A DNA stretch of 64,000 bases, taken from assembly GCF_001904725.1 (NCBI RefSeq), contig NZ_MRCE01000013.1, positions 1-64,000 on the forward strand. Reading direction: 5' to 3'. The DNA is from Phormidium ambiguum IAM M-71 (GTDB taxonomy: Bacteria; Cyanobacteriota; Cyanobacteriia; Cyanobacteriales; Aerosakkonemataceae). The notes under the pieces were generated by a model. That model was given only the letters and a program-made list of their open reading frames with translations, had not been told where the DNA came from and did not search any database. Within the stretch, counting starts at the first letter, position 1; each line of letters begins with the position of its first letter. Positions 1 through 64,000 of the stretch are shown here, one piece after another. A program made the position numbers and the translations under genes.

Positions 1-66
1 GGCAGAAGGTAAGAAAGGCAGAAGGCAGAAGGCAGAAGGCAGAAGGCAGAAGGCAGAAGGCAGAAG
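1..66. repeat. GGCAGAA heptamer tandem repeat
   Basis: The heptamer GGCAGAA is repeated about eight times, with a few interruptions. Related runs occur at about 10731-10748, 28253-28300 (reverse complement) and 63660-63780 (reverse complement). This is the short tandemly repeated repetitive (STRR) type known from cyanobacteria. A pyrimidine-rich tract of CCCTTTT-like units follows to about 241. No gene is visible in 1-250. Confidence 0.9.
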
Positions 67-253
67 GTAAAAATTTCCCTTTTTCCCCTTTTCCCCTTTT
101 CCTCTTTCCCCTTTTCCTCTTTTCCCTTTTATCCCATTTTCCCCCTTTCCCCCTTTCCCCTTTTATCCCATTTTCCCCCTTTCCCCCTTTCCCCTTTTTC
201 CCCTTTTTCCCATTTTCCCCCTTTCCCCCTTTCCCCTTTCCCTAATAATTGAA

Positions 254-290
254 AAACCGCTTACCTAAATTTAGGAAAAGCGGTTTCTTT
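254..290 (-). terminator. Rho-independent terminator of the psbEFLJ transcript
   Basis: A 9-bp stem (AAACCGCTT at 254-262 with AAGCGGTTT at 278-286) encloses a short loop. On the minus strand it is followed by T residues, about 26 nt past the psbJ stop codon. This is the expected 3' end of the photosystem II operon. Confidence 0.75.
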
Positions 291-315
291 CCACAAACTT
301 CTATTCAAACAGTTC

Positions 316-435
316 TTACATCGAAGAACCTAAGCCAGCGTATGCACCATAGAAGAAAATGCCGACAACGCCAATTACGCCTAAACCTGCTACTGTAGCA
401 ACGATCCACAAAGGAATTCTTCCACTTCCAGACAC
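316..435 (-). CDS. psbJ: photosystem II reaction centre protein J
   Basis: A 39-residue single-span thylakoid protein of photosystem II, involved in PSII assembly and electron flow at the acceptor side. The sequence starts [11 protein letters not shown] and ends [13 protein letters not shown], the family hallmark. A GTG start is chosen because AGGAGG lies 7 nt upstream; the nearby ATG would be out of frame and too close to it. It is the last gene of psbE-psbF-psbL-psbJ, with a terminator just downstream. Translation was worked out by hand because the gene is very short. Confidence 0.93.
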
Positions 436-501
436 AGCATTACCTCCTATTGAAACAACTACAACTTGCTAATTTGTCAAACAGAAAAATCGTAAAACCA
501 G

Positions 502-624
502 TTAGTTAAAGAAATAACTGGAGAATAACAAACCGAGAACAAAAATCAAGAGTAAACCCAAATAAAGAGCAGTCCGGGTTAACTCAACAGGTTGATTATT
601 AGGATTCGGGGTACGGGTAGGCAT
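502..624 (-). CDS. psbL: photosystem II reaction centre protein L
   Basis: A 40-residue protein with a polar N-terminus ([18 protein letters not shown]) and one hydrophobic helix ending in SSYFFN, typical of PsbL. PsbL sits at the PSII dimer interface near the quinone acceptor. An AGGAG sequence precedes the ATG. It lies between psbF (9-bp gap) and psbJ in the conserved cyanobacterial order, so the four genes are very likely one transcript. Confidence 0.95.
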
Positions 625-633
625 TAGTTTCTC

Positions 634-768
<135 letters not shown>

Positions 769-789
769 TCAAAAACCAATGATGGAAAA

Positions 790-1038
790 CTACTTACCAG
801 AAAAGTCTTGAATTTGGTCTTTTGCTTGATATCGATCGTTAATGATCGGCAATTCTTGACGAGTTTGAGTATAGTACTCATCAGGACGAGGAGTACCAAA
901 AGCATCGTAGGCTAACCCAGTGCTAACAAACAGCCAACCAGCAATAAACAACATCGGAATTGTAATGCTGTGAATTACCCAATAACGAATACTAGTAACA
1001 ATGTCCGAAAACGGACGCTCTCCAGTAGTACCTGCCAT
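790..1038 (-). CDS. psbE: cytochrome b559 alpha subunit
   Basis: An 82-residue subunit of PSII cytochrome b559. The N-terminus [13 protein letters not shown] and the helix containing YWVIH (His23, haem ligand) are diagnostic, followed by a lumenal tail with [10 protein letters not shown]. Length matches the family. It is the first gene of psbEFLJ and follows ycf48 with an 83-bp gap, a conserved arrangement that couples a core subunit with its assembly factor. Confidence 0.98.
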
Positions 1039-1121
1039 TCTTCTTCCTCCGACAACAAGATCAAAGCTTAAACAAATGATACGAAATATTAAACACTCTC
1101 ACAAGCCAACAATGAGAATGT

Positions 1122-2129
1122 TTAAGCTGCGCCAACAATATTCGGGTTATATTTCAGCACAGTGCCATTCTGACCGATAATAAATCCCTTCTCTGGACTC
1201 AGAAAAACGATTCGGTAAAGATTAGAAGGCACATCTTCTACTTGACGGTCTTTTTCCCAAGTTTTTCCACCGTCTAAGCTGCGAAGTAAATTCCCGCTAC
1301 CACCAGCAACCCAAAGTTCGTCAGGGGTGCGATAAGCAATATCCAGCAAACCCCAGCTAGTAGAAAATTCGGGATATTCAGCATCTAACCATAGTTCCGG
1401 ATCTTTAGGGTCAGTAAATTGCAATTGACCGCCACGAGCTAACATCCACAATCTACCATCCTTGGTGAAGCCCATATTTTGCACCCGACGAGAACTATTG
1501 CGGTTATGCTGTGTCCAAGCATTTTGTCCCGGTTCCCAAGTCGAGTAAAAATTCCCTCGTGAGGAAACTGCTACATACTTACCGTCATCAGAACGAGCGA
1601 TGTTCCGTACTACACCAACAGCTTCTTCCACCATTGCTTTCCAGGTTTTACCGCCGTCAGTAGTCCGGTAAATTGCGCCTACATCGGTAGTCATTTCTGC
1701 TGAGTTTGAACCCAGAGCAACTACAGTGTTAGGATTCCCTGGAAGCTTTTCGCTTAAAGTAATCCGAGACCAAGTTTTTCCTTCATCAGTGGTACGTAGC
1801 AACAGGGAAGGTTGTCCAGCAATCCAGCCTTCTTGACCAGAAAAACTCACGGAACTAAAACGGTACTTTTGCTCACCTAAATCTAAAATTTTGGGTTGCC
1901 AAGTTTCGCCACCATCAGTGCTTTCTAGCAAAGTTGTGTTACTTCCGACTATCCAACCGTGATTTTCGTTCCCAGTGAAAGCAACATCAGAAAGGTTGCT
2001 TGCTGTGGGTATAGGGACGGTTTCCCAAGGGTTTTCACTGATAGTCGGTACTTTACTACAAGCTACACAGAGGAGAACAACTGCTAGCAGCACTCCCAAT
2101 TTTTGCAAATTTCTCAATAGCGATCGCAT
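1122..2129 (-). CDS. ycf48: photosystem II assembly factor Ycf48/HCF136
   Basis: A 335-residue lumenal lipoprotein that binds newly made D1 during PSII assembly and repair. The N-terminus has a hydrophobic signal with a lipobox-like VLLCVAC. The rest is a seven-bladed propeller with repeated 'T(T/D)DGG(K/E)TW' motifs (SDGGETWQP, TDEGKTW, TDGGKTW, LDGGKTW). The ATG at 2129 is preferred to an upstream in-frame TTG at 2138. It lies between rubA and psbE on the same strand, the standard cyanobacterial order. Confidence 0.95.
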   Translation of the reverse strand: MRSLLRNLQKLGVLLAVVLLCVACSKVPTISENPWETVPIPTASNLSDVAFTGNENHGWIVGSNTTLLESTDGGETWQPKILDLGEQKYRFSSVSFSGQEGWIAGQPSLLLRTTDEGKTWSRITLSEKLPGNPNTVVALGSNSAEMTTDVGAIYRTTDGGKTWKAMVEEAVGVVRNIARSDDGKYVAVSSRGNFYSTWEPGQNAWTQHNRNSSRRVQNMGFTKDGRLWMLARGGQLQFTDPKDPELWLDAEYPEFSTSWGLLDIAYRTPDELWVAGGSGNLLRSLDGGKTWEKDRQVEDVPSNLYRIVFLSPEKGFIIGQNGTVLKYNPNIVGAA

Positions 2130-2264
2130 TTTGCCCAATATTCTCTAATTTGTTTTGCCTAGTTTTTTGCCAAACTATTTAATCTTCTAAAAAATCAGCC
2201 AACTGTTTATCTTACGGCATCTAGGATGTCAATTAGCTTTAATTGGCCACTCAGCCACAGCCAA

Positions 2265-2600
2265 TTACTGTAATCCATATAAACTTAGGAAGAACAAAAA
2301 GCCCAGTGCCAAGCCACCAAAAATTAACAGGTTTTTTTGTGTGGGTGTCAGTGTATTGACACCAAAGCCATAGCCGTAATTCGACTTAAATCCTGATGCA
2401 GTTCCTTTTGGCCCGATGTTTTGGAAAGCTGACTGACGCACGCCACAAACCGGACAGCGCCAATTTGTTGGCAATTGTTCAAAGGGAGTCCCCGCCGCAA
2501 TATCGTTCTTGTCGTCTCCCTTTTCCGGCTCATAAACATAGCCGCAGGCGTTACACTCATATCGATCCAATGTATTCGGATCAACAGCTTGGTTGGTCAT
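2265..2600 (-). CDS. rubA: membrane-anchored rubredoxin RubA
   Basis: A 111-residue rubredoxin required for PSII (and in some species PSI) biogenesis. Two CxxC knuckles, CNACGY near residue 16 and CPVCGV near residue 50, ligate the single iron. A linker is followed by one C-terminal transmembrane helix (LLIFGGLALGFLFFLSLYG), as in photosynthetic RubA proteins. It is the first gene of the rubA-ycf48-psbEFLJ series and is divergent from ndhC. Confidence 0.95.
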   Translation of the reverse strand: MTNQAVDPNTLDRYECNACGYVYEPEKGDDKNDIAAGTPFEQLPTNWRCPVCGVRQSAFQNIGPKGTASGFKSNYGYGFGVNTLTPTQKNLLIFGGLALGFLFFLSLYGLQ

Positions 2601-2699
2601 TGCTCTCTTTGGATTATTAGAAAAGAAGGAGAAACCTTAAAATCTCTGTTACAGATTATGACATATTATTTCTTCTTGACTCAGAAGTTGAAGAAATCT

Positions 2700-2732
2700 A
2701 GATCTCCGACTCCTTGGAGAAGTCGGGGATCT
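2700..2732. repeat. inverted repeat in the rubA-ndhC spacer
   Basis: AGATCTCCGACT at 2700-2711 pairs imperfectly with AAGTCGGGGATCT at 2720-2732 across a short loop. It lies in the divergent rubA/ndhC promoter region. Its form matches dispersed palindromic repeats common in cyanobacterial spacers. No other role is apparent. Confidence 0.6.
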
Positions 2733-2834
2733 AAAATCTATAGTTTTCATAAGCAAGCCTAAGCATACCGAAGCGCGAATTATCTGTAAAAATAAGTAAC
2801 AATTGTCCTTTTGCCAAAGTGGTAACAACTAATT

Positions 2835-3197
2835 GTGTTTGTTCTTAGCGGCTATGAATACTTACTGGGCTTCTTAATAATTTGCAGCCTAGTCCCAGCT
2901 TTAGCACTGACTGCATCGAAACTACTGCGCCCCAGCCGTCGTGGGCCTGAGCGTCGCACCACTTATGAATCAGGTATGGAACCGATTGGCGGAGCCTGGA
3001 TTCAATTCAACATTCGCTACTATATGTTTGCCTTGGTCTTCGTGGTCTTTGATGTAGAGACAGTTTTTCTCTACCCTTGGGCTGTCGCCTTTCATCGTTT
3101 GGGACTTCTAGCCTTTATTGAAGCACTGATTTTTATCGCAATTTTAGTAGTTGCTCTGGTTTACGCATGGCGCAAAGGAGCCTTGGAATGGTCATGA
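2835..3197 (+). CDS. ndhC: NDH-1 subunit NdhC (NuoA-like)
   Basis: A 120-residue membrane subunit of the cyanobacterial NDH-1 complex (plastoquinone reduction, cyclic electron flow, CO2 uptake). Three hydrophobic helices are visible, with the conserved loop [13 protein letters not shown] and the [12 protein letters not shown] segment typical of NuoA/NdhC. The start is a GTG at 2835. The 3' end overlaps ndhK by 10 bp, implying translational coupling. Confidence 0.95.
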
Positions 3198-3937
3198 AAT
3201 CAAATCTCACAACTACGGATTCTAATTTTGAGCAACAGCTAAAAGAAAAGATTCTCAACCCAGTTGAGCGTTCTTCTGTGACTCAAGAGCTTTCGGAAAA
3301 TGTCATTTTAACTACGGTTGATGACCTTTACAACTGGGCTAGGCTTTCGAGTCTTTGGCCTTTAATGTTTGGTACGGCTTGCTGCTTTATTGAATTTGCG
3401 GCAATGATTGGTTCTCGGTTTGACTTCGATCGCTTCGGTTTAGTCCCCCGTGCTACCCCGCGTCAAGCCGATTTAATTATTACCGCAGGCACGATCACCA
3501 TGAAAATGGCTCCGGCTTTGGTGCGCTTGTACGAGCAAATGCCGGAACCGAAGTATGTGATCGCAATGGGCGCTTGTACCATCACGGGTGGGATGTTTAG
3601 CGTTGATTCCCCAACGGCAGTACGGGGAGTGGATAAACTGATTCCTGTGGATATTTATATTCCCGGTTGTCCTCCGCGTCCAGAAGCAATTATGGATGCG
3701 ATCGTCAAACTGCGGAAAAAAATTAGCAACAATTCAATTCAGGAACGGAAAAGCCTCGTTCAAACTCACCGTTACTACAGCACAACTCACAAAATGAAAC
3801 CTGTGCCAGCAATCTTAGACGGTAAGTATCTCCAATCTGATACTCGCTACAACCCACCAAAAGAATTGACCGAAGCGATGGGAATGCCTGTACCACCAGC
3901 ACTTCTGGCAACTGAAAAGGAGGTTTCTCGTGGCTGA
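3188..3937 (+). CDS. ndhK: NDH-1 subunit NdhK (NuoB-like, Fe-S protein)
   Basis: A 249-residue peripheral-arm subunit carrying the N2-type 4Fe-4S cluster. Cys ligands are visible in GTACCF, in the GACTITGG motif and in PGCPPRPE. The ATG at 3188 is chosen over 3167 because AAAGGAG lies 8 nt upstream and it gives the small overlap with ndhC usual in this operon. The C-terminus overlaps ndhJ by 8 bp. A longer product from 3167 would add seven residues read from within ndhC and is unlikely. Confidence 0.95.
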
Positions 3938-4448
3938 TGAATCTCCAACTCCAGAAACTTCAACGCTGGTAGAAGCGGGTAAAGTTTCTCGCTGGTTGAC
4001 TGAAAATGGTTTTGAACATGAGTCTTTAGAACCAGACCCTCGTGGCATCGAAATCATTAAGGTTGCGCCGGATTTCTTGATTCCCTTGGCTACTGCTTTG
4101 TACGCTTATGGGTTTAATTACCTTCAGTGTCAAGGTGGTTATGATGTTGGCCCCGGACAAGAGTTAGTCAGTTTTTACAATCTGATTAAACTTAGTGATA
4201 ATGCCGATCGTCCAGAAGAAGTGCGCTTAAAGGTATTTCTACCCAGAGAAAACCCCAGAGTCCCTTCAGTTTACTGGATTTGGGCAAGCGCAGACTGGCA
4301 AGAACGGGAAACCTACGATATGTACGGGATTGTTTATGAAGGACACCCGAATTTGAAGCGGTTGTTAATGCCAGAAGATTGGGTGGGTTGGCCTTTACGT
4401 AAGGATTATGTCTCTCCTGATTTTTACGAATTACAGGATGCTTACTAA
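3930..4448 (+). CDS. ndhJ: NDH-1 subunit NdhJ (NuoC-like)
   Basis: A 172-residue hydrophilic subunit of the NDH-1 peripheral arm. The family signature W(A)[15 protein letters not shown] and the C-terminal [17 protein letters not shown] are present. Translation starts at GTG 3930, preceded by AAAAGGAGG. It is the last gene of ndhC-ndhK-ndhJ, and a strong terminator follows within 25 bp. Confidence 0.96.
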
Positions 4449-4470
4449 AGCTGCCAAAATTTTATTTTTT

Positions 4471-4491
4471 CCCCCGGTTTCGGGGGTTTTT
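4471..4491 (+). terminator. Rho-independent terminator after ndhJ
   Basis: Stem CCCCCG (4471-4476) and CGGGGG (4481-4486) with a GTTT loop, followed by five T residues. It lies 22 nt past the ndhJ stop codon and closes the ndhCKJ operon. Confidence 0.9.
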
Positions 4492-4712
4492 AATTTGTAT
4501 TCTAGAAGGAACAAGAATTTATATTCATTAGACCTCTCCAATTAACTCTTGTAGGCATCCTGCCTGCCTTTGAGATTCTTTTTTGGAGATATCTATTTGT
4601 TTTTCATCTATAAAATGTAAAGAGATAATATACTAATGACTATTTGTGTTAGCTTTAAAAAAATAGCAGGGTTTTAGTCTATCTTTTGTGTTTGTGTCTT
4701 TTGGTCGGTGTA

Positions 4713-6008
4713 ATGAATAGCAATTCAGTACTTTCCTCGAAGGCGGATATTATGATTGTGGACGATACACCCGATAATATTCGTTTTTTATCCACTCTGC
4801 TGCAAGAACAAGGTTATAACGTGCGAAAAGCAATTAATGGAAAAATGGCTTTGACCGCAATCAGAACTGTTGTGCCTGACTTAGTTTTATTAGATATTAA
4901 TATGCCAATGATGAATGGCTATGAAGTTTGTCAGGAATTAAAGAACGATCGCGCAACCCAAACAGTACCAATAATTTTTATTAGTGCTTTAAATGATGTT
5001 AATGATAAGGTTAAAGCTTTTGATTTGGGCGGTGCAGATTATATTACTAAACCTTTTCAAATCGGAGAAGTTTTGGCGCGAATTCAACATCAATTAACTA
5101 TCAAAACCTTGCAAAATCAATTGCAATCACAAAATGAAAAATTACAAAATACTTTAGAAGAATTAAGAACCGCTCAAGCACAAATAATTCAAAAAGAAAA
5201 AATGTTAAGCTTAAGTCAGCTAGCTGCTGGCATGGCACATGAAGTAAATAATTCTATTGGGTTTATTACTGGCAATCTTGAATTTGCTCGGCAGTACATC
5301 CAAAGTTTAATCGAATTAGTTAACCTTTATCAACAAGAGTATCCTCAACCAACTCCAGCTTTGCAAGCGGCGCTGCAAGAAATTGACCTCGAATTTATAG
5401 TTAACGATGTGGAAAAAGTTCTCCATTCTATGCAAACTGGAACTGAACGAATTTCCACAATTAATTTAGCATTACGAATCTTTTCTCGATTGAATGAATC
5501 AGATATTAAACCTGTTAATTTGCATGAAGGAATTGAAAGCACTTTAACTTTATTACGACAAAGACTGCAACAAGAAGGGCGAAAATGGGAAATTAAAGTA
5601 GAGAAAAACTATGGAAATTTACCTGCAATTACTTGTTATGCTAGCTTAATGAATCAAGTGTTTTTAAATATTTTAAATAATGCGATCGATGCTTTAGAAT
5701 CTCGTTGGGAGACCAGCGAAAATATTTCCGTTTCACCAACAATTTGGATTACCACAACAGAAACCGATCGACAAAGTATAATTATTAAAATTAAAGATAA
5801 TGGGATAGGAGTTCCCGAAAATATTCGTGCCCAATTATTTAATCCATTTTTTACTACTAAGCCTGTAGGTAAAGGTAGCGGTTTGGGTTTATTAACCAGT
5901 TATCAAATAGTTGTAGAAAAACATCAAGGTATATTGACTTATCAATCTCAAATCGGAGAAGGTACAGAGTTTTGCATCGAAATTCCTGTTACTTTAACAA
6001 AAACATGA
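4713..6008 (+). CDS. hybrid response regulator-histidine kinase
   Basis: A 431-residue soluble signalling protein. An N-terminal receiver domain (about residues 9-125) has the acidic pair in MIVDD, the phosphoacceptor Asp in LLDIN and the Lys in TKPF. A coiled coil follows, then a kinase core with an H-box (LAAGMAHEVNNS), an N-box (FLNILNNAIDAL) and G-boxes (DNGIGVP, GKGSGLGL). No transmembrane or sensor domain is present, so input probably comes by phosphotransfer to the receiver. The ATG at 4713 is preferred to an upstream TTG at 4686. No cognate regulator is adjacent. The 264 bp upstream show no other gene. Confidence 0.85.
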   Translation: MNSNSVLSSKADIMIVDDTPDNIRFLSTLLQEQGYNVRKAINGKMALTAIRTVVPDLVLLDINMPMMNGYEVCQELKNDRATQTVPIIFISALNDVNDKVKAFDLGGADYITKPFQIGEVLARIQHQLTIKTLQNQLQSQNEKLQNTLEELRTAQAQIIQKEKMLSLSQLAAGMAHEVNNSIGFITGNLEFARQYIQSLIELVNLYQQEYPQPTPALQAALQEIDLEFIVNDVEKVLHSMQTGTERISTINLALRIFSRLNESDIKPVNLHEGIESTLTLLRQRLQQEGRKWEIKVEKNYGNLPAITCYASLMNQVFLNILNNAIDALESRWETSENISVSPTIWITTTETDRQSIIIKIKDNGIGVPENIRAQLFNPFFTTKPVGKGSGLGLLTSYQIVVEKHQGILTYQSQIGEGTEFCIEIPVTLTKT

Positions 6009-6231
6009 AAAAGTAAAGCTTAAATCAAATATTTCTCAATAATTAGTAATATTAGTTCCCCAAAAGGTACTTAAATAATGAAAATAGATTGCTCTGAAAA
6101 GCTATTAAATCCTTAATTTTATGAAATATTTGTAATGGTTGCGGGAAAAAATATAGAAAATATAGCTTTTGGGATACATATTTAGATAAACTTAAACAGT
6201 GAGCGTCTCAATCGTAAGTGAGGCAAAATTA

Positions 6232-7695
6232 ATGACGGTTCACTCTTCTTTTGTGCCAATTACTGTTAATCCAATTAAATTTGGCACAGATGGTTGGCGA
6301 GGTGTAATAGCAGCTGATTTTACCTTTGAGCGCGTGGCTTTGGTAGCACCAATCGCCGCTCAAGTTTTAGCCAAAGAATATGGTAATAGTACCAATAGTC
6401 GTACAGTTATCGTCGGTCACGATCGCCGTTTTATGGCAGAAACCTTTGCGCGAACAGCAGCAGAGGCAATTCGTGCTGTTGGATTTGATGTATTGTTAAC
6501 GGACACTTTTGCTCCTACTCCCGCTTTTAGTTGGGCAGCAAAAAACCTCAATGCTTTAGGTGCTATTGTAATCACAGCTAGTCATAATCCAGGTAGCTAT
6601 TTAGGTTTAAAAGTCAAGGGTGCATTTGGCGGATCGGTTTCTCCAGAAGTAACTAAACAAATAGAAGCTTTGTTAGAGCAAAAATTGCCAACCGCAGCAC
6701 AGCCGGGAAAATTAGAAATGTTTAATCCCTGGCCTAGCTATTGCGAAGGATTACGAGTTAAGGTAAATATTGACCAAATCTGTAATGCAATTAAAGAAGG
6801 TAAATTAACAGTATTTGCTGATGTAATGCACGGCGCGGCAGCAACAGGAATTGAGCAAATTTTAGGAATACCTGTTAAAGAAATTAACAGCGATCGAGAT
6901 CCTTTATTTGAAGGTGGTGCGCCGGAACCATTACCAAAATATTTGGGCAAACTGTTTCAAGTAATGAAAGAACATCGGGCTAATAATCCTGATAGTTTGT
7001 CAGTTGGTTTAGTTTTTGATGGAGATAGCGATCGCGTTGCGGCGGTTGATGGACAAGGTAACTTTTTAAGTTCTCAAGTGTTAATTCCGATTTTAATCGA
7101 ACACTTGGCAACTAAAAGAGGTATCAGCGGTGAAGTTGTAAAAACCGTCAGTGGTTCCGATCTAATTCCCAAAGTAGCAGCACATTATCAACTACCAATA
7201 TTTGAAACGGCAGTGGGGTACAAATATATTGCCGATCGAATGTTGGAAACCTCAGTTTTACTCGGTGGCGAAGAATCTGGTGGTATTGGTTATGGCACTC
7301 ATATTCCCGAAAGAGATGCTTTGTTATCGGCTTTATATGTGCTAGAAGCAGTTGTTGAATCGGGTAAAGATTTAAGCGAATTGTACAGTAATTTGCAGGA
7401 AAAAACTAACTTTAATTCTGCTTACGATCGCATAGATTTGCCTTTGGCAAGTATGGATGTAAGAGCGCGTCTTTTACAGCAATTACAAAATCAACCAGTG
7501 AAAGAAATCGCAGGTCAATCAGTTATTGATTGCAACACAATTGATGGCTATAAGTTCCGATTAGCTGATGGTAGTTGGTTGATGATTCGCTTTAGCGGTA
7601 CTGAACCAGTATTGCGCTTATATTGTGAAGCTGCCAATCTTGATGAAGTACATCAAAGGCTTAATTGGGCTAATGATTGGGCAAATTCAGTTTAG
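6232..7695 (+). CDS. phosphoglucomutase/phosphomannomutase family protein
   Basis: A 487-residue alpha-D-phosphohexomutase that moves phosphate between C1 and C6 of hexose phosphates. Key motifs appear in order: GTDGWRG near the N-terminus, the phosphoserine loop TASHNPG, the Mg-binding DGDSDR, the sugar-specificity loop GEESGG and the phosphate-binding RFSGTEP near the C-terminus. Substrate (glucose, mannose or glucosamine phosphate) cannot be fixed from sequence alone. The ATG at 6232 with GTGAGG upstream is preferred; an in-frame GTG at 6199 would add 11 residues. Confidence 0.88.
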   Translation: MTVHSSFVPITVNPIKFGTDGWRGVIAADFTFERVALVAPIAAQVLAKEYGNSTNSRTVIVGHDRRFMAETFARTAAEAIRAVGFDVLLTDTFAPTPAFSWAAKNLNALGAIVITASHNPGSYLGLKVKGAFGGSVSPEVTKQIEALLEQKLPTAAQPGKLEMFNPWPSYCEGLRVKVNIDQICNAIKEGKLTVFADVMHGAAATGIEQILGIPVKEINSDRDPLFEGGAPEPLPKYLGKLFQVMKEHRANNPDSLSVGLVFDGDSDRVAAVDGQGNFLSSQVLIPILIEHLATKRGISGEVVKTVSGSDLIPKVAAHYQLPIFETAVGYKYIADRMLETSVLLGGEESGGIGYGTHIPERDALLSALYVLEAVVESGKDLSELYSNLQEKTNFNSAYDRIDLPLASMDVRARLLQQLQNQPVKEIAGQSVIDCNTIDGYKFRLADGSWLMIRFSGTEPVLRLYCEAANLDEVHQRLNWANDWANSV

Positions 7696-7800
7696 ATATT
7701 AGTCATAAGTCATTAGTCATTTGTGGATAAATACTAAAAAAACAATGACTAATGATTAATGACAAACGACAAATAACCCATAAGATAAGACAAATCACCA

Positions 7801-8385
7801 ATGACAAAGTTATTAGTAGTTGCTACAAGTAATCCCGGTAAGTTGTTAGAAATGCAGGATTACTTAACAGATGTAGATGTAGAATTGCAACTCAAACCTG
7901 ATGAATTAGAAATAGAAGAAACAGGGGAAACTTTTAGTGAAAATGCTTGCTTGAAGGCATCTCAAGTAGCAAAAGCAATGGGAAAATGGGCGATCGCAGA
8001 TGATTCCGGTTTAGAAGTAGAAGCGTTAGAGGGTGCGCCGGGAATTTATTCGGCTCGTTACGGTAGTAGCGATCGAGATCGCATTGAAAGATTACTGTTT
8101 GAATTAGGTAATGAGTTAAATCGAGAAGCAAGGTTTGTTTGTGTAATTGCGATCGCTCGTCCTGATGGTTCTATTGCCTTACAAACTGAAGGGATTTGTC
8201 CGGGAGAAATATTACATTCTCCACGAGGTAATAACGGATTTGGTTACGATCCAGTTTTTTATGTTCCAGAACATGATCTCTCTTTTGCAGAAATGACCCC
8301 AGAGTTAAAGAAATCTGTGAGTCATCGCGGAAAAGCATTTCAAATCTTACTACCCCAATTACAAAAATTAGATTTTAGATCCTAG
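7801..8385 (+). CDS. rdgB: XTP/dITP diphosphatase (RdgB/HAM1 family)
   Basis: A 194-residue house-cleaning enzyme hydrolysing non-canonical purine triphosphates (dITP, XTP) to monophosphate and pyrophosphate. N-terminal ATSNPGKLLEM binds phosphate, ADDSGLEVEAL carries the metal-binding acidic residues, and GNNGFGYDPVF plus SHRGKAF form the nucleobase pocket. Length is normal. It follows the phosphohexomutase by 105 bp of AGTCATTAGTCAT-like repeats, so co-transcription is possible but not certain. Confidence 0.93.
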   Translation: MTKLLVVATSNPGKLLEMQDYLTDVDVELQLKPDELEIEETGETFSENACLKASQVAKAMGKWAIADDSGLEVEALEGAPGIYSARYGSSDRDRIERLLFELGNELNREARFVCVIAIARPDGSIALQTEGICPGEILHSPRGNNGFGYDPVFYVPEHDLSFAEMTPELKKSVSHRGKAFQILLPQLQKLDFRS

Positions 8386-8399
8386 ATAGGTTAGGAATC

Positions 8400-8432
8400 C
8401 TCAATCTAAAATCTAAAATCTAAAATCTAAAA
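8400..8432. repeat. ATCTAAA heptamer tandem repeat
   Basis: Four to five copies of (A)ATCTAAA lie between the convergent rdgB and glnB genes. The same unit recurs at about 23684-23710, 30085-30122 and 57479-57499. It is another STRR family of this genome. Confidence 0.85.
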
Positions 8433-8435
8433 TTA

Positions 8436-9265
<830 letters not shown>

Positions 9266-10075
9266 TTAGGCTTGGGGAATTTTTCTTGGTTGAGATTTTC
9301 CGGGATTAGTTAATACTTGGTATTTCAAAAACCTGCCGCCCAAAACCAGCAAAATAATTAAAAAAGTACCAATTCCCAAAGGGCTAGGAAGCCAAAAAAC
9401 TGCTTCTAGATGATTTATTTTTCCTGGTTGTAATTCCCAAATTAATTGTTTGCTGTCGGCTTGTATTTGAGGATTAATGGCATTTTCTCCTTTAATTACG
9501 CTTTGGGCTAATTTAGGAGTATTCAAACGAAACTCTAGATTTAATAAAGAACCAGGATCGATTTTAACGTTGCCATCAGCAGAAGTTGAGGTTAAGGAGA
9601 GCGATCGCAAATCCAAATCATAAATCAAATGATTGCGTACCAAAAACAAAAAATTACTTTGTTTTAATTGAAAGTCCGATCGCAACTCTGGTAAATTTTC
9701 ATCTCGCTCGCTTACATATTGATTTTGTTGTGCCTGAACTGGATTGAAAAATTTGTTATACTTTGTTTCCAAATCTTTACCGTTATTAAAAGGAATGGTC
9801 ACAATTAGTTCTCGATCGGAAGTTTTTTTCACTTTTCCTTCTAAGTTTTTCGTGCGAGTTTCAATACTCTTTAACCATTCATCAAAAGTTTCATTGCTGA
9901 AATTCTTCAGCCGTTCTCCAATCTGAATCTTTTGGACAATTTCGCCTTTATTAAGTCCCGCAAAATTAATTCCTATATCATACTTAACGCAACCAGTTAA
10001 CAAAGTGACAATACATAGAATTAAGGGTAAAAATCCCAGAAATCTATTTTTTGTTTTCGGCTTTTGATCCTTCAC
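9266..10075 (-). CDS. DUF3153-type cyanobacterial lipoprotein
   Basis: A 269-residue protein with a signal peptide and lipobox (LLTGC, about residue 29), a soluble region starting YDIGINFAGLNKGEIVQKI, and one transmembrane helix near residue 240 (GTFLIILLVLGG) before a short basic tail. The N-terminal part matches the cyanobacterial/plastid DUF3153 family. Function is unknown. It lies 29 bp downstream of the TPR gene on the same strand, so the two are probably co-transcribed. Confidence 0.75.
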   Translation of the reverse strand: MKDQKPKTKNRFLGFLPLILCIVTLLTGCVKYDIGINFAGLNKGEIVQKIQIGERLKNFSNETFDEWLKSIETRTKNLEGKVKKTSDRELIVTIPFNNGKDLETKYNKFFNPVQAQQNQYVSERDENLPELRSDFQLKQSNFLFLVRNHLIYDLDLRSLSLTSTSADGNVKIDPGSLLNLEFRLNTPKLAQSVIKGENAINPQIQADSKQLIWELQPGKINHLEAVFWLPSPLGIGTFLIILLVLGGRFLKYQVLTNPGKSQPRKIPQA

Positions 10076-10104
10076 TTTTTTTTATTCCTTTGAACGACAA
10101 AACA

Positions 10105-10638
10105 TTAAAAACCCCACCAAACCAAGCCACCCAATATTAAAATAATGCCAATCAAAGCCACCCAAATAAATCGATTATCTTTGGTATTTACCTGACTTAA
10201 ATCTATAGGTTCCGGGGGAGAAACAGAACGAGAAGGAGATTTTCCCCCACCCGCAGCCTTACCTAAACGAATTTTGCTTTCATTATCTGCGATCGCACCG
10301 AGGTCGGGAATTTGAGTCATCCACTCTGGACGGCGATTTAGTTGGGGAGCTTCTAAAATAAAAAGTAAACGGCGACTTTGTTGGCGAATATCGTAACTGG
10401 GATGGCGTTCTAATTGTTTACAAAGAGCGATCGCTTCCGTTCTTTGACCAGCAGCTTCATAAGCAGTAACTAACCAAATTTGTACCTCGCCACCAAAGCG
10501 CGTATTGCGATCGACCAAAGCACTAGCCTTTGCTAAACATTCTACCGACTGGCGATACTGACCGCGCTCAAAAGCAGCCTTACCAGCTTGGTACTGTTCT
10601 TTAATAACCTCTAAAGTTTCTCCAGTTTCTCCACTCAT
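10105..10638 (-). CDS. TPR-like protein with C-terminal membrane anchor
   Basis: A 177-residue protein. Residues about 10-110 form two to three TPR-like helical hairpins (QYQAGKAAFERGQYRQSVECLAKA begins one of them). A proline/serine-rich linker follows, then a single C-terminal transmembrane helix (FIWVALIGIILILGGLVWW). This tail-anchored layout suggests a membrane-bound scaffold. No specific function is recognised. It precedes the DUF3153 lipoprotein gene by 29 bp. Confidence 0.7.
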   Translation of the reverse strand: MSGETGETLEVIKEQYQAGKAAFERGQYRQSVECLAKASALVDRNTRFGGEVQIWLVTAYEAAGQRTEAIALCKQLERHPSYDIRQQSRRLLFILEAPQLNRRPEWMTQIPDLGAIADNESKIRLGKAAGGGKSPSRSVSPPEPIDLSQVNTKDNRFIWVALIGIILILGGLVWWGF

Positions 10639-10836
10639 AACTTAAGTTCTTGTGAATCTTTAAAAATGAATTTCTCGTACTTATGGCGAAAAATAAACCT
10701 GACTATGACCGGAAAATTTATGGTTGACACAAGGCAGAAGGCAGAAGTGAAAAATTCAAATTGTCCCCTTTTTCCCTTTTCCCCCTTTCCCTTTTTCCCT
10801 TTTCCCCCTTTCGCCACAAGTACAAGAGAAATCTAA

Positions 10837-11739
10837 TTACTTTCTAGTATTCATAAACTCAGAAGCAACAATCATCGAACCAATCCCTGCATCTGAGAGA
10901 ATTTCTAACAGTAAAGCATGGGGAACACGACCATCTAAAATATGAGTAGCGCGAACACCTTGAGCTAAACTCCGCACACAACAATTTACTTTTGGAATCA
11001 TTCCCCCGCCAACAACACCAGAAGAAATCAAAGCCCGTGCTTCTTGAATATCCATTTTAGTAATCAAAGTAGAAGGGTCTTTGTAATCTCTTAAAATCCC
11101 CGGAGTATCTGTTAGCAAGATTAACTTTTCTGCACCTAAAGCTGCTGCTAATTCCCCAGCTACAGTATCAGCATTGATATTATAAGCTTGTCCATTATCA
11201 TCAGCTGCGACACTAGAAACTACGGGAATATATCCACTCTTGAGTAAGGAATCTAAGACGCTAATATTTACCGCACTAACTTCTCCGACAAAGCCAATTC
11301 CTTCTTGACCTTCGGGACGTGCTTTGATCAAATTACCATCTTTGCCACACAATCCAACTGCTAAACCACCAGCTTGATTAATTAAAGTGACAATTTCTTT
11401 ATTTACCTTACCTACCAAAACCATTTCCACAACTTCCATTGTGGGTGCATCTGTCACTCGTAAACCATTTTTAAATTGTGGTTCTATTCCGAGTTTATCC
11501 AACCAAGAGTTGATTTCCGGCCCTCCACCATGCACCACAACTGGACGCAAGCCGACACATGATAAAAAGACAATATCACGCATGACTTTATCTTTAAGCG
11601 AACTGTCTTTCATGGCTGCGCCACCGTACTTAATCACCACAGTGCGTCCAGCAAATTGTTGAATATAAGGTAATGCTTCGCTAAGTACGCGGACGCGAGT
11701 GGCATCATTGGTCGGAGTATAATCAATTTCTTTAACCAT
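10837..11739 (-). CDS. argB: acetylglutamate kinase
   Basis: A 300-residue enzyme that phosphorylates N-acetyl-L-glutamate, the controlled step of arginine synthesis. The amino-acid kinase fold is marked by VIKYGGAAM near residue 36, VVHGGGPEI and the C-terminal [11 protein letters not shown]. The long N-terminal helix (about 25 residues before the fold) is typical of arginine-inhibited, PII-activated enzymes of cyanobacteria. The PII gene lies 2 kb downstream on the same strand. A heptamer-rich 198-bp spacer separates argB from the TPR gene. Confidence 0.97.
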
Positions 11740-11834
11740 GAGTTTGTTTTGTCATCCTAATGGGTTTTAGATGCAGTTTAGTTGAGGTTGTACTTCAAAA
11801 AAGATCTCAATGGCGACAGTTTATAGTTTTTTAA

Positions 11835-12401
11835 TCAATTAAAATCTCCCGGAGGAACTGTTAGTGGTAAAACCACTGAGGGAATTGCTTCTAAAATACG
11901 TTTGGTGATTTGTTCGGGTGTTTCTTGGGGTTGAACTGTAATTTGTAAGTCAGCTTGGCGATAAAGTGGCTGTCTTTGCGCTAAAAGCGATCGCAGTTTT
12001 GTCTCTGGATCAGTGTCCTTTAACAGGGGTCGGGTGTTGTCCGCTGCCAAACGCTTTATCAGTAATTCTACTGGCACATCTAACCAGACGATCAAACCAT
12101 GCCGTAAATAACTCCAATTTTTCTGTCGCGTTACTATACCCCCGCCTGTGGAAATAACGGTTTTTTTGTAGCTGGAGAGTTCTGCTAATACTTGTGTTTC
12201 TATTTCCCGGAAGCCTTCTTCACCAACAGTTGTAAAAATTTCGTTAATGGTTTGACCTTTGGCTAACTGTTCAATTAAGGTGTCGGTGTCAAAAAAACGG
12301 CTGTAACCTAGTTCTTGTGCTAGTAATTTACCTACAGTGCTTTTTCCCGCACCCATCATGCCAATTAAATAAATGCTTATGTCTTTGAGAATATTGTTCA
12401 C
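11835..12401 (-). CDS. aroK: shikimate kinase
   Basis: A 188-residue enzyme using ATP to phosphorylate shikimate in aromatic amino-acid synthesis. It has the P-loop GMMGAGKST, the shikimate-binding DTD and GGG (STGGGIV) motifs, and the lid region NTRPLL. Translation starts at GTG 12401. It lies upstream of argB on the same strand with a 95-bp gap. Confidence 0.95.
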   Translation of the reverse strand: MNNILKDISIYLIGMMGAGKSTVGKLLAQELGYSRFFDTDTLIEQLAKGQTINEIFTTVGEEGFREIETQVLAELSSYKKTVISTGGGIVTRQKNWSYLRHGLIVWLDVPVELLIKRLAADNTRPLLKDTDPETKLRSLLAQRQPLYRQADLQITVQPQETPEQITKRILEAIPSVVLPLTVPPGDFN

Positions 12402-12461
12402 TCGTTGAGGTTTTCAGCTGGATTTACTATTAGGTCTGGTATTTAGTTTACCTGGAGTTGG

Positions 12462-13913
12462 TTAGGAAATGACTTCTTTTTGGCGAATTTGCTGTTTGTA
12501 GAGTTGTTGATTAAGATATTCTTTAAATATTGGGATTAGTTTGAAAGTAGTAGTATTTTTATAAATTAGCGATCGTCTAACCAAAGATTCCAGCGTTTCT
12601 AGTAACTCCATTTTACTCATTCCCGTTGGTGTCTCTTCAATTGCTGGCTCTCTTAAGAGTAAGATATCTTGCTTATCAGCTAGCCAATATAAAACTTGCC
12701 TTTCAATTTTTGAAGTCCGGTTAAACTGTTCTTCAATTAATTCTCGTACTCCTCCAAAAACTAAAAGATTTTGCTTTAAAAAACTAGCTACTTTGCCATC
12801 AAACAATTCCATAATTGTGGTTAAGACTATTTTTAAAGCTAAAGGATTGCCAGAATAACGACTGATTAGCAATCGCCATTCATATTCGGAACAAGTCACA
12901 CCTTTAGCTTTAATTATTTCTTGACAATCTACTTCACTTAAATCTTTGATTTGGAAAGATCTTACTGGCAGGTTAACACCTTCGATCGCTGCGACTGCTT
13001 TTAGTTTTTCTCGGCTAGTTAACACCAAACAACTTTGATGTAATACTTCGCCAATCCGTTGAAAAAATTGTCGATATTCTTTATATTCTGGGGAAAAACT
13101 TCCGGCAGAATTATGGGATTGTAACAATGTATCTACATTATCTAATACTAGCAAACATCGAGATTGGCGGAAATATTCAATTAATTGAGTAATTCTCCCA
13201 GATGTAGTTGCTGATAAAGTGAAGTTACTGTTTTGTTGTTGGGCTAAAAATTCTATTAAATTAGCTAAAAGTTCTGAGAGTTGGGGGGCTTGATTTAGCG
13301 ATCGCCAAATCACATATTTAAAATTATGTTGTATTTGTTTTGCTAATTTTACTGATAAAGCAGTTTTGCCAATTCCTCCCATCCCTAGCAGAGAAACTAA
13401 GCGACAACGATCTTGAATAATCCAATTTTCTAATTGTCCTAATTCTTTATTTCTCCCATAAAAAAGGCTGACATCAACTGCTTCTCCCCAATCAAAATTT
13501 TCGGTAATTTCCGATTGATGAGCTTCTTCTTTTTCAACTAAGGTAGAGACTATTTTAGGTGGTAGACTAACAGATAATTTATAACCTGCTTCTTCTAAAA
13601 GTTTTGTTACCCGACTCCAATGGTTAATTTTTACCTTTTGGCTTGTCTGGGAAGATAACATTACTTCAATATATTTGTATAAAGCGTTGGAAAGATAAAC
13701 TCTAACTGAACTACTACTAGAACTGTGATAAATAATATCTGCTATCTCTCTAGGACTATAGCCGCAAAGTAGTCCCCGCAGAATTTTCTTTTCTACAGGT
13801 GTCAGTCCTTTATTTTTCGCTGAAGCGAGATCTACATATAACTTTTCCAACTTCCAATTATAGGCAGCTTCAATAAATTCCCCTGATTCCACTTGTTTTA
13901 AGGTAGATAGCAT
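12462..13913 (-). CDS. NB-ARC (STAND) ATPase with N-terminal helix-turn-helix domain
   Basis: A 483-residue protein. Residues 1-115 resemble the helical 'vWA-MoxR-associated' N-terminal domain frequent in cyanobacterial STAND proteins (LTPVEKKILRGLLCGYSPREIA). The NB-ARC core has Walker A GMGGIGKTAL near residue 175, Walker B CLLVLDNVD, a sensor-like LVLTSRE and the GNPLALKIV motif, followed by a winged helix. The chain ends there: the WD40, TPR or LRR repeats that usually act as sensor in STAND proteins are absent. Signal regulation or defence is an inference from the family. It is divergent from the 76-residue gene at 14268. Confidence 0.8.
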   Translation of the reverse strand: MLSTLKQVESGEFIEAAYNWKLEKLYVDLASAKNKGLTPVEKKILRGLLCGYSPREIADIIYHSSSSSSVRVYLSNALYKYIEVMLSSQTSQKVKINHWSRVTKLLEEAGYKLSVSLPPKIVSTLVEKEEAHQSEITENFDWGEAVDVSLFYGRNKELGQLENWIIQDRCRLVSLLGMGGIGKTALSVKLAKQIQHNFKYVIWRSLNQAPQLSELLANLIEFLAQQQNSNFTLSATTSGRITQLIEYFRQSRCLLVLDNVDTLLQSHNSAGSFSPEYKEYRQFFQRIGEVLHQSCLVLTSREKLKAVAAIEGVNLPVRSFQIKDLSEVDCQEIIKAKGVTCSEYEWRLLISRYSGNPLALKIVLTTIMELFDGKVASFLKQNLLVFGGVRELIEEQFNRTSKIERQVLYWLADKQDILLLREPAIEETPTGMSKMELLETLESLVRRSLIYKNTTTFKLIPIFKEYLNQQLYKQQIRQKEVIS

Positions 13914-14267
13914 TACTCATGCAGACTAACAATACTTTAACTATCTGCTAACTTTTTAACTTTTTGTATTAATTTTATTATAAACATTAACGTATTTACT
14001 AACATCCGTAAGCTGACTGATTCAAGGAATATGACTTAATATTAGCTTTATGAAAAGTTCATAAAAAGTTCATGAACCTAGTGTAAAGTTGCCAGAAAAA
14101 TTCAGTAATATATAGTGTATAGCCAACTTAGCTAATAAGAGTAGTAATACTGTTAATGCTGTAGGCTTTGCAATATTTGAATTGTGTGTTCTCTCTAATG
14201 ACTTGTTGTAGTTCAGTGTTTCTACCATTGTTTAATTTGAATCAAAAATTTTTCTGGGTGATACAGT
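13914..14267. other. divergent promoter region with 11-bp-spaced direct repeat
   Basis: This 354-bp AT-rich spacer separates two divergent genes. AAAAGTTCAT occurs at 14053-14062 and again at 14064-14073, one helical turn apart, a layout typical of a dimeric regulator's site. No gene or RNA is recognised. Confidence 0.4.
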
Positions 14268-14498
14268 ATGTACCTGATTCGTGAAGTTGTTCAACAAGCT
14301 CTGAAGACTGGATATCTGAGTGTGGCAGCAGAAGAACAGTTGCGACATTTATTAAAAAATAAGTATGATTTGGAAGATTTGGATGCTTTTATGAAGTTAC
14401 AATTTGCGGCTATGTCTGGTCAAGTGAAGCAAGAGTCCCGCGAATTAATCTGTTCTTCCGTCGGTAATAATAGTAAATGGCTTTCGGAAGTAGCCTAA
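14268..14498 (+). CDS. small conserved-type cyanobacterial protein
   Basis: A 76-residue, mostly helical protein starting MYLIREVVQQALKTGYLSV, with charged helices and no membrane segment or cysteine pair. It resembles small cyanobacterial hypothetical proteins of this size, but no function is known to me. Its coding character is supported by the amphipathic composition and the isolated position with an upstream regulatory region. It is divergent from the NB-ARC gene. Confidence 0.6.
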   Translation: MYLIREVVQQALKTGYLSVAAEEQLRHLLKNKYDLEDLDAFMKLQFAAMSGQVKQESRELICSSVGNNSKWLSEVA

Positions 14499-14793
14499 AT
14501 CAAAGTGACTTCGCATTGCAATTGGCGAAAAATTAACATCACAAAAAGTTGACGAGTTTTCCCAAGCTTTTTAAATCTTTTGCAATCACGATTAGATTGT
14601 TTATTTGAATACCAAATAAGGTTAAATTTTCGCCAACAACAGTCTTTACCTGTATTTGTAGACGAAAATTGGGGTAAGTCTGGCTTTAGAAAACTCGATC
14701 GCACTTTTCCCCTGTAAAACAAATTTAACAAAATCACTTAAATCATCAAAAATTTCACAATTGCTGATTTGGCAAAATCATCTAAAACTAATT
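14499..14793. other. spacer without recognised gene
   Basis: About 295 bp between the 76-residue gene and the methyltransferase gene. A minus-strand frame covers 14495-14737, but its product has no recognisable motif and an atypical Cys/Arg/Lys composition. I do not call it. No clear terminator is seen. Confidence 0.4.
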
Positions 14794-15402
14794 TTAAGTT
14801 TTTTGCATAATGGTAAATAAAGCCAGAGGATGCGGATCTAAATTACCATAATAAACTGTCTGTTCAACAGAAATTACTTCTAATTTATCACTAAAAATTT
14901 CTTTAATCCCCTCTGGAGTAAATTTGTGCGGCCCACCTTCTCTAGGTTCTAAAGAAGAAAAGCATTTTAAAAATAAAAAACTTTCTGGCTTCAGCAAACT
15001 GTACGCTACATTAACGTAATCTTGCCTACTTTCTGGGGGGAAAACATGGAAACAACCCCGATCGATAATTAAATCAAATTCTCCTTCAAGTTTACTATTA
15101 AGAATATCATCTTGTTTCCAGTTAATATTTAATCCTTTTGCTTCTCCTCTAGCAGCAGCTTTTTTAATTGCTGTTTCGGAAAGATCGGTAGCAGTAACTT
15201 GAAAGCCTCTTTGCGCTAAAATTATTGCTTGCGTACCAGGCCCAGTACCGACATCTAATACATTTCCTGTGGTTAAATTTAGCTGAATTAAACTTTTTTC
15301 TATGTCTGAGTCTAACTCACTATTAAACCAAGGCATAGACTCAACTGCTTGTTCTTGATACAACTTTTCCCAATTACGCAACGGTGGTTTTTGATTCATC
15401 AT
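14794..15402 (-). CDS. class I SAM-dependent methyltransferase
   Basis: A 202-residue protein with motif I NVLDVGTGPGTQAI near residue 47, an acidic motif II (VTATDLS) and a motif IV-like LIIDRGCFHVFPP, as in TehB/thiopurine-type small-molecule methyltransferases. The substrate is unknown. It lies 11 bp downstream of the aminotransferase gene on the same strand, so the two are almost certainly co-transcribed and may act on one metabolite. Confidence 0.82.
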   Translation of the reverse strand: MMNQKPPLRNWEKLYQEQAVESMPWFNSELDSDIEKSLIQLNLTTGNVLDVGTGPGTQAIILAQRGFQVTATDLSETAIKKAAARGEAKGLNINWKQDDILNSKLEGEFDLIIDRGCFHVFPPESRQDYVNVAYSLLKPESFLFLKCFSSLEPREGGPHKFTPEGIKEIFSDKLEVISVEQTVYYGNLDPHPLALFTIMQKT

Positions 15403-15413
15403 TCCTCATCAAT

Positions 15414-16604
15414 TTAGGACACAATATTTTTTAATCCTTTCACCAATCGACTAATACCTGCTTGTGCTGTTTCTGCTTGCAATGCACCATAAGCAACACG
15501 CAAATAACAACCATTATCCATCCCAAAAGTTGTGCCTGGAATTACTGCTACTTTATATTCACGGATCAAATGTTCGACTAATTCCAGCGCCCCTAAGTTC
15601 GTTTGAATTTTTAGCAGAAAATAAAATGCGCCATCTGATGGGGGAATTATACATAATTCAGAAATACTTTGCAATTCTTGCAGCACAATTTCACGCACTT
15701 TTGTAATGGCTTTTATTTTTTCTTTACAGTAATTAACTCCGGCTTGTAACGCACCTAAAGCGGCATATTGGGAAATCACTGGCGCACAAATTAATATAGT
15801 ATCTTGAATTTTTTTTATTGATACTAATAAGTGTTGAGGAATTACCATATAACCTATGCGCCAAGAGGCAAAACCATAAGCTTTAGACAGGGAAAAGAGG
15901 GAAATTGTATAATCGTTACTGTGGGGAATTGCGGCGGGGGAAAAGTGCTTAACTCCGTTATAAGTAAAATATTCATAAGCTTCATCACTAATATGATAAA
16001 TTCCTCTTTGCCGACAAATTTCATTAACTGCTTTTAAAGTTTCTTGAGGATAAACAGCCCCAGTTGGGTTATTTGGAGAAATGGTGACTACGGCTTTAGT
16101 TTTATGAGTAATCGCTGATGCGATCGCATCAGGAAGCAATTGGTAATTTTCGTCAGTATTAACTAATACAGGACGACAGCTAGCCATTGCGATCGCCATT
16201 TCATGATTAAAATAATAAGGAGTTTGCAAAATAATCTCATCTCCTGGATTAGCGATCGCCAAAATTGCATTCATAAACCCCATATTGCTACCAGCAGTCA
16301 CCACAATACAGTTGTTTTGATTAATTTGAATTTGATTTTCTGCCGCTAACTTAGTAGAAATTATTTCTAACAAAGGACTAATACCTTCAACAGCTTGATA
16401 TTTATGATTTTGTGGTTCAGCTAAAAATCGAGAAATTTGTTCTACTGCTTCTGGAGGTGGCCCATAATAGACAACTCCCTGTCCCAAAGAAATAGTTCCC
16501 GGAGTACTGCGAATTAACTCACCAACCACAGGAATAATTGGTGACTGCACAGCCTGCATTCTTTGAATTTCGTTTTTCATTCGTATTTCATTACTGATGG
16601 CCAA
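15414..16604 (-). CDS. PLP-dependent class I/II aminotransferase
   Basis: A 396-residue fold-type I enzyme. The PLP lysine lies in SLSKAYGFASWRIGY; NNPTGAVY, the DEAYEYF aspartate/tyrosine and the C-terminal YLRVAYG arginine are all in place. The sequence resembles the aspartate/aromatic aminotransferase group; the amino donor cannot be assigned. The downstream methyltransferase gene follows after 11 bp. Confidence 0.88.
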   Translation of the reverse strand: MAISNEIRMKNEIQRMQAVQSPIIPVVGELIRSTPGTISLGQGVVYYGPPPEAVEQISRFLAEPQNHKYQAVEGISPLLEIISTKLAAENQIQINQNNCIVVTAGSNMGFMNAILAIANPGDEIILQTPYYFNHEMAIAMASCRPVLVNTDENYQLLPDAIASAITHKTKAVVTISPNNPTGAVYPQETLKAVNEICRQRGIYHISDEAYEYFTYNGVKHFSPAAIPHSNDYTISLFSLSKAYGFASWRIGYMVIPQHLLVSIKKIQDTILICAPVISQYAALGALQAGVNYCKEKIKAITKVREIVLQELQSISELCIIPPSDGAFYFLLKIQTNLGALELVEHLIREYKVAVIPGTTFGMDNGCYLRVAYGALQAETAQAGISRLVKGLKNIVS

Positions 16605-16808
16605 AATAATCGCAGAAAGCGGAAGTTAGCCTTTTAGCTTCTGCCTTCAATTATCTTAAATTGATTCGGTTAACCCTTCAATCATATTCGGTTTTCCGGG
16701 ATGGGATTTCTACTACTAAACTAACGGCTATCTTTACTCGCAAAACCTCTGCCAATTAGAGAAGATAATCTTGTGAATTCTCAAGGGCAGACCAAGGAAC
16801 AAGTTACC

Positions 16809-17096
16809 ATGAAACAAACTATCGTAGAGAACATTTATAACTGGTATCGTCAAAATATCCGCCATCCTAAATATCGCTGGTTCATTATTCTTGGCACATT
16901 GTTTTATTTAGTTGGCCCTGTAGATATTTCTCCTGATGTCTTCCCGGTTATTGGCTGGATTGATGACACTATAGTTGCCACATTGTTAGTCACAGAAGTT
17001 TCCCAAATGTTACTGGAAACAAGAAAGAAAAACAAAAAACAAGAGTCTGATTCTGAGCCAAACACCATCAATGTAGATGCAGTTTCTAGCAACTAA
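16809..17096 (+). CDS. YkvA/DUF1232 family membrane protein
   Basis: A 95-residue protein with the DUF1232 core: FIILGTLFYLVGPVDISPD followed by VIGWIDDTIVA, a short membrane-associated hairpin with conserved Pro-Asp residues. A charged Lys/Glu-rich tail ends the chain. The ATG at 16809 is preferred because AAGGA lies upstream; an in-frame GTG at 16773 would add 12 residues. The function of the family is unknown. The DUF4112 gene follows by about 100 bp in the same direction. Confidence 0.8.
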   Translation: MKQTIVENIYNWYRQNIRHPKYRWFIILGTLFYLVGPVDISPDVFPVIGWIDDTIVATLLVTEVSQMLLETRKKNKKQESDSEPNTINVDAVSSN

Positions 17097-17200
17097 GTAG
17101 CAACATTAATTTATCTTTTTTCAGACTATCCCCTCAGAAGGAAAAGTCGATCTTTCTGGGGGTAGAAGACTAATTAAGGCGATCGTACCAAAATCAAAAC

Positions 17201-17626
17201 ATGAACACCATCAACACTCTCGAACGTCTTGCTACTCTCAATCGCATTCGCAAATTCACCTACTTAATGGATAGTGCCTTTCGCATTCCCGTTATTGGTT
17301 TTCGCTTCGGATTAGACCCCATTGTTGGCTTAATCCCAGGCGCGGGAGATATAGTTAGTACAGCATTTTCCGCCTACTTAATTTATTTGGCTGCCCGCTT
17401 CCGGCTTCCCCCACAAATCTTTAGACAAATGATCTTTAATGTGGCATTAGAAGCAGTAATAGGTACAGTACCTTTAGTAGGTGACATCTTCGACGCTTTC
17501 TACAAATCAAATATTCGTAACTTGGCACTTTTGGAGAAACATTTAGGAATTGATGACCCTGAAACAACGGAACAAATCAATTCTGTAACAAATCAACTAA
17601 AAGAACCAGCATTAACAACTAAATAA
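17201..17626 (+). CDS. DUF4112 family membrane protein
   Basis: A 141-residue protein. The core RIPVIGFRFGLDPIVGLIPG-like stretch and the repeated PLVGDIFDAFYKSNIRN are the DUF4112 signature; two short hydrophobic segments lie between them. No function is established. It is followed within 15 bp by a good terminator and probably forms a unit with the YkvA-like gene upstream. Confidence 0.85.
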   Translation: MNTINTLERLATLNRIRKFTYLMDSAFRIPVIGFRFGLDPIVGLIPGAGDIVSTAFSAYLIYLAARFRLPPQIFRQMIFNVALEAVIGTVPLVGDIFDAFYKSNIRNLALLEKHLGIDDPETTEQINSVTNQLKEPALTTK

Positions 17627-17638
17627 TCTCTTAAATAA

Positions 17639-17680
17639 AGGTGAATTTAAAACTGATTTCAGATTAATTCACCTCTTTTT
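17639..17680 (+). terminator. terminator after the DUF4112 gene
   Basis: AGGTGAATT at 17639-17647 pairs with AATTCACCT at 17666-17674, followed by CTTTTTG. This is an intrinsic terminator for the plus-strand transcript. Confidence 0.8.
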
Positions 17681-17761
17681 GTGTATAAATAATTTTCAGC
17701 TTTCTGAGGGACACTGAAGTATCATTCTTTGTTCCCTAAAAGTAGAAATTATATGTTTATT

Positions 17762-17977
17762 TTACCTATATTTACCAATAGTCATTAAAACTAGCAATAG
17801 AGCAAGATTTAAAAACCAGGGTGCGCTAACTACAAAGAAAACAAAACTTAGTAAAAGAATGACTACCGCGCAAGCACAAACGATTTCCTTAGTAGGTGGT
17901 TCTGCTTTTGCTTCCGAATAAGCCCAAAAAGCAGCAACTCCTAAACTAAAGGAAATAACTAAATTAGTTAAAGACAT
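17762..17977 (-). CDS. small two-helix membrane protein
   Basis: A 71-residue protein with a hydrophobic N-terminal helix (LVISFSLGVAAFWAY), a short polar loop with EAKAEPPTKE, and a long second hydrophobic region. The ATG at 17977 is chosen because AAAGGA lies 9 nt upstream; the ATG at 17986 directly abuts that sequence. No family is recognised. Hydrophobic pattern and ribosome-binding site support it as real. Confidence 0.6.
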   Translation of the reverse strand: MSLTNLVISFSLGVAAFWAYSEAKAEPPTKEIVCACAVVILLLSFVFFVVSAPWFLNLALLLVLMTIGKYR

Positions 17978-18204
17978 AAAAATCATTCCTTTGCCAGTCT
18001 TTTTTAGGATGTGACAAAACCTCAGAATCAGCTATTAGCTAATTCTGCTGTTAATAATCTCCGTTGTTAATTAAGTTGTTAAAACTAGCTTTGCCGATCT
18101 TAAAACATTTGGCATCCTGCGATCGGGTTATTTTACCGGATATAATTTTCTGGAAATACCAATAAAATAACTAAGACCTGCCAAATCTGGCGTTTTCTAT
18201 CTTC

Positions 18205-18678
18205 ATGCTGACTCAACTTTTTAATCTCTCTAACCTGTTTGTTTTACCTTTCTGGGCATTAATGATCCTTTTACCAAACTGGAGTATAACTCGTAAGGTA
18301 ATGGAATCCTACATTCCTTTTGTAATTTTAGCAGCACTGTATTTATACCTAATTTCTGGGGCTATTACTTCAGAATCTGCTCAAGCATTGGCTAATCCTC
18401 AACTAGTAGATATTGCTCGCTTTTTTGCTGATGAAAGAGCAGCAGCTACTGGATGGACTCACTTTTTAGTCATGGATTTGTTTGTGGGTAGATGGATTTA
18501 TTGGGAAGGGCAAAAAACAGGCATTTTTACCACTCATTCTATTTTGCTCTGTTTGTTTGCTGGCCCTTTGGGATTACTTTCTCACATTTTTACTAGTTGG
18601 ATCAAACAGAAATTTTTCTCTCTCAAGGAGGATGTTGATATGTCTAGTTCTACTGAAACAGCGCCAACACAAAATTAA
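18205..18678 (+). CDS. ABA4-like family protein
   Basis: A 157-residue membrane protein with four hydrophobic segments. The FVLPFWALMILLPNW start, FADERAAATGWTHFLVMDLFVGRWIYW and CLFAGPLGLLSH stretches match the ABA4/DUF4281 family. Plant ABA4 is needed for neoxanthin synthesis; the role of the cyanobacterial homologues is not settled, though a link to carotenoids is plausible. It stands alone between a minus-strand small gene and purU. Confidence 0.85.
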   Translation: MLTQLFNLSNLFVLPFWALMILLPNWSITRKVMESYIPFVILAALYLYLISGAITSESAQALANPQLVDIARFFADERAAATGWTHFLVMDLFVGRWIYWEGQKTGIFTTHSILLCLFAGPLGLLSHIFTSWIKQKFFSLKEDVDMSSSTETAPTQN

Positions 18679-18706
18679 AATAACCATAATATCCCCGCCC
18701 TAAAAC

Positions 18707-18740
18707 ACTGTAGAGACATTGCATACAACGTCTCTACAGT
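18707..18740. repeat. palindromic repeat ACTGTAGAGAC...GTCTCTACAGT
   Basis: A perfect 11-bp inverted repeat (18707-18717 and 18730-18740) around a 12-nt loop lies between the convergent ABA4-like and purU genes. Palindromes of the TGTAGAGAC type are dispersed in many cyanobacteria. Here it may also serve as a bidirectional terminator. Confidence 0.75.
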
Positions 18741-18768
18741 TTGGGTAGATTTTAGACATTCTCGAATT

Positions 18769-19623
18769 TTATTCAAAAACTACTGTTCTATTGCCGTAAA
18801 CTAATACTCTATTTTGTAAATGGGCGCGAACTGCTCTGGCTAAAACGACTCTTTCTAAATCTTTACCTTTGCGAATTAAATCATTTACATCATCTCTGTG
18901 ACTGACTTTAACAACATCTTGTTCAATAATCGGCCCTGCGTCTAAATCTGCGGTGACATAATGGGCGGTTGCACCGATGATTTTAACACCTCTTTGATAA
19001 GCTTGGTGATATGGATTTGCGCCGACAAATGCAGGTAAAAATGAGTGATGAATATTAATAATTTTAGGAAATTTACTAATAAAATCTTGACTAACTATTT
19101 GCATATATTTGGCTAAAACCACTAAATCTATTTGATATTTATGTAATAGTTCTAATTGTTTAGCTTCTTGTTCAATTTTGTTATCTTTATTAATCGGAAT
19201 ATGATAATAATCAATATTAAATTGGTCAGCTATTTCTTGTAAATCTTGGTGATTACTAATAATTAAAGTGATTTCGGCGGGAAATTCTTTAGCTTTATTT
19301 CGCCAAATTAAATCATATAAACAATGATCTTGCCGACTTACCCATATTGCAATTTTGGGGACTGTATCAGAGAAATGTAGTTGCCAACTTGCTTGTAGGG
19401 GTGTGGCGATCGCATTAAAAGCAGCCCCAATTATTTCCTTTGGTAAATTGAATCCTGCCAATTGCCACTCAATCCGCGTTAAAAATAGCCCTGCTGCGAA
19501 ATCTGTGTGCTGATCGGCATGGATGATATTGCCGCCATTGGAGTAGATAAAGTTGGCAAATTTAGCTACTAATCCTTTTTGATCGGGGCAAGAAATCAGC
19601 AATGTTGCAGTTGGATTAGTCAT
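18769..19623 (-). CDS. purU: formyltetrahydrofolate deformylase
   Basis: A 284-residue enzyme that hydrolyses 10-formyl-THF to formate and THF, balancing the one-carbon pool. The N-terminal ACT domain starts LLISCPDQKGLVAKFANF; the hydrolase domain carries NIHHSFLPAFVGANPYHQA and IGATAHYVTADLDAGPII, with the catalytic Asn-His-Asp set of formyl-transferases. Length is standard. Confidence 0.95.
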   Translation of the reverse strand: MTNPTATLLISCPDQKGLVAKFANFIYSNGGNIIHADQHTDFAAGLFLTRIEWQLAGFNLPKEIIGAAFNAIATPLQASWQLHFSDTVPKIAIWVSRQDHCLYDLIWRNKAKEFPAEITLIISNHQDLQEIADQFNIDYYHIPINKDNKIEQEAKQLELLHKYQIDLVVLAKYMQIVSQDFISKFPKIINIHHSFLPAFVGANPYHQAYQRGVKIIGATAHYVTADLDAGPIIEQDVVKVSHRDDVNDLIRKGKDLERVVLARAVRAHLQNRVLVYGNRTVVFE

Positions 19624-19706
19624 ACGGTGTCTAACAATTTAACAAGGAAAATCATTACTGAAAAATATACAATTCAAATCCCGTAATTAAATGGTTTTTC
19701 AACTTA

Positions 19707-20456
19707 TTATTGGGATCGAGGATTCTTTTCTTTGTCATCAAAATCCCACTCATCGTCATCATCAAAACCCCAATCATCGTCATCATCATTATTTTGTGGT
19801 TTAGTTGGTGGAGATTCGGGGATATTTTCTGGTTCCTCTGTATCTAAAGGGCGATAAGGAGGCGTAATTACTCGGTATTCCGCATCGTAAACAGATTCAG
19901 TTTTTCCGACTGCGGAATCGCTAGGATTTTTATAACCGTAGGAATAAACTGAACCGGAACGATAACTAGTTGTTGGTTCTTGTTTGGCTTCGTAATTGCG
20001 ATCGCTTACATTACTTGCCCCACTAGAAGCAGAACTGTCATAACTAGTTTCTTCATCATCATCGTCTTCTTCTTCCCATTCTCGATCGCTATTTGAATAC
20101 GTTGATGAAGTATTAGAAGCACTTGTACTGCTGCTACTTGCCGCAGCATAAGAATAATTTTGATAGGTAGAAGTAGTGGTTCGATTCTGATTTTGGTAAC
20201 TGGCGTTTTCTGCTTCTAACTGACGAATTCGAGATAATAATCTAGCATTACCCCAAGAACTAATTGTATGTAACAACCAAGCTACAACTAAAGCTGTAAG
20301 TACTCCAAATACCACTGCTGCTAATATCCAAAATCCCAAGGGTAATGCTTGAGTTTTTATTCCTAAAAACACCAGCTTCAGAGATACAGAGTTTTGGAGA
20401 GCAAACACTGTTAACCCTCCGAGAGCCATTAGTAGTAGTACGATGCGAACAACCAT
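19707..20456 (-). CDS. LapA-domain membrane protein with acidic low-complexity tail
   Basis: A 249-residue protein. Two N-terminal transmembrane helices flank the LapA/DUF1049 core (VFALQNSVSLKLVFLG). A short coiled coil (LSRIRQLEAENASYQNQ) follows, then about 150 residues of Ser/Thr/Tyr- and Asp/Glu-rich disordered sequence ending in DDDDDWGFDDDDEW. The family is linked to lipopolysaccharide assembly proteins in proteobacteria; the function here is unknown. It lies between purU and ubiX. Confidence 0.78.
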   Translation of the reverse strand: MVVRIVLLLMALGGLTVFALQNSVSLKLVFLGIKTQALPLGFWILAAVVFGVLTALVVAWLLHTISSWGNARLLSRIRQLEAENASYQNQNRTTTSTYQNYSYAAASSSSTSASNTSSTYSNSDREWEEEDDDDEETSYDSSASSGASNVSDRNYEAKQEPTTSYRSGSVYSYGYKNPSDSAVGKTESVYDAEYRVITPPYRPLDTEEPENIPESPPTKPQNNDDDDDWGFDDDDEWDFDDKEKNPRSQ

Positions 20457-20530
20457 TTTTTAAGTTTTGAGTAAGAGAGTTTTATTGGTTACAAGGAAAC
20501 TTTTATTAGCGTAACGGTGCATAGCACGTT

Positions 20531-21184
20531 TTAATTTGTCTCCCCTGCCCCCCTGCCCCCCTGCTTCCCTGCTTCCCTGCTTCCCTGCCAACGCTCCAAA
20601 GGTACACAATCAACATCTAACTGATCTAAAGCACGGGCTACTACAAAATCTACCAAATCTTCAATAGTTTGAGGATTGTGATACCAGGCGGGAATAGCGG
20701 GAACAATTCTGGCTCCTGCTTCCGCTAAACTGGTTAGGTTTCGCAGGTGAATTAAGCTAAAAGGAGTTTCACGAGGTACTAATACTAGTTTACGACCTTC
20801 TTTGAGTTGGACATCGGCTGCGCGTTCCAAAAGGTCGGAACTTAAACCTGCGGCTAACTTTGCTACTGTACTCATGCTACAGGGCATGACGACCATTCCT
20901 AGAGTGCGGTAGGAACCGCTGGCGATATTTGCGCCGACATCACCCCAAGGGTGACAACGCAGTTTTCCTTGAGTTAGTACTCCTGCTTGTTCGCGCCAAA
21001 ATTGTTCTTGCTGGGTTGGTTCGCCAGGTAATCGGATATTTTGCTCTGCTTGCCAAACCATGTAAGTAGATTTGGAAGCTACTAGCTCGATCGCATAATC
21101 AGCTTCTAGCAAAAATTTTAAAGCCCGAACTGCGTAAATTAAACCTGATGCTCCAGAAATTCCCAAAATTAAAGGTTTTGTCAT
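20531..21184 (-). CDS. ubiX: flavin prenyltransferase UbiX
   Basis: A 217-residue enzyme that makes prenylated FMN for UbiD decarboxylases. ILGISGASGLIYAVRAL binds FMN, and VMPCSMSTVAKLAAGLSSDLL and LVPRETPFSLIHLRNL are family motifs. The final ~16 residues (GSREAGKQGGRGAGE) are encoded by a CCCTGCC/TTCCCTGC tandem repeat at 20541-20589, so the natural C-terminus has probably been extended by repeat DNA. It lies 84 bp downstream of the RNB gene. Confidence 0.93.
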   Translation of the reverse strand: MTKPLILGISGASGLIYAVRALKFLLEADYAIELVASKSTYMVWQAEQNIRLPGEPTQQEQFWREQAGVLTQGKLRCHPWGDVGANIASGSYRTLGMVVMPCSMSTVAKLAAGLSSDLLERAADVQLKEGRKLVLVPRETPFSLIHLRNLTSLAEAGARIVPAIPAWYHNPQTIEDLVDFVVARALDQLDVDCVPLERWQGSREAGKQGGRGAGETN

Positions 21185-21268
21185 TTATTATTTGCTATGT
21201 GTTATTTGTTTGATGTTATTTGTCATTCGTTAATAAGTTTCTCAACTAATGACTAATAACATAAGACA

Positions 21269-23611
21269 TTATTCATCATCAAAATTGGGAAATGGATAAT
21301 CATCACGTTCATCATCGTCGATCGCAATTTCACTGCCAACAGTTACTAAGTCTATTTGTTGACGATAATAATCTACACTTTTTACTTGTACTTCTACGCG
21401 ATCGCCTAACCGATATTGTTTACGATTTTTGCGTCCGACAAGTGCTTCTTGGCGAGAACGATACTCATACCAGTCATCTTTTAGGGATGATACATGAACT
21501 AAACCTTCAGGATAAAAAGGCGTACCATTAGCCACTGCAACTTCCATTTCCACGAAGAAACCGTAAGATTGGACACCAGTAATTACGCCTTGGAAAATTT
21601 CTCCCGTCCGTTCCTTCATCAATTCAGCTTTTTTCAATCCAGCCAAATCTGTTTCAGCTTCTTGTACCTCTTTTTCGCGTTCATTTAATGGCACAATTAA
21701 TGCTGTTAATCGTTCTTCTAATTCTTCTTGAACATTAGGTGGTAAAACGTTCCAATTGATTTCTCCGTGACAGGAACTATGATGTAGATTCACTTTTTCT
21801 TTGACTCTGGTACTGCGGCGATCGCGTCCTTCCTCAAAGACTAACATGAGTATTCTTTGCACTGTTAAATCTACATAACGTCTAGCTGGAGAAACAAAAT
21901 GTGTATAACCACCGGACAAAGCCAAACTGAAATGGGAACCAGAATTAGTGCTGTAAACAGAAGGTCTTAAAGTTGACTGTAACAACGAGTTTAAAACCTT
22001 TTCCGCTCTAGATTGAGAAAAATCTTCAATGTATTTTTGAAAATCAAAAGGTGTGACAGCATCTTCATTTTCCAATTGCAAATCTATTTCTAAATTGCTA
22101 GCTAATTTATGCAATTCAACTGCATCATCTGGATCGGGTGCTGCTTGAATGCGGTAAATACTTGGCACTCCTAAAGCTACTAAATGACTACCGACAATTT
22201 GATTTACTAAAATCATTAATTCCCGAACCATTGACTGAGCGGGGTGATTAGGCAGAGCGATCGCTGAATCAGCAATTCCTTCATCACTAAATTGGCTTTC
22301 AACTAAGGGAAGATTTAATTCAAAACTTCCCCGTTCTAAGCGATTTTCTCTAATCGTTTGGCTCAAAACAAACAGTTGATCGAGAGTGGCAAATACCGGA
22401 GATAATTCTTCTAAGTTCTCTTCGGTTAAATCCAAATTTGTATGGTGACGTAAAAGAATTGCTTGCGCCTGAGATTCCGTTAATTGAAAATCTACTTGAA
22501 TCACACTCTTTTGAATTTCAAATTCTACTACTTCACCATCATTAGATAAAGAAAGTAGTACAGAAACAGCTAGATGATTTTGTCCAGGTAATAAAGAACA
22601 ATGAGCTAGCAAAGGTTCAGGCAACATTGGCAAGATTGTGTCACCTAAATGTGTCGATCTACCGCGTCTTTGCGCTTCCCGATCGACAGGAGAATCTATT
22701 GGTACGTGATGGGCTATATCAGTAATGTGAATCCCGATTCGCCACAAATCTCCCTCAATTTTTTCCAAGGTAAAAGCTTGTTCTACCAGTAAAGTTTTTG
22801 CGTCAATATAAGCACCAGCTACAGGGGTAACGGTTAAAGTAATTAAATGACGTAAATCGAGACGATTTTTTAATTCTGTTTTGCTAATTTTGCTAGAAAA
22901 TTTTTCCAAAGATGAGAGTACGTTGGGAGAAAATTTTCTAGGTAAGTCATGTTTACAGCAAACAATATCAATATCCGCAGCTGCTTCTGCATCGCTACCA
23001 AGGATTTGGGCGACTCTACCCATTGGCGGATAAGACGCTAATGGATAGCGAACAATTTCTGCGTGTACTAAATGATCGATCGCTTCGTTTAAATTTTCGC
23101 CATTGGGAACTAAATCAAGTTCAAACAATAAGCGATCGTCTAAAGGAACCGCTTTGTAAATTACTTTTCCTGTAGAATCCATGCTTTGTTTTACCCTAGC
23201 TAAAACACTAGGATTGGCACGTTCTAAAATTAATTTAACTTCCCCTTCAGGGCTGCGCCTGCGGTTGCCTTCCTTGGTAATTTTTACCAAAACGCGATCG
23301 CCATTCCAAGCCGTACTTAAATGACTTTCCCGCACATAAATATCCGCTGCCCCTTCCACATTTTGAATCGCAAAACAAAAGCCCTTGCTGGAACACCGAA
23401 GTTTTGCTTCTACTATTCCCGGTTCAAAAACCCGTCGATATTTGCCTCTTTCCTTGACTAAAACGCCAACTTTTTCTAAGGCATCCAAGACAATTTGTAA
23501 TTTACGTAAACTAGGTTCATCAGTACAACCCAGTTTTTTCTCCAACACTTTGGCAGCTACCAATTTTTCATCGGGAAAATTAGAAAGTAATGTAGCGATT
23601 GAAAATTCCAT
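21269..23611 (-). CDS. RNB-domain protein of the RNase R/Zam type, catalytic aspartates missing
   Basis: A 780-residue protein: N-terminal winged helix (1-65), cold-shock-like domains (70-240), RNB domain (about 250-590) and a C-terminal S1 domain (about 660-755). RNA-path motifs remain (SPARRYVDLTVQR, TILPMLPEPL). The active-site D-x-D-D of RNase II/R reads L-V-E-Q at residues 275-278, aligned through the conserved downstream E-K and G-x-x-W-R. Length matches Synechocystis Zam better than the shorter second RNB protein. It is therefore probably an RNA-binding protein without, or with altered, exonuclease activity. That is an inference. Confidence 0.8.
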   Translation of the reverse strand: MEFSIATLLSNFPDEKLVAAKVLEKKLGCTDEPSLRKLQIVLDALEKVGVLVKERGKYRRVFEPGIVEAKLRCSSKGFCFAIQNVEGAADIYVRESHLSTAWNGDRVLVKITKEGNRRRSPEGEVKLILERANPSVLARVKQSMDSTGKVIYKAVPLDDRLLFELDLVPNGENLNEAIDHLVHAEIVRYPLASYPPMGRVAQILGSDAEAAADIDIVCCKHDLPRKFSPNVLSSLEKFSSKISKTELKNRLDLRHLITLTVTPVAGAYIDAKTLLVEQAFTLEKIEGDLWRIGIHITDIAHHVPIDSPVDREAQRRGRSTHLGDTILPMLPEPLLAHCSLLPGQNHLAVSVLLSLSNDGEVVEFEIQKSVIQVDFQLTESQAQAILLRHHTNLDLTEENLEELSPVFATLDQLFVLSQTIRENRLERGSFELNLPLVESQFSDEGIADSAIALPNHPAQSMVRELMILVNQIVGSHLVALGVPSIYRIQAAPDPDDAVELHKLASNLEIDLQLENEDAVTPFDFQKYIEDFSQSRAEKVLNSLLQSTLRPSVYSTNSGSHFSLALSGGYTHFVSPARRYVDLTVQRILMLVFEEGRDRRSTRVKEKVNLHHSSCHGEINWNVLPPNVQEELEERLTALIVPLNEREKEVQEAETDLAGLKKAELMKERTGEIFQGVITGVQSYGFFVEMEVAVANGTPFYPEGLVHVSSLKDDWYEYRSRQEALVGRKNRKQYRLGDRVEVQVKSVDYYRQQIDLVTVGSEIAIDDDERDDYPFPNFDDE

Positions 23612-24277
23612 GTAGCGACTAGTCCTTAGCGTCTCAATTTATTTGTGTTTTCACCTCGCCATCACTCCACGCTTCATCAATTTTAGATTTTAGATTGCCG
23701 ATTTTAGATTACTTACAATTTCTCAAGCAAACCGAAAATCAGATAATTATCCAAACCGAAAATCGAAAACCAAAAACTGTAATACACCAAACCCCAGTCC
23801 TAAAGAATTGCGCTAAACTTAGGCCATCTCCTTGCCAGATACCCGGAAGGGTAGATGCAGCGCATACTGATAGTGAGATGATGTCATTTCACGGGAAAAT
23901 CCTTAAAAGGTGATTCCCAACTTAGACCCCTAGATGTTTTATTCATTTATGATCTCACCAAGGGTCATCCACTCTGTATGCTAGGTCGCGTTGTTGTAGC
24001 TACTTTGTTTCCTTGCTTTGAGATACCTTCACGCTGTTATACGCTCGATTTTTTCAGGTGATAGACCGCCTTTAGACCCAGTATAGAGCCTTGAATCTGC
24101 TTCTAATAGGCGGATCGCGCTCAGTAGCGTGTTAGCGGTAAAGCATGGTCAGTGCTTCAACAGTTAAGCGTTGCGGTTTGATAGCGTGCGGATGAACAAT
24201 CCTTTCACTATTGTAGGTTTAGAGCGGTCGTGAAGAAAACGGCTATGCTCAATGTTTAAACTAGGATATTAACAACT
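23612..24277. other. structured intergenic region, candidate non-coding RNA
   Basis: This 666-bp spacer has no credible gene. From 23862 to 23981 three nested helices can form: GCATAC/GTATGC (23862-23867 with 23976-23981), GTGAGAT/ATCTCAC (23873-23879 with 23952-23958) and GGGAAAATCC/GGTGATTCCC (23893-23902 with 23909-23918). A further hairpin pairs 24066-24076 with 24102-24113. No RNase P, tmRNA or SRP signature is seen. It could be a stable RNA or the 5' leader of the gene at 24278. An ATCTAAA-type repeat lies near 23684-23710. Confidence 0.4.
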
Positions 24278-25102
24278 ATGTTTGCACAATTTCGCGTTCG
24301 TTATCCCACAGGTAGTTTGATTTCTGAATTATTAACGATTTATAACGGCAAATTCGTCGTTCGCGCCTTAGTTCAAATTGATGGAGTCACTAAAGCTACT
24401 GGAATGGCGGTTGCTGACACAATTGAATTAGCGGAAGACCAAGCTAGAATTCGAGCGCTGGAACTGATTGGCATTCATTTATCTTGGGGACAGACGGAAA
24501 CGATCGATCGCTCAATTTCTCCTGAATATTCTAAGCCTTCTGTCTTTGCTTCCGAAACGCGGGAAATTCCTCAAGTAGGACAAGGAACTACAGATCCTAC
24601 TTGGTCAACTCCTACTCATTTAGACTCTTCCTTCCCGGAAAAAACTTCCTATTCTGCAAAATTACACTTGGAAGTTACCGAACAGACAGAAGAAAAACCA
24701 GATTACTCTTTTGTAGATCGAGGAGAAAATCAGTTTTTAGAAACGCCTAAGCTAACTCCAGTCAATTCTTTTGCTGATGAAAGCGAATCACCTGTTACGT
24801 TTAGTAAAGTAACATCGATCGCATCGCGTCGTCACGAGCCGGAAATAGCGATCGCATCATCCCCAGAATTAGAAACAGAAACCAGCGATCGATCTACGGA
24901 AATTATTGAAGATACCAATCCCGACGATTTTTCTGATTTAATCGCTCGTACCAACGTGCAAATTAAACGCTTAGGTTGGACGAAAAAACAAGGAAGCGAT
25001 CACCTGTTGCGTACCTACGGCAAAAAAACTCGTAACGATCTGACAAAAGAGGAGTTGGAAGACTTCTTAGAATATCTCGAAGCTCAACCCAACCCCTCTT
25101 AA
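24278..25102 (+). CDS. conserved cyanobacterial two-domain protein
   Basis: A 274-residue protein. The N-terminal ~68 residues form a compact alpha/beta unit (LTIYNGKFVVRALVQIDG then AEDQARIRALELIG), a Ser/Thr/Glu-rich linker covers about 70-215, and a C-terminal helical unit holds LGWTKKQGSDHLLRTYG and KKTRNDLTKEELEDFLEYL. The C-terminal pattern resembles tails found on phage single-strand annealing proteins, and the N-terminus is loosely Rad52/dsRBD-like. This is only suggestive and no function is claimed. A structured 5' region precedes it. Confidence 0.7.
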   Translation: MFAQFRVRYPTGSLISELLTIYNGKFVVRALVQIDGVTKATGMAVADTIELAEDQARIRALELIGIHLSWGQTETIDRSISPEYSKPSVFASETREIPQVGQGTTDPTWSTPTHLDSSFPEKTSYSAKLHLEVTEQTEEKPDYSFVDRGENQFLETPKLTPVNSFADESESPVTFSKVTSIASRRHEPEIAIASSPELETETSDRSTEIIEDTNPDDFSDLIARTNVQIKRLGWTKKQGSDHLLRTYGKKTRNDLTKEELEDFLEYLEAQPNPS

Positions 25103-25217
25103 ATAAGCTGTCACGCATATAAATCATTTATTGAGATTGCAGGGGAGCAGGGGAGAGAATTAGACCATTTTTCTTCTGTTTCCAAACAATCTAATTTAAA
25201 TGTGGAACAGCTTATTT
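25101..25217. repeat. 11-bp inverted repeat pair
   Basis: AAATAAGCTGT at 25101-25111 and ACAGCTTATTT at 25207-25217 are perfect inverted copies about 95 bp apart, starting at the end of the two-domain gene. They could close a long stem acting as a terminator, or be relics of a small mobile element. No target duplication is evident. Confidence 0.5.
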
Positions 25218-25327
25218 CTAAAAATTAAGTAAGTTTCACAATACTTAAAGCATTTTGTTGGTAAGTTGTTGAGTTTTAGTAATAACTTGAGTAATAAAGC
25301 TCAACAACCTACCTTGATTAATCAAAA

Positions 25328-25930
25328 TTACACAGCCACAGGTTTGCTTCCAGCAGCGGTGCGATCGATTACTTGGTCAATCAAACCGTACTCTTGAGCC
25401 TCATGTGCTGACATAAAGAAGTCTCTTTCTGTGTCTACTTCAATCCGCTCTAAAGGCTGACCTGTGTGCTCTGCTAACATTTCATTCAAGCGACGTTTGT
25501 GGTACAAAATTTCCTTCGCCTGAATTTCAATATCAGTTGCTTGACCTTGTGCTCCACCCAAAGGTTGGTGAATCATAATCCGAGAATGAGGTAAACTCAT
25601 CCTTTTTCCTTTAGTACCAGCACTCAGTAAAAATGCGCCCATACTGGCAGCTAGTCCAGTACAAATAGTGTAGACTTCTGGACGGATTTGCCTCATGGTA
25701 TCGTAAATTCCCATGCCTGCCGTTACCGAACCACCCGGAGAATTTATATAAATGTAGACAGGTTTTTCCGGGTCGTCGGAGTCCAAATAAAGCAACTGAG
25801 CCACAATTAGATTAGCCAGGTCAGAGTCAATTTGTTTGCCTAAGAAGATGATTCTCTCCCGCAAAAGTCGGGAGTAAATATCAAAGGCGCGTTCGCCACG
25901 ACCAGACTGTTCAATAACGGTAGGAATCAT
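25328..25930 (-). CDS. clpP: ATP-dependent Clp protease proteolytic subunit
   Basis: A 200-residue serine protease subunit that forms the Clp barrel. The catalytic triad is intact: Ser96 in GLAASMGA, His121 in RIMIHQPL and Asp170 in DTERDFFM. It is therefore an active ClpP rather than a ClpR-type subunit. Cyanobacteria carry several clpP paralogues; which one this is cannot be settled here. It stands as a single minus-strand gene. Confidence 0.94.
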
Positions 25931-26018
25931 CTGAGCCTGCTTTTTAGTTAATTTTCTTAATTTGATTTTATCGGTTTGTCGGGTAACGCGCTCTGTGTGG
26001 ATAACCGAAAGAGGTACT

Positions 26019-26057
26019 GGGGACTGGGGACTGGGTACTAGGGACTGGGGACTGGGA
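26019..26057. repeat. GGGGACT heptamer tandem repeat
   Basis: GGGGACT is repeated five times with one interruption (GGTACTA) in the clpP-panB spacer. The same unit appears at about 58330-58342. It is another STRR family of this genome. Confidence 0.85.
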
Positions 26058-26085
26058 AATTAACAAAAGCGACAATTATCACTTG

Positions 26086-26283
26086 TCATTTTATTGGAAA
26101 TGCACGCCGATCTACTTGTAAACAAAAAGTGTTCCAATCTGTTGGAAAAAATTCTGCTTGGCAGATATTGTGATTAATCAGTAAAACACCATCTTCTCGA
26201 TTAGGATTAAGAGTAGCAATTGCTCGATCGCGTGGGTATCCGCTGACTAATTACATAATTTTATCTCCACTTGCTGAACACAT
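26086..26283 (-). pseudogene. small gene interrupted by an in-frame TAA
   Basis: Read from ATG 26283, the frame gives MCSASGDKIM, a TAA at 26251-26253, then 54 codons of protein-like sequence (LVSGYPRDRAIATLNPN...) to a TGA at 26086. The downstream part has ordinary cyanobacterial composition and includes a GATCGC site. No start codon follows the TAA promptly. It lies 10 bp beyond the panB stop on the same strand. I do not recognise the family. A sequencing error or a chance open frame remains possible. Confidence 0.4.
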
Positions 26284-26293
26284 TTGTTAACCC

Positions 26294-27067
26294 TCAAGGA
26301 AATTTTCGTTCTTTAACTTCGTGGCTGTAATTCTGTACTGCTTGAGTAATTATTTCTTGTAAATTTACGTAAGCTTTGGCAAAAGGTGGTTGTTTGAGAG
26401 TCATTCCTAACATATCCGCAGTTACTAAAACTTGTCCGTCACAATGAATTCCTGCGCCAATTCCAATCGTAGGAATTGAAACTTTTTCGGTAATTCTTAA
26501 TGCTAATTCACTGGGAATATGTTCTAATACTATAGCGAAAGCTCCTGCTGCTTCTAGGGCGATCGCTTCACTAAAAATCTTCTCTCCTTCTTCAGCACTT
26601 TTCCCTTGTTTTCGATATCCTAATTTATGTACAGATTGCGGTGTTAAACCAACATGACCTAATACCGGAATTCCCGCTTCAACTAAGTAGGAAACAGTTT
26701 GCGCGATCGCCGGATATCCCCCTTCTAATTTTACCGCTTGCACTCCGGTTTCTTTCAGAATTCTTCCAGCCGATCGCATAGCTTGTTGCGGACTTTCTTG
26801 ATAACTTAAAAACGGCAAATCGCAAACTACTAAAGCTTGTTTTACACCCCTACGTACAGCTTTAGCATGATGAATCATTTCTTCAAGTGTCACTGGCAAT
26901 GTTGTTTCATAACCCAAAGCTACCATTGCCAAAGAATCACCAACTAAAATCATATCTACCCCAGCTAAATCTAACAGTTGGGCAATAGCATAATCCCAAG
27001 CTGTGAGCGTCACAATTGAACGACCTTGCTGTTTGTATTGAATTAATTGTTGAGTTGTAACTGGCAT
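26294..27067 (-). CDS. panB: 3-methyl-2-oxobutanoate hydroxymethyltransferase
   Basis: A 257-residue enzyme of pantothenate/CoA synthesis that adds a hydroxymethyl group from methylene-THF to alpha-ketoisovalerate. [28 protein letters not shown], the Mg-binding Asp residues and [16 protein letters not shown]-like motif (here LGYRKQGK) match the family, as does [15 protein letters not shown]. Length is usual. The ATG at 27067 is supported by conserved N-terminal spacing. Confidence 0.96.
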
Positions 27068-27159
27068 TAGAAATAAAAGTTTTAAGTTTTAAGTTTTGAG
27101 TTTTGAGTTAGGAATTGAGAAAGTTTTAAGTTTTGAGTTTCCCCCATTCCCCCATCTCC

Positions 27160-28377
27160 TTACTGGCGGCTAAAACCACGATGAGCGGTAGCGGAACCTG
27201 TATCTACTTTCACCCAAGATAAACCTTCGCTAGTACCTACCCAAAGTTTATTGCCTGTATCTGGTGAGAGGGAAAGAACTTTGGCAGCAGGTAAACCTGA
27301 TACTTGACCGACTAATCTCGATCGATAAGGGTCGTAGCGAAATACACCATTATCTGTACCGATCCAGAGACTACCCAATTCGTCAATTGCTAAAGCGGTG
27401 ATGTTACGCTGGCTAAATTCTGGAACAACACGAATTACTCGGCCATTAATGGGATCGAGTTCAATTAAACTGCTTGGTGTTCCTACCCACAGGCTACCTC
27501 TGGTATCTAAAGCTAGGGCTTGCACAGTAGTACCGGGAAGATCTTTCACATCACCTATAGGGAATGCACTTGCAGTATCAATTCTAACTAAGCCATCTAG
27601 TGTTCCTACCCATAATTGTCCTTCTGGATCGAGGCTAAGAGCGTTGGCGCTGACACCGCGTAATTTTTGGAGAGTGGTCATTAATAATCCTTGGTCAGGA
27701 CTAATTAATGCTAATCCGCGATCGCCTCCAACCCACAAATAACCCCGTTGATCGATTAATAAGGACAAAACTCTTTTAGAAGGGATGAGATAATTTTGTG
27801 CTGTAATTTCGTTGGTACGAGGGTCTACTCTTTGCAAACCCTGATAAGTTCCTACCCAAATTCTCCCGACTTTATCGGAAGCTAAAGCAGCGATCGCATA
27901 ATCTGGTAAAGCAACTCTAGCTAAAATTCGTCCTGTATTAGGATCGATTCTGGCTAAACCCCGCCAGGAACCCACCCACAGATTACCTGTGTAATCTGGT
28001 TGCAGTGCCCCGACTCGATATTCTGTTTGGCTGGAAGGGAGAGGCTGGACTGGCAAGGGTTGTACCCCTGGTGGTGGTGCGCCATCTATATAGTACGGAA
28101 CCGATCGATCTCTAGAAACCGATTGAGCAAAGACACCAAAGCTACTTTGAGCCAGCATTATTCCTAACCCCAGCAAGCTTAAGCGGAACCCTTTACCAAG
28201 AAAGGCAGGGGAGCAGGGGGGCAGGGGGGCAGGGGAGATAATATATCTCCCTTCTGCCTTCTGCCTTCTGCCTTCTGCCTTCAAAAAGCCTTCTGCCTTC
28301 TTAAACATCATTTTCTTGCCTAAATGTTTTACGTTGCTTTCTAATTTAGTTTGGAAAAAATAGCGATCGACAGGCAA
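27160..28377 (-). CDS. secreted beta-propeller (ligand-binding sensor-like) protein
   Basis: A 405-residue protein. Residues about 120-395 contain seven propeller repeats with LWVG(S/T/G)... and IDP(N/R)T motifs, as in two-component-regulator propellers and virginiamycin lyase-like domains. A hydrophobic signal (LSLLGLGIMLAQSSFGVFAQS) lies unusually far in, at about residues 67-90. The preceding stretch is encoded by tandem repeat DNA (28204-28300: AEG/RRQK units). Start is uncertain: ATG 28377 or ATG 28311. No enzymatic domain is attached, so a periplasmic binding or scaffolding role is an inference. Confidence 0.7.
   Translation of the reverse strand: MPVDRYFFQTKLESNVKHLGKKMMFKKAEGFLKAEGRRQKAEGRYIISPAPLPPCSPAFLGKGFRLSLLGLGIMLAQSSFGVFAQSVSRDRSVPYYIDGAPPPGVQPLPVQPLPSSQTEYRVGALQPDYTGNLWVGSWRGLARIDPNTGRILARVALPDYAIAALASDKVGRIWVGTYQGLQRVDPRTNEITAQNYLIPSKRVLSLLIDQRGYLWVGGDRGLALISPDQGLLMTTLQKLRGVSANALSLDPEGQLWVGTLDGLVRIDTASAFPIGDVKDLPGTTVQALALDTRGSLWVGTPSSLIELDPINGRVIRVVPEFSQRNITALAIDELGSLWIGTDNGVFRYDPYRSRLVGQVSGLPAAKVLSLSPDTGNKLWVGTSEGLSWVKVDTGSATAHRGFSRQ
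28204..28301. repeat. tandem repeats inside the propeller gene
   Basis: Two STRR types adjoin: GCAGGGGA/GGCAGGGG units (28204-28237) and CTTCTGC heptamers (28251-28300), the latter being the complement of the GGCAGAA unit at the window start. They lie within the open frame of the propeller gene, upstream of its signal sequence. Confidence 0.85.
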
Positions 28378-28504
28378 TCAACTAAACATAAAATGTTACT
28401 TTTTGCATCAATACTGCAACAAAAATTTATAGTCAGAAGCATAATATAACTTAAGGTTATGAAAATCTAAAAAAAATTTGAAGTGTAAAGAATACATTTA
28501 TTGA

Positions 28505-28510
28505 TATAGT
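28505..28510 (+). promoter_or_regulatory. candidate -10 element of the rbcLXS promoter
   Basis: TATAGT lies 60 nt upstream of the rbcL start in a very AT-rich leader. A TTGAAG at 28478-28483 is spaced 21 nt, too far for a consensus -35, so control may depend on an activator. The element is placed by sequence only. Confidence 0.35.
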
Positions 28511-28569
28511 TTAAAACGACAGCCAAAAAAGGCAGATAAAATTCAAGTCATTCCCAGGAACAGTAGATT

Positions 28570-30000
28570 ATGTCTTACGCTCAAACTAAGACTCAGAGCA
28601 AATCTGGGTATCAAGCAGGGGTAAAAGATTACAAGCTTACTTATTACACTCCAGATTACACACCAAAAGATACAGATATTTTGGCTTGTTTCCGTGTTAC
28701 GCCTCAGCCCGGAGTTCCCCCAGAAGAAGCTGGCGCTGCGGTAGCTGCTGAGTCTTCTACTGGTACATGGACAACAGTATGGACTGACTTGTTGACAGAC
28801 CTAGATCGCTACAAAGGTCGTTGTTATGATGTCGAACCAGTTCCTGGTGAAGATAATCAATATTTTTGCTTTGTTGCTTATCCTCTAGATCTGTTTGAAG
28901 AAGGTTCTGTTACCAATATGCTTACCTCGATTGTAGGTAACGTATTTGGTTTCAAAGCTCTGAAAGCACTGCGTTTGGAAGACTTACGGATTCCAGTCGC
29001 TTACTTGAAGACCTTCCAAGGCCCTCCACACGGTATTGTGGTTGAGCGTGACAAGTTGAACAAGTATGGTCGTCCTTTGTTAGGTTGCACGATCAAACCA
29101 AAACTCGGTTTGTCGGCGAAGAACTACGGACGTGCAGTTTACGAATGTCTGCGTGGTGGTTTGGACTTCACCAAAGACGACGAAAACATTAACTCTCAGC
29201 CATTCATGCGCTGGCGCGATCGATTCTTGTTCGTTCAAGAAGCGATCGAAAAAGCCCAAGCAGAAACAGGCGAAATCAAAGGTCACTACCTGAACGTTAC
29301 CGCCCCCACCTGCGAAGAAATGATGGAACGGGCAGAATTCGCCAAAGAAATCGGCACCCCGATCATCATGCACGACTACCTAACTGGTGGTTTCACCGCT
29401 AACACCACCTTAGCAAAATGGTGCCGTCGCAACGGTGTTCTGCTACACATTCACCGCGCTATGCACGCGGTAATCGATCGTCAACGGATTCACGGAATTC
29501 ACTTCCGCGTATTAGCCAAGTGCTTACGGATGTCTGGTGGAGACCACCTGCACTCCGGTACCGTTGTAGGTAAGCTGGAAGGCGAAAAAGGCATCACAAT
29601 GGGCTTCGTTGATTTGATGCGGGAAAACTACGTTGAAGAAGACCGCTCTCGTGGTATTTTCTTCACCCAAGACTGGGCTTCCATGCCTGGTGTAATGCCA
29701 GTTGCTTCTGGTGGTATCCACGTATGGCACATGCCAGCGTTGGTAGAAATCTTCGGTGATGATTCCTGCTTACAGTTCGGTGGTGGTACTCTGGGACACC
29801 CCTGGGGTAATGCTCCTGGTGCAACCGCTAACCGTGTAGCTTTGGAAGCTTGCGTTCAAGCACGTAACGAAGGTCGTGACTTGATGCGTGAAGGCGGCGA
29901 CGTGATCCGCGAAGCTTGCAAGTGGTCTCCCGAATTGGCTGTTGCTTGCGAACTGTGGAAAGAAATCAAGTTCGAGTTCCAAGCCGTAGACACCCTGTAA
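28570..30000 (+). CDS. rbcL: Rubisco large subunit (form IB)
   Basis: A 476-residue catalytic subunit that carboxylates ribulose-1,5-bisphosphate. The catalytic Lys lies in TIKPKLGLS, the carbamylated Lys in [11 protein letters not shown], and loop 6 follows in [14 protein letters not shown]. The N-terminus ([20 protein letters not shown]) and the rbcX-containing operon identify form IB. AGGA lies upstream of the ATG. Codon usage is strongly biased to preferred codons, as expected for the most abundant protein. Confidence 0.99.
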
Positions 30001-30144
30001 TAATTTTGGATTTTGGATTTTAGATTGGCGGTTTTTGGGATATTTAGATCTGACAACATTTTTTGTTGCTCGGCATGAATACCTAGTCTAAAATCCTAGA
30101 ATCTAAAATCTAAAGTCTAAAATTTATCAGGCTGGAGTCACGAC

Positions 30145-30540
30145 ATGGACTTAAAAAAAGTTGCGAAAGACACAGCTAAAGTGCTGAGTAGTTATTTAAC
30201 TTACCAAGCACTGAGGACTGTAATGGCTCAGCTTAATGAAACGAATCCTCCTCTGGCATATTGGTTGAATGACTTTGCCGCAAGAAACAGCGTTCAAGAT
30301 GGAGAAGCGTTTCTGGAAGCGTTGCTGCACGAGAAGCAGGACTTAGCTTTACGGTTAATGACCTTGCGACAGCATTTTGCAGAGGAAGTAACAGACTTTT
30401 TACCGGAGATGGTTCGCAGTAATATTGAGCAAGCCAATATGGAACATCGGCGTGGGCATTTAGAGCGAATCACGCAACTGAGCATTTCTGACTCCAGTAC
30501 TTATCCAGAACAGGAAAGGGATTCTTCTGAGCCAAATTAG
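30145..30540 (+). CDS. rbcX: Rubisco assembly chaperone RbcX
   Basis: A 131-residue helical dimer that binds the RbcL C-terminal tail ([12 protein letters not shown] in this window) and guides L8 core assembly. Conserved features include [20 protein letters not shown], and [10 protein letters not shown]-like sequence (here [13 protein letters not shown]). It lies between rbcL and rbcS. The 144-bp rbcL-rbcX spacer contains ATCTAAA-type repeats. Confidence 0.97.
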
Positions 30541-30605
30541 GAAAATTCCGATCGCTAATTAACAGTTTTCCAGACATTCGTAAATTTAAGGACTTTTACA
30601 CAGCC

Positions 30606-30941
30606 ATGCAAACTTTACCCAAAGAGCGTCGTTTTGAGACTCTTTCCTATTTGCCCCCTCTCTCTGATGCTCAAATTACCCGCCAACTCCAATACATTTT
30701 GGATAACGGCTTCATTCCTGGTGTAGAATTCAGTGAAAGCTCTGCTCCTGAACAACACTACTGGACAATGTGGAAGCTACCTTTGTTCAACGCTACCAGC
30801 ACCAATGAAATTTTGAACGAAATCAAAGCTTGCCGTTCTGAGTATTCCAATTGCTACATCCGCGTCATGGGTTTTGATAACGTGAAGCAGTGCCAAGTTC
30901 TCAGCTTTATCGTTCACAAACCAAACAGCGGCAGATACTAA
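30606..30941 (+). CDS. rbcS: Rubisco small subunit
   Basis: A 111-residue small subunit completing the L8S8 holoenzyme. [18 protein letters not shown] at the N-terminus and [15 protein letters not shown] near the C-terminus are typical. It is the third gene of rbcL-rbcX-rbcS, with a terminator about 40 bp downstream. Confidence 0.98.
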
Positions 30942-30978
30942 ATTTTTGCTATTGCGTAATTGAATTACAAGTTTTAAG

Positions 30979-31012
30979 TAGGGGTAGTTTTTAAATTTGC
31001 CCCTATTTTTTA
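30979..31012 (+). terminator. terminator of rbcLXS
   Basis: TAGGGG (30979-30984) pairs with CCCCTA (31000-31005), followed by TTTTTTA. It lies 38 bp after the rbcS stop and separates the operon from rca. Confidence 0.75.
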
Positions 31013-31348
31013 TTAGCTAATATACTAACCTTTGCCGATCGCACTTTTTAGTTAACCTCGAAATCTTTCTAGCACTAAACTTTGATTAAGGTTTAAATTT
31101 TCTCGGAATTGATAAAACACTTTCCAGATTCTTTCTCATCATACATTGTCGCTATTTCATGCAACTGAAGCCTGCGATAAAAGCGATCGCGCACAACAAC
31201 ACCTATTCAATTTAATTAACTCTTCGCCAAACCGTTCCAACACATCCTCAAGAGAATGTTTCAACAACAAATAAGTCAATTCCTGCGATTTGTTATAGAA
31301 TTTTAACAAATAGTAAAAACGCGAATTGCAAATACAAAAAATAGAGCA
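31013..31348. other. rbcS-rca spacer with possible gene remnant
   Basis: No annotated-quality gene is present. On the minus strand a frame lacking a start codon runs from about 31331 to a TGA at 31157 and reads like protein (KSQELTYLLLKHSLEDVLE). It could be a decayed gene fragment or chance. The rca promoter should lie in the last ~150 bp. Confidence 0.3.
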
Positions 31349-32614
31349 ATGACTTATTACATCTCTCCTAAGTTTCTTGACAAATTAGCAGTTCATATCA
31401 CCAAAAATTTTCTCAATCTTCCGGGTGTTCGAGTTCCCCTAATTTTAGGAATTCATGGGCGTAAAGGAGAAGGAAAATCCTTTCAATGTGAATTAGTTTT
31501 TGAGCGCATGGGTATCGAAGCAATTCACATTTCTGGCGGCGAATTAGAAAGTCCAGATGCCGGAGATCCAGCACGTTTATTACGTTTACGTTATCGAGAA
31601 GCAGCTGAATTAATTAAAGTGCGTGGCAAAATGGTTGCCTTAATGATTAATGATTTAGATGCTGGTGCGGGTAGATTTGATGAAGGCACTCAATACACAG
31701 TAAATACGCAGTTAGTTAACGCTACATTGATGAATATTGCGGATAATCCGACTAACGTGCAACTGCCGGGAAGTTATGATGCAACTCCTTTACATAGAGT
31801 GCCAATTATTGTTACTGGAAATGACTTTTCTACCCTCTATGCACCATTAATTAGGGATGGAAGGATGGAGAAGTTTTACTGGGAACCTAACCGCGAAGAT
31901 AAGATTGGTATTGTCGGTGGTATTTTCTCAGAAGATGGACTTTCTCCAAGAGAAATCGAACAGTTAGTTGATACTTATATTAATCAATCGATCGACTTTT
32001 TTAGTGCTTTGAGAGCGAGAATTTACGATGAACAAATTCGTCAATTTATTCATCAAGTCGGGTTTGATAAAGTTTCCTCTCGTGTGGTAAATAGTTTAGA
32101 AGGGCCACCAAGTTTTAAAAAGCCTAATTTTAACTTAGCTAGGCTGCTTGAATTTGGCAATTTAATGGCACAAGAACAGCAGAGAATTCAGGATTTAAGA
32201 TTGGTACAAGAGTACAATGTTTTGCGGCGTTTTAATAATCATGATGTACCAAAAGTAACAGTTAGTCCGCAAGTGGTTAAGGAAGAAGCACAGGCTGCTA
32301 AACCGCAAATTACTAATATAAGTTATGGGAATGGTCAAGTTTCGAGTAATAAGTTGAATGCGGAAACTATTGAACAGGTGCGACAAATTTTGGCGCAGGG
32401 TTATCGCTTGGGAATGGAATATGTAGATGAACGCAGGTTTAAGATCAATTCTTGGCAAAGTGCTGCTTCGGGGATTACAAATCAGTCAGAGGCGATCGCA
32501 GCTGTAGAATCATGTTTAACTGAACATAATGGCGAATATGTGCGCTTAGTTGGTATCGATCCAAAAGCGAAAAAGCGAGTAATAGAAAAAATCATTCACC
32601 GCCCGAATAAGTAA
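31349..32614 (+). CDS. rca: Rubisco activase with C-terminal small-subunit-like domain
   Basis: A 421-residue AAA+ ATPase that removes inhibitory sugar phosphates from Rubisco. Walker A is GRKGEGKS (about residue 38) and Walker B is VALMINDLDAG. After the AAA+ module (about 1-300) and a linker, residues about 335-420 form an RbcS-like (SSUL) domain (LNAETIEQVRQILAQGYRLG, VRLVGIDPKAK). In cyanobacteria SSUL recruits Rca to Rubisco in carboxysomes. It lies 400 bp from rbcLXS on the same strand with its own leader. Confidence 0.95.
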   Translation: MTYYISPKFLDKLAVHITKNFLNLPGVRVPLILGIHGRKGEGKSFQCELVFERMGIEAIHISGGELESPDAGDPARLLRLRYREAAELIKVRGKMVALMINDLDAGAGRFDEGTQYTVNTQLVNATLMNIADNPTNVQLPGSYDATPLHRVPIIVTGNDFSTLYAPLIRDGRMEKFYWEPNREDKIGIVGGIFSEDGLSPREIEQLVDTYINQSIDFFSALRARIYDEQIRQFIHQVGFDKVSSRVVNSLEGPPSFKKPNFNLARLLEFGNLMAQEQQRIQDLRLVQEYNVLRRFNNHDVPKVTVSPQVVKEEAQAAKPQITNISYGNGQVSSNKLNAETIEQVRQILAQGYRLGMEYVDERRFKINSWQSAASGITNQSEAIAAVESCLTEHNGEYVRLVGIDPKAKKRVIEKIIHRPNK

Positions 32615-32642
32615 GCTAAATTCCATTTATTGTGGAATGAAT

Positions 32643-32680
32643 AGGCATAAGAAAGTTTAGTTTAACCCTTTCTTATGCCT
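32643..32680. terminator. bidirectional terminator between rca and gltD
   Basis: A perfect 13-bp stem (AGGCATAAGAAAG at 32643-32655 with CTTTCTTATGCCT at 32668-32680) lies between two convergent genes, with A/T runs on both sides. It can end transcripts from either strand. Confidence 0.85.
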
Positions 32681-32693
32681 TAAAACTTTCTTT

Positions 32694-34178
32694 CTAGGGC
32701 AAATCAGTACTTCCCATTAAGTAAAGGTCGCACTCACGGGCAGCACCTCGACCTTCGTTGAAAGCCCAAACGACGAGACTTTGACCGCGCCGACAGTCAC
32801 CTGCGGCGAAGACACCGGGAATACTGGTGTTATATTTACCGTAGTCAGCTTTGACATTGCTGCGTGCGTCGCGTTCCAGTCCCAACGCATCTAACAAAGG
32901 TTGTTCTGGGCCAAGAAAGCCCATTGCTAAAAGAACGAGTTGGGCGGGAATTACTTTTTCTGTACCGGGGATATGTTTGGGAATAAACTGACCTTTTTCG
33001 TTTTTCTCCCACTGCACCTGTACTGTATGAACGGCTTTGACATTGCCGTTTTCATCGCCTTCAAACTTGGTTGCCGTAGTGGTATAAACGCGGGGGTCAG
33101 CACCAAATTTCGCTGCTGCTTCCTCTTGACCGTAATCCATTTTGTAAACTTTCGGCCATTCGGGCCAAGGGTTGTCAGCCGCACGTTCTGAAGGTGGCTG
33201 GGGTAAAATTTCCACTTGAACGAGACTGTTGCAGCCGTGACGAATAGAAGTGCCTACGCAGTCAGTTCCGGTGTCACCACCGCCAATAATTACCACATCT
33301 TTACCTTCAGCCGAGATGAAGCCGCCGTTTTGACTTTTATCTAAAACAGCCTTGGTGTTGGCGGTGAGGAAGTCCATTGCGAAGTAAATACCTTTTAATT
33401 CGCGTCCTTCAATGGGAAGATCTCTAGGTTTAGTCGCGCCTGTACAAAGTATTACTGAGTCATATTCTTTTAGCAATTGCTCAGAAGTAATATCTTTGCC
33501 AATTTCGGTGTTGCAGACAAACTTCACGCCTTCATCTTCCAAAACTTTCAAACGACGGAGGACAACTTGCTCTTTGTCTAATTTCATGTTAGGAATTCCG
33601 TACATGAGCAGTCCGCCTGGACGATCGGCCCTTTCAAATACAGTTACCCAATGTCCGGCTTTGTTGAGTTGAGCGGCGGCGGAAAGTCCTGCTGGCCCAG
33701 ATCCCACAATAGCAACCTTTTTCCCAGTGCGCTTAGTTGGTGGCTCTGCAACGATCCAGCCTTCATCCCAACCTTTTTCTGCGATCGAATATTCAATATT
33801 TTTAATCGTCACTGGTGGGTTGTGAATACCCAAAACACAAGCGCCTTCGCAGGGTGCGGGACAAACTCTTCCGGTAAATTCGGGGAAGTTGTTGGTTTTG
33901 TGCAGGCGATCGAGTGCTTCTCGCCAAAGTCCGCGATAAACTAAATCATTCCATTCTGGAATTAAGTTATTAATTGGACAACCGCTAGCCATCCCACTAA
34001 TTACAGTTCCCGTGTGGCAAAAAGGCACGCCGCAGTCCATACATCTTGCGCCTTGGGTGCGGAGTTTTTCTTCTGGCATTGGCAAGTGAAACTCGTCCCA
34101 ATTGCGAATACGATCGATCGGTTCAACTTCCGATGCTACTTCCCGAAGAAATTCGATAAATCCTGTGGGTTTTCCCAT
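32694..34178 (-). CDS. gltD: glutamate synthase small subunit
   Basis: A 494-residue NAD(P)H-oxidising subunit that feeds electrons to GltB. N-terminal cysteines ([31 protein letters not shown]) bind 4Fe-4S clusters. FAD- and NADPH-binding Rossmann motifs follow ([27 protein letters not shown]). Its presence means this organism has a pyridine-nucleotide-dependent GOGAT. gltB lies 3.3 kb upstream on the same strand, with accessory genes between. A GTA-N8-TAC box is 52 nt upstream. Confidence 0.96.
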
Positions 34179-34229
34179 TGTTTGTGTTCTCCAAATGCAA
34201 GTTTGTTAACTTTTTTTCGTTTAGATATA

Positions 34230-34243
34230 GTAATGCAGTTTAC
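34230..34243 (-). promoter_or_regulatory. NtcA-type binding site upstream of gltD
   Basis: GTAATGCAGTTTAC fits GTA-N8-TAC exactly and ends 52 nt before the gltD start codon. TATATC lies immediately downstream on the minus strand and could be a -10 overlapping the site, which would suggest repression rather than activation. Alternatively the -10 is further down. Chance matches to this motif are common. Confidence 0.45.
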
Positions 34244-34246
34244 TGA

Positions 34247-34969
34247 TTACTTTCTCATTTTTAACCATTCAAATATTTGTTCTACCGTTAAATTTAATGT
34301 CATCCCCTCTAATATAATTAATTCATCTTTTCCTTGGCGTAACTCTGGTTGTTTTTTTGGTTGGAATATGAGAATTGAATAATCCTCTGGATCGATCAAC
34401 CAACCTAACTCACAACCATGCTTTAAACAATGCAGAATATTTCCCGTCACTCGATTAGAACTCTGTTCTGGAGACAGAATTTCAATTGTCCAATTTGGCG
34501 GAATTAATACATCATCTAATGGTTCTCCATTTTCATCAACCTCGATATTTTCCCAACGTAAAACTGCTATATCAGGAACAATTGAACGCCCTCCAAAATT
34601 ACAACGCAACTCAGGAAAAGCATAAGCAATTTTCGCTGCTTCAGTCACTTGATTAATGGTGTCAATTAATTTACCTTGAAGTCGTGAATAGCGAGTTTTC
34701 GGCATTGGTTTTTGAATAATTCTACCGTCGATATATTCACTAGCGGGTTTTGTTTCGGGTAATTTAAGAAACTCTTCTAACCCACATTCCGCACCCCCTA
34801 AATGTAGTGTGTCACACCCTTTATCTTTCGCACATTTAGTGTAGTACTAATGAACTAAACGCTATATACAACACGCAAAACTCTAACTACACTACCAATA
34901 GCGTATGTGACACTTTAGGGTGCGGAATGTGGGTTCTAAGGTAAGTGTTTGCGATGGTGTTTGGATCAT
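34247..34969 (-). pseudogene. Uma2-family nuclease gene disrupted by a MITE
   Basis: The original start is ATG 34967-34969, reading MIQTPSQTLTLE. The frame is broken after 12 codons by a ~155-bp element and hits a TAG inside it. Removing the element and one target duplication restores MIQTPSQTLTLEEFLKLPE, continuing into the body of the gene, which ends at 34247. The remaining ORF could only start at ATG 34705 and would lose 36 residues, including the conserved EYIDG segment. Core residues in VPDIAVL and IEILSPEQS survive. Uma2 proteins are PD-(D/E)XK-like and mostly uncharacterised. Confidence 0.85.
34776..34938. mobile_element. MITE inserted in the Uma2 gene
   Basis: Terminal inverted repeats ACCCACATTCCGCACCC occupy 34780-34796 and, as the complement, 34918-34934; similarity continues inward as TAAA(T)G-GTGTCAC. 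The direct repeat TCTA flanks it (34776-34779 and 34935-34938); it can be read as TTCTAA if the end is taken one base in. The 155-bp element has no coding capacity. No second copy or parental transposase was found in the window. Confidence 0.88.
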
Positions 34970-35001
34970 TTAGTTCATCAAATTCAAGCTATTGCTACGA
35001 G

Positions 35002-35262
35002 TTATTTGCGATAAATATCTCTGCGATGTTTACAGTGGAGAACTACTACAGTTAATGTTTCGTCATTGACTTCATAACGGACTCGATAATCGCCAACTCG
35101 GACTCGATATTCGTTTTCAAATCCTTTTAACTTTTTCACTCCTGGTGGACGTGGTTCTTCCGCAAGTGAGAGGATTTTCTCAACAATTCGACTATTAACA
35201 TCTTCTGGTAAATTATCGAGTTGCTTTTGAACAGGTTTAGGAATGAGAACTGCATAACTCAT
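35002..35262 (-). CDS. RelE/ParE-type toxin
   Basis: An 86-residue mRNA-interferase-fold protein. The layout PKPVQKQLDNLPEDV, KKLKGFENEYRVRVGDYRVRYEV and the basic C-terminus LHCKHRRDIYRK is typical of RelE family toxins that cleave mRNA on the ribosome. It overlaps the upstream antitoxin gene by 4 bp (ATGA), as in most type II toxin-antitoxin pairs. Confidence 0.9.
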   Translation of the reverse strand: MSYAVLIPKPVQKQLDNLPEDVNSRIVEKILSLAEEPRPPGVKKLKGFENEYRVRVGDYRVRYEVNDETLTVVVLHCKHRRDIYRK

Positions 35263-35501
35263 GAACTTTTCCTAGACTGACTAGCAATGTATTCCTGAAT
35301 AGTTTGATAGTCCCCCTTACTGTATGCTTTTCTCGCTTCTTCAATCTCTGCCAGAACTTGTGGTTCTTGTTCTAGTGATTCTTCTGATTCAAACATTGAA
35401 TCCTCTAAAATTTCCAAAAGTTGACGTTTTTTTTCCAAATCTAAAGATGTAATTGCTTCAACCAATGATTCAAAGGGAACGTTAAATTTAATGGTTGTCA
35501 T
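35259..35501 (-). CDS. antitoxin partner of the RelE-type toxin
   Basis: An 80-residue acidic protein encoded just before the toxin with a 4-bp overlap. It begins TTIKFNVPFESLVEAITSLDLEKK and has a Glu-rich helical middle (SEESLEQEPQVLAEIEEARKAY). This matches small cyanobacterial antitoxins next to RelE toxins; the exact DNA-binding fold is not evident. Pairing is inferred from order, overlap and charge. Confidence 0.8.
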   Translation of the reverse strand: MTTIKFNVPFESLVEAITSLDLEKKRQLLEILEDSMFESEESLEQEPQVLAEIEEARKAYSKGDYQTIQEYIASQSRKSS

Positions 35502-35586
35502 TTTTTCCTCTTCTAATTTGTATAGTTTTTGATAGAGTCATGTAAAATCACTTTATGAGTATGCCTCGAAATCCTCTCAGTGTTCG

Positions 35587-36429
35587 TTAGCTGCAATCCC
35601 AATTGTACAAAACCTTGGAAAAATCGAGATTCTTCAAATTTGACTCTTTAATCCAAAAGTTGCAGACACCTCCATCCCCCCATACGATATCAATTTTTTC
35701 GATTGCAGTGTCATCAGAATGAATCTGTAGCAACAGGATGTATGGCTCATCTTCAGTTAGGAATCTTCTAGGATCGTCTTGAGTAAAGTGTGGATAACCT
35801 CCGAGTTTGTGACCCTCCGCAAATTTATTGCTATATTCATCCCAAAGAGCGTAGTTATTTTCTTCTATTGCTTCTAATATTTCAGTTCCTATTAGTTCCT
35901 CAAATCTATAATCACAATTTGAAATAGGAGCATATTTTAGACTGAAACTTAAGGCAAAGCAGTCATTTCTATGGGGACTATATGAAGGCCAAACATAGAA
36001 AGGAATATCATCTTGACCCCTGTGCCACAATCTCGGAAGAAAATCAAAGTTAGTAATTAGGTTATCCTCGTTCAAGTCAAGATTTGGGAAGTAAAGAACT
36101 CGAAAACCTGTTTGACTAGTTGGGTTCTCATAATCATGACCATAAGATCCGGTTCTAGCTAGATAAAACTGAAGAATTCCTGTTTCTGGAAATCCTTCCA
36201 AATGAGGAACTTCTGCAAAATTGATTTGTGCAAGTAAGTAGAGGTAGTCACCTTCTGGAGTCTTGGGATAATCGAAGTTTTTAGGTAAGTAGGGAAATCC
36301 GGCAAATTTACTTTGCCACAGACTCGCGTTTCTTGTTAGGTGCGTTTCTATTTCAACATAAGGCTTAACTGTTGCTTCAAGCTTACTTCTAAACTGTTCT
36401 AAACCTGGCGGAAGATCGAGTCTTGTCAT
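35587..36429 (-). CDS. YwqG/DUF1963 family protein
   Basis: A 280-residue soluble protein. The pattern QSKFAGFPYLPKNFDYPKTP, LYLLAQINFAEVPHLEGFPETGILQFYL and the C-terminal HFTQDDPRRF with WGDGGVCNFWI are the YwqG family signature. The ATG at 36429 is preferred to GTG 36441. The family has no settled biochemical role; some members are linked with polymorphic-toxin immunity loci. It belongs to the accessory block between gltD and gltB. Confidence 0.85.
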   Translation of the reverse strand: MTRLDLPPGLEQFRSKLEATVKPYVEIETHLTRNASLWQSKFAGFPYLPKNFDYPKTPEGDYLYLLAQINFAEVPHLEGFPETGILQFYLARTGSYGHDYENPTSQTGFRVLYFPNLDLNEDNLITNFDFLPRLWHRGQDDIPFYVWPSYSPHRNDCFALSFSLKYAPISNCDYRFEELIGTEILEAIEENNYALWDEYSNKFAEGHKLGGYPHFTQDDPRRFLTEDEPYILLLQIHSDDTAIEKIDIVWGDGGVCNFWIKESNLKNLDFSKVLYNWDCS

Positions 36430-36507
36430 TAGCTTAACCACATTACACCATTATTTCTTTTGGATACAATCCGAGAGATTTGTAAGTCCGAGTATTGCGA
36501 TCGCAAG

Positions 36508-37152
36508 TCATTTTCGACATTCTTGAATAAATTCCCGATAAAACTCTTCATGTTTTCCTCCAAAATTATCCCAGCCTTTTTGAGTTAAATAACCGCTACT
36601 TTTACCTGTATGGGGATTTTCTACATGACTATAGATGTACTTTGGATAGTTAGAATTTTCATTCCAACTAATATTAAAAGCAGCGTAATTTGGGAAAAAA
36701 GTCATGTTAGCATAAGCATCAATACGATCGTGTATCCACCAAGCTAAAGCTGTCCAATCTTTTGTTTTTTCGTAGTAAGGAATGAAGGAAGTTACTATTA
36801 CACAGGCGGTTGCACCCATATAATTATCTTTTTTTCGATCCCAAATGTGTGCTGCATAGTTTGCTTCATTGCTGGCGCAGTTATATTTGTTTTCTGCGCC
36901 TTTGGCGTTGACTTCGCAGGAACGATAGGCGGAACGAATGCTGATTCTACCTAGTGCATCTTGGATGGGTTCGAGTACTTTTTGGCAGAGGTTTTTTCCA
37001 GCTGCGATCGCCAAATCTGGATCGTCTGGTATGTTAGGAATACCTTCAATTTGGGAGATTTCTGAATAGAGAAATTCCCGCATAAAAAAGCTTTTGGAAA
37101 GTTGCACTCTCCCTAAGTTTTCTAAGCTTTTAACGGTTTGCGGTTGTCTCAT
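36508..37152 (-). CDS. uncharacterised protein, M15-peptidase-like N-terminal pattern
   Basis: A 214-residue soluble protein. The start KSFFMREFLYSEISQIEGIPNIPDDP, followed by an amphipathic helix and SIRSAYRSCEVN, resembles M15/peptidoglycan-peptidase-type folds, and HIWDRKKD could hold metal ligands. The second half (DWTALAWWIHDRIDAY, HTGKSSGYLT) is not diagnostic. The assignment is tentative. The ATG at 37152 is used; a TTG at 37182 would add ten residues. It lies in the gltD-gltB accessory block. Confidence 0.5.
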   Translation of the reverse strand: MRQPQTVKSLENLGRVQLSKSFFMREFLYSEISQIEGIPNIPDDPDLAIAAGKNLCQKVLEPIQDALGRISIRSAYRSCEVNAKGAENKYNCASNEANYAAHIWDRKKDNYMGATACVIVTSFIPYYEKTKDWTALAWWIHDRIDAYANMTFFPNYAAFNISWNENSNYPKYIYSHVENPHTGKSSGYLTQKGWDNFGGKHEEFYREFIQECRK

Positions 37153-37182
37153 TTTAATTACAGAAAAACTTAGCTTTCTCAA

Positions 37183-37501
37183 GTTAATTACTCTCTCTTC
37201 TCTCTGCGTCCTCTGTGTCTCTGCGGTTCATTATAAAAGGGCTAGTTAATCAATGGTAAAAACTTCTTTTTCTCTTCTTTCTTCGCGTCCTTCGCGTCTT
37301 CGCGGTTCAATAAAAATCTTTAAAAATCTTTTTTTGAAACCGCAGAGACGCAGAGGGCACAGAGAGAAGAAAGAGGTGTTTATTATGTTGAGAATAAAAA
37401 ATTTTTTGAACCGCGAAGACGCGAAGAGCGCGAAGGAAGAAAGAGAAGGGTTGGTAATAGGTAGTTGGTTTTTTTACTACCTATTACTTACTACCAAAAA
37501 G
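37183..37501. repeat. nested inverted repeats in the gltB downstream spacer
   Basis: Two different repeat pairs interleave: 37191-37229 (CTCTGCGTCCTCTGTGTCT type) is inverted at 37337-37373, and 37272-37309 (TTCGCGTCCTTCGCGTCTT type) is inverted at 37407-37445. A perfect 11-bp hairpin GTAATAGGTAG/CTACCTATTAC follows at 37454-37487. Open frames through it are repeat artefacts. Such elements are common between cyanobacterial genes. Confidence 0.8.
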
Positions 37502-40500
37502 TTAGCTTCCGCCTATCCGAGAAACGTCACGGGCGTTTTCTTCAAAGGCTGCGGCTAATGCTTCGTCTCCGCTTAAGCCGGATTCAAATGCACGTTTTAA
37601 GCATTCGAGGACTCGTTTGTAGTCGCGGGGCATGACTTTGACGAATTTGGATACCATTTCTTCCCATTTGTCAAGTACTTTGGCGGCTTTTTGGCTTCCG
37701 GTGTACTCGCGGTGTTTTTGGATCATTTCGTGGATGGTTTCGATGTCTTCTTCGTCGAGGGGTTCGATGTCCGCCATTTGGGTGTTGCAACGGGTGGCGA
37801 AGTCGCCTGTTTCATCGAGGATGTAGGCTACTCCTCCACTCATTCCGGCTGCAAAGTTGCGTCCGGTTTTTCCTAAGACTACGACTTTTCCGCCTGTCAT
37901 GTATTCGCAACCGTGATCTCCGACTGCTTCGACGACGGTGTTTACGCCGGAGTTGCGGACGCAGAAGCGTTCGCCAGCTATACCGTTGATGTATGCTTCG
38001 CCGCCAGTTGCGCCGTAGAAGGCGACGTTACCAATGATGATGTTTTCTTCGGGAACGAAACTCGAACCTTTGGGGGGATAAACGATGATTTTTCCACCGC
38101 TTAAGCCTTTTCCTAAGTAGTCGTTTGCGTCGCCTTCTAGTTCTAAGGTTACGCCTTTGGGTACGAATGCGCCGAAGCTTTGTCCTGCACTTCCTTGAAA
38201 ATGTAGGTGTACTGTGTCTTCTGGAAGTCCTTCCCAGTGGCGTTTGGTGATTTCGTTTCCTAAGATTGTTCCGACGACTCGGTTGATGTTTTTGATGGGT
38301 AGGGTGGCTTTTACTTTTTCGCCTTTTTCGATCGCACTTTTACACAAATCCAGCAATACTGTTATATCAAGGGATTTGTCTAAACCGTGATCTTGAGGGA
38401 TTTGGCAATAACGACCGACTTCCGGGCCGACTTCTGGTTGATATAAAATCTTGGAAAGGTCGATATTTTTGGCTTTCCAATGTTCAACGGCTTTTTTCGG
38501 TTCTAAAACATCTGTCCGTCCAACCATTTCGCTGAGGGTGCGGAAACCTAGTTGCGCCATCAGTTCCCGAACTTCTGTGGCGATGAACTTCATAAAGTTT
38601 ACCGTATGTTCGGGGTCGCCGATGAAGGCTTGGCGTAATTGTGGGTTTTGGGTGGCAATTCCAGCGGGGCAGGTGTTAAGGTGACAAACACGCATCATAA
38701 TGCAACCGAGTGTTACCAGAGGTGCGGTTGCAAAACCGAATTCTTCTGCACCGAGTAAGGCTGCAATTACTACGTCCCTTCCGGTTTTCATTTGTCCGTC
38801 AGTTTCTACGGCGATGCGACTGCGGAGGTTGTTTAAGACTAAGGTTTGGTGAGTTTCAGCGAGTCCTAGTTCCCAAGGTAAACCTGCGTGTTTGATGGAG
38901 GTTTGCGGTGATGCGCCTGTTCCTCCGTCATAACCGGAGATTAACACAACGTCGGCGTGGGCTTTGGCTACACCTGCTGCGATCGTACCAACTCCAACTT
39001 CCGAAACTAATTTTACACTAACCCTCGCTTCCCGATTCGCATTCTTTAAATCGTGAATCAGTTCGGCTAAATCTTCAATTGAGTAAATGTCATGGTGAGG
39101 CGGTGGCGAAATTAAACCTACTCCGGGGGTTGAGTGACGCACCTTCGCAATCCAAGGATACACTTTTCGTCCGGGTAATTGTCCGCCTTCTCCAGGTTTC
39201 GCCCCTTGCGCCATTTTAATTTGTAATTCCCGCGCTTGGGAAAGGTACAAACTCGTTACGCCGAAACGTCCTGAAGCTACTTGTTTGATTGCGCTATTTT
39301 TTGAGTCGCCTTGTTCGTTTGTCCAAGTGTAACGTTCTGGATCTTCTCCGCCTTCTCCTGTGTTAGACTTGCCTCCAATCCGGTTCATGGCGATGGCGAG
39401 ACTTTCATGGGCTTCTTTGGAAATTGAACCGTAACTCATTGCGCCTGTTTTGAAGCGTTTCATGATTGCTTCTATCGGTTCAACTTCGTCAATAGGTACT
39501 GGTTGACGTTCTTTGAATTCTAACAATCCGCGCAAGGTGAAATGTTTTTTCCCTTGTTCGTTTACCAGTTTGGCGTATTGTTTGAAGGTTTCGTAATTAC
39601 CTGTACGAACTGCTTTTTGTAAGGTGTGAATTGTTTCGGGACTAAATAAGTGTGCTTCGCCTTCTTTGCGCCATTGATATTCGCCACCAACGTCTAGGGT
39701 ATGTCCGTTGACTTCTCGATCGGGAAAGGCATGAGAATGTCGTAAAATTGCTTCTTGAGCAATAACTTCTAAATCTGCGCCTTCAATCCGCGATGCTGTC
39801 CAAGTAAAATATTTGTCGATGACTGCTTTGTTCAATCCAATAGCTTCAAATATTTGGGCACCGCGATAACTTTGAATGGTGGAAATCCCAATCTTGGAAG
39901 CGACTTTAATTACACCTTTGGTTGCTGATTTGATGTAATTCTTACAAGCGGTTTTGTAATCAACGTTGAGGATTAGTCCTTCGTTAATCATATCTGCGAT
40001 CGTCTCAAATGCCAGATATGGATTTATCGCGCCACAACCGTAACCAATCAAAGTTGCATAATGATGCACTTCTCTCGGTTCACCTGATTCTAAAACTAAT
40101 CCGACTCTGGTGCGTGTACCTTCCCGAATCAAGTGGTGATGTAAACCGGAAACTGCTAAAAGTGCGGGAATTGGTGCATTATCTTTGTCGATATCTCGAT
40201 CGCTCAAAATAATTATACTCACACCATCTGCGATCGCAGCATTCGCCTTTTGGAAAATCTCTTCCATCGCACTTTCCAATCCCTTGACTCCCGCTTTGGG
40301 ATCGAACAAAATTGGCAAAGTAATCGACTTAAATCCACCTTCATTAATATATTTGAGTTTCGCCAAATCTTCATCACTCAAAATTGGGCTTTTCAACTCA
40401 ATCAAATGACAGCTTTCGGGAACTGGGTTGAGTAAATTTCTTTCTGCACCGATCGTAGTTTCTGCCGATGTGATAATCTCTTCTCTGATAGAATCGATCG

Positions 40501-42118
40501 GCGGATTTGTCACTTGAGCAAATAATTGCTTAAAGTAATCGTAGAGTATTTTTGGTCGATCGCTCAACACCGCCAAAGGTGTATCCGCACCCATCGCGCC
40601 AACTGCTTCCACTCCATCTCTCGCCATCGGCGTTAACAGCAACCGCAACTCTTCAAAGGTGTAACCAAAAGCTGTTTGACGTTGGGTTAGGGAATAGTTA
40701 CTGGTGACTGGTAAAATCTCCTTGTCCCCTTGTCCCCTTGTCCCCTTGTCCCCTTGTCCTAGATTCGCCAGTTCTACCATATTATCCTTAATCCATTCGG
40801 CGTAAGGATGTTGGTTGACGATCGTATTTTTGATTTCCTCGTCGGCGATGATTCTTCCTTCTTCCATATTGACGAGGAACATTCTTCCCGGTTCTAAGCG
40901 ACCTTTCAAAGCTACCCTTTCTGGTTCAATGGGTAATACTCCGGCTTCTGATGCCATAATTACTAAGTCGTCTTTGGTGACATAGTAACGAGAAGGACGC
41001 AAACCGTTGCGATCGAGAACTGCTCCCATCATCGTACCATCGGTGAAGGCGATCGAAGCAGGGCCGTCCCAAGGTTCCATCAAACAAGAATGATATTTGT
41101 AAAACGCCTTTTTCTCTGGACTCATTGATTCATGCGCCGTCCAAGGTTCGGGTATCATCATCATTACCGCATGAGGTAAGGAACGTCCCGCCAAAACCAT
41201 TAATTCTAAGGCGTTATCAAAAATCAGCGAGTCACTTCCATCTATATTAATAACTGGCTTGATCTTCTTAATGTCATCGCCAAACAATTCCGACTCAAAC
41301 AAAGATTGTCTAGCGTGCATCCAGTTAATGTTACCCCGCAATGTGTTGATTTCGCCATTGTGGGCGATGTAGCGATAGGGGTGTGCTCTTTCCCAACTGG
41401 GGAAAGTGTTGGTACTGAAGCGCGAGTGAACTAACGCCAATGCGCTTTCCATGTCAGGATCTTGCAAATCGGGGTAATATTGTCCTACTTGCACGGGCAT
41501 TAACATTCCCTTGTAGACGATCGTCCGAGAAGATAAACTACTGGGATACCACATTGGATCGATGTGAGACGCACGAATGGCTATATGTGTACGTTTGCGA
41601 ATCACATAAAGTTTTCTCTCAAATGCCCAATCATCAACGAGATTTGCGGAACGTTGAATGAAAACCTGGCACATAAAGGGTTCGCTGGATTTTGCTGTGT
41701 CACCCAGCGAGGAGTTATCTGTAGGTACGTCGCGCCAACCAAGTACTTTTTGTCCTTCTTCCGCGACAATAGCGGCAAAAATTTCTTGGGCTTTTTGTCG
41801 AACCGCTGGGTCTGGAGAACAATAAACCATGCCTACACCATATTGTCCAGGTTCTGGCAGGGTAATTCCGATCGCAGTGGTGACTTTTTGCAAAAACTTA
41901 TGCGGTACTTGCATTAAAATCCCTGCGCCGTCTCCGGTGTTCGCTTCGCAACCGCAAGCGCCACGATGATCTAAGTTTAAGAGAATTGTTAATCCTTGTT
42001 CGACGATTTCATGAGATTTTTGACCTTTCTGATGAACTATGAATCCTACACCGCAAGCATCATGTTCAAATTGGGGATCGTATAAGCCTTGATTTACTGG
42101 TACTGTGTTACTGTTCAT
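37502..42118 (-). CDS. gltB: glutamate synthase large subunit
   Basis: A 1538-residue enzyme making two glutamates from glutamine and 2-oxoglutarate. Cys22 in HDACGVGF is the glutaminase nucleophile after propeptide removal. The FMN/TIM-barrel synthase domain includes [10 protein letters not shown] and [11 protein letters not shown], and cysteines in [13 protein letters not shown] bind the 3Fe-4S cluster; a C-terminal beta-helix follows. Residues 454-467 ([14 protein letters not shown]) are encoded by an octamer repeat, a probable in-frame insertion in an interdomain linker. It partners GltD, encoded 3.3 kb downstream. Confidence 0.97.
40720..40759. repeat. TTGTCCCC octamer repeat within gltB
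   Basis: Almost five copies of TTGTCCCC lie inside the gltB coding sequence. The octamer gives a 24-nt (8-codon) reading period encoding GQGDKGTR, so frame is kept when three units are gained or lost together. It resembles the intergenic STRR elements of this genome. Confidence 0.9.
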
Positions 42119-42836
42119 TGTTGATTGAGGATAGAGTGCGTGGTGTGTAATCAGTTGTCATCGAATAACAACTAGATTTGACTAGTATTTAAAGATTTGC
42201 CAGATTTTTAATTAAATTAATCCCGTTCATCCTGTAATCCTTAAATTCTGGCCAAATCCCTGATGGAAATTTCGCCTATTCGCTAAATAGGAACAAATCA
42301 AAATTTTCTAAAAGTTTTATCCAATAAGCGTTTTGTGCAAATTAGGTAACACTTGATTGTAGCCTTGCTACTTTACTGATTTGTTCAGTTTATTTGCTGG
42401 TATAAACTGTTTGAGCAAGATTGGCAAGGTTAGCAAACATAGTGAGTGACTTTAATGATAGTAATGTTTGGGTTATCTTGTGTGTAGGTACGTATGGATA
42501 GGAATTTATGACTAATTTGCTGTTGTTTCATGCTCTAATTGGGAAGCTGTTATCGATCGCTATGAAGGATTTTCTTACGAGGTAGGCTGTTAGGTGCCAG
42601 ATCTTAAGGAAAGTTTTAACTAATCTCATTTGTCAAGTAATGCAGACAATTTTAAGTTTTATGTTTGAAAAAAGGCTGAGATTGAAACCTTTTTGGGAAT
42701 CTGCTGAGTTACAGTATGTTGGGTAACTCGGTAGGTCGAGCAAGTTATATTTTAGCTGCTGATAACGCATAATTAAATGTGGGGAGTATTGTTCTACTGA
42801 GAACTTAATGGATATAACTTTTAAGGCTAGGTGTGT
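42119..42836. other. long spacer upstream of gltB
   Basis: A 718-bp region holds the divergent promoters of gltB and the COG3650-like gene. Only a small hairpin (GAGTTAC 42706-42712 with GTAACTC 42723-42729) is noted. No exact GTA-N8-TAC box, RNA signature or gene is seen. Confidence 0.4.
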
Positions 42837-43331
42837 ATGAGAAGTGTATATTTTTATGCTGTTTTATTAGGCTTATGTGTTAATTGTTTGGGCAGAGATT
42901 CTGTATTAGCAGGTAGCTCAGCAAATGGCATTGATGTTAACAAAAACCCCTCTGAAGAAAATGGCTTAATTGCTCAACGTCCGCCTCAAGAGGAAAGTTT
43001 CACTGCTGTTGGTACAGAACCTTTTTGGAATTTAACCATTAATCGCAATGCCATAGTTTATTCAGCACCAGATTTTTCATCAACGGAAACAAATATCCGA
43101 ACTTACACCTACCCTTATGTTGCACCAAAACCAGCAGAAGGCCGCCCGATTGATGTGGTCAGAGTTTACCGACTCAATGGACAACCCAATGGTACATTAA
43201 TTATTAAAAAGGTCGATTCTTGTAGTGATGGAATGTCGGATAATGTTTATCCTTATGCAGTTACTTTAATTTTAGGCGATCGCGTGCTGGAAGGTTGCGC
43301 GAAAAGACAATCAGCCAAATTTATTGAGTAA
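42837..43331 (+). CDS. secreted COG3650-like protein
   Basis: A 164-residue protein with an N-terminal signal sequence (YAVLLGLCVNCLG) and a domain containing TAVGTEPFWNLTI, the hallmark of the COG3650/META-like envelope proteins, plus SCSDGMSDNVYPYAVTLI and VLEGCAK. The two cysteines of the domain could form a disulfide. The ATG at 42837 is preferred to a GTG at 42831. Its end overlaps the convergent VOC gene by 11 bp. Confidence 0.75.
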   Translation: MRSVYFYAVLLGLCVNCLGRDSVLAGSSANGIDVNKNPSEENGLIAQRPPQEESFTAVGTEPFWNLTINRNAIVYSAPDFSSTETNIRTYTYPYVAPKPAEGRPIDVVRVYRLNGQPNGTLIIKKVDSCSDGMSDNVYPYAVTLILGDRVLEGCAKRQSAKFIE

Positions 43332-43701
43332 ATTCATAAAAAGTTAGGCAAACTCCTGCTAAATCTATCACCGTAAATTCTTTCGGTCCCCAAGGTTTTG
43401 TTTCTAGTTTACCGTTGGGCTGAATTATTTCCCTATGTTTACTTTCTAACTCTTGATAAAGCTGTTCAATCCCTGTGACTTTTAACCGCAGTGATATTTC
43501 TTTGGCTAAATCATGATAATCGCTTTTGACTAAGAAAATTTCTGCATTGTCGCGCTTGACAATAGCCATTCTCAGGGGATTTCCTTCTTTGTGAATGGTA
43601 ACAAAACCGAGTTTTTGCTCATAAAATTCCATAGCTTTTTCTAAGTCATCACCTGCGGGAATAAGTGGACTGATACTGCTGATGTAAGGAGGATTGTTCA
43701 T
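43321..43701 (-). CDS. VOC (glyoxalase/dioxygenase superfamily) protein
   Basis: A 126-residue protein with the paired beta-alpha-beta-beta-beta units of the vicinal oxygen chelate fold: DDLEKAMEFYEQKLGFVTI, FLVKSDYHDLA and a C-terminal FTVIDLAGVCLTFYE with a Glu that usually ligates metal. Substrate is unknown. It is convergent with, and overlaps, the COG3650-like gene by 11 bp. Confidence 0.8.
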   Translation of the reverse strand: MNNPPYISSISPLIPAGDDLEKAMEFYEQKLGFVTIHKEGNPLRMAIVKRDNAEIFLVKSDYHDLAKEISLRLKVTGIEQLYQELESKHREIIQPNGKLETKPWGPKEFTVIDLAGVCLTFYEFTQ

Positions 43702-44071
43702 TGGTGTTAACGTTGTCGATCGTAATTTAAATTAATTATATTGTTCGCTGAAGTAATAAATTACGCAATTTTAAACAGAACAATGATTAAGTTTTGATTA
43801 ATTAATTGATTAAGCGATCGCTACTTAGACTTTTACTATGGTGTAAAATCAATCCTGAAATTCTTATCTATAGATAAATTTAATTATTTATTTCTAAATT
43901 TTGTCATATCGACCTGGGTAATATAAAAATGATAGTAAAACTGTAATGAGCAATGACAGAAAATGCTCTATAAATAGTTATAAAAATTGACGTTTTTCAA
44001 TAAAACTTTTTATAAATTTACAGTATTTACGTAGTGAAAATATAATTAATAGTCAAGAAGAGGTTTGTAAA
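43702..44071. other. AT-rich spacer before the chemoreceptor gene
   Basis: This 370-bp spacer is extremely AT-rich. AAGAAGAGG precedes the ATG at 44072 as the ribosome-binding site. No other feature is seen. Confidence 0.4.
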
Positions 44072-45955
44072 ATGGGTACGGCATTTTTTAATAAATTTCA
44101 AAACAAACTGAGCCTTTTATTAGCGATCGGATTAGTTGTACCAACTACAATTATCAGTATTTACAGTATCAATTCTTCCAGTCGAGAATTGACTTCTTTA
44201 GTTACGGGTCAAATGAAACTGGAAGGAGAAAACAGCAAAAAGTCTATTAACCAATTAATAGATATTAGTAAAGCCGATGTGCTTTATTTAAGTCAAACTC
44301 CGCCAATACAAGGGATTGTCAGATCTAGAGAAAATAAGGGAATCGATCCCTTAGATAAGTCAACTTATGCAGAATGGGTAAAACGACTTAATATTATCTT
44401 TGTTTCTTTTTTAGAAGCTAGACCTTATTATTATCAAATAAGATATTTAGATCAAAATGGCAATGAGCTAGTTAGAGTGAATTCTAGGTCTGGTGCAGTA
44501 GAAGTTGTTCGAGGTTCTCAACTCCAAAATAAATTGAACACTGAATACTTTAGAGAGGCTATGAAATTAAAGCGCCAAGAAGTGTATGTTTCGGAAATTA
44601 ATTTGAATCGAGAAAATGGGAAAATCGAAACTCCCTACATACCAGTTATGAGATTTATCACTCCTATTTATAATACTAAGGGACAAAAAAGAGGTCTTGT
44701 AGTTGCCAATATTTTAGCCAACAATTTATTCCAAAATGGCGAAAATGACTATTTAAAAGATAATTTCCAACAACAATTTTTCGTGGTCAATCGAAATGGA
44801 TATTATTTGTATCATCCAGAAGAAAGTAAAACTTGGGGATTTGAGATAAATAAAGATACAAATCTGAAACGAGACTATTCTCCTGAAGTGACTGACGAAG
44901 TTTTATCTGGAGAGAATGGCTTAACTGACAAAACAACAAACTCTTTAATTAACTATCAAACGTTTTTACCCGATCAAAAAAACCAAGATAGTGCTTTTAC
45001 GTTGATTTATGAAACTCCTAAAAAAGCAGTTTACTCTTCTATTGAAAGCTTTAAGCTATTTGCTTTGATAGTATCAATTTTATCGCTATTAATTGGTTTG
45101 TTTGTTGGTATTTTAATTCTGCGTGGCTTGGTTAAATCAATTCAAGAAATGGTCGGAACTGTTTCGTCTTTTTCTAATCAGCTTTCATCCACAGTTGTCC
45201 AACAAGAAAGAATGGCAAGTCAACAATCAACTTCAGTGCAACAAACTACAGCAACTATGGATGAATTGAGTGTTTCTTCTCGTCAGTCAGCAGAACAAGC
45301 GGAAACAGCTGCGTTTGGTGCTCAGGAAAGTTTGCAAAGAGTTGAACAAGGAACTAAAGCAGTGGCAAAAGTTTTAGAAGAAATGAATAATTTGAAGGAA
45401 AGAGTCGAAGAAATTGCCGGAAATGCTCTTCATTTAGGAGAACAAACAAATCAAATTGGCAATGTCTCTGATGTGGTGATTTCTTTAGCAAATCAAACTA
45501 ATATGTTAGCTTTAAATGCTGCGATCGAAGCAGTCAGAGCCGGAGAACATGGTAAAGGTTTTTCTGTAGTTGCTGCGGAAATTCGTAAGTTAGCAGATGA
45601 AAGCGGGAAGTCTGCTCAACAAATTACTACTTTAGTGAAGGAAATTCAAACAGCAATTCATATAATGGTTGGAGTAACTGAAGCTGGAACGAGAAATGTT
45701 GATTTAGGTGTGCAAATTTCTCACGATATGGCGAAAATTTTCGCTGATATTGCTCAATCAGTAGAAAAGATTGTTGATAATAGTCAGGCGATCGCACTAA
45801 CTTACAAACAACAAGCGATCGCTACTCAGCAAGTCACAGAAGCAATGAATCACCTGACTCAAGGTGCAAACGAAACCGCAAAGGGTATTTCCCAAACAAA
45901 ACAAGGTACTCAAGAACTCAACCAAGTTGTTTTTAAATTAAGTGAAACAATCTAA
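44072..45955 (+). CDS. methyl-accepting chemotaxis protein with dCache-type sensor
   Basis: A 627-residue chemoreceptor. TM1 is at about residues 12-32, an extracytoplasmic Cache-like region covers about 35-325 ([38 protein letters not shown]), and TM2 is at about 328-352. The cytoplasmic signalling domain has the hairpin tip [23 protein letters not shown]. No HAMP domain is obvious between TM2 and the coiled coil. No che genes lie next to it, so it must work with a remote cluster; in cyanobacteria such receptors feed type IV pilus motility or phototaxis. Confidence 0.9.
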
Positions 45956-46117
45956 TCATTTCATCCCAGCTAGGTACTTTGTTGCGCTTGAGTGCTGTCA
46001 ATAAAGTGCTTAGGGGTATTGCGTTTAGATTTATTAACGTATATAATAACGGATGTTCGATATAAATAGAATCTTTCTGTTAATTAACAAAAACCCTGGA
46101 TTAATTTATAGTGTTTT

Positions 46118-46714
46118 ATGCCAAAAATTGTTGACCACGAACTGTATCGTAGAGAACTCCTAGAAAAGTGCTTTGATTTATTTGCGGAAAAGGGTTATGG
46201 CTCGATAACGATGCGACAAATTGCCGATGGGTTAGGAGTATCAACTGGGACTTTGTACCATTATTTTCCCAGTAAAAAAGCTTTATTTGAGCAGTTAGTG
46301 GAAGAAATAAATCGGCAAGATTTGTTAAAAGTAGCGGCTGAATTGGAAGGAACTCAAACGTTGCAAGAACGGATTGAAGCTTGTGGCAGATTTTTGAAAA
46401 AAAATGAAGATTATTTTATTAAACAAACTTTTATTATGATAGATTTTTGTCAAAATAATGAGCCACAAGAAGTTAAGGGTAATACAGTATTTAAACTAAC
46501 TATTGAGCGTTCATTACAAGCAATTTGTGAATATTTAGGTTTCCAAGATCGAGCTTTAGCTGCTTTTATTATGACTCATATTGATGGGTTGTTACTACAT
46601 AAAATCTGGGTAAATGAAGAAGTTTCAATTAGCGAACAATTTGCTTTATTGGGTGAAATGATTACGGCTTATTTAGAAAAAATTTATTTGCAGAAAAATG
46701 AGGTGAAACGATGA
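46118..46714 (+). CDS. TetR/AcrR-family regulator
   Basis: A 198-residue repressor-type protein. The N-terminal helix-turn-helix ITMRQIADGLGVSTGTLYHYFPSK is classical. The ligand domain is unassigned. The stop codon overlaps the start of devB (ATGA), so the regulator is co-transcribed with the exporter and probably controls it, a common self-contained arrangement. Confidence 0.93.
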   Translation: MPKIVDHELYRRELLEKCFDLFAEKGYGSITMRQIADGLGVSTGTLYHYFPSKKALFEQLVEEINRQDLLKVAAELEGTQTLQERIEACGRFLKKNEDYFIKQTFIMIDFCQNNEPQEVKGNTVFKLTIERSLQAICEYLGFQDRALAAFIMTHIDGLLLHKIWVNEEVSISEQFALLGEMITAYLEKIYLQKNEVKR

Positions 46715-48000
46715 GTTTAAACTTGCCTTCCAAACAAACAAATCAGTGGTTGATTGGAGTAATAGCTGCTGCTACTGCGGCGACTGGGGGAATAATTTAT
46801 TATGCAATTTCTCAGTCTGGTGTTATTAGCCAACCTGCTCCGGCTCCGAGTGTGGTAACGGCTCCAGTTGTGAAAAAAGTCACAGCTTTAGGAAGATTAG
46901 AACCAGAAGCGGAAATAATTAAGTTGTCTGCACCTTTGTCTTTAGATGGCGATCGCATTGGTGAATTATTGGTGAAAGAAGGCGATCGCGTTCAAGCCGG
47001 ACAAGTAATAGCGATTTTGGATTCGAGATCGCGGTTACAAACTGCTTTGCAACAAGCACAAGAACAAGTAAAAGTTGCTCAAGCGAAATTAGCACAAGTA
47101 AAAGCTGGTGCAAAAAGTGGCGAAATTCAAGCACAACAAGCAACTGTCGAACGTTTACAAGCACAATTAGCAGGAGATCGATCGGCGCAATTGCAAGCGA
47201 TGGCTCGTGTTGAAGCGCAGTGGTCTGGGGAAAAATTAGCGCAAGCAGCTACTATTAGAAAATTAGAAGCAGAACTCAACAATGCGGAAGCTGAATTACG
47301 CCGCTATCAAAAGTTATTTTCCCAAGGTGCTATTTCTAATTCCTTGTTTGATAGTAAGCGTTTAAGTGTGGAAACTACTCGCCAAGAATTGAATGAAGCG
47401 AGGGCAAATTTAGAGAAAATTAACACTACAACTATTAAGCAATTACAAGAAGCAAAAGTAATTCTTGAACGAATTAATTCTACTGGTAGCAAGCAAATTC
47501 GAGAAGCACAAGCTACACTAACCAGAATTGCGGAAGTGCGTCCAGTGGATGTCCAAGCAGCGCAAAGCGAAGTTGATAATGCGATCGCATCTGTGAAACG
47601 ATCGCAAACAGATTTAAATTTGGCTTATATTCGCGCTCCCATCGCAGGTGTAATTTTGAAAGTTCATACAAGACCGGGAGAAAAAATATCTAGTTCAGGA
47701 ATTGTCGAATTAGCACAAACCGATCGAATGATGGCGATCGCTGAAGTTTATCAAACTGATATTGGTAAAGTAAAAATTGGACAAAAAGCCACAGTAACCA
47801 GTCAAGCTTTTTCCGGTGAACTTACAGGAATTGTTGACAGAGTTGGCTTACAAGTCGAACGCCAAAATGTTTTTAGTAATCAACCCGGAGAAAATTTAGA
47901 TCGTCGAGTAGTCGAAGTTAAAATTCGTCTAAATCCAGAAGATAGCAAGCAAGTTGCAGGTTTAACAAATTTGCAAGTACAAACAGCAATTGAACAATAA
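46711..48000 (+). CDS. devB: DevB-type (HlyD family) membrane fusion protein
   Basis: A 429-residue periplasmic adaptor. One N-terminal transmembrane helix (WLIGVIAAATAATGGIIYY) is followed by the lipoyl half-motif VTALGRLEPEAEIIKLSAP, a long coiled-coil hairpin (about 110-290) and the second lipoyl half (LAYIRAPIAGVILKVH). With DevC and DevA it forms an MFP-ABC exporter that works with a TolC-like outer-membrane protein. In heterocyst formers DevBCA exports glycolipid; here the substrate is unknown. The symbol reflects homology. Confidence 0.87.
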   Translation: MSLNLPSKQTNQWLIGVIAAATAATGGIIYYAISQSGVISQPAPAPSVVTAPVVKKVTALGRLEPEAEIIKLSAPLSLDGDRIGELLVKEGDRVQAGQVIAILDSRSRLQTALQQAQEQVKVAQAKLAQVKAGAKSGEIQAQQATVERLQAQLAGDRSAQLQAMARVEAQWSGEKLAQAATIRKLEAELNNAEAELRRYQKLFSQGAISNSLFDSKRLSVETTRQELNEARANLEKINTTTIKQLQEAKVILERINSTGSKQIREAQATLTRIAEVRPVDVQAAQSEVDNAIASVKRSQTDLNLAYIRAPIAGVILKVHTRPGEKISSSGIVELAQTDRMMAIAEVYQTDIGKVKIGQKATVTSQAFSGELTGIVDRVGLQVERQNVFSNQPGENLDRRVVEVKIRLNPEDSKQVAGLTNLQVQTAIEQ

Positions 48001-48060
48001 ATTACCGCTGGCTTTTTTATAACGGATGACCAATATAAAATTTTCTGGAGTTCATCAAAA

Positions 48061-48405
48061 ATGCTGCAACTAACATATCTAACTTTGTGTATTTTGGGTA
48101 CAATTCTCCCTTACAGCCAATTCATACCGTTTTTAATGGAGCATGGGTTTGATTTTCAGCTATTTTATGAGGAACTATTTATCAATCGAATTTCGAGTTT
48201 TTTTGCAATGGATTTAATAGTTACCTCTGTAATTCTTTGGATATTTATATTTGTTGAAGGTAGAAGGCTAGAAATGAAAAACCTGTGGATTTACATTGTT
48301 AGCAATTTATTAGTTGGAGTTTCCTTAGCCTTACCCTTATTTCTCCTAATGCGAGAAAGAAAACAACAAAAAACCATAAATATCGACTTAGTTTCCAATC
48401 CTTAG
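48061..48405 (+). CDS. DUF2834 family membrane protein
   Basis: A 114-residue protein with three hydrophobic helices. The pattern LCILGTILPYSQFIPFLMEHG and FFAMDLIVTSVILWIFIFVEGRR matches DUF2834. It sits between devB (60-bp gap) and devC (27-bp gap) in the same direction, so it is part of the exporter operon and may be an accessory factor. No function is known for the family. Confidence 0.8.
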   Translation: MLQLTYLTLCILGTILPYSQFIPFLMEHGFDFQLFYEELFINRISSFFAMDLIVTSVILWIFIFVEGRRLEMKNLWIYIVSNLLVGVSLALPLFLLMRERKQQKTINIDLVSNP

Positions 48406-48432
48406 TCCCCAATACCCAATCCCCAAACATCT

Positions 48433-49596
48433 ATGTTTCCCAAATTATTTCGCAAAACTCCGTTAGCATGGCGACAGTTAATGAAAGAAAAAGTCCGTTT
48501 AGCCGTTGCAGTTGCAGGTATTGGCTTTGCGGATATGCTGATATTTATTCAAATGGGATTTGAAGGCGCATTATTTAATGCAGCAGTTAAACCCCATCGC
48601 AATCTTCAGGCTGATTTAGTATTAATTAATCCCCAATTTCAAACGCTGTTTTCTGTGAAGAGTTTTTCCAGAGAAAGACTATATCAAACCTTAGCTTATG
48701 ACGGAGTAAAATCTGTCAGTTATGTTTACATTTCTACTGGACAATGGCGCAATCCTGAAACTCGTTTAGATCGAGCAATTTTAGTTTGGGGAATCGATCC
48801 AGCGTCTCCAGCATTTAGTTTTCCTGAAGTGCAGCAAAATCTCGATAGTTTAAAACAATTAAATAATGTGTTGTTCGATCGCGCAGGTCGCCCGGAATAT
48901 GGAGTAGTCGAAACTTTTGCTAAAACAGGTACTTTTGCTACCGAATTAAATGATAAAGCAATTCAAGTATCTAATTTATTTACTAATGGGGCATCTTTTG
49001 CTGCTGATGGAAATGTAATTGCTAGTGATTCTACATTTTTGAATTTATTTCCTAGTCGCAAACCAGAAGACATCGAAGTTGGATTAATTCACTTAAAACC
49101 AGAAGCTAATGTAACCCAAGTACAAGCACAATTAAAAGCAGGTTTACCTAACGATGTTTTAGTGCTGACTCCCGAAGAATTTGCCCAAATTGAGAAAACT
49201 TATTGGGCAAATGGTACAGGAATTGGCTTTATTTTTGGGCTGGGTGTAGGCGTAGGATTTATTGTCGGAATTGTGATTGTTTACCAAATTCTTTATTCTG
49301 ATGTTTCCGATCACTTACCGGAGTATGCCACTTTAAAAGCAATGGGATACACCGATAACTATTTATTAACGGTGCTAATTCAAGAATCCTTAATTTTGGC
49401 AGTTTTGGGTTTTTTACCTGGATTTTTTCTTTCCTTTGGGCTGTATCAACTTGCTTATACTGCCACACTTTTACCAATTGAAATGACAATTGAGCGGGCT
49501 GGTACTGTGTTTTTGATGACAATTGTAATGTGTGTTGGTTCGGGTGCGATCGCCATGCGAAAACTCCGTTCTGCCGACCCTGCTGATGTATTTTAA
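48433..49596 (+). CDS. devC: DevC-type ABC transporter permease
   Basis: A 387-residue inner-membrane component of the MacB/DevC type: one N-terminal transmembrane helix (LAVAVAGIGFADMLIFIQMG), a large periplasmic domain (about 45-260) and three C-terminal helices with the FtsX-like motif ATLKAMGYTDNYLLTVLIQE. It probably pairs with the downstream ATPase and DevB. The usual periplasmic 'FxGTxF'-like region reads FLNLFPSRKPEDIEVGLI. Confidence 0.92.
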   Translation: MFPKLFRKTPLAWRQLMKEKVRLAVAVAGIGFADMLIFIQMGFEGALFNAAVKPHRNLQADLVLINPQFQTLFSVKSFSRERLYQTLAYDGVKSVSYVYISTGQWRNPETRLDRAILVWGIDPASPAFSFPEVQQNLDSLKQLNNVLFDRAGRPEYGVVETFAKTGTFATELNDKAIQVSNLFTNGASFAADGNVIASDSTFLNLFPSRKPEDIEVGLIHLKPEANVTQVQAQLKAGLPNDVLVLTPEEFAQIEKTYWANGTGIGFIFGLGVGVGFIVGIVIVYQILYSDVSDHLPEYATLKAMGYTDNYLLTVLIQESLILAVLGFLPGFFLSFGLYQLAYTATLLPIEMTIERAGTVFLMTIVMCVGSGAIAMRKLRSADPADVF

Positions 49597-49613
49597 AACT
49601 GAAAAAAATAACC

Positions 49614-50363
49614 ATGCAAAACTTGACTCTAACCAATCAATCAGTGCAAGATATTACAACCACACCTGTAATTTCTGTGAACAACCTTAACCATTATTTT
49701 GGCAAAGGTTCCCTACGAAAACAAACATTATTTGATATTAACTTACAAATTAATGCAGGTGAAATTGTCATTTTAACTGGGCCATCAGGTTCAGGAAAAA
49801 CTACCCTATTAACTCTTTTGGGCGGTTTACGTTCTGCGGAAGAAGGTAGCTTAAAAATCTTAGGTCAAGAAATGTGTGGCGCGAGTAAAAACCAATTAAC
49901 TAAAGTGCGTCGCCAAATTGGATATATTTTCCAAGCTCATAATTTAATGAAATTTTTAAGTGTAAAAGAAAACGTGCGAATGTCTTTGGAATTGCACGAT
50001 TCTATGTTAAAACAAGATATGGATGCGATCGTCAGCGCCATATTAGAAAAAGTTGGTTTAGGAGAAAGAATTAACTATTATCCCGAAAATTTGTCAGGGG
50101 GACAAAAGCAAAGAGTTGCGATCGCAAGAGCCTTAGTTAGTCATCCTAAAATAGTTTTAGCCGACGAACCTACCGCCGCCCTTGATAAAAAATCCGGGCG
50201 CGATGTCGTAGAATTAATGTATAAATTAGCCAAAGAACAAGGGATAACAATTTTATTAGTTACCCATGATAATCGGATTTTAGATATTGCCGATCGCATC
50301 CTTTATATGGAAGATGGTTGTTTAGTCAGCGACGGCATAGATGTAGCTACCAAAATGCACTGA
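49614..50363 (+). CDS. devA: DevA-type ABC transporter ATPase
   Basis: A 249-residue ATPase. Walker A is GPSGSGKTT (about residue 60), the Q-loop lies in YIFQAHNL, the signature is NLSGGQKQRVAIARAL, and Walker B is IVLADEPTAALD; the H-loop is in LLVTHDN. An extended N-terminus of about 20 residues precedes the fold. It is the last gene of TetR-devB-DUF2834-devC-devA, 17 bp after devC. Confidence 0.95.
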   Translation: MQNLTLTNQSVQDITTTPVISVNNLNHYFGKGSLRKQTLFDINLQINAGEIVILTGPSGSGKTTLLTLLGGLRSAEEGSLKILGQEMCGASKNQLTKVRRQIGYIFQAHNLMKFLSVKENVRMSLELHDSMLKQDMDAIVSAILEKVGLGERINYYPENLSGGQKQRVAIARALVSHPKIVLADEPTAALDKKSGRDVVELMYKLAKEQGITILLVTHDNRILDIADRILYMEDGCLVSDGIDVATKMH

Positions 50364-50390
50364 TTTAAGAAAGTTTTGAGTTTTCAGTTG

Positions 50391-50455
50391 TAGGGGCGGG
50401 TTTTTTCCAAATATTTTTTCTAAGTGACAAAAGTTATCTGCTAAACCCGCCCCTA
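50391..50455. repeat. GGGGCGGGTTT palindromic repeat, copy 1
   Basis: TAGGGGCGGGTTT (50391-50403) and AAACCCGCCCCTA (50443-50455) form a 13-bp perfect inverted pair after devA. The right half extends as GTTATCTGCTAAACCC and is the inverted copy of the left end of the element at 51016-51080. Confidence 0.85.
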
Positions 50456-50483
50456 AATGAATTTCCCCCATCTCCCCATCTCC

Positions 50484-50834
50484 CTACCTCTCTTCTGGCG
50501 GCAGAAAATCATAAAGAATTTCATCAGGTTCATCTTCGATGAAATCATCATCATCTTCAATATTTTGTTGAACTTCTGGAAACTTGCCTAAAGAATTTGT
50601 GGGCCGATTTTTGACTACCATAACCAATTCTGCTACTTGCCTTTTTAACATTGTTACCTCTACTTCCAAAACATTAAGCCGACTATCATCAGTGTTGGCA
50701 TTTTCACCCAAATATCGCCCCAAAGCTTCATAAATAATTTTATTGGGTTCCGTCTTCCTTTCTTTCGCCAGAAGTTCTATTTTTGTTTGCCATTCTTGGG
50801 GAATTTTACAATTTATTTTAACTTTTTCTCCCAT
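50484..50834 (-). CDS. ribbon-helix-helix-like protein with acidic tail
   Basis: A 116-residue protein. The N-terminus KVKINCKIPQEWQTKIELLAKERKTEPNKII fits a ribbon-helix-helix DNA-binding domain; a coiled coil (about 55-78, LNVLEVEVTMLKRQVAELV) and a very acidic tail (NIEDDDDFIEDEPDEI) follow. It could be a regulator or an orphan antitoxin; no toxin gene lies beside it. It is flanked by inverted copies of the GGGGCGGG repeat. Confidence 0.72.
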   Translation of the reverse strand: MGEKVKINCKIPQEWQTKIELLAKERKTEPNKIIYEALGRYLGENANTDDSRLNVLEVEVTMLKRQVAELVMVVKNRPTNSLGKFPEVQQNIEDDDDFIEDEPDEILYDFLPPEER

Positions 50835-51230
50835 TATTCACCTTGCCGTTGTTTAGGTTTTTTATATTTTATAGTAATTAGGAAATGCGATCGCTCTTGA
50901 AGATTGCAAAAAAAAGCTTGCATCAGTTGCTATCACCTGGCGAGGAATCAATTCCCCGCCTCATAGCTAAACTCGGATAAATCCGACTGAAAACATATTT
51001 TATTCAGTCCACTTGTAGGGGCGGGTTTAGCAGATAACCCTTCTGTCTAACAGATAACTTCACAACAAAACCCGCCCCTACTGCTATTAGCCTGCGATTT
51101 GAATCACAGGCGAGATAGAAGCGCAAGTGAAAGATTTGTGTAGGGGAAAAATGGCGATCGCACATCACGGGTAGGAAGGGTGATAATACCTTGTTTCTGC
51201 ACTAGAAGTGCGCTACTTTTGTAGCCACCA
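50835..51230. repeat. repeat-dense spacer with GGGGCGGG copy 2 and REP-like palindromes
   Basis: The region holds TAGGGGCGGGTTT (51016-51028) with AAACCCGCCCCTA (51068-51080), plus several small palindromes: a GAATCAATTC motif near 50945, CTCGGATAAATCCGA near 50972, GACTGAA/TTCAGTC near 50985-51010, and GCCTG-GATT/AATC-CAGGC near 51090-51111. Together they look like a cluster of dispersed REP-like repeats. No coding sequence is supported. Confidence 0.7.
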
Positions 51231-53945
51231 TCAAGCTACATTAAATCCCATGTCCTTGAAAGCGGCAAGAGTATATTTTAAATCGTTTGACGAATAGCTT
51301 TCATTAGTTTCAGCGCTCATCAGGTCATAGCGAAGTTTAGAGTCATTCTCACGAAAATGTTCCCAGCCCGATCCTGCGCCGTTAAAATTCGGCATGAGAG
51401 GAACATTTCCTCCATATAGAGCTTTTGTATTAGAACCTGTGAAGTAATAGCTACTTCCAATCTTTGTGGTGTTACGCCAATAATCTGATGAATTGATTTG
51501 CCCAAACCCCATCGCATGAGCTAACTCGTGCATGATAACTTTCTTTTGCTGAGCATACGACAGGTTAAAAAAGCTTTTAGTCAAATCCATCTCGGCATAA
51601 CCATTTTGTGCATAACTAGAGCCTGCATACCCAGAAAGGTTGGACTCATATATTCGCACTTGGAATCCATCTTTCACAGGACTACCTATAGGCCCGCTTT
51701 TGATAATTGACTCCCATGTCTTGACAGCATCATTGATGACATTTTGTGCGCTGCTGCGAAGATTGCTATCAAATACGGGCTTTATATCAAACACCTTCTC
51801 CCAATCAAGATTTAAGTAAGCATCACCACCCGCTTCATACTGGTGAAAATGTAAGTCATACCGACCAGCAGGCAATGTATAGGTTATTTCTTTTTGGGGG
51901 CCGTAAGCTTGTTCCCAACTATTTTGAGAAGTAATAGAGTACCACTGACCTGTAGCCTGATTCTTAGCAAGAATTTGGAATCCATCATCACCCATCACTC
52001 GGAACTTATACGGACTGCCATCAAAATCAGCCCAGGTGTAAGCTCGAATAGCGAAATTGTCATGAGGTAGAAGACTTCCATCTCCGTTTGGCGCACCATT
52101 TCCCCAATTAACATTGATGCCTTTCTTCCCATCACTGCGGGTGTTAGATCCCAAACTAATTACACCGATCGCCTTAGAATTATTGATATCTCCTTGCCAG
52201 AAATCTATTGGTGGGGCACTACTTTGACTACTATCCCAATTGTAGACAGTAGCTTTCCACTGCTGCGATTCATTCACTACCTCTTGGAATTTAGTGGCAG
52301 GGGCAATGTTAAAGTTTATAGCCGCACCGCCACCCCGCTCGTAGTATTCAACTGCAATTGGGACGTTGCCTCCATTCGAGTAGAAATAGCCAGAATTAGT
52401 TAGATATGGTTGATCGACCCATCGATTAACTACCGTTTGATTACCAATACGCACGCGGATACCATCATCAGCTTGAGTTGTAATCTTGTACAAACCTGGA
52501 GCAAGATAACGCTGGGTCGTCATCTTAGCAGAGAAATTGTCTGAGGGAGTATTAGTAGGAGAACCATTGCCCCAGTTACGAGAAAAGCCTCGGCTGCCAT
52601 CTCCCAAGTTTTCCATAAAGACAGGAGTACCTGTTAAGTTGATGTTGTTGAAATATTCAGCCTTCCAGTTGTTTGCTGGAATTTGAGGTTGTGCTGTTGG
52701 GAAATTAATAATAAATTTCTCCCAAGGCCCTATTGCATTGCGATTAGCATTAACATTTGCGCCACCACCACCTTCCGCTACCACATATTGTCCGTTACTG
52801 GCGCTAAGTGCTATGGTGTCTCCACTACCAATTATTCCGCTTCCATTAACTTTAATCACTCGAAATTTTTCCCAAGGGCCAGCAGCAGTTCGGTTGGCAT
52901 TTACAACTCCTCCACCACCGCCTTCAGCAACCATATATCGTCCGTTCTGAGTGACGATATTTACAAAATCACCACTGTTAAGCGAACCAGCGTTCAAATC
53001 AATAAGCGAGAAGGTTTCCCAGGTACTAGCAATATCGCGGTTAGCATTGACTGTAGAGCCACCACCACCTTCAGCAACAACATACTTACCTTTTTCAAAA
53101 GTTCTAAAATTTACTTGAGGGATGATAGTGGACTGCTCTATCCAAAAGACCTGACCATTTAATTTGAGAACTGCTGAATCGTCCTCAGTCTTCAAATCCC
53201 GAAGTTCATCAGCACCTAACTCCTTCCCTTGCACAACCCTAGAAAAAATATCTCCTTCATCCCCAGCAGCATCTAAAACATTAACCTTTGAGTCAATAAA
53301 ATGCCCGGTTTCTTCCAACAACACACTCGTAATCGCACCTGGATTACCTGCATTTTGCTCAACAAACTCTTTAGCTAAATAAATCGTATTCGTTACACTC
53401 GCAAATGCACCATTTGCCCCATTAATTGCCGCTGATGGTACAATTTCCATCCCTGGAATTTGACTAAAATCGCCCTGAGCAAATGCTTTAACTAAATTAT
53501 TCGCTACCTCGCCATTCCAACTATTGCCAAATGCTAGATTCATCTTGCCAGCAAAATCTGGATCTGTCGCCAACCCACTTAGATAATTTTGGGCCGATCG
53601 CACAGCTTGCTCTACAATGGAAGGAATAGCTAAATTGCCGTCATTACTATTAGATAAACTTTCCCCAGTCAGGGCATCAATAGATGATGTGCTATTGTAA
53701 TTCTCTAATCTTAAATCCTCATGGCTTTGGGGTGCGTTCGCACTCTTACCCACAATCCAACTATCATCAGCATTCGCAGTCAAATTCTCCAGATTCTTAA
53801 TCTCTGGAATCACACCACCCATTATCGGCTGATTGGATACTGTGCGATCGCTAATTCCATCGATATTTCCGCTGAAATTGCAAAGGTTAGCGTTGGTAGA
53901 TTTTTCCCAACTTTGGCTGGGCTCTGAACCAAAAAAGTCAAGCAT
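51231..53945 (-). CDS. large secreted leishmanolysin-like metalloprotease with fascin-like and PA14-like modules
   Basis: A 904-residue modular protein without a classical signal peptide (start MLDFFGSEPSQSW). Residues about 115-290 hold a domain with LLEETGHFID; about 300-420 hold three fascin/beta-trefoil-type repeats (each with VVAEGGGG and VNANR); two PA14-like modules follow (about 425-560 and 565-725). The C-terminal domain has HELAHAMGFG (806-815), then FTG, NVPL, WEHF (His near 863) and a Met-turn DLMS, as in M8-like metzincins. The HExxHxxGxxH third His of M10 enzymes is absent. Type I secretion is probable. Confidence 0.75.
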   Translation of the reverse strand: MLDFFGSEPSQSWEKSTNANLCNFSGNIDGISDRTVSNQPIMGGVIPEIKNLENLTANADDSWIVGKSANAPQSHEDLRLENYNSTSSIDALTGESLSNSNDGNLAIPSIVEQAVRSAQNYLSGLATDPDFAGKMNLAFGNSWNGEVANNLVKAFAQGDFSQIPGMEIVPSAAINGANGAFASVTNTIYLAKEFVEQNAGNPGAITSVLLEETGHFIDSKVNVLDAAGDEGDIFSRVVQGKELGADELRDLKTEDDSAVLKLNGQVFWIEQSTIIPQVNFRTFEKGKYVVAEGGGGSTVNANRDIASTWETFSLIDLNAGSLNSGDFVNIVTQNGRYMVAEGGGGGVVNANRTAAGPWEKFRVIKVNGSGIIGSGDTIALSASNGQYVVAEGGGGANVNANRNAIGPWEKFIINFPTAQPQIPANNWKAEYFNNINLTGTPVFMENLGDGSRGFSRNWGNGSPTNTPSDNFSAKMTTQRYLAPGLYKITTQADDGIRVRIGNQTVVNRWVDQPYLTNSGYFYSNGGNVPIAVEYYERGGGAAINFNIAPATKFQEVVNESQQWKATVYNWDSSQSSAPPIDFWQGDINNSKAIGVISLGSNTRSDGKKGINVNWGNGAPNGDGSLLPHDNFAIRAYTWADFDGSPYKFRVMGDDGFQILAKNQATGQWYSITSQNSWEQAYGPQKEITYTLPAGRYDLHFHQYEAGGDAYLNLDWEKVFDIKPVFDSNLRSSAQNVINDAVKTWESIIKSGPIGSPVKDGFQVRIYESNLSGYAGSSYAQNGYAEMDLTKSFFNLSYAQQKKVIMHELAHAMGFGQINSSDYWRNTTKIGSSYYFTGSNTKALYGGNVPLMPNFNGAGSGWEHFRENDSKLRYDLMSAETNESYSSNDLKYTLAAFKDMGFNVA

Positions 53946-54093
53946 GGCAACATCCTAAATAGTTGTTAAGGTTAGAGTTTCAATTGCCTCTGCTTATCTC
54001 TCTGGCTAAATGCCCTTGTTTTATGCAAGTAAGTATTTTCCCTAACAAAACTTTACATTTTCGGATGAAATGTAAAATTTATATAAATCCTAA

Positions 54094-54609
54094 TCAATAC
54101 AACCAAGGAATTAACTTCTTCACTTTTTGCTGATAATCACTATATTCAGGAAATTTATCACTTAACCAAGTTTCTTCTTTCCTCGCCTTCGCATTCAAAA
54201 CAATAAATATTATTAAAACTGCAAATAAGTGAGATAAACTCATTTGAAAAATTGCCCAACTGAGTGTTGAAAAAATCAGCCCACTATAAAGAGGATGACG
54301 CACAAAACTATACATTCCTGTTTGTACTAATTCCCCATTTTCTTTAGGGTAAGGTAAGGGCGTTAACTGTTTACCTAAATCTATTAAACCTTTACTTATA
54401 AAAATTAAGGCAATTAATCCTAAAAAAGCTGATACGCTCCAATATAAGTACAATAAATTAGATGAATTAATTTCTAACCAAGTTGGGCGGTAAACGGGTA
54501 AAAAAGGAAAAACTATAATAAGCAAAGCTTGAAGAAAAAACCAATATTCGCCTTTATTGCCTGTTTGCAAACCTTCTAGAGAAAAACCCCAATCTGATAA
54601 CAGTTTCAT
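54094..54609 (-). CDS. isoprenylcysteine/phospholipid methyltransferase-family membrane protein
   Basis: A 171-residue integral membrane protein with four to five helices. LVQTGMYSFVRHPLYSGLIF and EETWLSDKFPEYSDYQQKV are the signature of the ICMT/PEMT SAM-binding membrane fold. The acceptor substrate is unknown; lipids or quinone-like compounds are possible. A short TAGGTAGTTGGTAGTAGG-type repeat lies upstream of its start. Confidence 0.85.
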   Translation of the reverse strand: MKLLSDWGFSLEGLQTGNKGEYWFFLQALLIIVFPFLPVYRPTWLEINSSNLLYLYWSVSAFLGLIALIFISKGLIDLGKQLTPLPYPKENGELVQTGMYSFVRHPLYSGLIFSTLSWAIFQMSLSHLFAVLIIFIVLNAKARKEETWLSDKFPEYSDYQQKVKKLIPWLY

Positions 54610-54695
54610 AATTTAGGTAGTTGGTAGTAGGTAATAGGTAGTAGGAAAGAACCAAATTGAGTATTGATTACTTCCCTACACGAATACATTAATTA

Positions 54696-55646
54696 TTATT
54701 CTAACCAAGGGCGACTTGCTTGTTCTAATTTGGTGATTTCTTCTTCAGTCATTTGCCAATTTAAAGCGCCTGCATTTTGTTTAGCTTGTTCGGCAGTTTT
54801 GGCACCGGGAATGGGAATTACGTTACCTTGGGCGATTAACCAATTTAAGGCAACTTGGGCGGGTGTGCGATCGTACTTTTTCCCAATTTCCCCCATTAAA
54901 CTGATTACAGGAGCGATTTTTTCTAAACCACTTTTGCTGAATCGAGAATCAGTTTTTCTCGCCCCACTCGGTTTGTTATTATTCTCAGGAACATACTTTC
55001 CAGTTAACAAACCTTGCGCCAAAGGACTATATGCCAAAATAGTAACGCCTAATTCCTTGGCAGTGGAAATAATTCCTTTACTTTCTACTTTGCGCGAAAG
55101 TAACGAATAGCGCACTTGATTTACCGCTAAAGGTACACCAAAATCAGCTAAATATTGATAAGCTTGACGCATTTCTTCCGCCGAATAATTGCTGACTCCA
55201 ATTGCTTTAATTCTCCCTCTTCTGTATTCTTCAGCTAAAGCTTGCATTAAACTTTTTTGACTGAGAAAAAACGTAAAAGGCCAATGAACTTGATAAAGTT
55301 CTACTGATTCTAGCTGCAATCGTCTTAAACTAGCTGTTAAAGCGTCGGAAACTGAACTTCTTGTAAATCGCCAAGGAAAAGGGCCGAATTTTGTGGCTAT
55401 TTGCACAGGTTTATCAGTTTCTTTAATAAATTCTCCCAGCAATTCTTCCGATACTCCCATGCCGTAAACTTCCGCAGTATCAAAAAAGTTCACCCCGGCA
55501 TCTACTGAAGCATGAAACGCTTCTCTTAACTGTTCGGAACCATAATCTTTGCCGTAGTTCCAAAACACTTTATCACCCCATGCCCAAGTTCCTACACATA
55601 AGGGTGTGACGGCGGGGCCATTTTGACCTAAAGTAATAGTCTGCAC
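54696..55646 (-). CDS. aldo/keto reductase
   Basis: A 316-residue NADPH-dependent oxidoreductase with a TIM barrel. The catalytic tetrad appears as Asp-Tyr in FFDTAEVYGMG, Lys in QIATKFGP and His in YQVHWPFT; the cofactor region is VIPIPGAKTAEQAKQN. Translation starts at GTG 55646 with AGGA upstream. Natural substrate is unknown. Confidence 0.92.
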   Translation of the reverse strand: MQTITLGQNGPAVTPLCVGTWAWGDKVFWNYGKDYGSEQLREAFHASVDAGVNFFDTAEVYGMGVSEELLGEFIKETDKPVQIATKFGPFPWRFTRSSVSDALTASLRRLQLESVELYQVHWPFTFFLSQKSLMQALAEEYRRGRIKAIGVSNYSAEEMRQAYQYLADFGVPLAVNQVRYSLLSRKVESKGIISTAKELGVTILAYSPLAQGLLTGKYVPENNNKPSGARKTDSRFSKSGLEKIAPVISLMGEIGKKYDRTPAQVALNWLIAQGNVIPIPGAKTAEQAKQNAGALNWQMTEEEITKLEQASRPWLE

Positions 55647-55906
55647 AGCTGTCTTCCTTTACTTTACATTTCTTCATACTCTTTTAGTGTATCTTCCTAT
55701 TTTAAGAAGGCAGGGAGGCAAGAAAACTCTCTTTTGGGAGGGTTTTGTTTTAATTCTTCGGCTACGATGACTGACTTACCTACACCCGTCCTTACAAACT
55801 CAAGAATTTCCCAGTCCGGTAGAACAGGCATCTTGCCTGTCATCCCCAGTCCCCAGAGAGATTATCTTAAAATAAGTGAGCTTATTAAAATTAGACTCTT
55901 AAAAAA

Positions 55907-57349
55907 ATGGCAACAGGTGATTTATCTAACTCACAAGTAAAAGAATTCAACCAGCCTCTTCCCAAACTTAATTTGCTGACAATGTTTCGGTTAGCATTAT
56001 TTCAAATGGGATTAGGTATTTTGGCAGTTTTAACGCTGGGAGTTCTCAATCGAGTCATGATTGATGAATTAGCAATTCCAGCAACAATTGCAGCGGGAGT
56101 ATTAGCAATTTCTCAGTTTATGTCACCCACCAGGGTTTGGTTTGGTCAAATGTCTGATAGCAAAACTATTTTTGGTTTGCATCGGACAGGTTATGTTTGG
56201 ATTGGTGCGGCCTTATTCACACTGATATTATCTTTAGCAGTGCAAGTTGTTTGGCAATTAGGTAATGTAGTACAAGTTACTGGGCAATGGTCGTGGACAA
56301 GTACTGCGATTGGTTGGACTGCTGTAGCTGGTTTAGTTTTTGCGTTATATGGTATTGCGAGTAGTATTAGTTCTACTCCTTTTTTCGCTCTTTTAGTAGA
56401 TGTTTCTGATGAAGACGATCGCGGAAAGTTAATCGGTATCGTCTGGTCAATGATGACTGTGGGAATCGCTGTTGGTGGCATTACCAGCAAAATTTTACTC
56501 AGAAGACTGGAAAATATTGATGCTTCTTTAGATGTTTTACGTTCATCAATTAGTTCGTTTTTTATTGTTGTACCTGCAATAGTTTTTCTGTTGGCGATTA
56601 TCGCAACTTTTGGGGTTGAAAAAAAGTATTCTCGTTATGCTTTTCGTTCAAATTTAATTGCTAGGGAAGATAGTATTACTTTAGGAAAAGCACTGAAAAT
56701 CTTAACAGCGAGTCGGCAAACAGGGCTATTTTTCACCTTTTTGCTGGTAATGACAATTAGCTTATTTATGCAAGAAGCTGTTTTAGAACCTTACGGTGGC
56801 GAGGTGTTTGGTTTATCAATTCCCCAAACTTCTTTGTTAAATACATTTTGGGGAATTGGGATGTTAATGAGTTTGGGGGCGACAGGTTTTTTCATTGTGC
56901 CTCGCATCGGGAAGCAAAAAACTACTAAACTTGGTTGTTTATTAGTAGCAGTTTGCTTTATTTTGATTATTGGATCGGGATTTACTGGTAATGCCAAAGT
57001 TTTCCAAGGTACATTAGTTTTATTTGGTTTGTCTGCGGGAATTGCTACTACTGGAGCACTCAGTTTAATGTTAGACTTAACCGCAGCAGAGACGGCGGGA
57101 ACTTTTGTCGGCGCTTGGGGTTTGTCTCAAGCAATGGCAAGGGGAACAGCAACTATAACTGGTGGCGTAGTTTTGGATATAGGTCGGACTTTGTTTCAAG
57201 TACCGATGTTAGCTTATGGTTTGGTGTTTGCTTTGCAAGCGGTGGGAATGTTAGTAGCAATTTGGTTGTTAAGTCGAGTCAATGTCCAAGAATTTCGGAC
57301 TAATGCTAGAGAAGCGATCGCCACTATCATGGAAAAAGACCTAGACTAA
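55907..57349 (+). CDS. PucC/BCD-family MFS carrier
   Basis: A 480-residue carrier with about 12 hydrophobic helices. LTMFRLALFQMGLGILAVLTLG, LNRVMIDEL and FRTGYVWIG-like sequence (here LHRTGYVWIG) are typical of the bacteriochlorophyll-delivery family, whose members help assemble light-harvesting complexes in phototrophs. In cyanobacteria the cargo (chlorophyll, Hlip-type proteins or other) is unsettled. It stands alone, divergent from the aldo/keto reductase gene. Confidence 0.88.
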   Translation: MATGDLSNSQVKEFNQPLPKLNLLTMFRLALFQMGLGILAVLTLGVLNRVMIDELAIPATIAAGVLAISQFMSPTRVWFGQMSDSKTIFGLHRTGYVWIGAALFTLILSLAVQVVWQLGNVVQVTGQWSWTSTAIGWTAVAGLVFALYGIASSISSTPFFALLVDVSDEDDRGKLIGIVWSMMTVGIAVGGITSKILLRRLENIDASLDVLRSSISSFFIVVPAIVFLLAIIATFGVEKKYSRYAFRSNLIAREDSITLGKALKILTASRQTGLFFTFLLVMTISLFMQEAVLEPYGGEVFGLSIPQTSLLNTFWGIGMLMSLGATGFFIVPRIGKQKTTKLGCLLVAVCFILIIGSGFTGNAKVFQGTLVLFGLSAGIATTGALSLMLDLTAAETAGTFVGAWGLSQAMARGTATITGGVVLDIGRTLFQVPMLAYGLVFALQAVGMLVAIWLLSRVNVQEFRTNAREAIATIMEKDLD

Positions 57350-57501
57350 AGATAACTTTCCCTGCACAATTGTCTTATCCTAATTTGGTGATTGGGAACT
57401 GCTGAATCATCACGTGCTTTTACCAATCACCAGTGGTGAACTTAATTCAAATTTCCAATATCATTTATTGGGAAAGTCTCAAATCTAAAATCTAAAATCC
57501 A

Positions 57502-58314
57502 ATGGCTGACTTTTGGACAGAAATATATAACTTCGCTCAATCAACAACTACAAGAATTGGCACTAAGTTGTTGGCAGATTATGGTCAACTACAACCAGAT
57601 TTTAAAGCTGATGGTAGTTTGGTAACGCAAGCTGATAAATGGGCAGATGCTGAAATTCAAAACGCGATTTCTGACCTTTTTCCCAGTCACGATGTCTTAA
57701 CTGAAGAAGGTTCTCATATCTTTTCTGGTGCGGAATGGTGTTGGGTAATCGATCCTATTGATGGTACAACTAATTTTACTAGGGGAATACCTATTTGGGG
57801 AATTTCTTTAGGTTTATTGTATCAAGGAATGCCCATTTTTGGTTATGTGCATTTTCCGAACATTAATCAATCTTTTCATGGTTATTGGTATGGTGATTCT
57901 CAAAGTAATAAATCTAATGGTGCATTTTTAAATAATATTCCAATTCAAACTAGTAAAGATGCTCCGAGTAAGAGTCACTTTTTTAATATGTGTGCTCGGA
58001 GTACCGCAATTTTACAAAATCCTATTCCTTGCAAACTTAGGATGTTGGGTGTGACAACTTATGATTTTCTTTCTGTTGCTAATGGCGCAGCTTTAGCTGG
58101 TGTGGAAACTACTCCAAAAGTGTGGGATTTAGCAGGAATTTGGCCTATTGTTCAAGCTGCTGGTGGTGTGTTTGTCACCTTGGGAGAAACAGCACCTTTT
58201 CCTTTACAGGAAGGGGAAGATTATGGCGATCGATCTTATCCAACTTTAGTTGTTAGCCGCCCAGAATTAATCCCAACTTTTAAACCTTTGGTAGAATTTT
58301 TAGGGAAGAAGTGA
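57502..58314 (+). CDS. inositol monophosphatase family protein
   Basis: A 270-residue Mg-dependent phosphatase. Metal ligands lie in TEEGS, WVIDPIDGTTNFTRG and WDLAGIWPIVQAAGG. Substrate could be inositol phosphate, histidinol phosphate or another sugar phosphate; sequence alone does not decide. It is preceded by ATCTAAA-type repeats and followed by the small coiled-coil/membrane protein gene. Confidence 0.9.
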   Translation: MADFWTEIYNFAQSTTTRIGTKLLADYGQLQPDFKADGSLVTQADKWADAEIQNAISDLFPSHDVLTEEGSHIFSGAEWCWVIDPIDGTTNFTRGIPIWGISLGLLYQGMPIFGYVHFPNINQSFHGYWYGDSQSNKSNGAFLNNIPIQTSKDAPSKSHFFNMCARSTAILQNPIPCKLRMLGVTTYDFLSVANGAALAGVETTPKVWDLAGIWPIVQAAGGVFVTLGETAPFPLQEGEDYGDRSYPTLVVSRPELIPTFKPLVEFLGKK

Positions 58315-58385
58315 TTAGGTATTGGAGATTGGGGACTGGGAAAATTCTTAGTTCCTTATCACCAGTTTTTACAGGGAAAATAACG

Positions 58386-58736
58386 ATGAATAACAAATTA
58401 ACAACTAATTTAGAATATCCCTTAAAAGAAGCTTTACTTAGATTGTCCGTATCTCCGGTAAAAGCAGACAGAGAAGCTATTACTAGACTAGAAAAAGAAA
58501 CAGGTAAGGATATTCAAAAAATTATTCAAGACTTGGATAGTATTGATATTACTCTCCAAGCTATAGAAGAAAAATCGCAGCTTTCTTATCAGAAAAATAA
58601 GTTATTACTTTGGGGTTTATCCTTTGGTTCTTTAGTAGGAATTATCGCTTTGTTTGTGTTACCTTGGGAAAAATTAGTTGTTGCGATCGCACTAGGTTTT
58701 GTTCTCGGTATTTCGATCGCCTTTCGTCGTTCTTAA
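58386..58736 (+). CDS. small protein with C-terminal membrane hairpin
   Basis: A 116-residue protein. Residues 1-72 are charged and helical (AITRLEKETGKDIQKIIQDL); two hydrophobic helices follow (LLWGLSFGSLVGIIALFVL and LVVAIALGFVLGISIAF). The ATG at 58386 is supported by AGGGA upstream; the longer frame from 58311 would include repeat-type sequence. No family is recognised. It is close to the IMPase gene upstream and the Uma2 gene downstream (13 bp), so the three may be one operon. Confidence 0.65.
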   Translation: MNNKLTTNLEYPLKEALLRLSVSPVKADREAITRLEKETGKDIQKIIQDLDSIDITLQAIEEKSQLSYQKNKLLLWGLSFGSLVGIIALFVLPWEKLVVAIALGFVLGISIAFRRS

Positions 58737-58749
58737 TAGGTGATAAATT

Positions 58750-59337
58750 ATGGAAACGCAAACTCTTAAACGTTACTACACTCCTGAAGAGTATTTAGAG
58801 TTGGAAGAAAAAGCAGAATATAAAAATGAATATCGAGATGGGGAAATTGTACCAATGACAGGTGGAACTACTAATCATAATAAAATTGCCCTAAATGTAG
58901 CTGCTTTTTTAAAGTACGCTTTGAGAGGTCGAAAATACGATACTTATATGAGTGATATTCGTTTATGGATACCTCGTTATCGTCAATACACTTACCCTGA
59001 TGTAATGGTAATTCAAGGCGAACCTATTTACACGGGCACGAATACAACTACTGTGACAAATCCCTCATTAATTGTGGAAGTTTTATCTAAGAGTACCAAA
59101 AATTACGACCAGGGAGATAAGTTTCTTTATTATCGTTCAATTCCTGAATTTAAAGAGTATATTCTAATCGATCAAACCAGATATTATGCGATGCAGTATA
59201 GTAAAACTATTGATGGAAAATGGTTATTAACTGAGTATGACTCAGTTAATGCAACTATACAATTAAATTCAATTGATTTGCAAATTAATTTTAGCGATGT
59301 TTACGAACAAGTTAACTTTAATGATGGCGAAGATTAG
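58750..59337 (+). CDS. Uma2 family protein (PD-(D/E)XK-like)
   Basis: A 195-residue intact Uma2 protein. RYYTPEEYLELEEKAEYKNEYRDGEIV is the conserved N-terminal unit, YPDVMVI supplies the Asp and LIVEVLSKSTKNYDQGDKF the Glu and Lys of the nuclease-like core. Function is unknown; cyanobacteria carry many paralogues. It ends exactly where the convergent ChaN-like gene ends. It is the intact counterpart of the MITE-disrupted copy at 34247-34969. Confidence 0.9.
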   Translation: METQTLKRYYTPEEYLELEEKAEYKNEYRDGEIVPMTGGTTNHNKIALNVAAFLKYALRGRKYDTYMSDIRLWIPRYRQYTYPDVMVIQGEPIYTGTNTTTVTNPSLIVEVLSKSTKNYDQGDKFLYYRSIPEFKEYILIDQTRYYAMQYSKTIDGKWLLTEYDSVNATIQLNSIDLQINFSDVYEQVNFNDGED

Positions 59338-60210
59338 TTAATCTGACCACAAAAAATCAGCAATAGGTTGGTCTTTATTAACAGGTAAATCAGCATCAAA
59401 ATTTAATAATATAGTTTTCTGCACTAATCTATTACCTAAACGTCTAGCAACACGACTAGGAATACCATAACCATATACTAAATGTCCTTGTCCCGCTAAT
59501 ACAATTACTGTATGATTTGGGTTGGCTTTGACAAATTCAGCAATACTTTCCGCCATAGTTTCATCCCAGAGAACTTGTGCAGAAAAGAATCTTTCAAAAC
59601 CCGTACTAGAACCATGTCCATCTTTTTGATGTTGATTAAAAATCTCAGATAACATTTGGCGATATCCAGCGTTATCTGTGCGGATTTCGGAAATAGGAGG
59701 AATGTATTTTTTATCTTCTGCGGTGAGACTTTCTAATCCTTGGCTGGATACTTTTCTAGTGATTTCAGTGGGAGTATTTAAAGCTAAAACTGGGATACGA
59801 TTTTCTTTTGCAAAACGGAGAATAGGTGCGTAATATTCCCAAGGAAAACCCCAACGTTGTTGATATTCTGTTTGAGTTAATAGTTCTTCCTCAGTAATTT
59901 TTCCAGCTAGGTATAGATCGATCGCCTTTTGATAAGGACGCTGAAACATTTCCATTGCGATCGCAATTTTTGACTTTTTTGCATAAACTTTTTGAATAAT
60001 TTCTAATTGCGCTTTATGATCTGCTTCGCTAGTATGAGTTTCTCCTAAATAAACCACATTTGCTTTAGTTAGATTCTGTAACAGTTCTTGGCTTGAATAA
60101 TTTTCTTGGGATACAGGACTAGTTATTTTTTGGGCGCTTGCTATGGGGGTACAAAATAAATTAATTCCTAAGAAACAGGCGCAAAATAAGGCTAGTTTGT
60201 TTTGGTGCAT
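59338..60210 (-). CDS. ChaN family (haem-binding type) protein
   Basis: A 290-residue secreted protein. A signal peptide (LALFCACFLGINLFCTPIASA) is followed by the ChaN domain: VVYLGETHTSEADH, AMEMFQRPYQKAIDLYL and VLAGQGHLVYGYGIPSR. Campylobacter ChaN binds haem and is linked to iron uptake; an iron role here is possible but unproven. It converges with the Uma2 gene without any gap. Confidence 0.87.
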   Translation of the reverse strand: MHQNKLALFCACFLGINLFCTPIASAQKITSPVSQENYSSQELLQNLTKANVVYLGETHTSEADHKAQLEIIQKVYAKKSKIAIAMEMFQRPYQKAIDLYLAGKITEEELLTQTEYQQRWGFPWEYYAPILRFAKENRIPVLALNTPTEITRKVSSQGLESLTAEDKKYIPPISEIRTDNAGYRQMLSEIFNQHQKDGHGSSTGFERFFSAQVLWDETMAESIAEFVKANPNHTVIVLAGQGHLVYGYGIPSRVARRLGNRLVQKTILLNFDADLPVNKDQPIADFLWSD

Positions 60211-60331
60211 AAATTTTTTTTAGTACGCAGATTAAAGCAGATAAACGCAGATGAACGCAGATTAGTTTAAGGAGATATTTAGATCTTTGCTGGGTATATA
60301 ATCAGTTTTAAAATTCTAGTTGTTCTCTGAT

Positions 60332-60694
60332 TTACTCATAAACTGTTTCATCTTCTTTGCGCCATGCAGGATCTACCATGCAAACAAAAATTAACGGTTC
60401 ATCGCCACAATTATGAATAAACTGTTTCGCATTGGGAGGAATGTAAACTGCATCTCCCGGTTCTACTATTTGAGTTTCTTCATCAATGTGCATTTCACCT
60501 TTACCACTGATAATGTAATAAACTTCGGAAGTAGTTAAAGAGTGAAGTGTGGAAGTTTTTCCAACGGGCAAAGTAGCGTGTGCTAAGCTGTAACGTAATG
60601 CTAAAGGTTGTTTATCTGGATGCAATAATTCACGTAAAATTGTATTATCTCCAGCAATAAATTCCTCGCATTCACTTAATTTTCTAACTAACAT
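60332..60694 (-). CDS. cupin-domain protein
   Basis: A 120-residue single-domain cupin. Motif 1 appears as SLTTSEVYYIISGKGEMHIDEE and motif 2 as GDAVYIPPNAKQFIHNCGDEPL. It may bind a metal and a small ligand. The ATG at 60694 lies 4 nt after the stop of the upstream gene, favouring this start over 60751, which lies inside it. The two genes are likely co-transcribed. Confidence 0.8.
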   Translation of the reverse strand: MLVRKLSECEEFIAGDNTILRELLHPDKQPLALRYSLAHATLPVGKTSTLHSLTTSEVYYIISGKGEMHIDEETQIVEPGDAVYIPPNAKQFIHNCGDEPLIFVCMVDPAWRKEDETVYE

Positions 60695-60698
60695 AAAT

Positions 60699-60971
60699 TT
60701 ACTTTTTCGCTTGATAGTCATTACAATGTATGGCATCTTCAGTATTAGCAATTGAAGGATGCACTGTGCATTTTAAGCGATAGTCAGCAGTAAAAAACTG
60801 ACAACCTGTACAAGGAATTTGGTGCATTTTTTTGGCGCTGGAGACGCTATCATTGAAAGCTGACCACAAACTCCACGCAATCATAATTACTAGTGACCAT
60901 GCTAAAACAAAGCAGATCGGTACTAAATACGGTTGAATGGCATGAATTAGGGGATAAAGCAGTTTAAACAC
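60699..60971 (-). CDS. small Cys-rich membrane protein
   Basis: A 90-residue protein starting at GTG 60971. One long hydrophobic region (LVPICFVLAWSLVIMIAWSLW) is followed by a cytoplasmic or lumenal tail with IPCTGCQFF, LKCTVHP and IHCNDYQ. Four cysteines in a CxxC-x11-C-x13-C spacing could bind metal. It resembles small cyanobacterial proteins without assigned function and precedes the cupin gene. Confidence 0.72.
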   Translation of the reverse strand: MFKLLYPLIHAIQPYLVPICFVLAWSLVIMIAWSLWSAFNDSVSSAKKMHQIPCTGCQFFTADYRLKCTVHPSIANTEDAIHCNDYQAKK

Positions 60972-61037
60972 GGTGACTTACTGCTGATAAATAATGAATG
61001 TGTACTATCCCACATTTTATGACTTTTTTAGGTAATT

Positions 61038-61078
61038 AGTTGCGCTTCAGCGCCTCTCTTTACTGCTAAAGCGCAACT
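61038..61078 (-). terminator. inverted repeat downstream of chlG
   Basis: AGTTGCGCTT (61038-61047) and AAGCGCAACT (61069-61078) form a perfect 10-bp stem 20 nt past the chlG stop. An A/T-rich run with CTAAAAAAG follows on the minus strand. It may end the petP-get3d-chlG transcript, though the U-tract is weak; it also resembles a dispersed REP-type palindrome. Confidence 0.5.
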
Positions 61079-61098
61079 ACTTACTTCTTGCTTAAAGA

Positions 61099-62139
61099 TT
61101 ACACACCTGCGTGACCTAAAGCTAAGCCAGCTACCAACATTCCTAAAACTAAGAAAGGTTGAGCACTTGCTTGATACTTTACATCATTTTTCAGTGGATC
61201 TCGCAAGAAATACATATCTTGGAAAGTGATTTGCGGGATTACTAACAATATCAGAATTGTCGCGTACAAATTCTGATGAATATAAACAAGATAGGCAGCA
61301 ATTCCTAATTGGAAAATGTCAATCATTAACACGCAAATCCAAGCTGCGGTGGTGATTCCAAACATGACTGGGAGAGATTGCAAACCCAATTGTCTGTCAC
61401 CTTCCACACTTTTGAAATCGTTAACAACGGCAATTCCTAAACCTGCTAAACTGTAAAACAAGGTAAGAATTACAATTGTTGCATTGAGGTCGCCAAATAA
61501 TGCGTGGCCTGCCCACCAAGGTAAAGCAATGTAACTGGAACCAAGGGCATAATTGCCCAGCCAGCCATTTTTCTTTAACTTTAAAGGTGGTGCAGAATAA
61601 ATGTAGGAAATGAAAGAACCAAAGATTGCTAAAACCGTAATGGTCGGGAATTCATGCCCCGCCCATAAATCTAACAGATATGCTACGCCAATTCCGGCTA
61701 ATAGTAATACCCAAACTTGAGTGATTACTTGGGGAATTGAAATTGCCCCGGAAGGAATGGGACGATATGGTTCGTTGATTGCGTCAATTTCCCGATCGTA
61801 AAAATCATTTATCGTTTGGGTGTATCCTGCTAGCAAAGGCCCTGACATTAACATACAAGCAGCGGCAATTAGGACGTTTTCTAACGTCCAAGTGTAGTTA
61901 CCTGAAGAAGCCGCACCACAAACAACTCCCCAAATTAAGGGAATCCAAGTAATCGGCTTCATCAGTTGCAAGCGAATTTTCCAAACATTTGTTTCTCCAG
62001 ATGCCGCACCTTTCATTCCCAGCATTTGCCGAGTTTTCGCACTGCGCGACGCGAGTTCCGCCTCGGTACTAGGTTGAACATCTACTGGTAATTGTTCGGT
62101 TTTTTCTGGAGTAAGTTCAGGTTGTGTGAGGTCAGACAT
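61099..62139 (-). CDS. chlG: chlorophyll synthase
   Basis: A 346-residue UbiA-type prenyltransferase that attaches phytol/geranylgeraniol to chlorophyllide in the thylakoid membrane. The first Asp-rich motif is NDFYDREIDAINEPYRPIP and the second NDFKSVEGDRQLGLQSLPV; eight to nine hydrophobic helices are present. The ~60-residue polar N-terminus is usual for cyanobacterial ChlG. It lies 22 bp downstream of the get3d gene on the same strand. Confidence 0.97.
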   Translation of the reverse strand: MSDLTQPELTPEKTEQLPVDVQPSTEAELASRSAKTRQMLGMKGAASGETNVWKIRLQLMKPITWIPLIWGVVCGAASSGNYTWTLENVLIAAACMLMSGPLLAGYTQTINDFYDREIDAINEPYRPIPSGAISIPQVITQVWVLLLAGIGVAYLLDLWAGHEFPTITVLAIFGSFISYIYSAPPLKLKKNGWLGNYALGSSYIALPWWAGHALFGDLNATIVILTLFYSLAGLGIAVVNDFKSVEGDRQLGLQSLPVMFGITTAAWICVLMIDIFQLGIAAYLVYIHQNLYATILILLVIPQITFQDMYFLRDPLKNDVKYQASAQPFLVLGMLVAGLALGHAGV

Positions 62140-62161
62140 TGCTGCTACTAGAATTTACTAG

Positions 62162-63331
62162 TTAGAAGGAAAGAATTAGATAACTGTTTTGGAATTTTGC
62201 TCCTTTAACTGATTGTCCACTCAGTTGGGGAGGTAGTTCAATATTGCGACGTTGATCTCCGGCTTCTACGGTAACTTCTGGGCCGTTTTGAGTGAGTTTA
62301 ACTTGTTTTTTGTCAAATCCGGGTAAAAATAATTTTACCTGTCTTGCAGCCAAGTCAAATTCAATTGGTTTGGGAACCGTTGCTGTGGCGCGAAAATCAG
62401 GCAAGGAATCAATTAAAGATTGCCAATCTTCACCACTACGGTTGGGAATACTGCTAATTTGTAAGGGAGCAAATTCCGTAGTTACGGTATTAGTAATGGC
62501 GGATTCTCGATCGAACTTTTCATAAACTTGTTCTAAGTTTTCCGCAATTTCCGCGACCACAGTATCCGGCAAAATTGCTTGATTGAGAATTACTCCACCA
62601 ACGGTTAAACCTACTTGTTGAGCACTACCCCAAAGATATTTCGCTGTAGCAATACTGCTTGGATCGCCTGTTGTTACTAAGTAAGCCGCAACTCTGTTTG
62701 GGTCAGAAATTGCTTTTTTGCCTTCCTGTAACAGATTACTGGCTTGCTTAGTTTCTGGAGGCAAGTTATCTGGGGTCAAGTTAATATTTAAAACTGCGCT
62801 AGCAACTGGTTGCAGAAAGGGGGAAAGCGTTCTTCCCAAATCAGAATTGCTAAAAATATTCTGGAAGCGGCGCACATACCAGCTGAGAACCTCCGGCATT
62901 CCCAACATTCGCAATGTGTCTTTATCTCCGATGCCATCGTAGACGATCGCATCATACTTACCGCTCTTATCATATTCGCGGATCGCATTCAGAGCCAAAG
63001 CACTATCCATTCCTGGCAGTACTCCCAACTCTTGACCATAGACTTCCTTCAGTAAAGGCATCCGCAGATATTGCGCTTCCAGATTTTTCACTTCTTCCCA
63101 ACTGCGTTCTAACAGCGAGGAAGTCTGAAACTGAACCCCATATAAATTGGAGCTCAGTTCCTGTGGTTCTGGGCTCAAGGTAGCACCCAAAAGCATTCCA
63201 AAAGCTGGACTAGTATCTTGTGTTGCCAGGAGAACTTTTTTTCCCTGACTAGCTAGCTTTTTGGCTGCTGCGATCGCAACTGTCGTCCGACCAGTACCAC
63301 CTTTACCCAAAAAAGTCAAAATTAGGGACAT
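62162..63331 (-). CDS. Get3d-type ArsA/TRC40 ATPase with alpha-crystallin-like domain
   Basis: A 389-residue SIMIBI ATPase. The deviant P-loop GKGGTGRTT (residues 9-17) has arginine at residue 15, where Get3/ArsA usually carry lysine (GKT). The switch region appears as VYDGIGDKDTLRML. Residues about 320-389 (EFDLAARQVKLFLPGFDKKQVKL) form an alpha-crystallin-like domain, the feature of photosynthetic Get3d. The role is unknown; tail-anchored protein or pigment handling is possible. It lies 9 bp from petP and 22 bp from chlG, implying one operon. Confidence 0.88.
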   Translation of the reverse strand: MSLILTFLGKGGTGRTTVAIAAAKKLASQGKKVLLATQDTSPAFGMLLGATLSPEPQELSSNLYGVQFQTSSLLERSWEEVKNLEAQYLRMPLLKEVYGQELGVLPGMDSALALNAIREYDKSGKYDAIVYDGIGDKDTLRMLGMPEVLSWYVRRFQNIFSNSDLGRTLSPFLQPVASAVLNINLTPDNLPPETKQASNLLQEGKKAISDPNRVAAYLVTTGDPSSIATAKYLWGSAQQVGLTVGGVILNQAILPDTVVAEIAENLEQVYEKFDRESAITNTVTTEFAPLQISSIPNRSGEDWQSLIDSLPDFRATATVPKPIEFDLAARQVKLFLPGFDKKQVKLTQNGPEVTVEAGDQRRNIELPPQLSGQSVKGAKFQNSYLILSF

Positions 63332-63340
63332 TTGCCTTCC

Positions 63341-63538
63341 TTATGCGTTTACGGGTTCTAATTCATCCTCAAAGAACCAAGTGGTAAACTTGTCCTCAAA
63401 CTGGACAACTACACCGACTCCGCTGCCATCTACCATTTTGTACTCTTTGATTGTCCCGATCTTACCCAAACAACCAATCACGTTTGCTGGGGATTTATCC
63501 CTAAGACGGCGTACCCGCACTTTTTGACCGATTTCCAT
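63341..63538 (-). CDS. petP: cytochrome b6f-associated protein PetP
   Basis: A 65-residue SH3-like protein. MEIGQKVRVRRLRDK and YKMVDGSGVGVVVQFED, followed by TTWFFEDEL, match PetP, the small cyanobacterial/red-algal subunit that stabilises cytochrome b6f and modulates cyclic electron flow. It is the first gene of the petP-get3d-chlG string. Assignment relies on recalled family pattern. Confidence 0.75.
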   Translation of the reverse strand: MEIGQKVRVRRLRDKSPANVIGCLGKIGTIKEYKMVDGSGVGVVVQFEDKFTTWFFEDELEPVNA

Positions 63539-64000
63539 TCCAACTCCAATCTATCAACCATACACAGTCTAAAGGTACTGGCGCACTTGAGCAATGGGGC
63601 AGGAGAGGTGGGGAGATGGGGAGCAGGGGGGCAGGGGGACAAGGAGATTTGATTTTTACCTTTTACCTTTCTTACCTTCTGCCTTCTGCCTTCTGCCTTT
63701 CTTTCTTACCTTCTGCCTTCTGCCTTCTGCCCTCTGCCTTTCTTACCTTCTGCCCTCTGCCTTCTGCCTTCTGCCTTTCTTAGATTGCCAAAATCTGAAT
63801 AAAATCTTAACCTAATACGTTATACGAGCAGTCCATTGGCTCAGAACAGTGACGAAGCAGTAAGGTTAAATACTTCTTTGCACCACTTTCGAGACTATCG
63901 GAACGCTGCTATACTGTCTAACTTTAGTAGGAAAAACCGATTTAGTGGCTTCTTGCATTAAATCAGTTTTTGCGGAGTGTGGTGTGTTGATTGTGAGCGA
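63539..64000. repeat. STRR-rich end spacer
   Basis: About 460 bp without a supported gene. Purine-rich (GGGGCAGGGG) units lie near 63600-63645, and CTTCTGC heptamers (complement of GGCAGAA) run from about 63660 to 63780 with interruptions by CTTAC and CTTTC. The remaining ~200 bp are probably the promoter or leader of a gene beyond the right edge. Confidence 0.75.

What the first reader, a model, noticed from the sequence alone, without database searches (positions are those of the whole stretch)
22712..22864. RNase R-like protein has lost its catalytic aspartates (D-x-D-D replaced by L-V-E-Q)
RNB exonucleases need a cluster of aspartates just before the conserved A-x-x-x-E-K...G-x-x-W-R segment. 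Here residues 275-278 are L-V-E-Q, and the preceding TIDG-type motif is also lost, yet the RNA-path arginines (SPARRYVDL), S1 and winged-helix domains remain. This looks like a pseudo-exoribonuclease kept as an RNA-binding or regulatory protein, possibly shared by the Zam group.
Basis: partly seen in the sequence, partly recalled or inferred. Interest (0 to 1): 0.6.

Follow-up and report, generated by a model that had tools for sequence, protein, structure and literature searches.

The report
Zam, a cyanobacterial RNase R pseudoenzyme
This cyanobacterial gene makes Zam, a protein with the overall shape of an RNA-shredding enzyme but without the acidic residues that do the cutting; that is already published, but the loss proves uneven, because a related group of cyanobacteria still carries most of the cutting site.

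Summary
The gene at 21269-23611 (-) encodes Zam, a 780-residue RNase R-fold protein (model pLDDT 92; best folds RNase R). The four catalytic aspartates of RNase II/R are T262, L275, E277 and Q278. The own genome also holds an intact RNB enzyme (TIDDESTKEIDD).

What my survey adds: among 222 Zam proteins none has all four acidic residues, but the loss is not uniform. 68 keep Asp209-Asp210, 35 of these also Asp201, and all 68 keep catalytic Arg500 and Tyr313. The position almost always non-acidic is Asp207. 25 (Gloeobacter, picocyanobacteria and others) keep none. The window lies in a clade with Glu at 209. The picture resembles repeated nuclease loss in fungal Ssd1/Dis3L2.

By gene order Zam is Anabaena Alr1240, which another group reports as an active RNase II that binds and stimulates RNase E. 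That conflict is directly testable.

Best explanation: a catalytically dead RNB scaffold acting through its OB domains, probably as a redox-tuned RNase E or RNA partner.

The parts
21269..23611 (-). zam CDS, 780 aa, RNase R-like (HTH, CSD1, CSD2, RNB, S1)
   Evidence: PF08206, PF17876, PF00773, PF00575; RNase R equivalog model TIGR02063 hit at 453 bits, below its 598 cut-off; model pLDDT 92.3, pTM 0.91
22778..22789 (-). LVEQ, residues 275-278, at the place of D207-x-D209-D210 of RNase II (D278-x-D280-D281 of RNase R)
22823..22840 (-). TLTVTP, residues 258-263; T262 stands at the place of D201 (the TIDG motif)
22793..22822 (-). low-confidence loop, about residues 264-273, longer than in RNase R, just before LVEQ
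   Evidence: pLDDT 67 for residues 261-270; insertion seen
21866..21892 (-). SPARRYVDL, residues 574-582; R577 stands at the place of catalytic R500 of RNase II
   Evidence: kept in 138 of 222 Zam
23372..23398 (-). RCSSKGFCF, residues 72-80: CSD1 L12 loop with the cysteine pair C73/C79
   Evidence: C73 in 220 of 222 and C79 in 218 of 222 Zam, absent from the RNase II/R compared; redox-active and essential in PCC 7002
21341..21610 (-). S1 domain, residues 668-757
   Evidence: about 0.79 mean conservation across 222 Zam; dN 0.05-0.07 against 0.33-0.35 for the RNB domain
20531..21184 (-). ubiX-like flavin prenyltransferase gene directly downstream, probably co-transcribed
   Evidence: adjacent on the same strand in 103 of 138 Zam loci with room; alr1240-alr1241-alr1242 are one transcription unit in Nostoc PCC 7120

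Best explanation
The gene encodes Zam, an RNB-family protein that descends from an RNase R-type exoribonuclease and has lost the two-metal catalytic centre. SHOWN by sequence and model: three of the four metal ligands are non-acidic and the fourth is E; two of the tyrosines that hold RNA in the active site are gone; the RNase R fold is kept; CSD1 and S1 are under strong constraint while the RNB domain has drifted; and an intact RNB enzyme remains elsewhere in the genome. SHOWN by others in other strains: the CSD1 cysteine pair is redox-active and needed for function, and deleting zam changes phycobilisome synthesis and photosystem balance. INFERRED: in this organism Zam does not hydrolyse RNA; it works through its OB domains as a redox-tuned partner of RNA and/or RNase E that raises or targets RNase E cleavage. 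RNase E binding and stimulation are reported for Anabaena Alr1240, which gene order identifies as Zam.
For: Active-site state T262/L275/E277/Q278 with H321 and E379. Intact paralogue TIDDESTKEIDD in the same genome. RNase R fold (VIA-align Z 42.7, rmsd 7.2, to 8cdu_C over 636 residues; Foldseek E 1.3e-55). Constraint: mean conservation of CSD1 0.86 and S1 0.79 against 0.50 at motif I; dN of CSD1 0.01-0.07 and S1 0.05-0.07 against RNB 0.33-0.35 between near relatives. C73/C79 kept in 98-99% of 222 Zam. Literature: PCC 7002 Zam had no detectable nuclease, cysteine mutants phenocopy deletion; Alr1240 binds RNase E and boosts its cleavage; 'RNase II' co-precipitates with RNase E in a later study. 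Alr1240 = Zam: alr1238 is ClpP subunit 1, alr1240-alr1241-alr1242 are one unit, and an Anabaena relative has clpP, a 276-aa reverse gene, zam, ubiX and a 221-aa gene in that order, whereas the Nostocaceae Rnb loci read have other neighbours.
Against: A review states that Alr1240 degrades unstructured RNA like RNase II; if that activity is its own, the pseudo-nuclease reading fails for a relative whose site is VEN-type. Thomas et al. found no RNA binding by purified Zam either, with an aggregation caveat, which weakens an RNA-binding role. RNase E binding and redox control were not tested in this organism. Alr1240 = Zam rests on gene order and the statement of Thomas et al., not on the PCC 7120 sequence, which I could not read. 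R577 is kept in the window, so not all catalytic residues are gone.
Confidence: 0.6

Rival explanations
1. Zam is still a weak exoribonuclease. E277 replaces D209 as metal ligand, R577 supports catalysis, and other side chains complete the site, as the reported activity of Alr1240 would imply.
For: Review of Zhou et al. 2020: Alr1240 degrades unstructured RNA. E or D at the D209 position in 188 of 222 Zam. R500 kept in 138 of 222.
Against: D209 is the most critical residue of RNase II, D209N abolishes activity. D201, D207 and D210 are all non-acidic in the window. R500 is Q in the three nearest relatives. Purified PCC 7002 Zam showed no activity. Enzyme preparations from E. coli can carry RNase II, RNase R or PNPase (general knowledge).
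Confidence: 0.13
2. The degenerate RNB pocket has been put to another use (a ligand- or metabolite-binding pocket, or another chemistry), and the fold is kept for that.
For: The RNB domain is retained in all lineages sampled; Microcoleus-type Zam carry a 25-40 residue acidic insertion in the motif I loop.
Against: The pocket region is the least conserved part across Zam (0.50 at motif I), with no clade-wide replacement residues, unlike a pocket under selection.
Confidence: 0.1
3. The gene is a decaying pseudogene.
For: The RNB domain evolves fast.
Against: Intact 780-aa frame; near-invariant CSD1 and S1; Zam in 217 of 217 Nostocaceae genomes and 375 of 388 genomes of the class.
Confidence: 0.02

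Closest known systems
Zam of Synechococcus PCC 7002 and Synechocystis Sll1910 (Thomas et al. 2022, PMC9145284)
   Same: Same domain order, degenerate RNB active site, CSD1 cysteine pair at residues 73/79, a second intact RNB paralogue in the genome.
   Different: No material difference for the window protein. The paper says the canonical site is absent from every Zam; my larger sample agrees that none has all four acidic residues but shows a sub-clade that keeps D209-D210 and partly D201, and two Zam of family f20 without the cysteine pair.
RNase R (E. coli, B. subtilis, M. genitalium)
   Same: Fold and domain order; R500 equivalent.
   Different: Lacks D272, D278, D280 and D281 equivalents, Y324 and the second tyrosine; below the RNase R equivalog cut-off.
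Yeast Ssd1 (Dis3L2-derived pseudonuclease)
   Same: RNB fold without the catalytic set; cold-shock domains conserved more than the RNB domain; nuclease loss repeated in several lineages.
   Different: Different RNB branch; Ssd1 has CSD1 and S1 insertions that block the channel, and no redox cysteine pair is described in what I read.
Cyanobacterial Rnb (Sll1290 type)
   Same: RNB family; present in the same genome (L001).
   Different: Intact TIDDxSTxEIDDGL motif; RNB domain is its most conserved part; essential active enzyme in Synechocystis.

Membership tests
Zam clade | High overall identity and one clade apart from Rnb | tested here: met
   P0001 is placed in a supported 41-row group inside 124 representative Zam; 47-72% identical to most Zam of the alignment
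Zam clade | CSD1 cysteine pair C73/C79 in RCSSKGFCF | tested here: met
Zam clade | Degenerate RNB active site | tested here: met
   T262/L275/E277/Q278
RNase R (active exoribonuclease) | Four conserved aspartates of motif I | tested here: not met
RNase R (active exoribonuclease) | RNase R fold and domain order | tested here: met
RNase R (active exoribonuclease) | Curated equivalog score | tested here: not met
   453 bits against a cut-off of 598
RNase R (active exoribonuclease) | 3'-5' exonuclease activity | not testable with these tools
   needs a purified protein
RNB pseudonuclease (Ssd1-like mode of action) | Conserved OB domains with a drifting RNB domain | tested here: met
RNase E partner (Alr1240 type) | Binds and stimulates RNase E | not testable with these tools
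   reported for Alr1240; identity of Alr1240 with Zam by gene order only

The most novel reading that the evidence does not exclude
Zam is not a uniformly dead family. A sub-clade (families coded f15, f16, f19, f33, f42, f49 and others here; named members Oculatella, Elainella, Leptolyngbyaceae, Phormidesmis) keeps D209-D210, Arg500 and Tyr313, and partly D201, lacking only Asp207 in the best cases. It may still cut RNA, or bind metal and RNA in the old channel, and nuclease activity was lost repeatedly in other Zam lineages, the window's included, after a non-catalytic role had been taken up.
Probability: 0.3. Interest if true: 0.55.

Novelty: already known. Interest (0 to 1): 0.35.

Why it matters
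The pseudo-exonuclease itself is published. The graded loss found here gives natural intermediates between an active RNase R-type enzyme and a dead scaffold, and it makes the conflict between two published claims (Zam inactive; Alr1240 active) testable with three proteins: a TIDG+DD Zam, the window type, and a Gloeobacter-type Zam with nothing left. Zam also couples RNA turnover to photosynthetic redox state according to others, so knowing whether it cuts RNA decides how that coupling can work.

Tried and rejected
Aspartates elsewhere in the fold: D270 in YIDAK was considered as a shifted ligand and rejected, because it is not conserved in L033/L034. Sequencing error or pseudogene: rejected (open frame, same LVEQ in relatives). 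Canonical RNase R in the own genome: the only other RNB protein is Rnb-type. Test of co-loss of R500 with DD by independent pairs: only 3 pairs available, cannot reach significance, so the 68/68 figure is partly shared ancestry. Rooting of the Zam tree: unstable. With RNase R as outgroup the root falls among the DD carriers (support 11, long branch), giving 3 losses of DD; rooted on a Gloeobacter-type row the loss-only count is 11-12, an overcount because those rows were not recovered as one clade by that script. Regain of DD is not formally excluded. Some D201/D207 assignments inside the variable-length loop depend on the alignment (8 rows with an acidic letter at 207; only L254, LDIDD, looks real). 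Zhou et al. 2020 is not held; its claims are taken from a review. A second structure job (a TIDG+DD Zam, L235) did not finish in time. No Rfam RNA near zam.

Full report
What is there. The finding lies in a 780-residue frame on the minus strand, 21269-23611, with the domains OB_RNB/CSD1, CSD2, RNB and S1 and an N-terminal helix-turn-helix-like region. The finding's coordinates are residues 250-300, and LVEQ is residues 275-278 exactly as stated. Two independent alignments, phmmer to PDB chains and MAFFT with E. coli RNase II and R from K-12, put D201/D207/D209/D210 of RNase II on T262/L275/E277/Q278. The same columns fall on D272/D278/D280/D281 of E. coli RNase R. Y253 and Y313 have become H321 and E379; R500 is R577. 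The AlphaFold model is confident (pLDDT 92.3, pTM 0.91) and its best matches are RNase R structures; the loop before LVEQ is the least certain part of the body.

What it is. It is Zam. It has the CSD1 cysteine pair C73/C79, which is kept in 220 and 218 of 222 Zam and is absent at those positions from the RNase II/R proteins compared. The same genome has one other RNB protein, an Rnb with the intact motif TIDDESTKEIDD. Thomas et al. 2022 (PMC9145284) already reported that Zam proteins form their own RNB clade, have degenerate active sites, lack nuclease activity in one purified example, and depend on the redox-active cysteine pair; deletion lowers phycocyanin synthesis and alters the PSI:PSII ratio. 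The core of the finding is therefore already known.

Is the loss uniform? None has all four acidic residues. The position of D207 is V, P, A, S, L, I and others, acidic in 8 rows of which one (L254) looks real; the position of D209 is E in 105 and D in 83; D210 is N in 72 and D in 69; D201 is D in 40. 68 proteins keep D209-D210, 35 of them D201 too, 11 of these with canonical spacing. All 68 keep R500, R501, Y502 and Y313, and 61 keep Y253, against 70/154 for R500 and 58/154 for Y313 in the others. In the DD group the RNB domain is also more conserved (mean identity 0.60 against 0.46 in the E209 group, with CSD1 0.87 and 0.83). Zam of DD-type genomes score 291-336 bits against the RNB family model, above the Rnb of the same genomes (up to 265), while the window's Zam scores 248. 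25 Zam have no acidic residue at any of the four places, including most of the Gloeobacter-type proteins, picocyanobacteria and Thermostichus-type genomes.

History. In the FastTree tree the DD carriers group together next to the window's own order, whose members nearly all have E (rarely D or N) at 209 and N, Q, H, R or T at 210. The most economical reading is that Zam came from an RNase R-like enzyme, that Asp207 was lost early, and that the rest of the site decayed in parallel in several lineages while the DD group kept it. The root is not resolved and regain cannot be excluded by the tree alone; the joint retention of R500 and Y313 argues against regain but is partly shared ancestry. This would parallel the fungal Ssd1/Dis3L2 case, where nuclease loss is repeated and the cold-shock domains are the conserved part.

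Selection. Between the window and its nearest relatives dN is 0.01-0.07 in CSD1 and 0.05-0.07 in S1 but 0.33-0.35 in the RNB domain; dS is saturated in most parts, so ratios are only indicative. R577, kept in the window, is Q in the three nearest relatives.

Conflict in the literature. [quoted passage not shown] the original paper is not held. Thomas et al. identify that protein as Zam. I tested this by gene order: alr1238 is ClpP subunit 1, alr1240-alr1241-alr1242 is one transcription unit, and in Anabaena subtropica the order is clpP, a reverse 276-aa gene, zam, ubiX, and a 221-aa gene on the strand of zam, as in the window for clpP, the 274-aa gene, zam and ubiX. The two Nostocaceae Rnb loci I read in detail lack such an arrangement. 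So Alr1240 is very probably Zam. Nostocaceae Zam are VEN-type (E at 209, N at 210). Either this degenerate site is active, or the preparation carried a host nuclease. The window belongs to the same order, so the answer bears on it.

Mechanism. Most likely Zam is a non-catalytic RNB scaffold whose CSD1 (with its redox cysteine pair) and S1 act on RNA and/or RNase E. Steps shown here: residue loss, fold, constraint pattern. Steps shown by others elsewhere: redox activity and necessity of the cysteines, RNase E binding and stimulation, phenotype. Inferred: that these hold in this organism and that no RNA is hydrolysed.

Distribution. Zam was found in 375 of 388 genomes of the class at E 1e-30 and 217 of 217 Nostocaceae. 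Two genomes of family f52 (one with the size I recall for Anthocerotibacter) hold a single RNB protein, Rnb-type, and no Zam. The members of the phylum outside the class that I searched gave no Zam-level match.

Noticed in passing
window 20531-21184 (-) and Zam loci: A ubiX-like flavin prenyltransferase gene follows zam on the same strand in 103 of 138 loci with room, and clpP plus a 274-276 aa gene of unknown function lie upstream in 54 of 69; a conserved neighbourhood that links zam to prenyl-FMN chemistry without an obvious reason.
   Followed up: partly
L049, L055, L066, L108, L118, L119: Microcoleus-type Zam carry an acidic insertion of about 25-40 residues exactly in the former catalytic loop.
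   Followed up: no
L113, L159: Zam of two genomes of family f20 (Thermostichus-like in size) lack the C73/C79 pair that is described as invariant and essential.
   Followed up: partly
L131, L132, L145, L146: Some cyanobacteria have a third RNB protein with an intact-looking motif (TIDDxTTVDRDD or TIDGxTSxDLDD), distinct from both Rnb and Zam.
   Followed up: no
L114, L115: In two picocyanobacterial genomes the Rnb-type frame is only about 400-430 residues and lies about 15 kb from zam.
   Followed up: no
G395 (L168), G404 (L169): Two genomes of an apparently early-branching family (f52) have one RNB protein of Rnb type and no Zam.
   Followed up: partly
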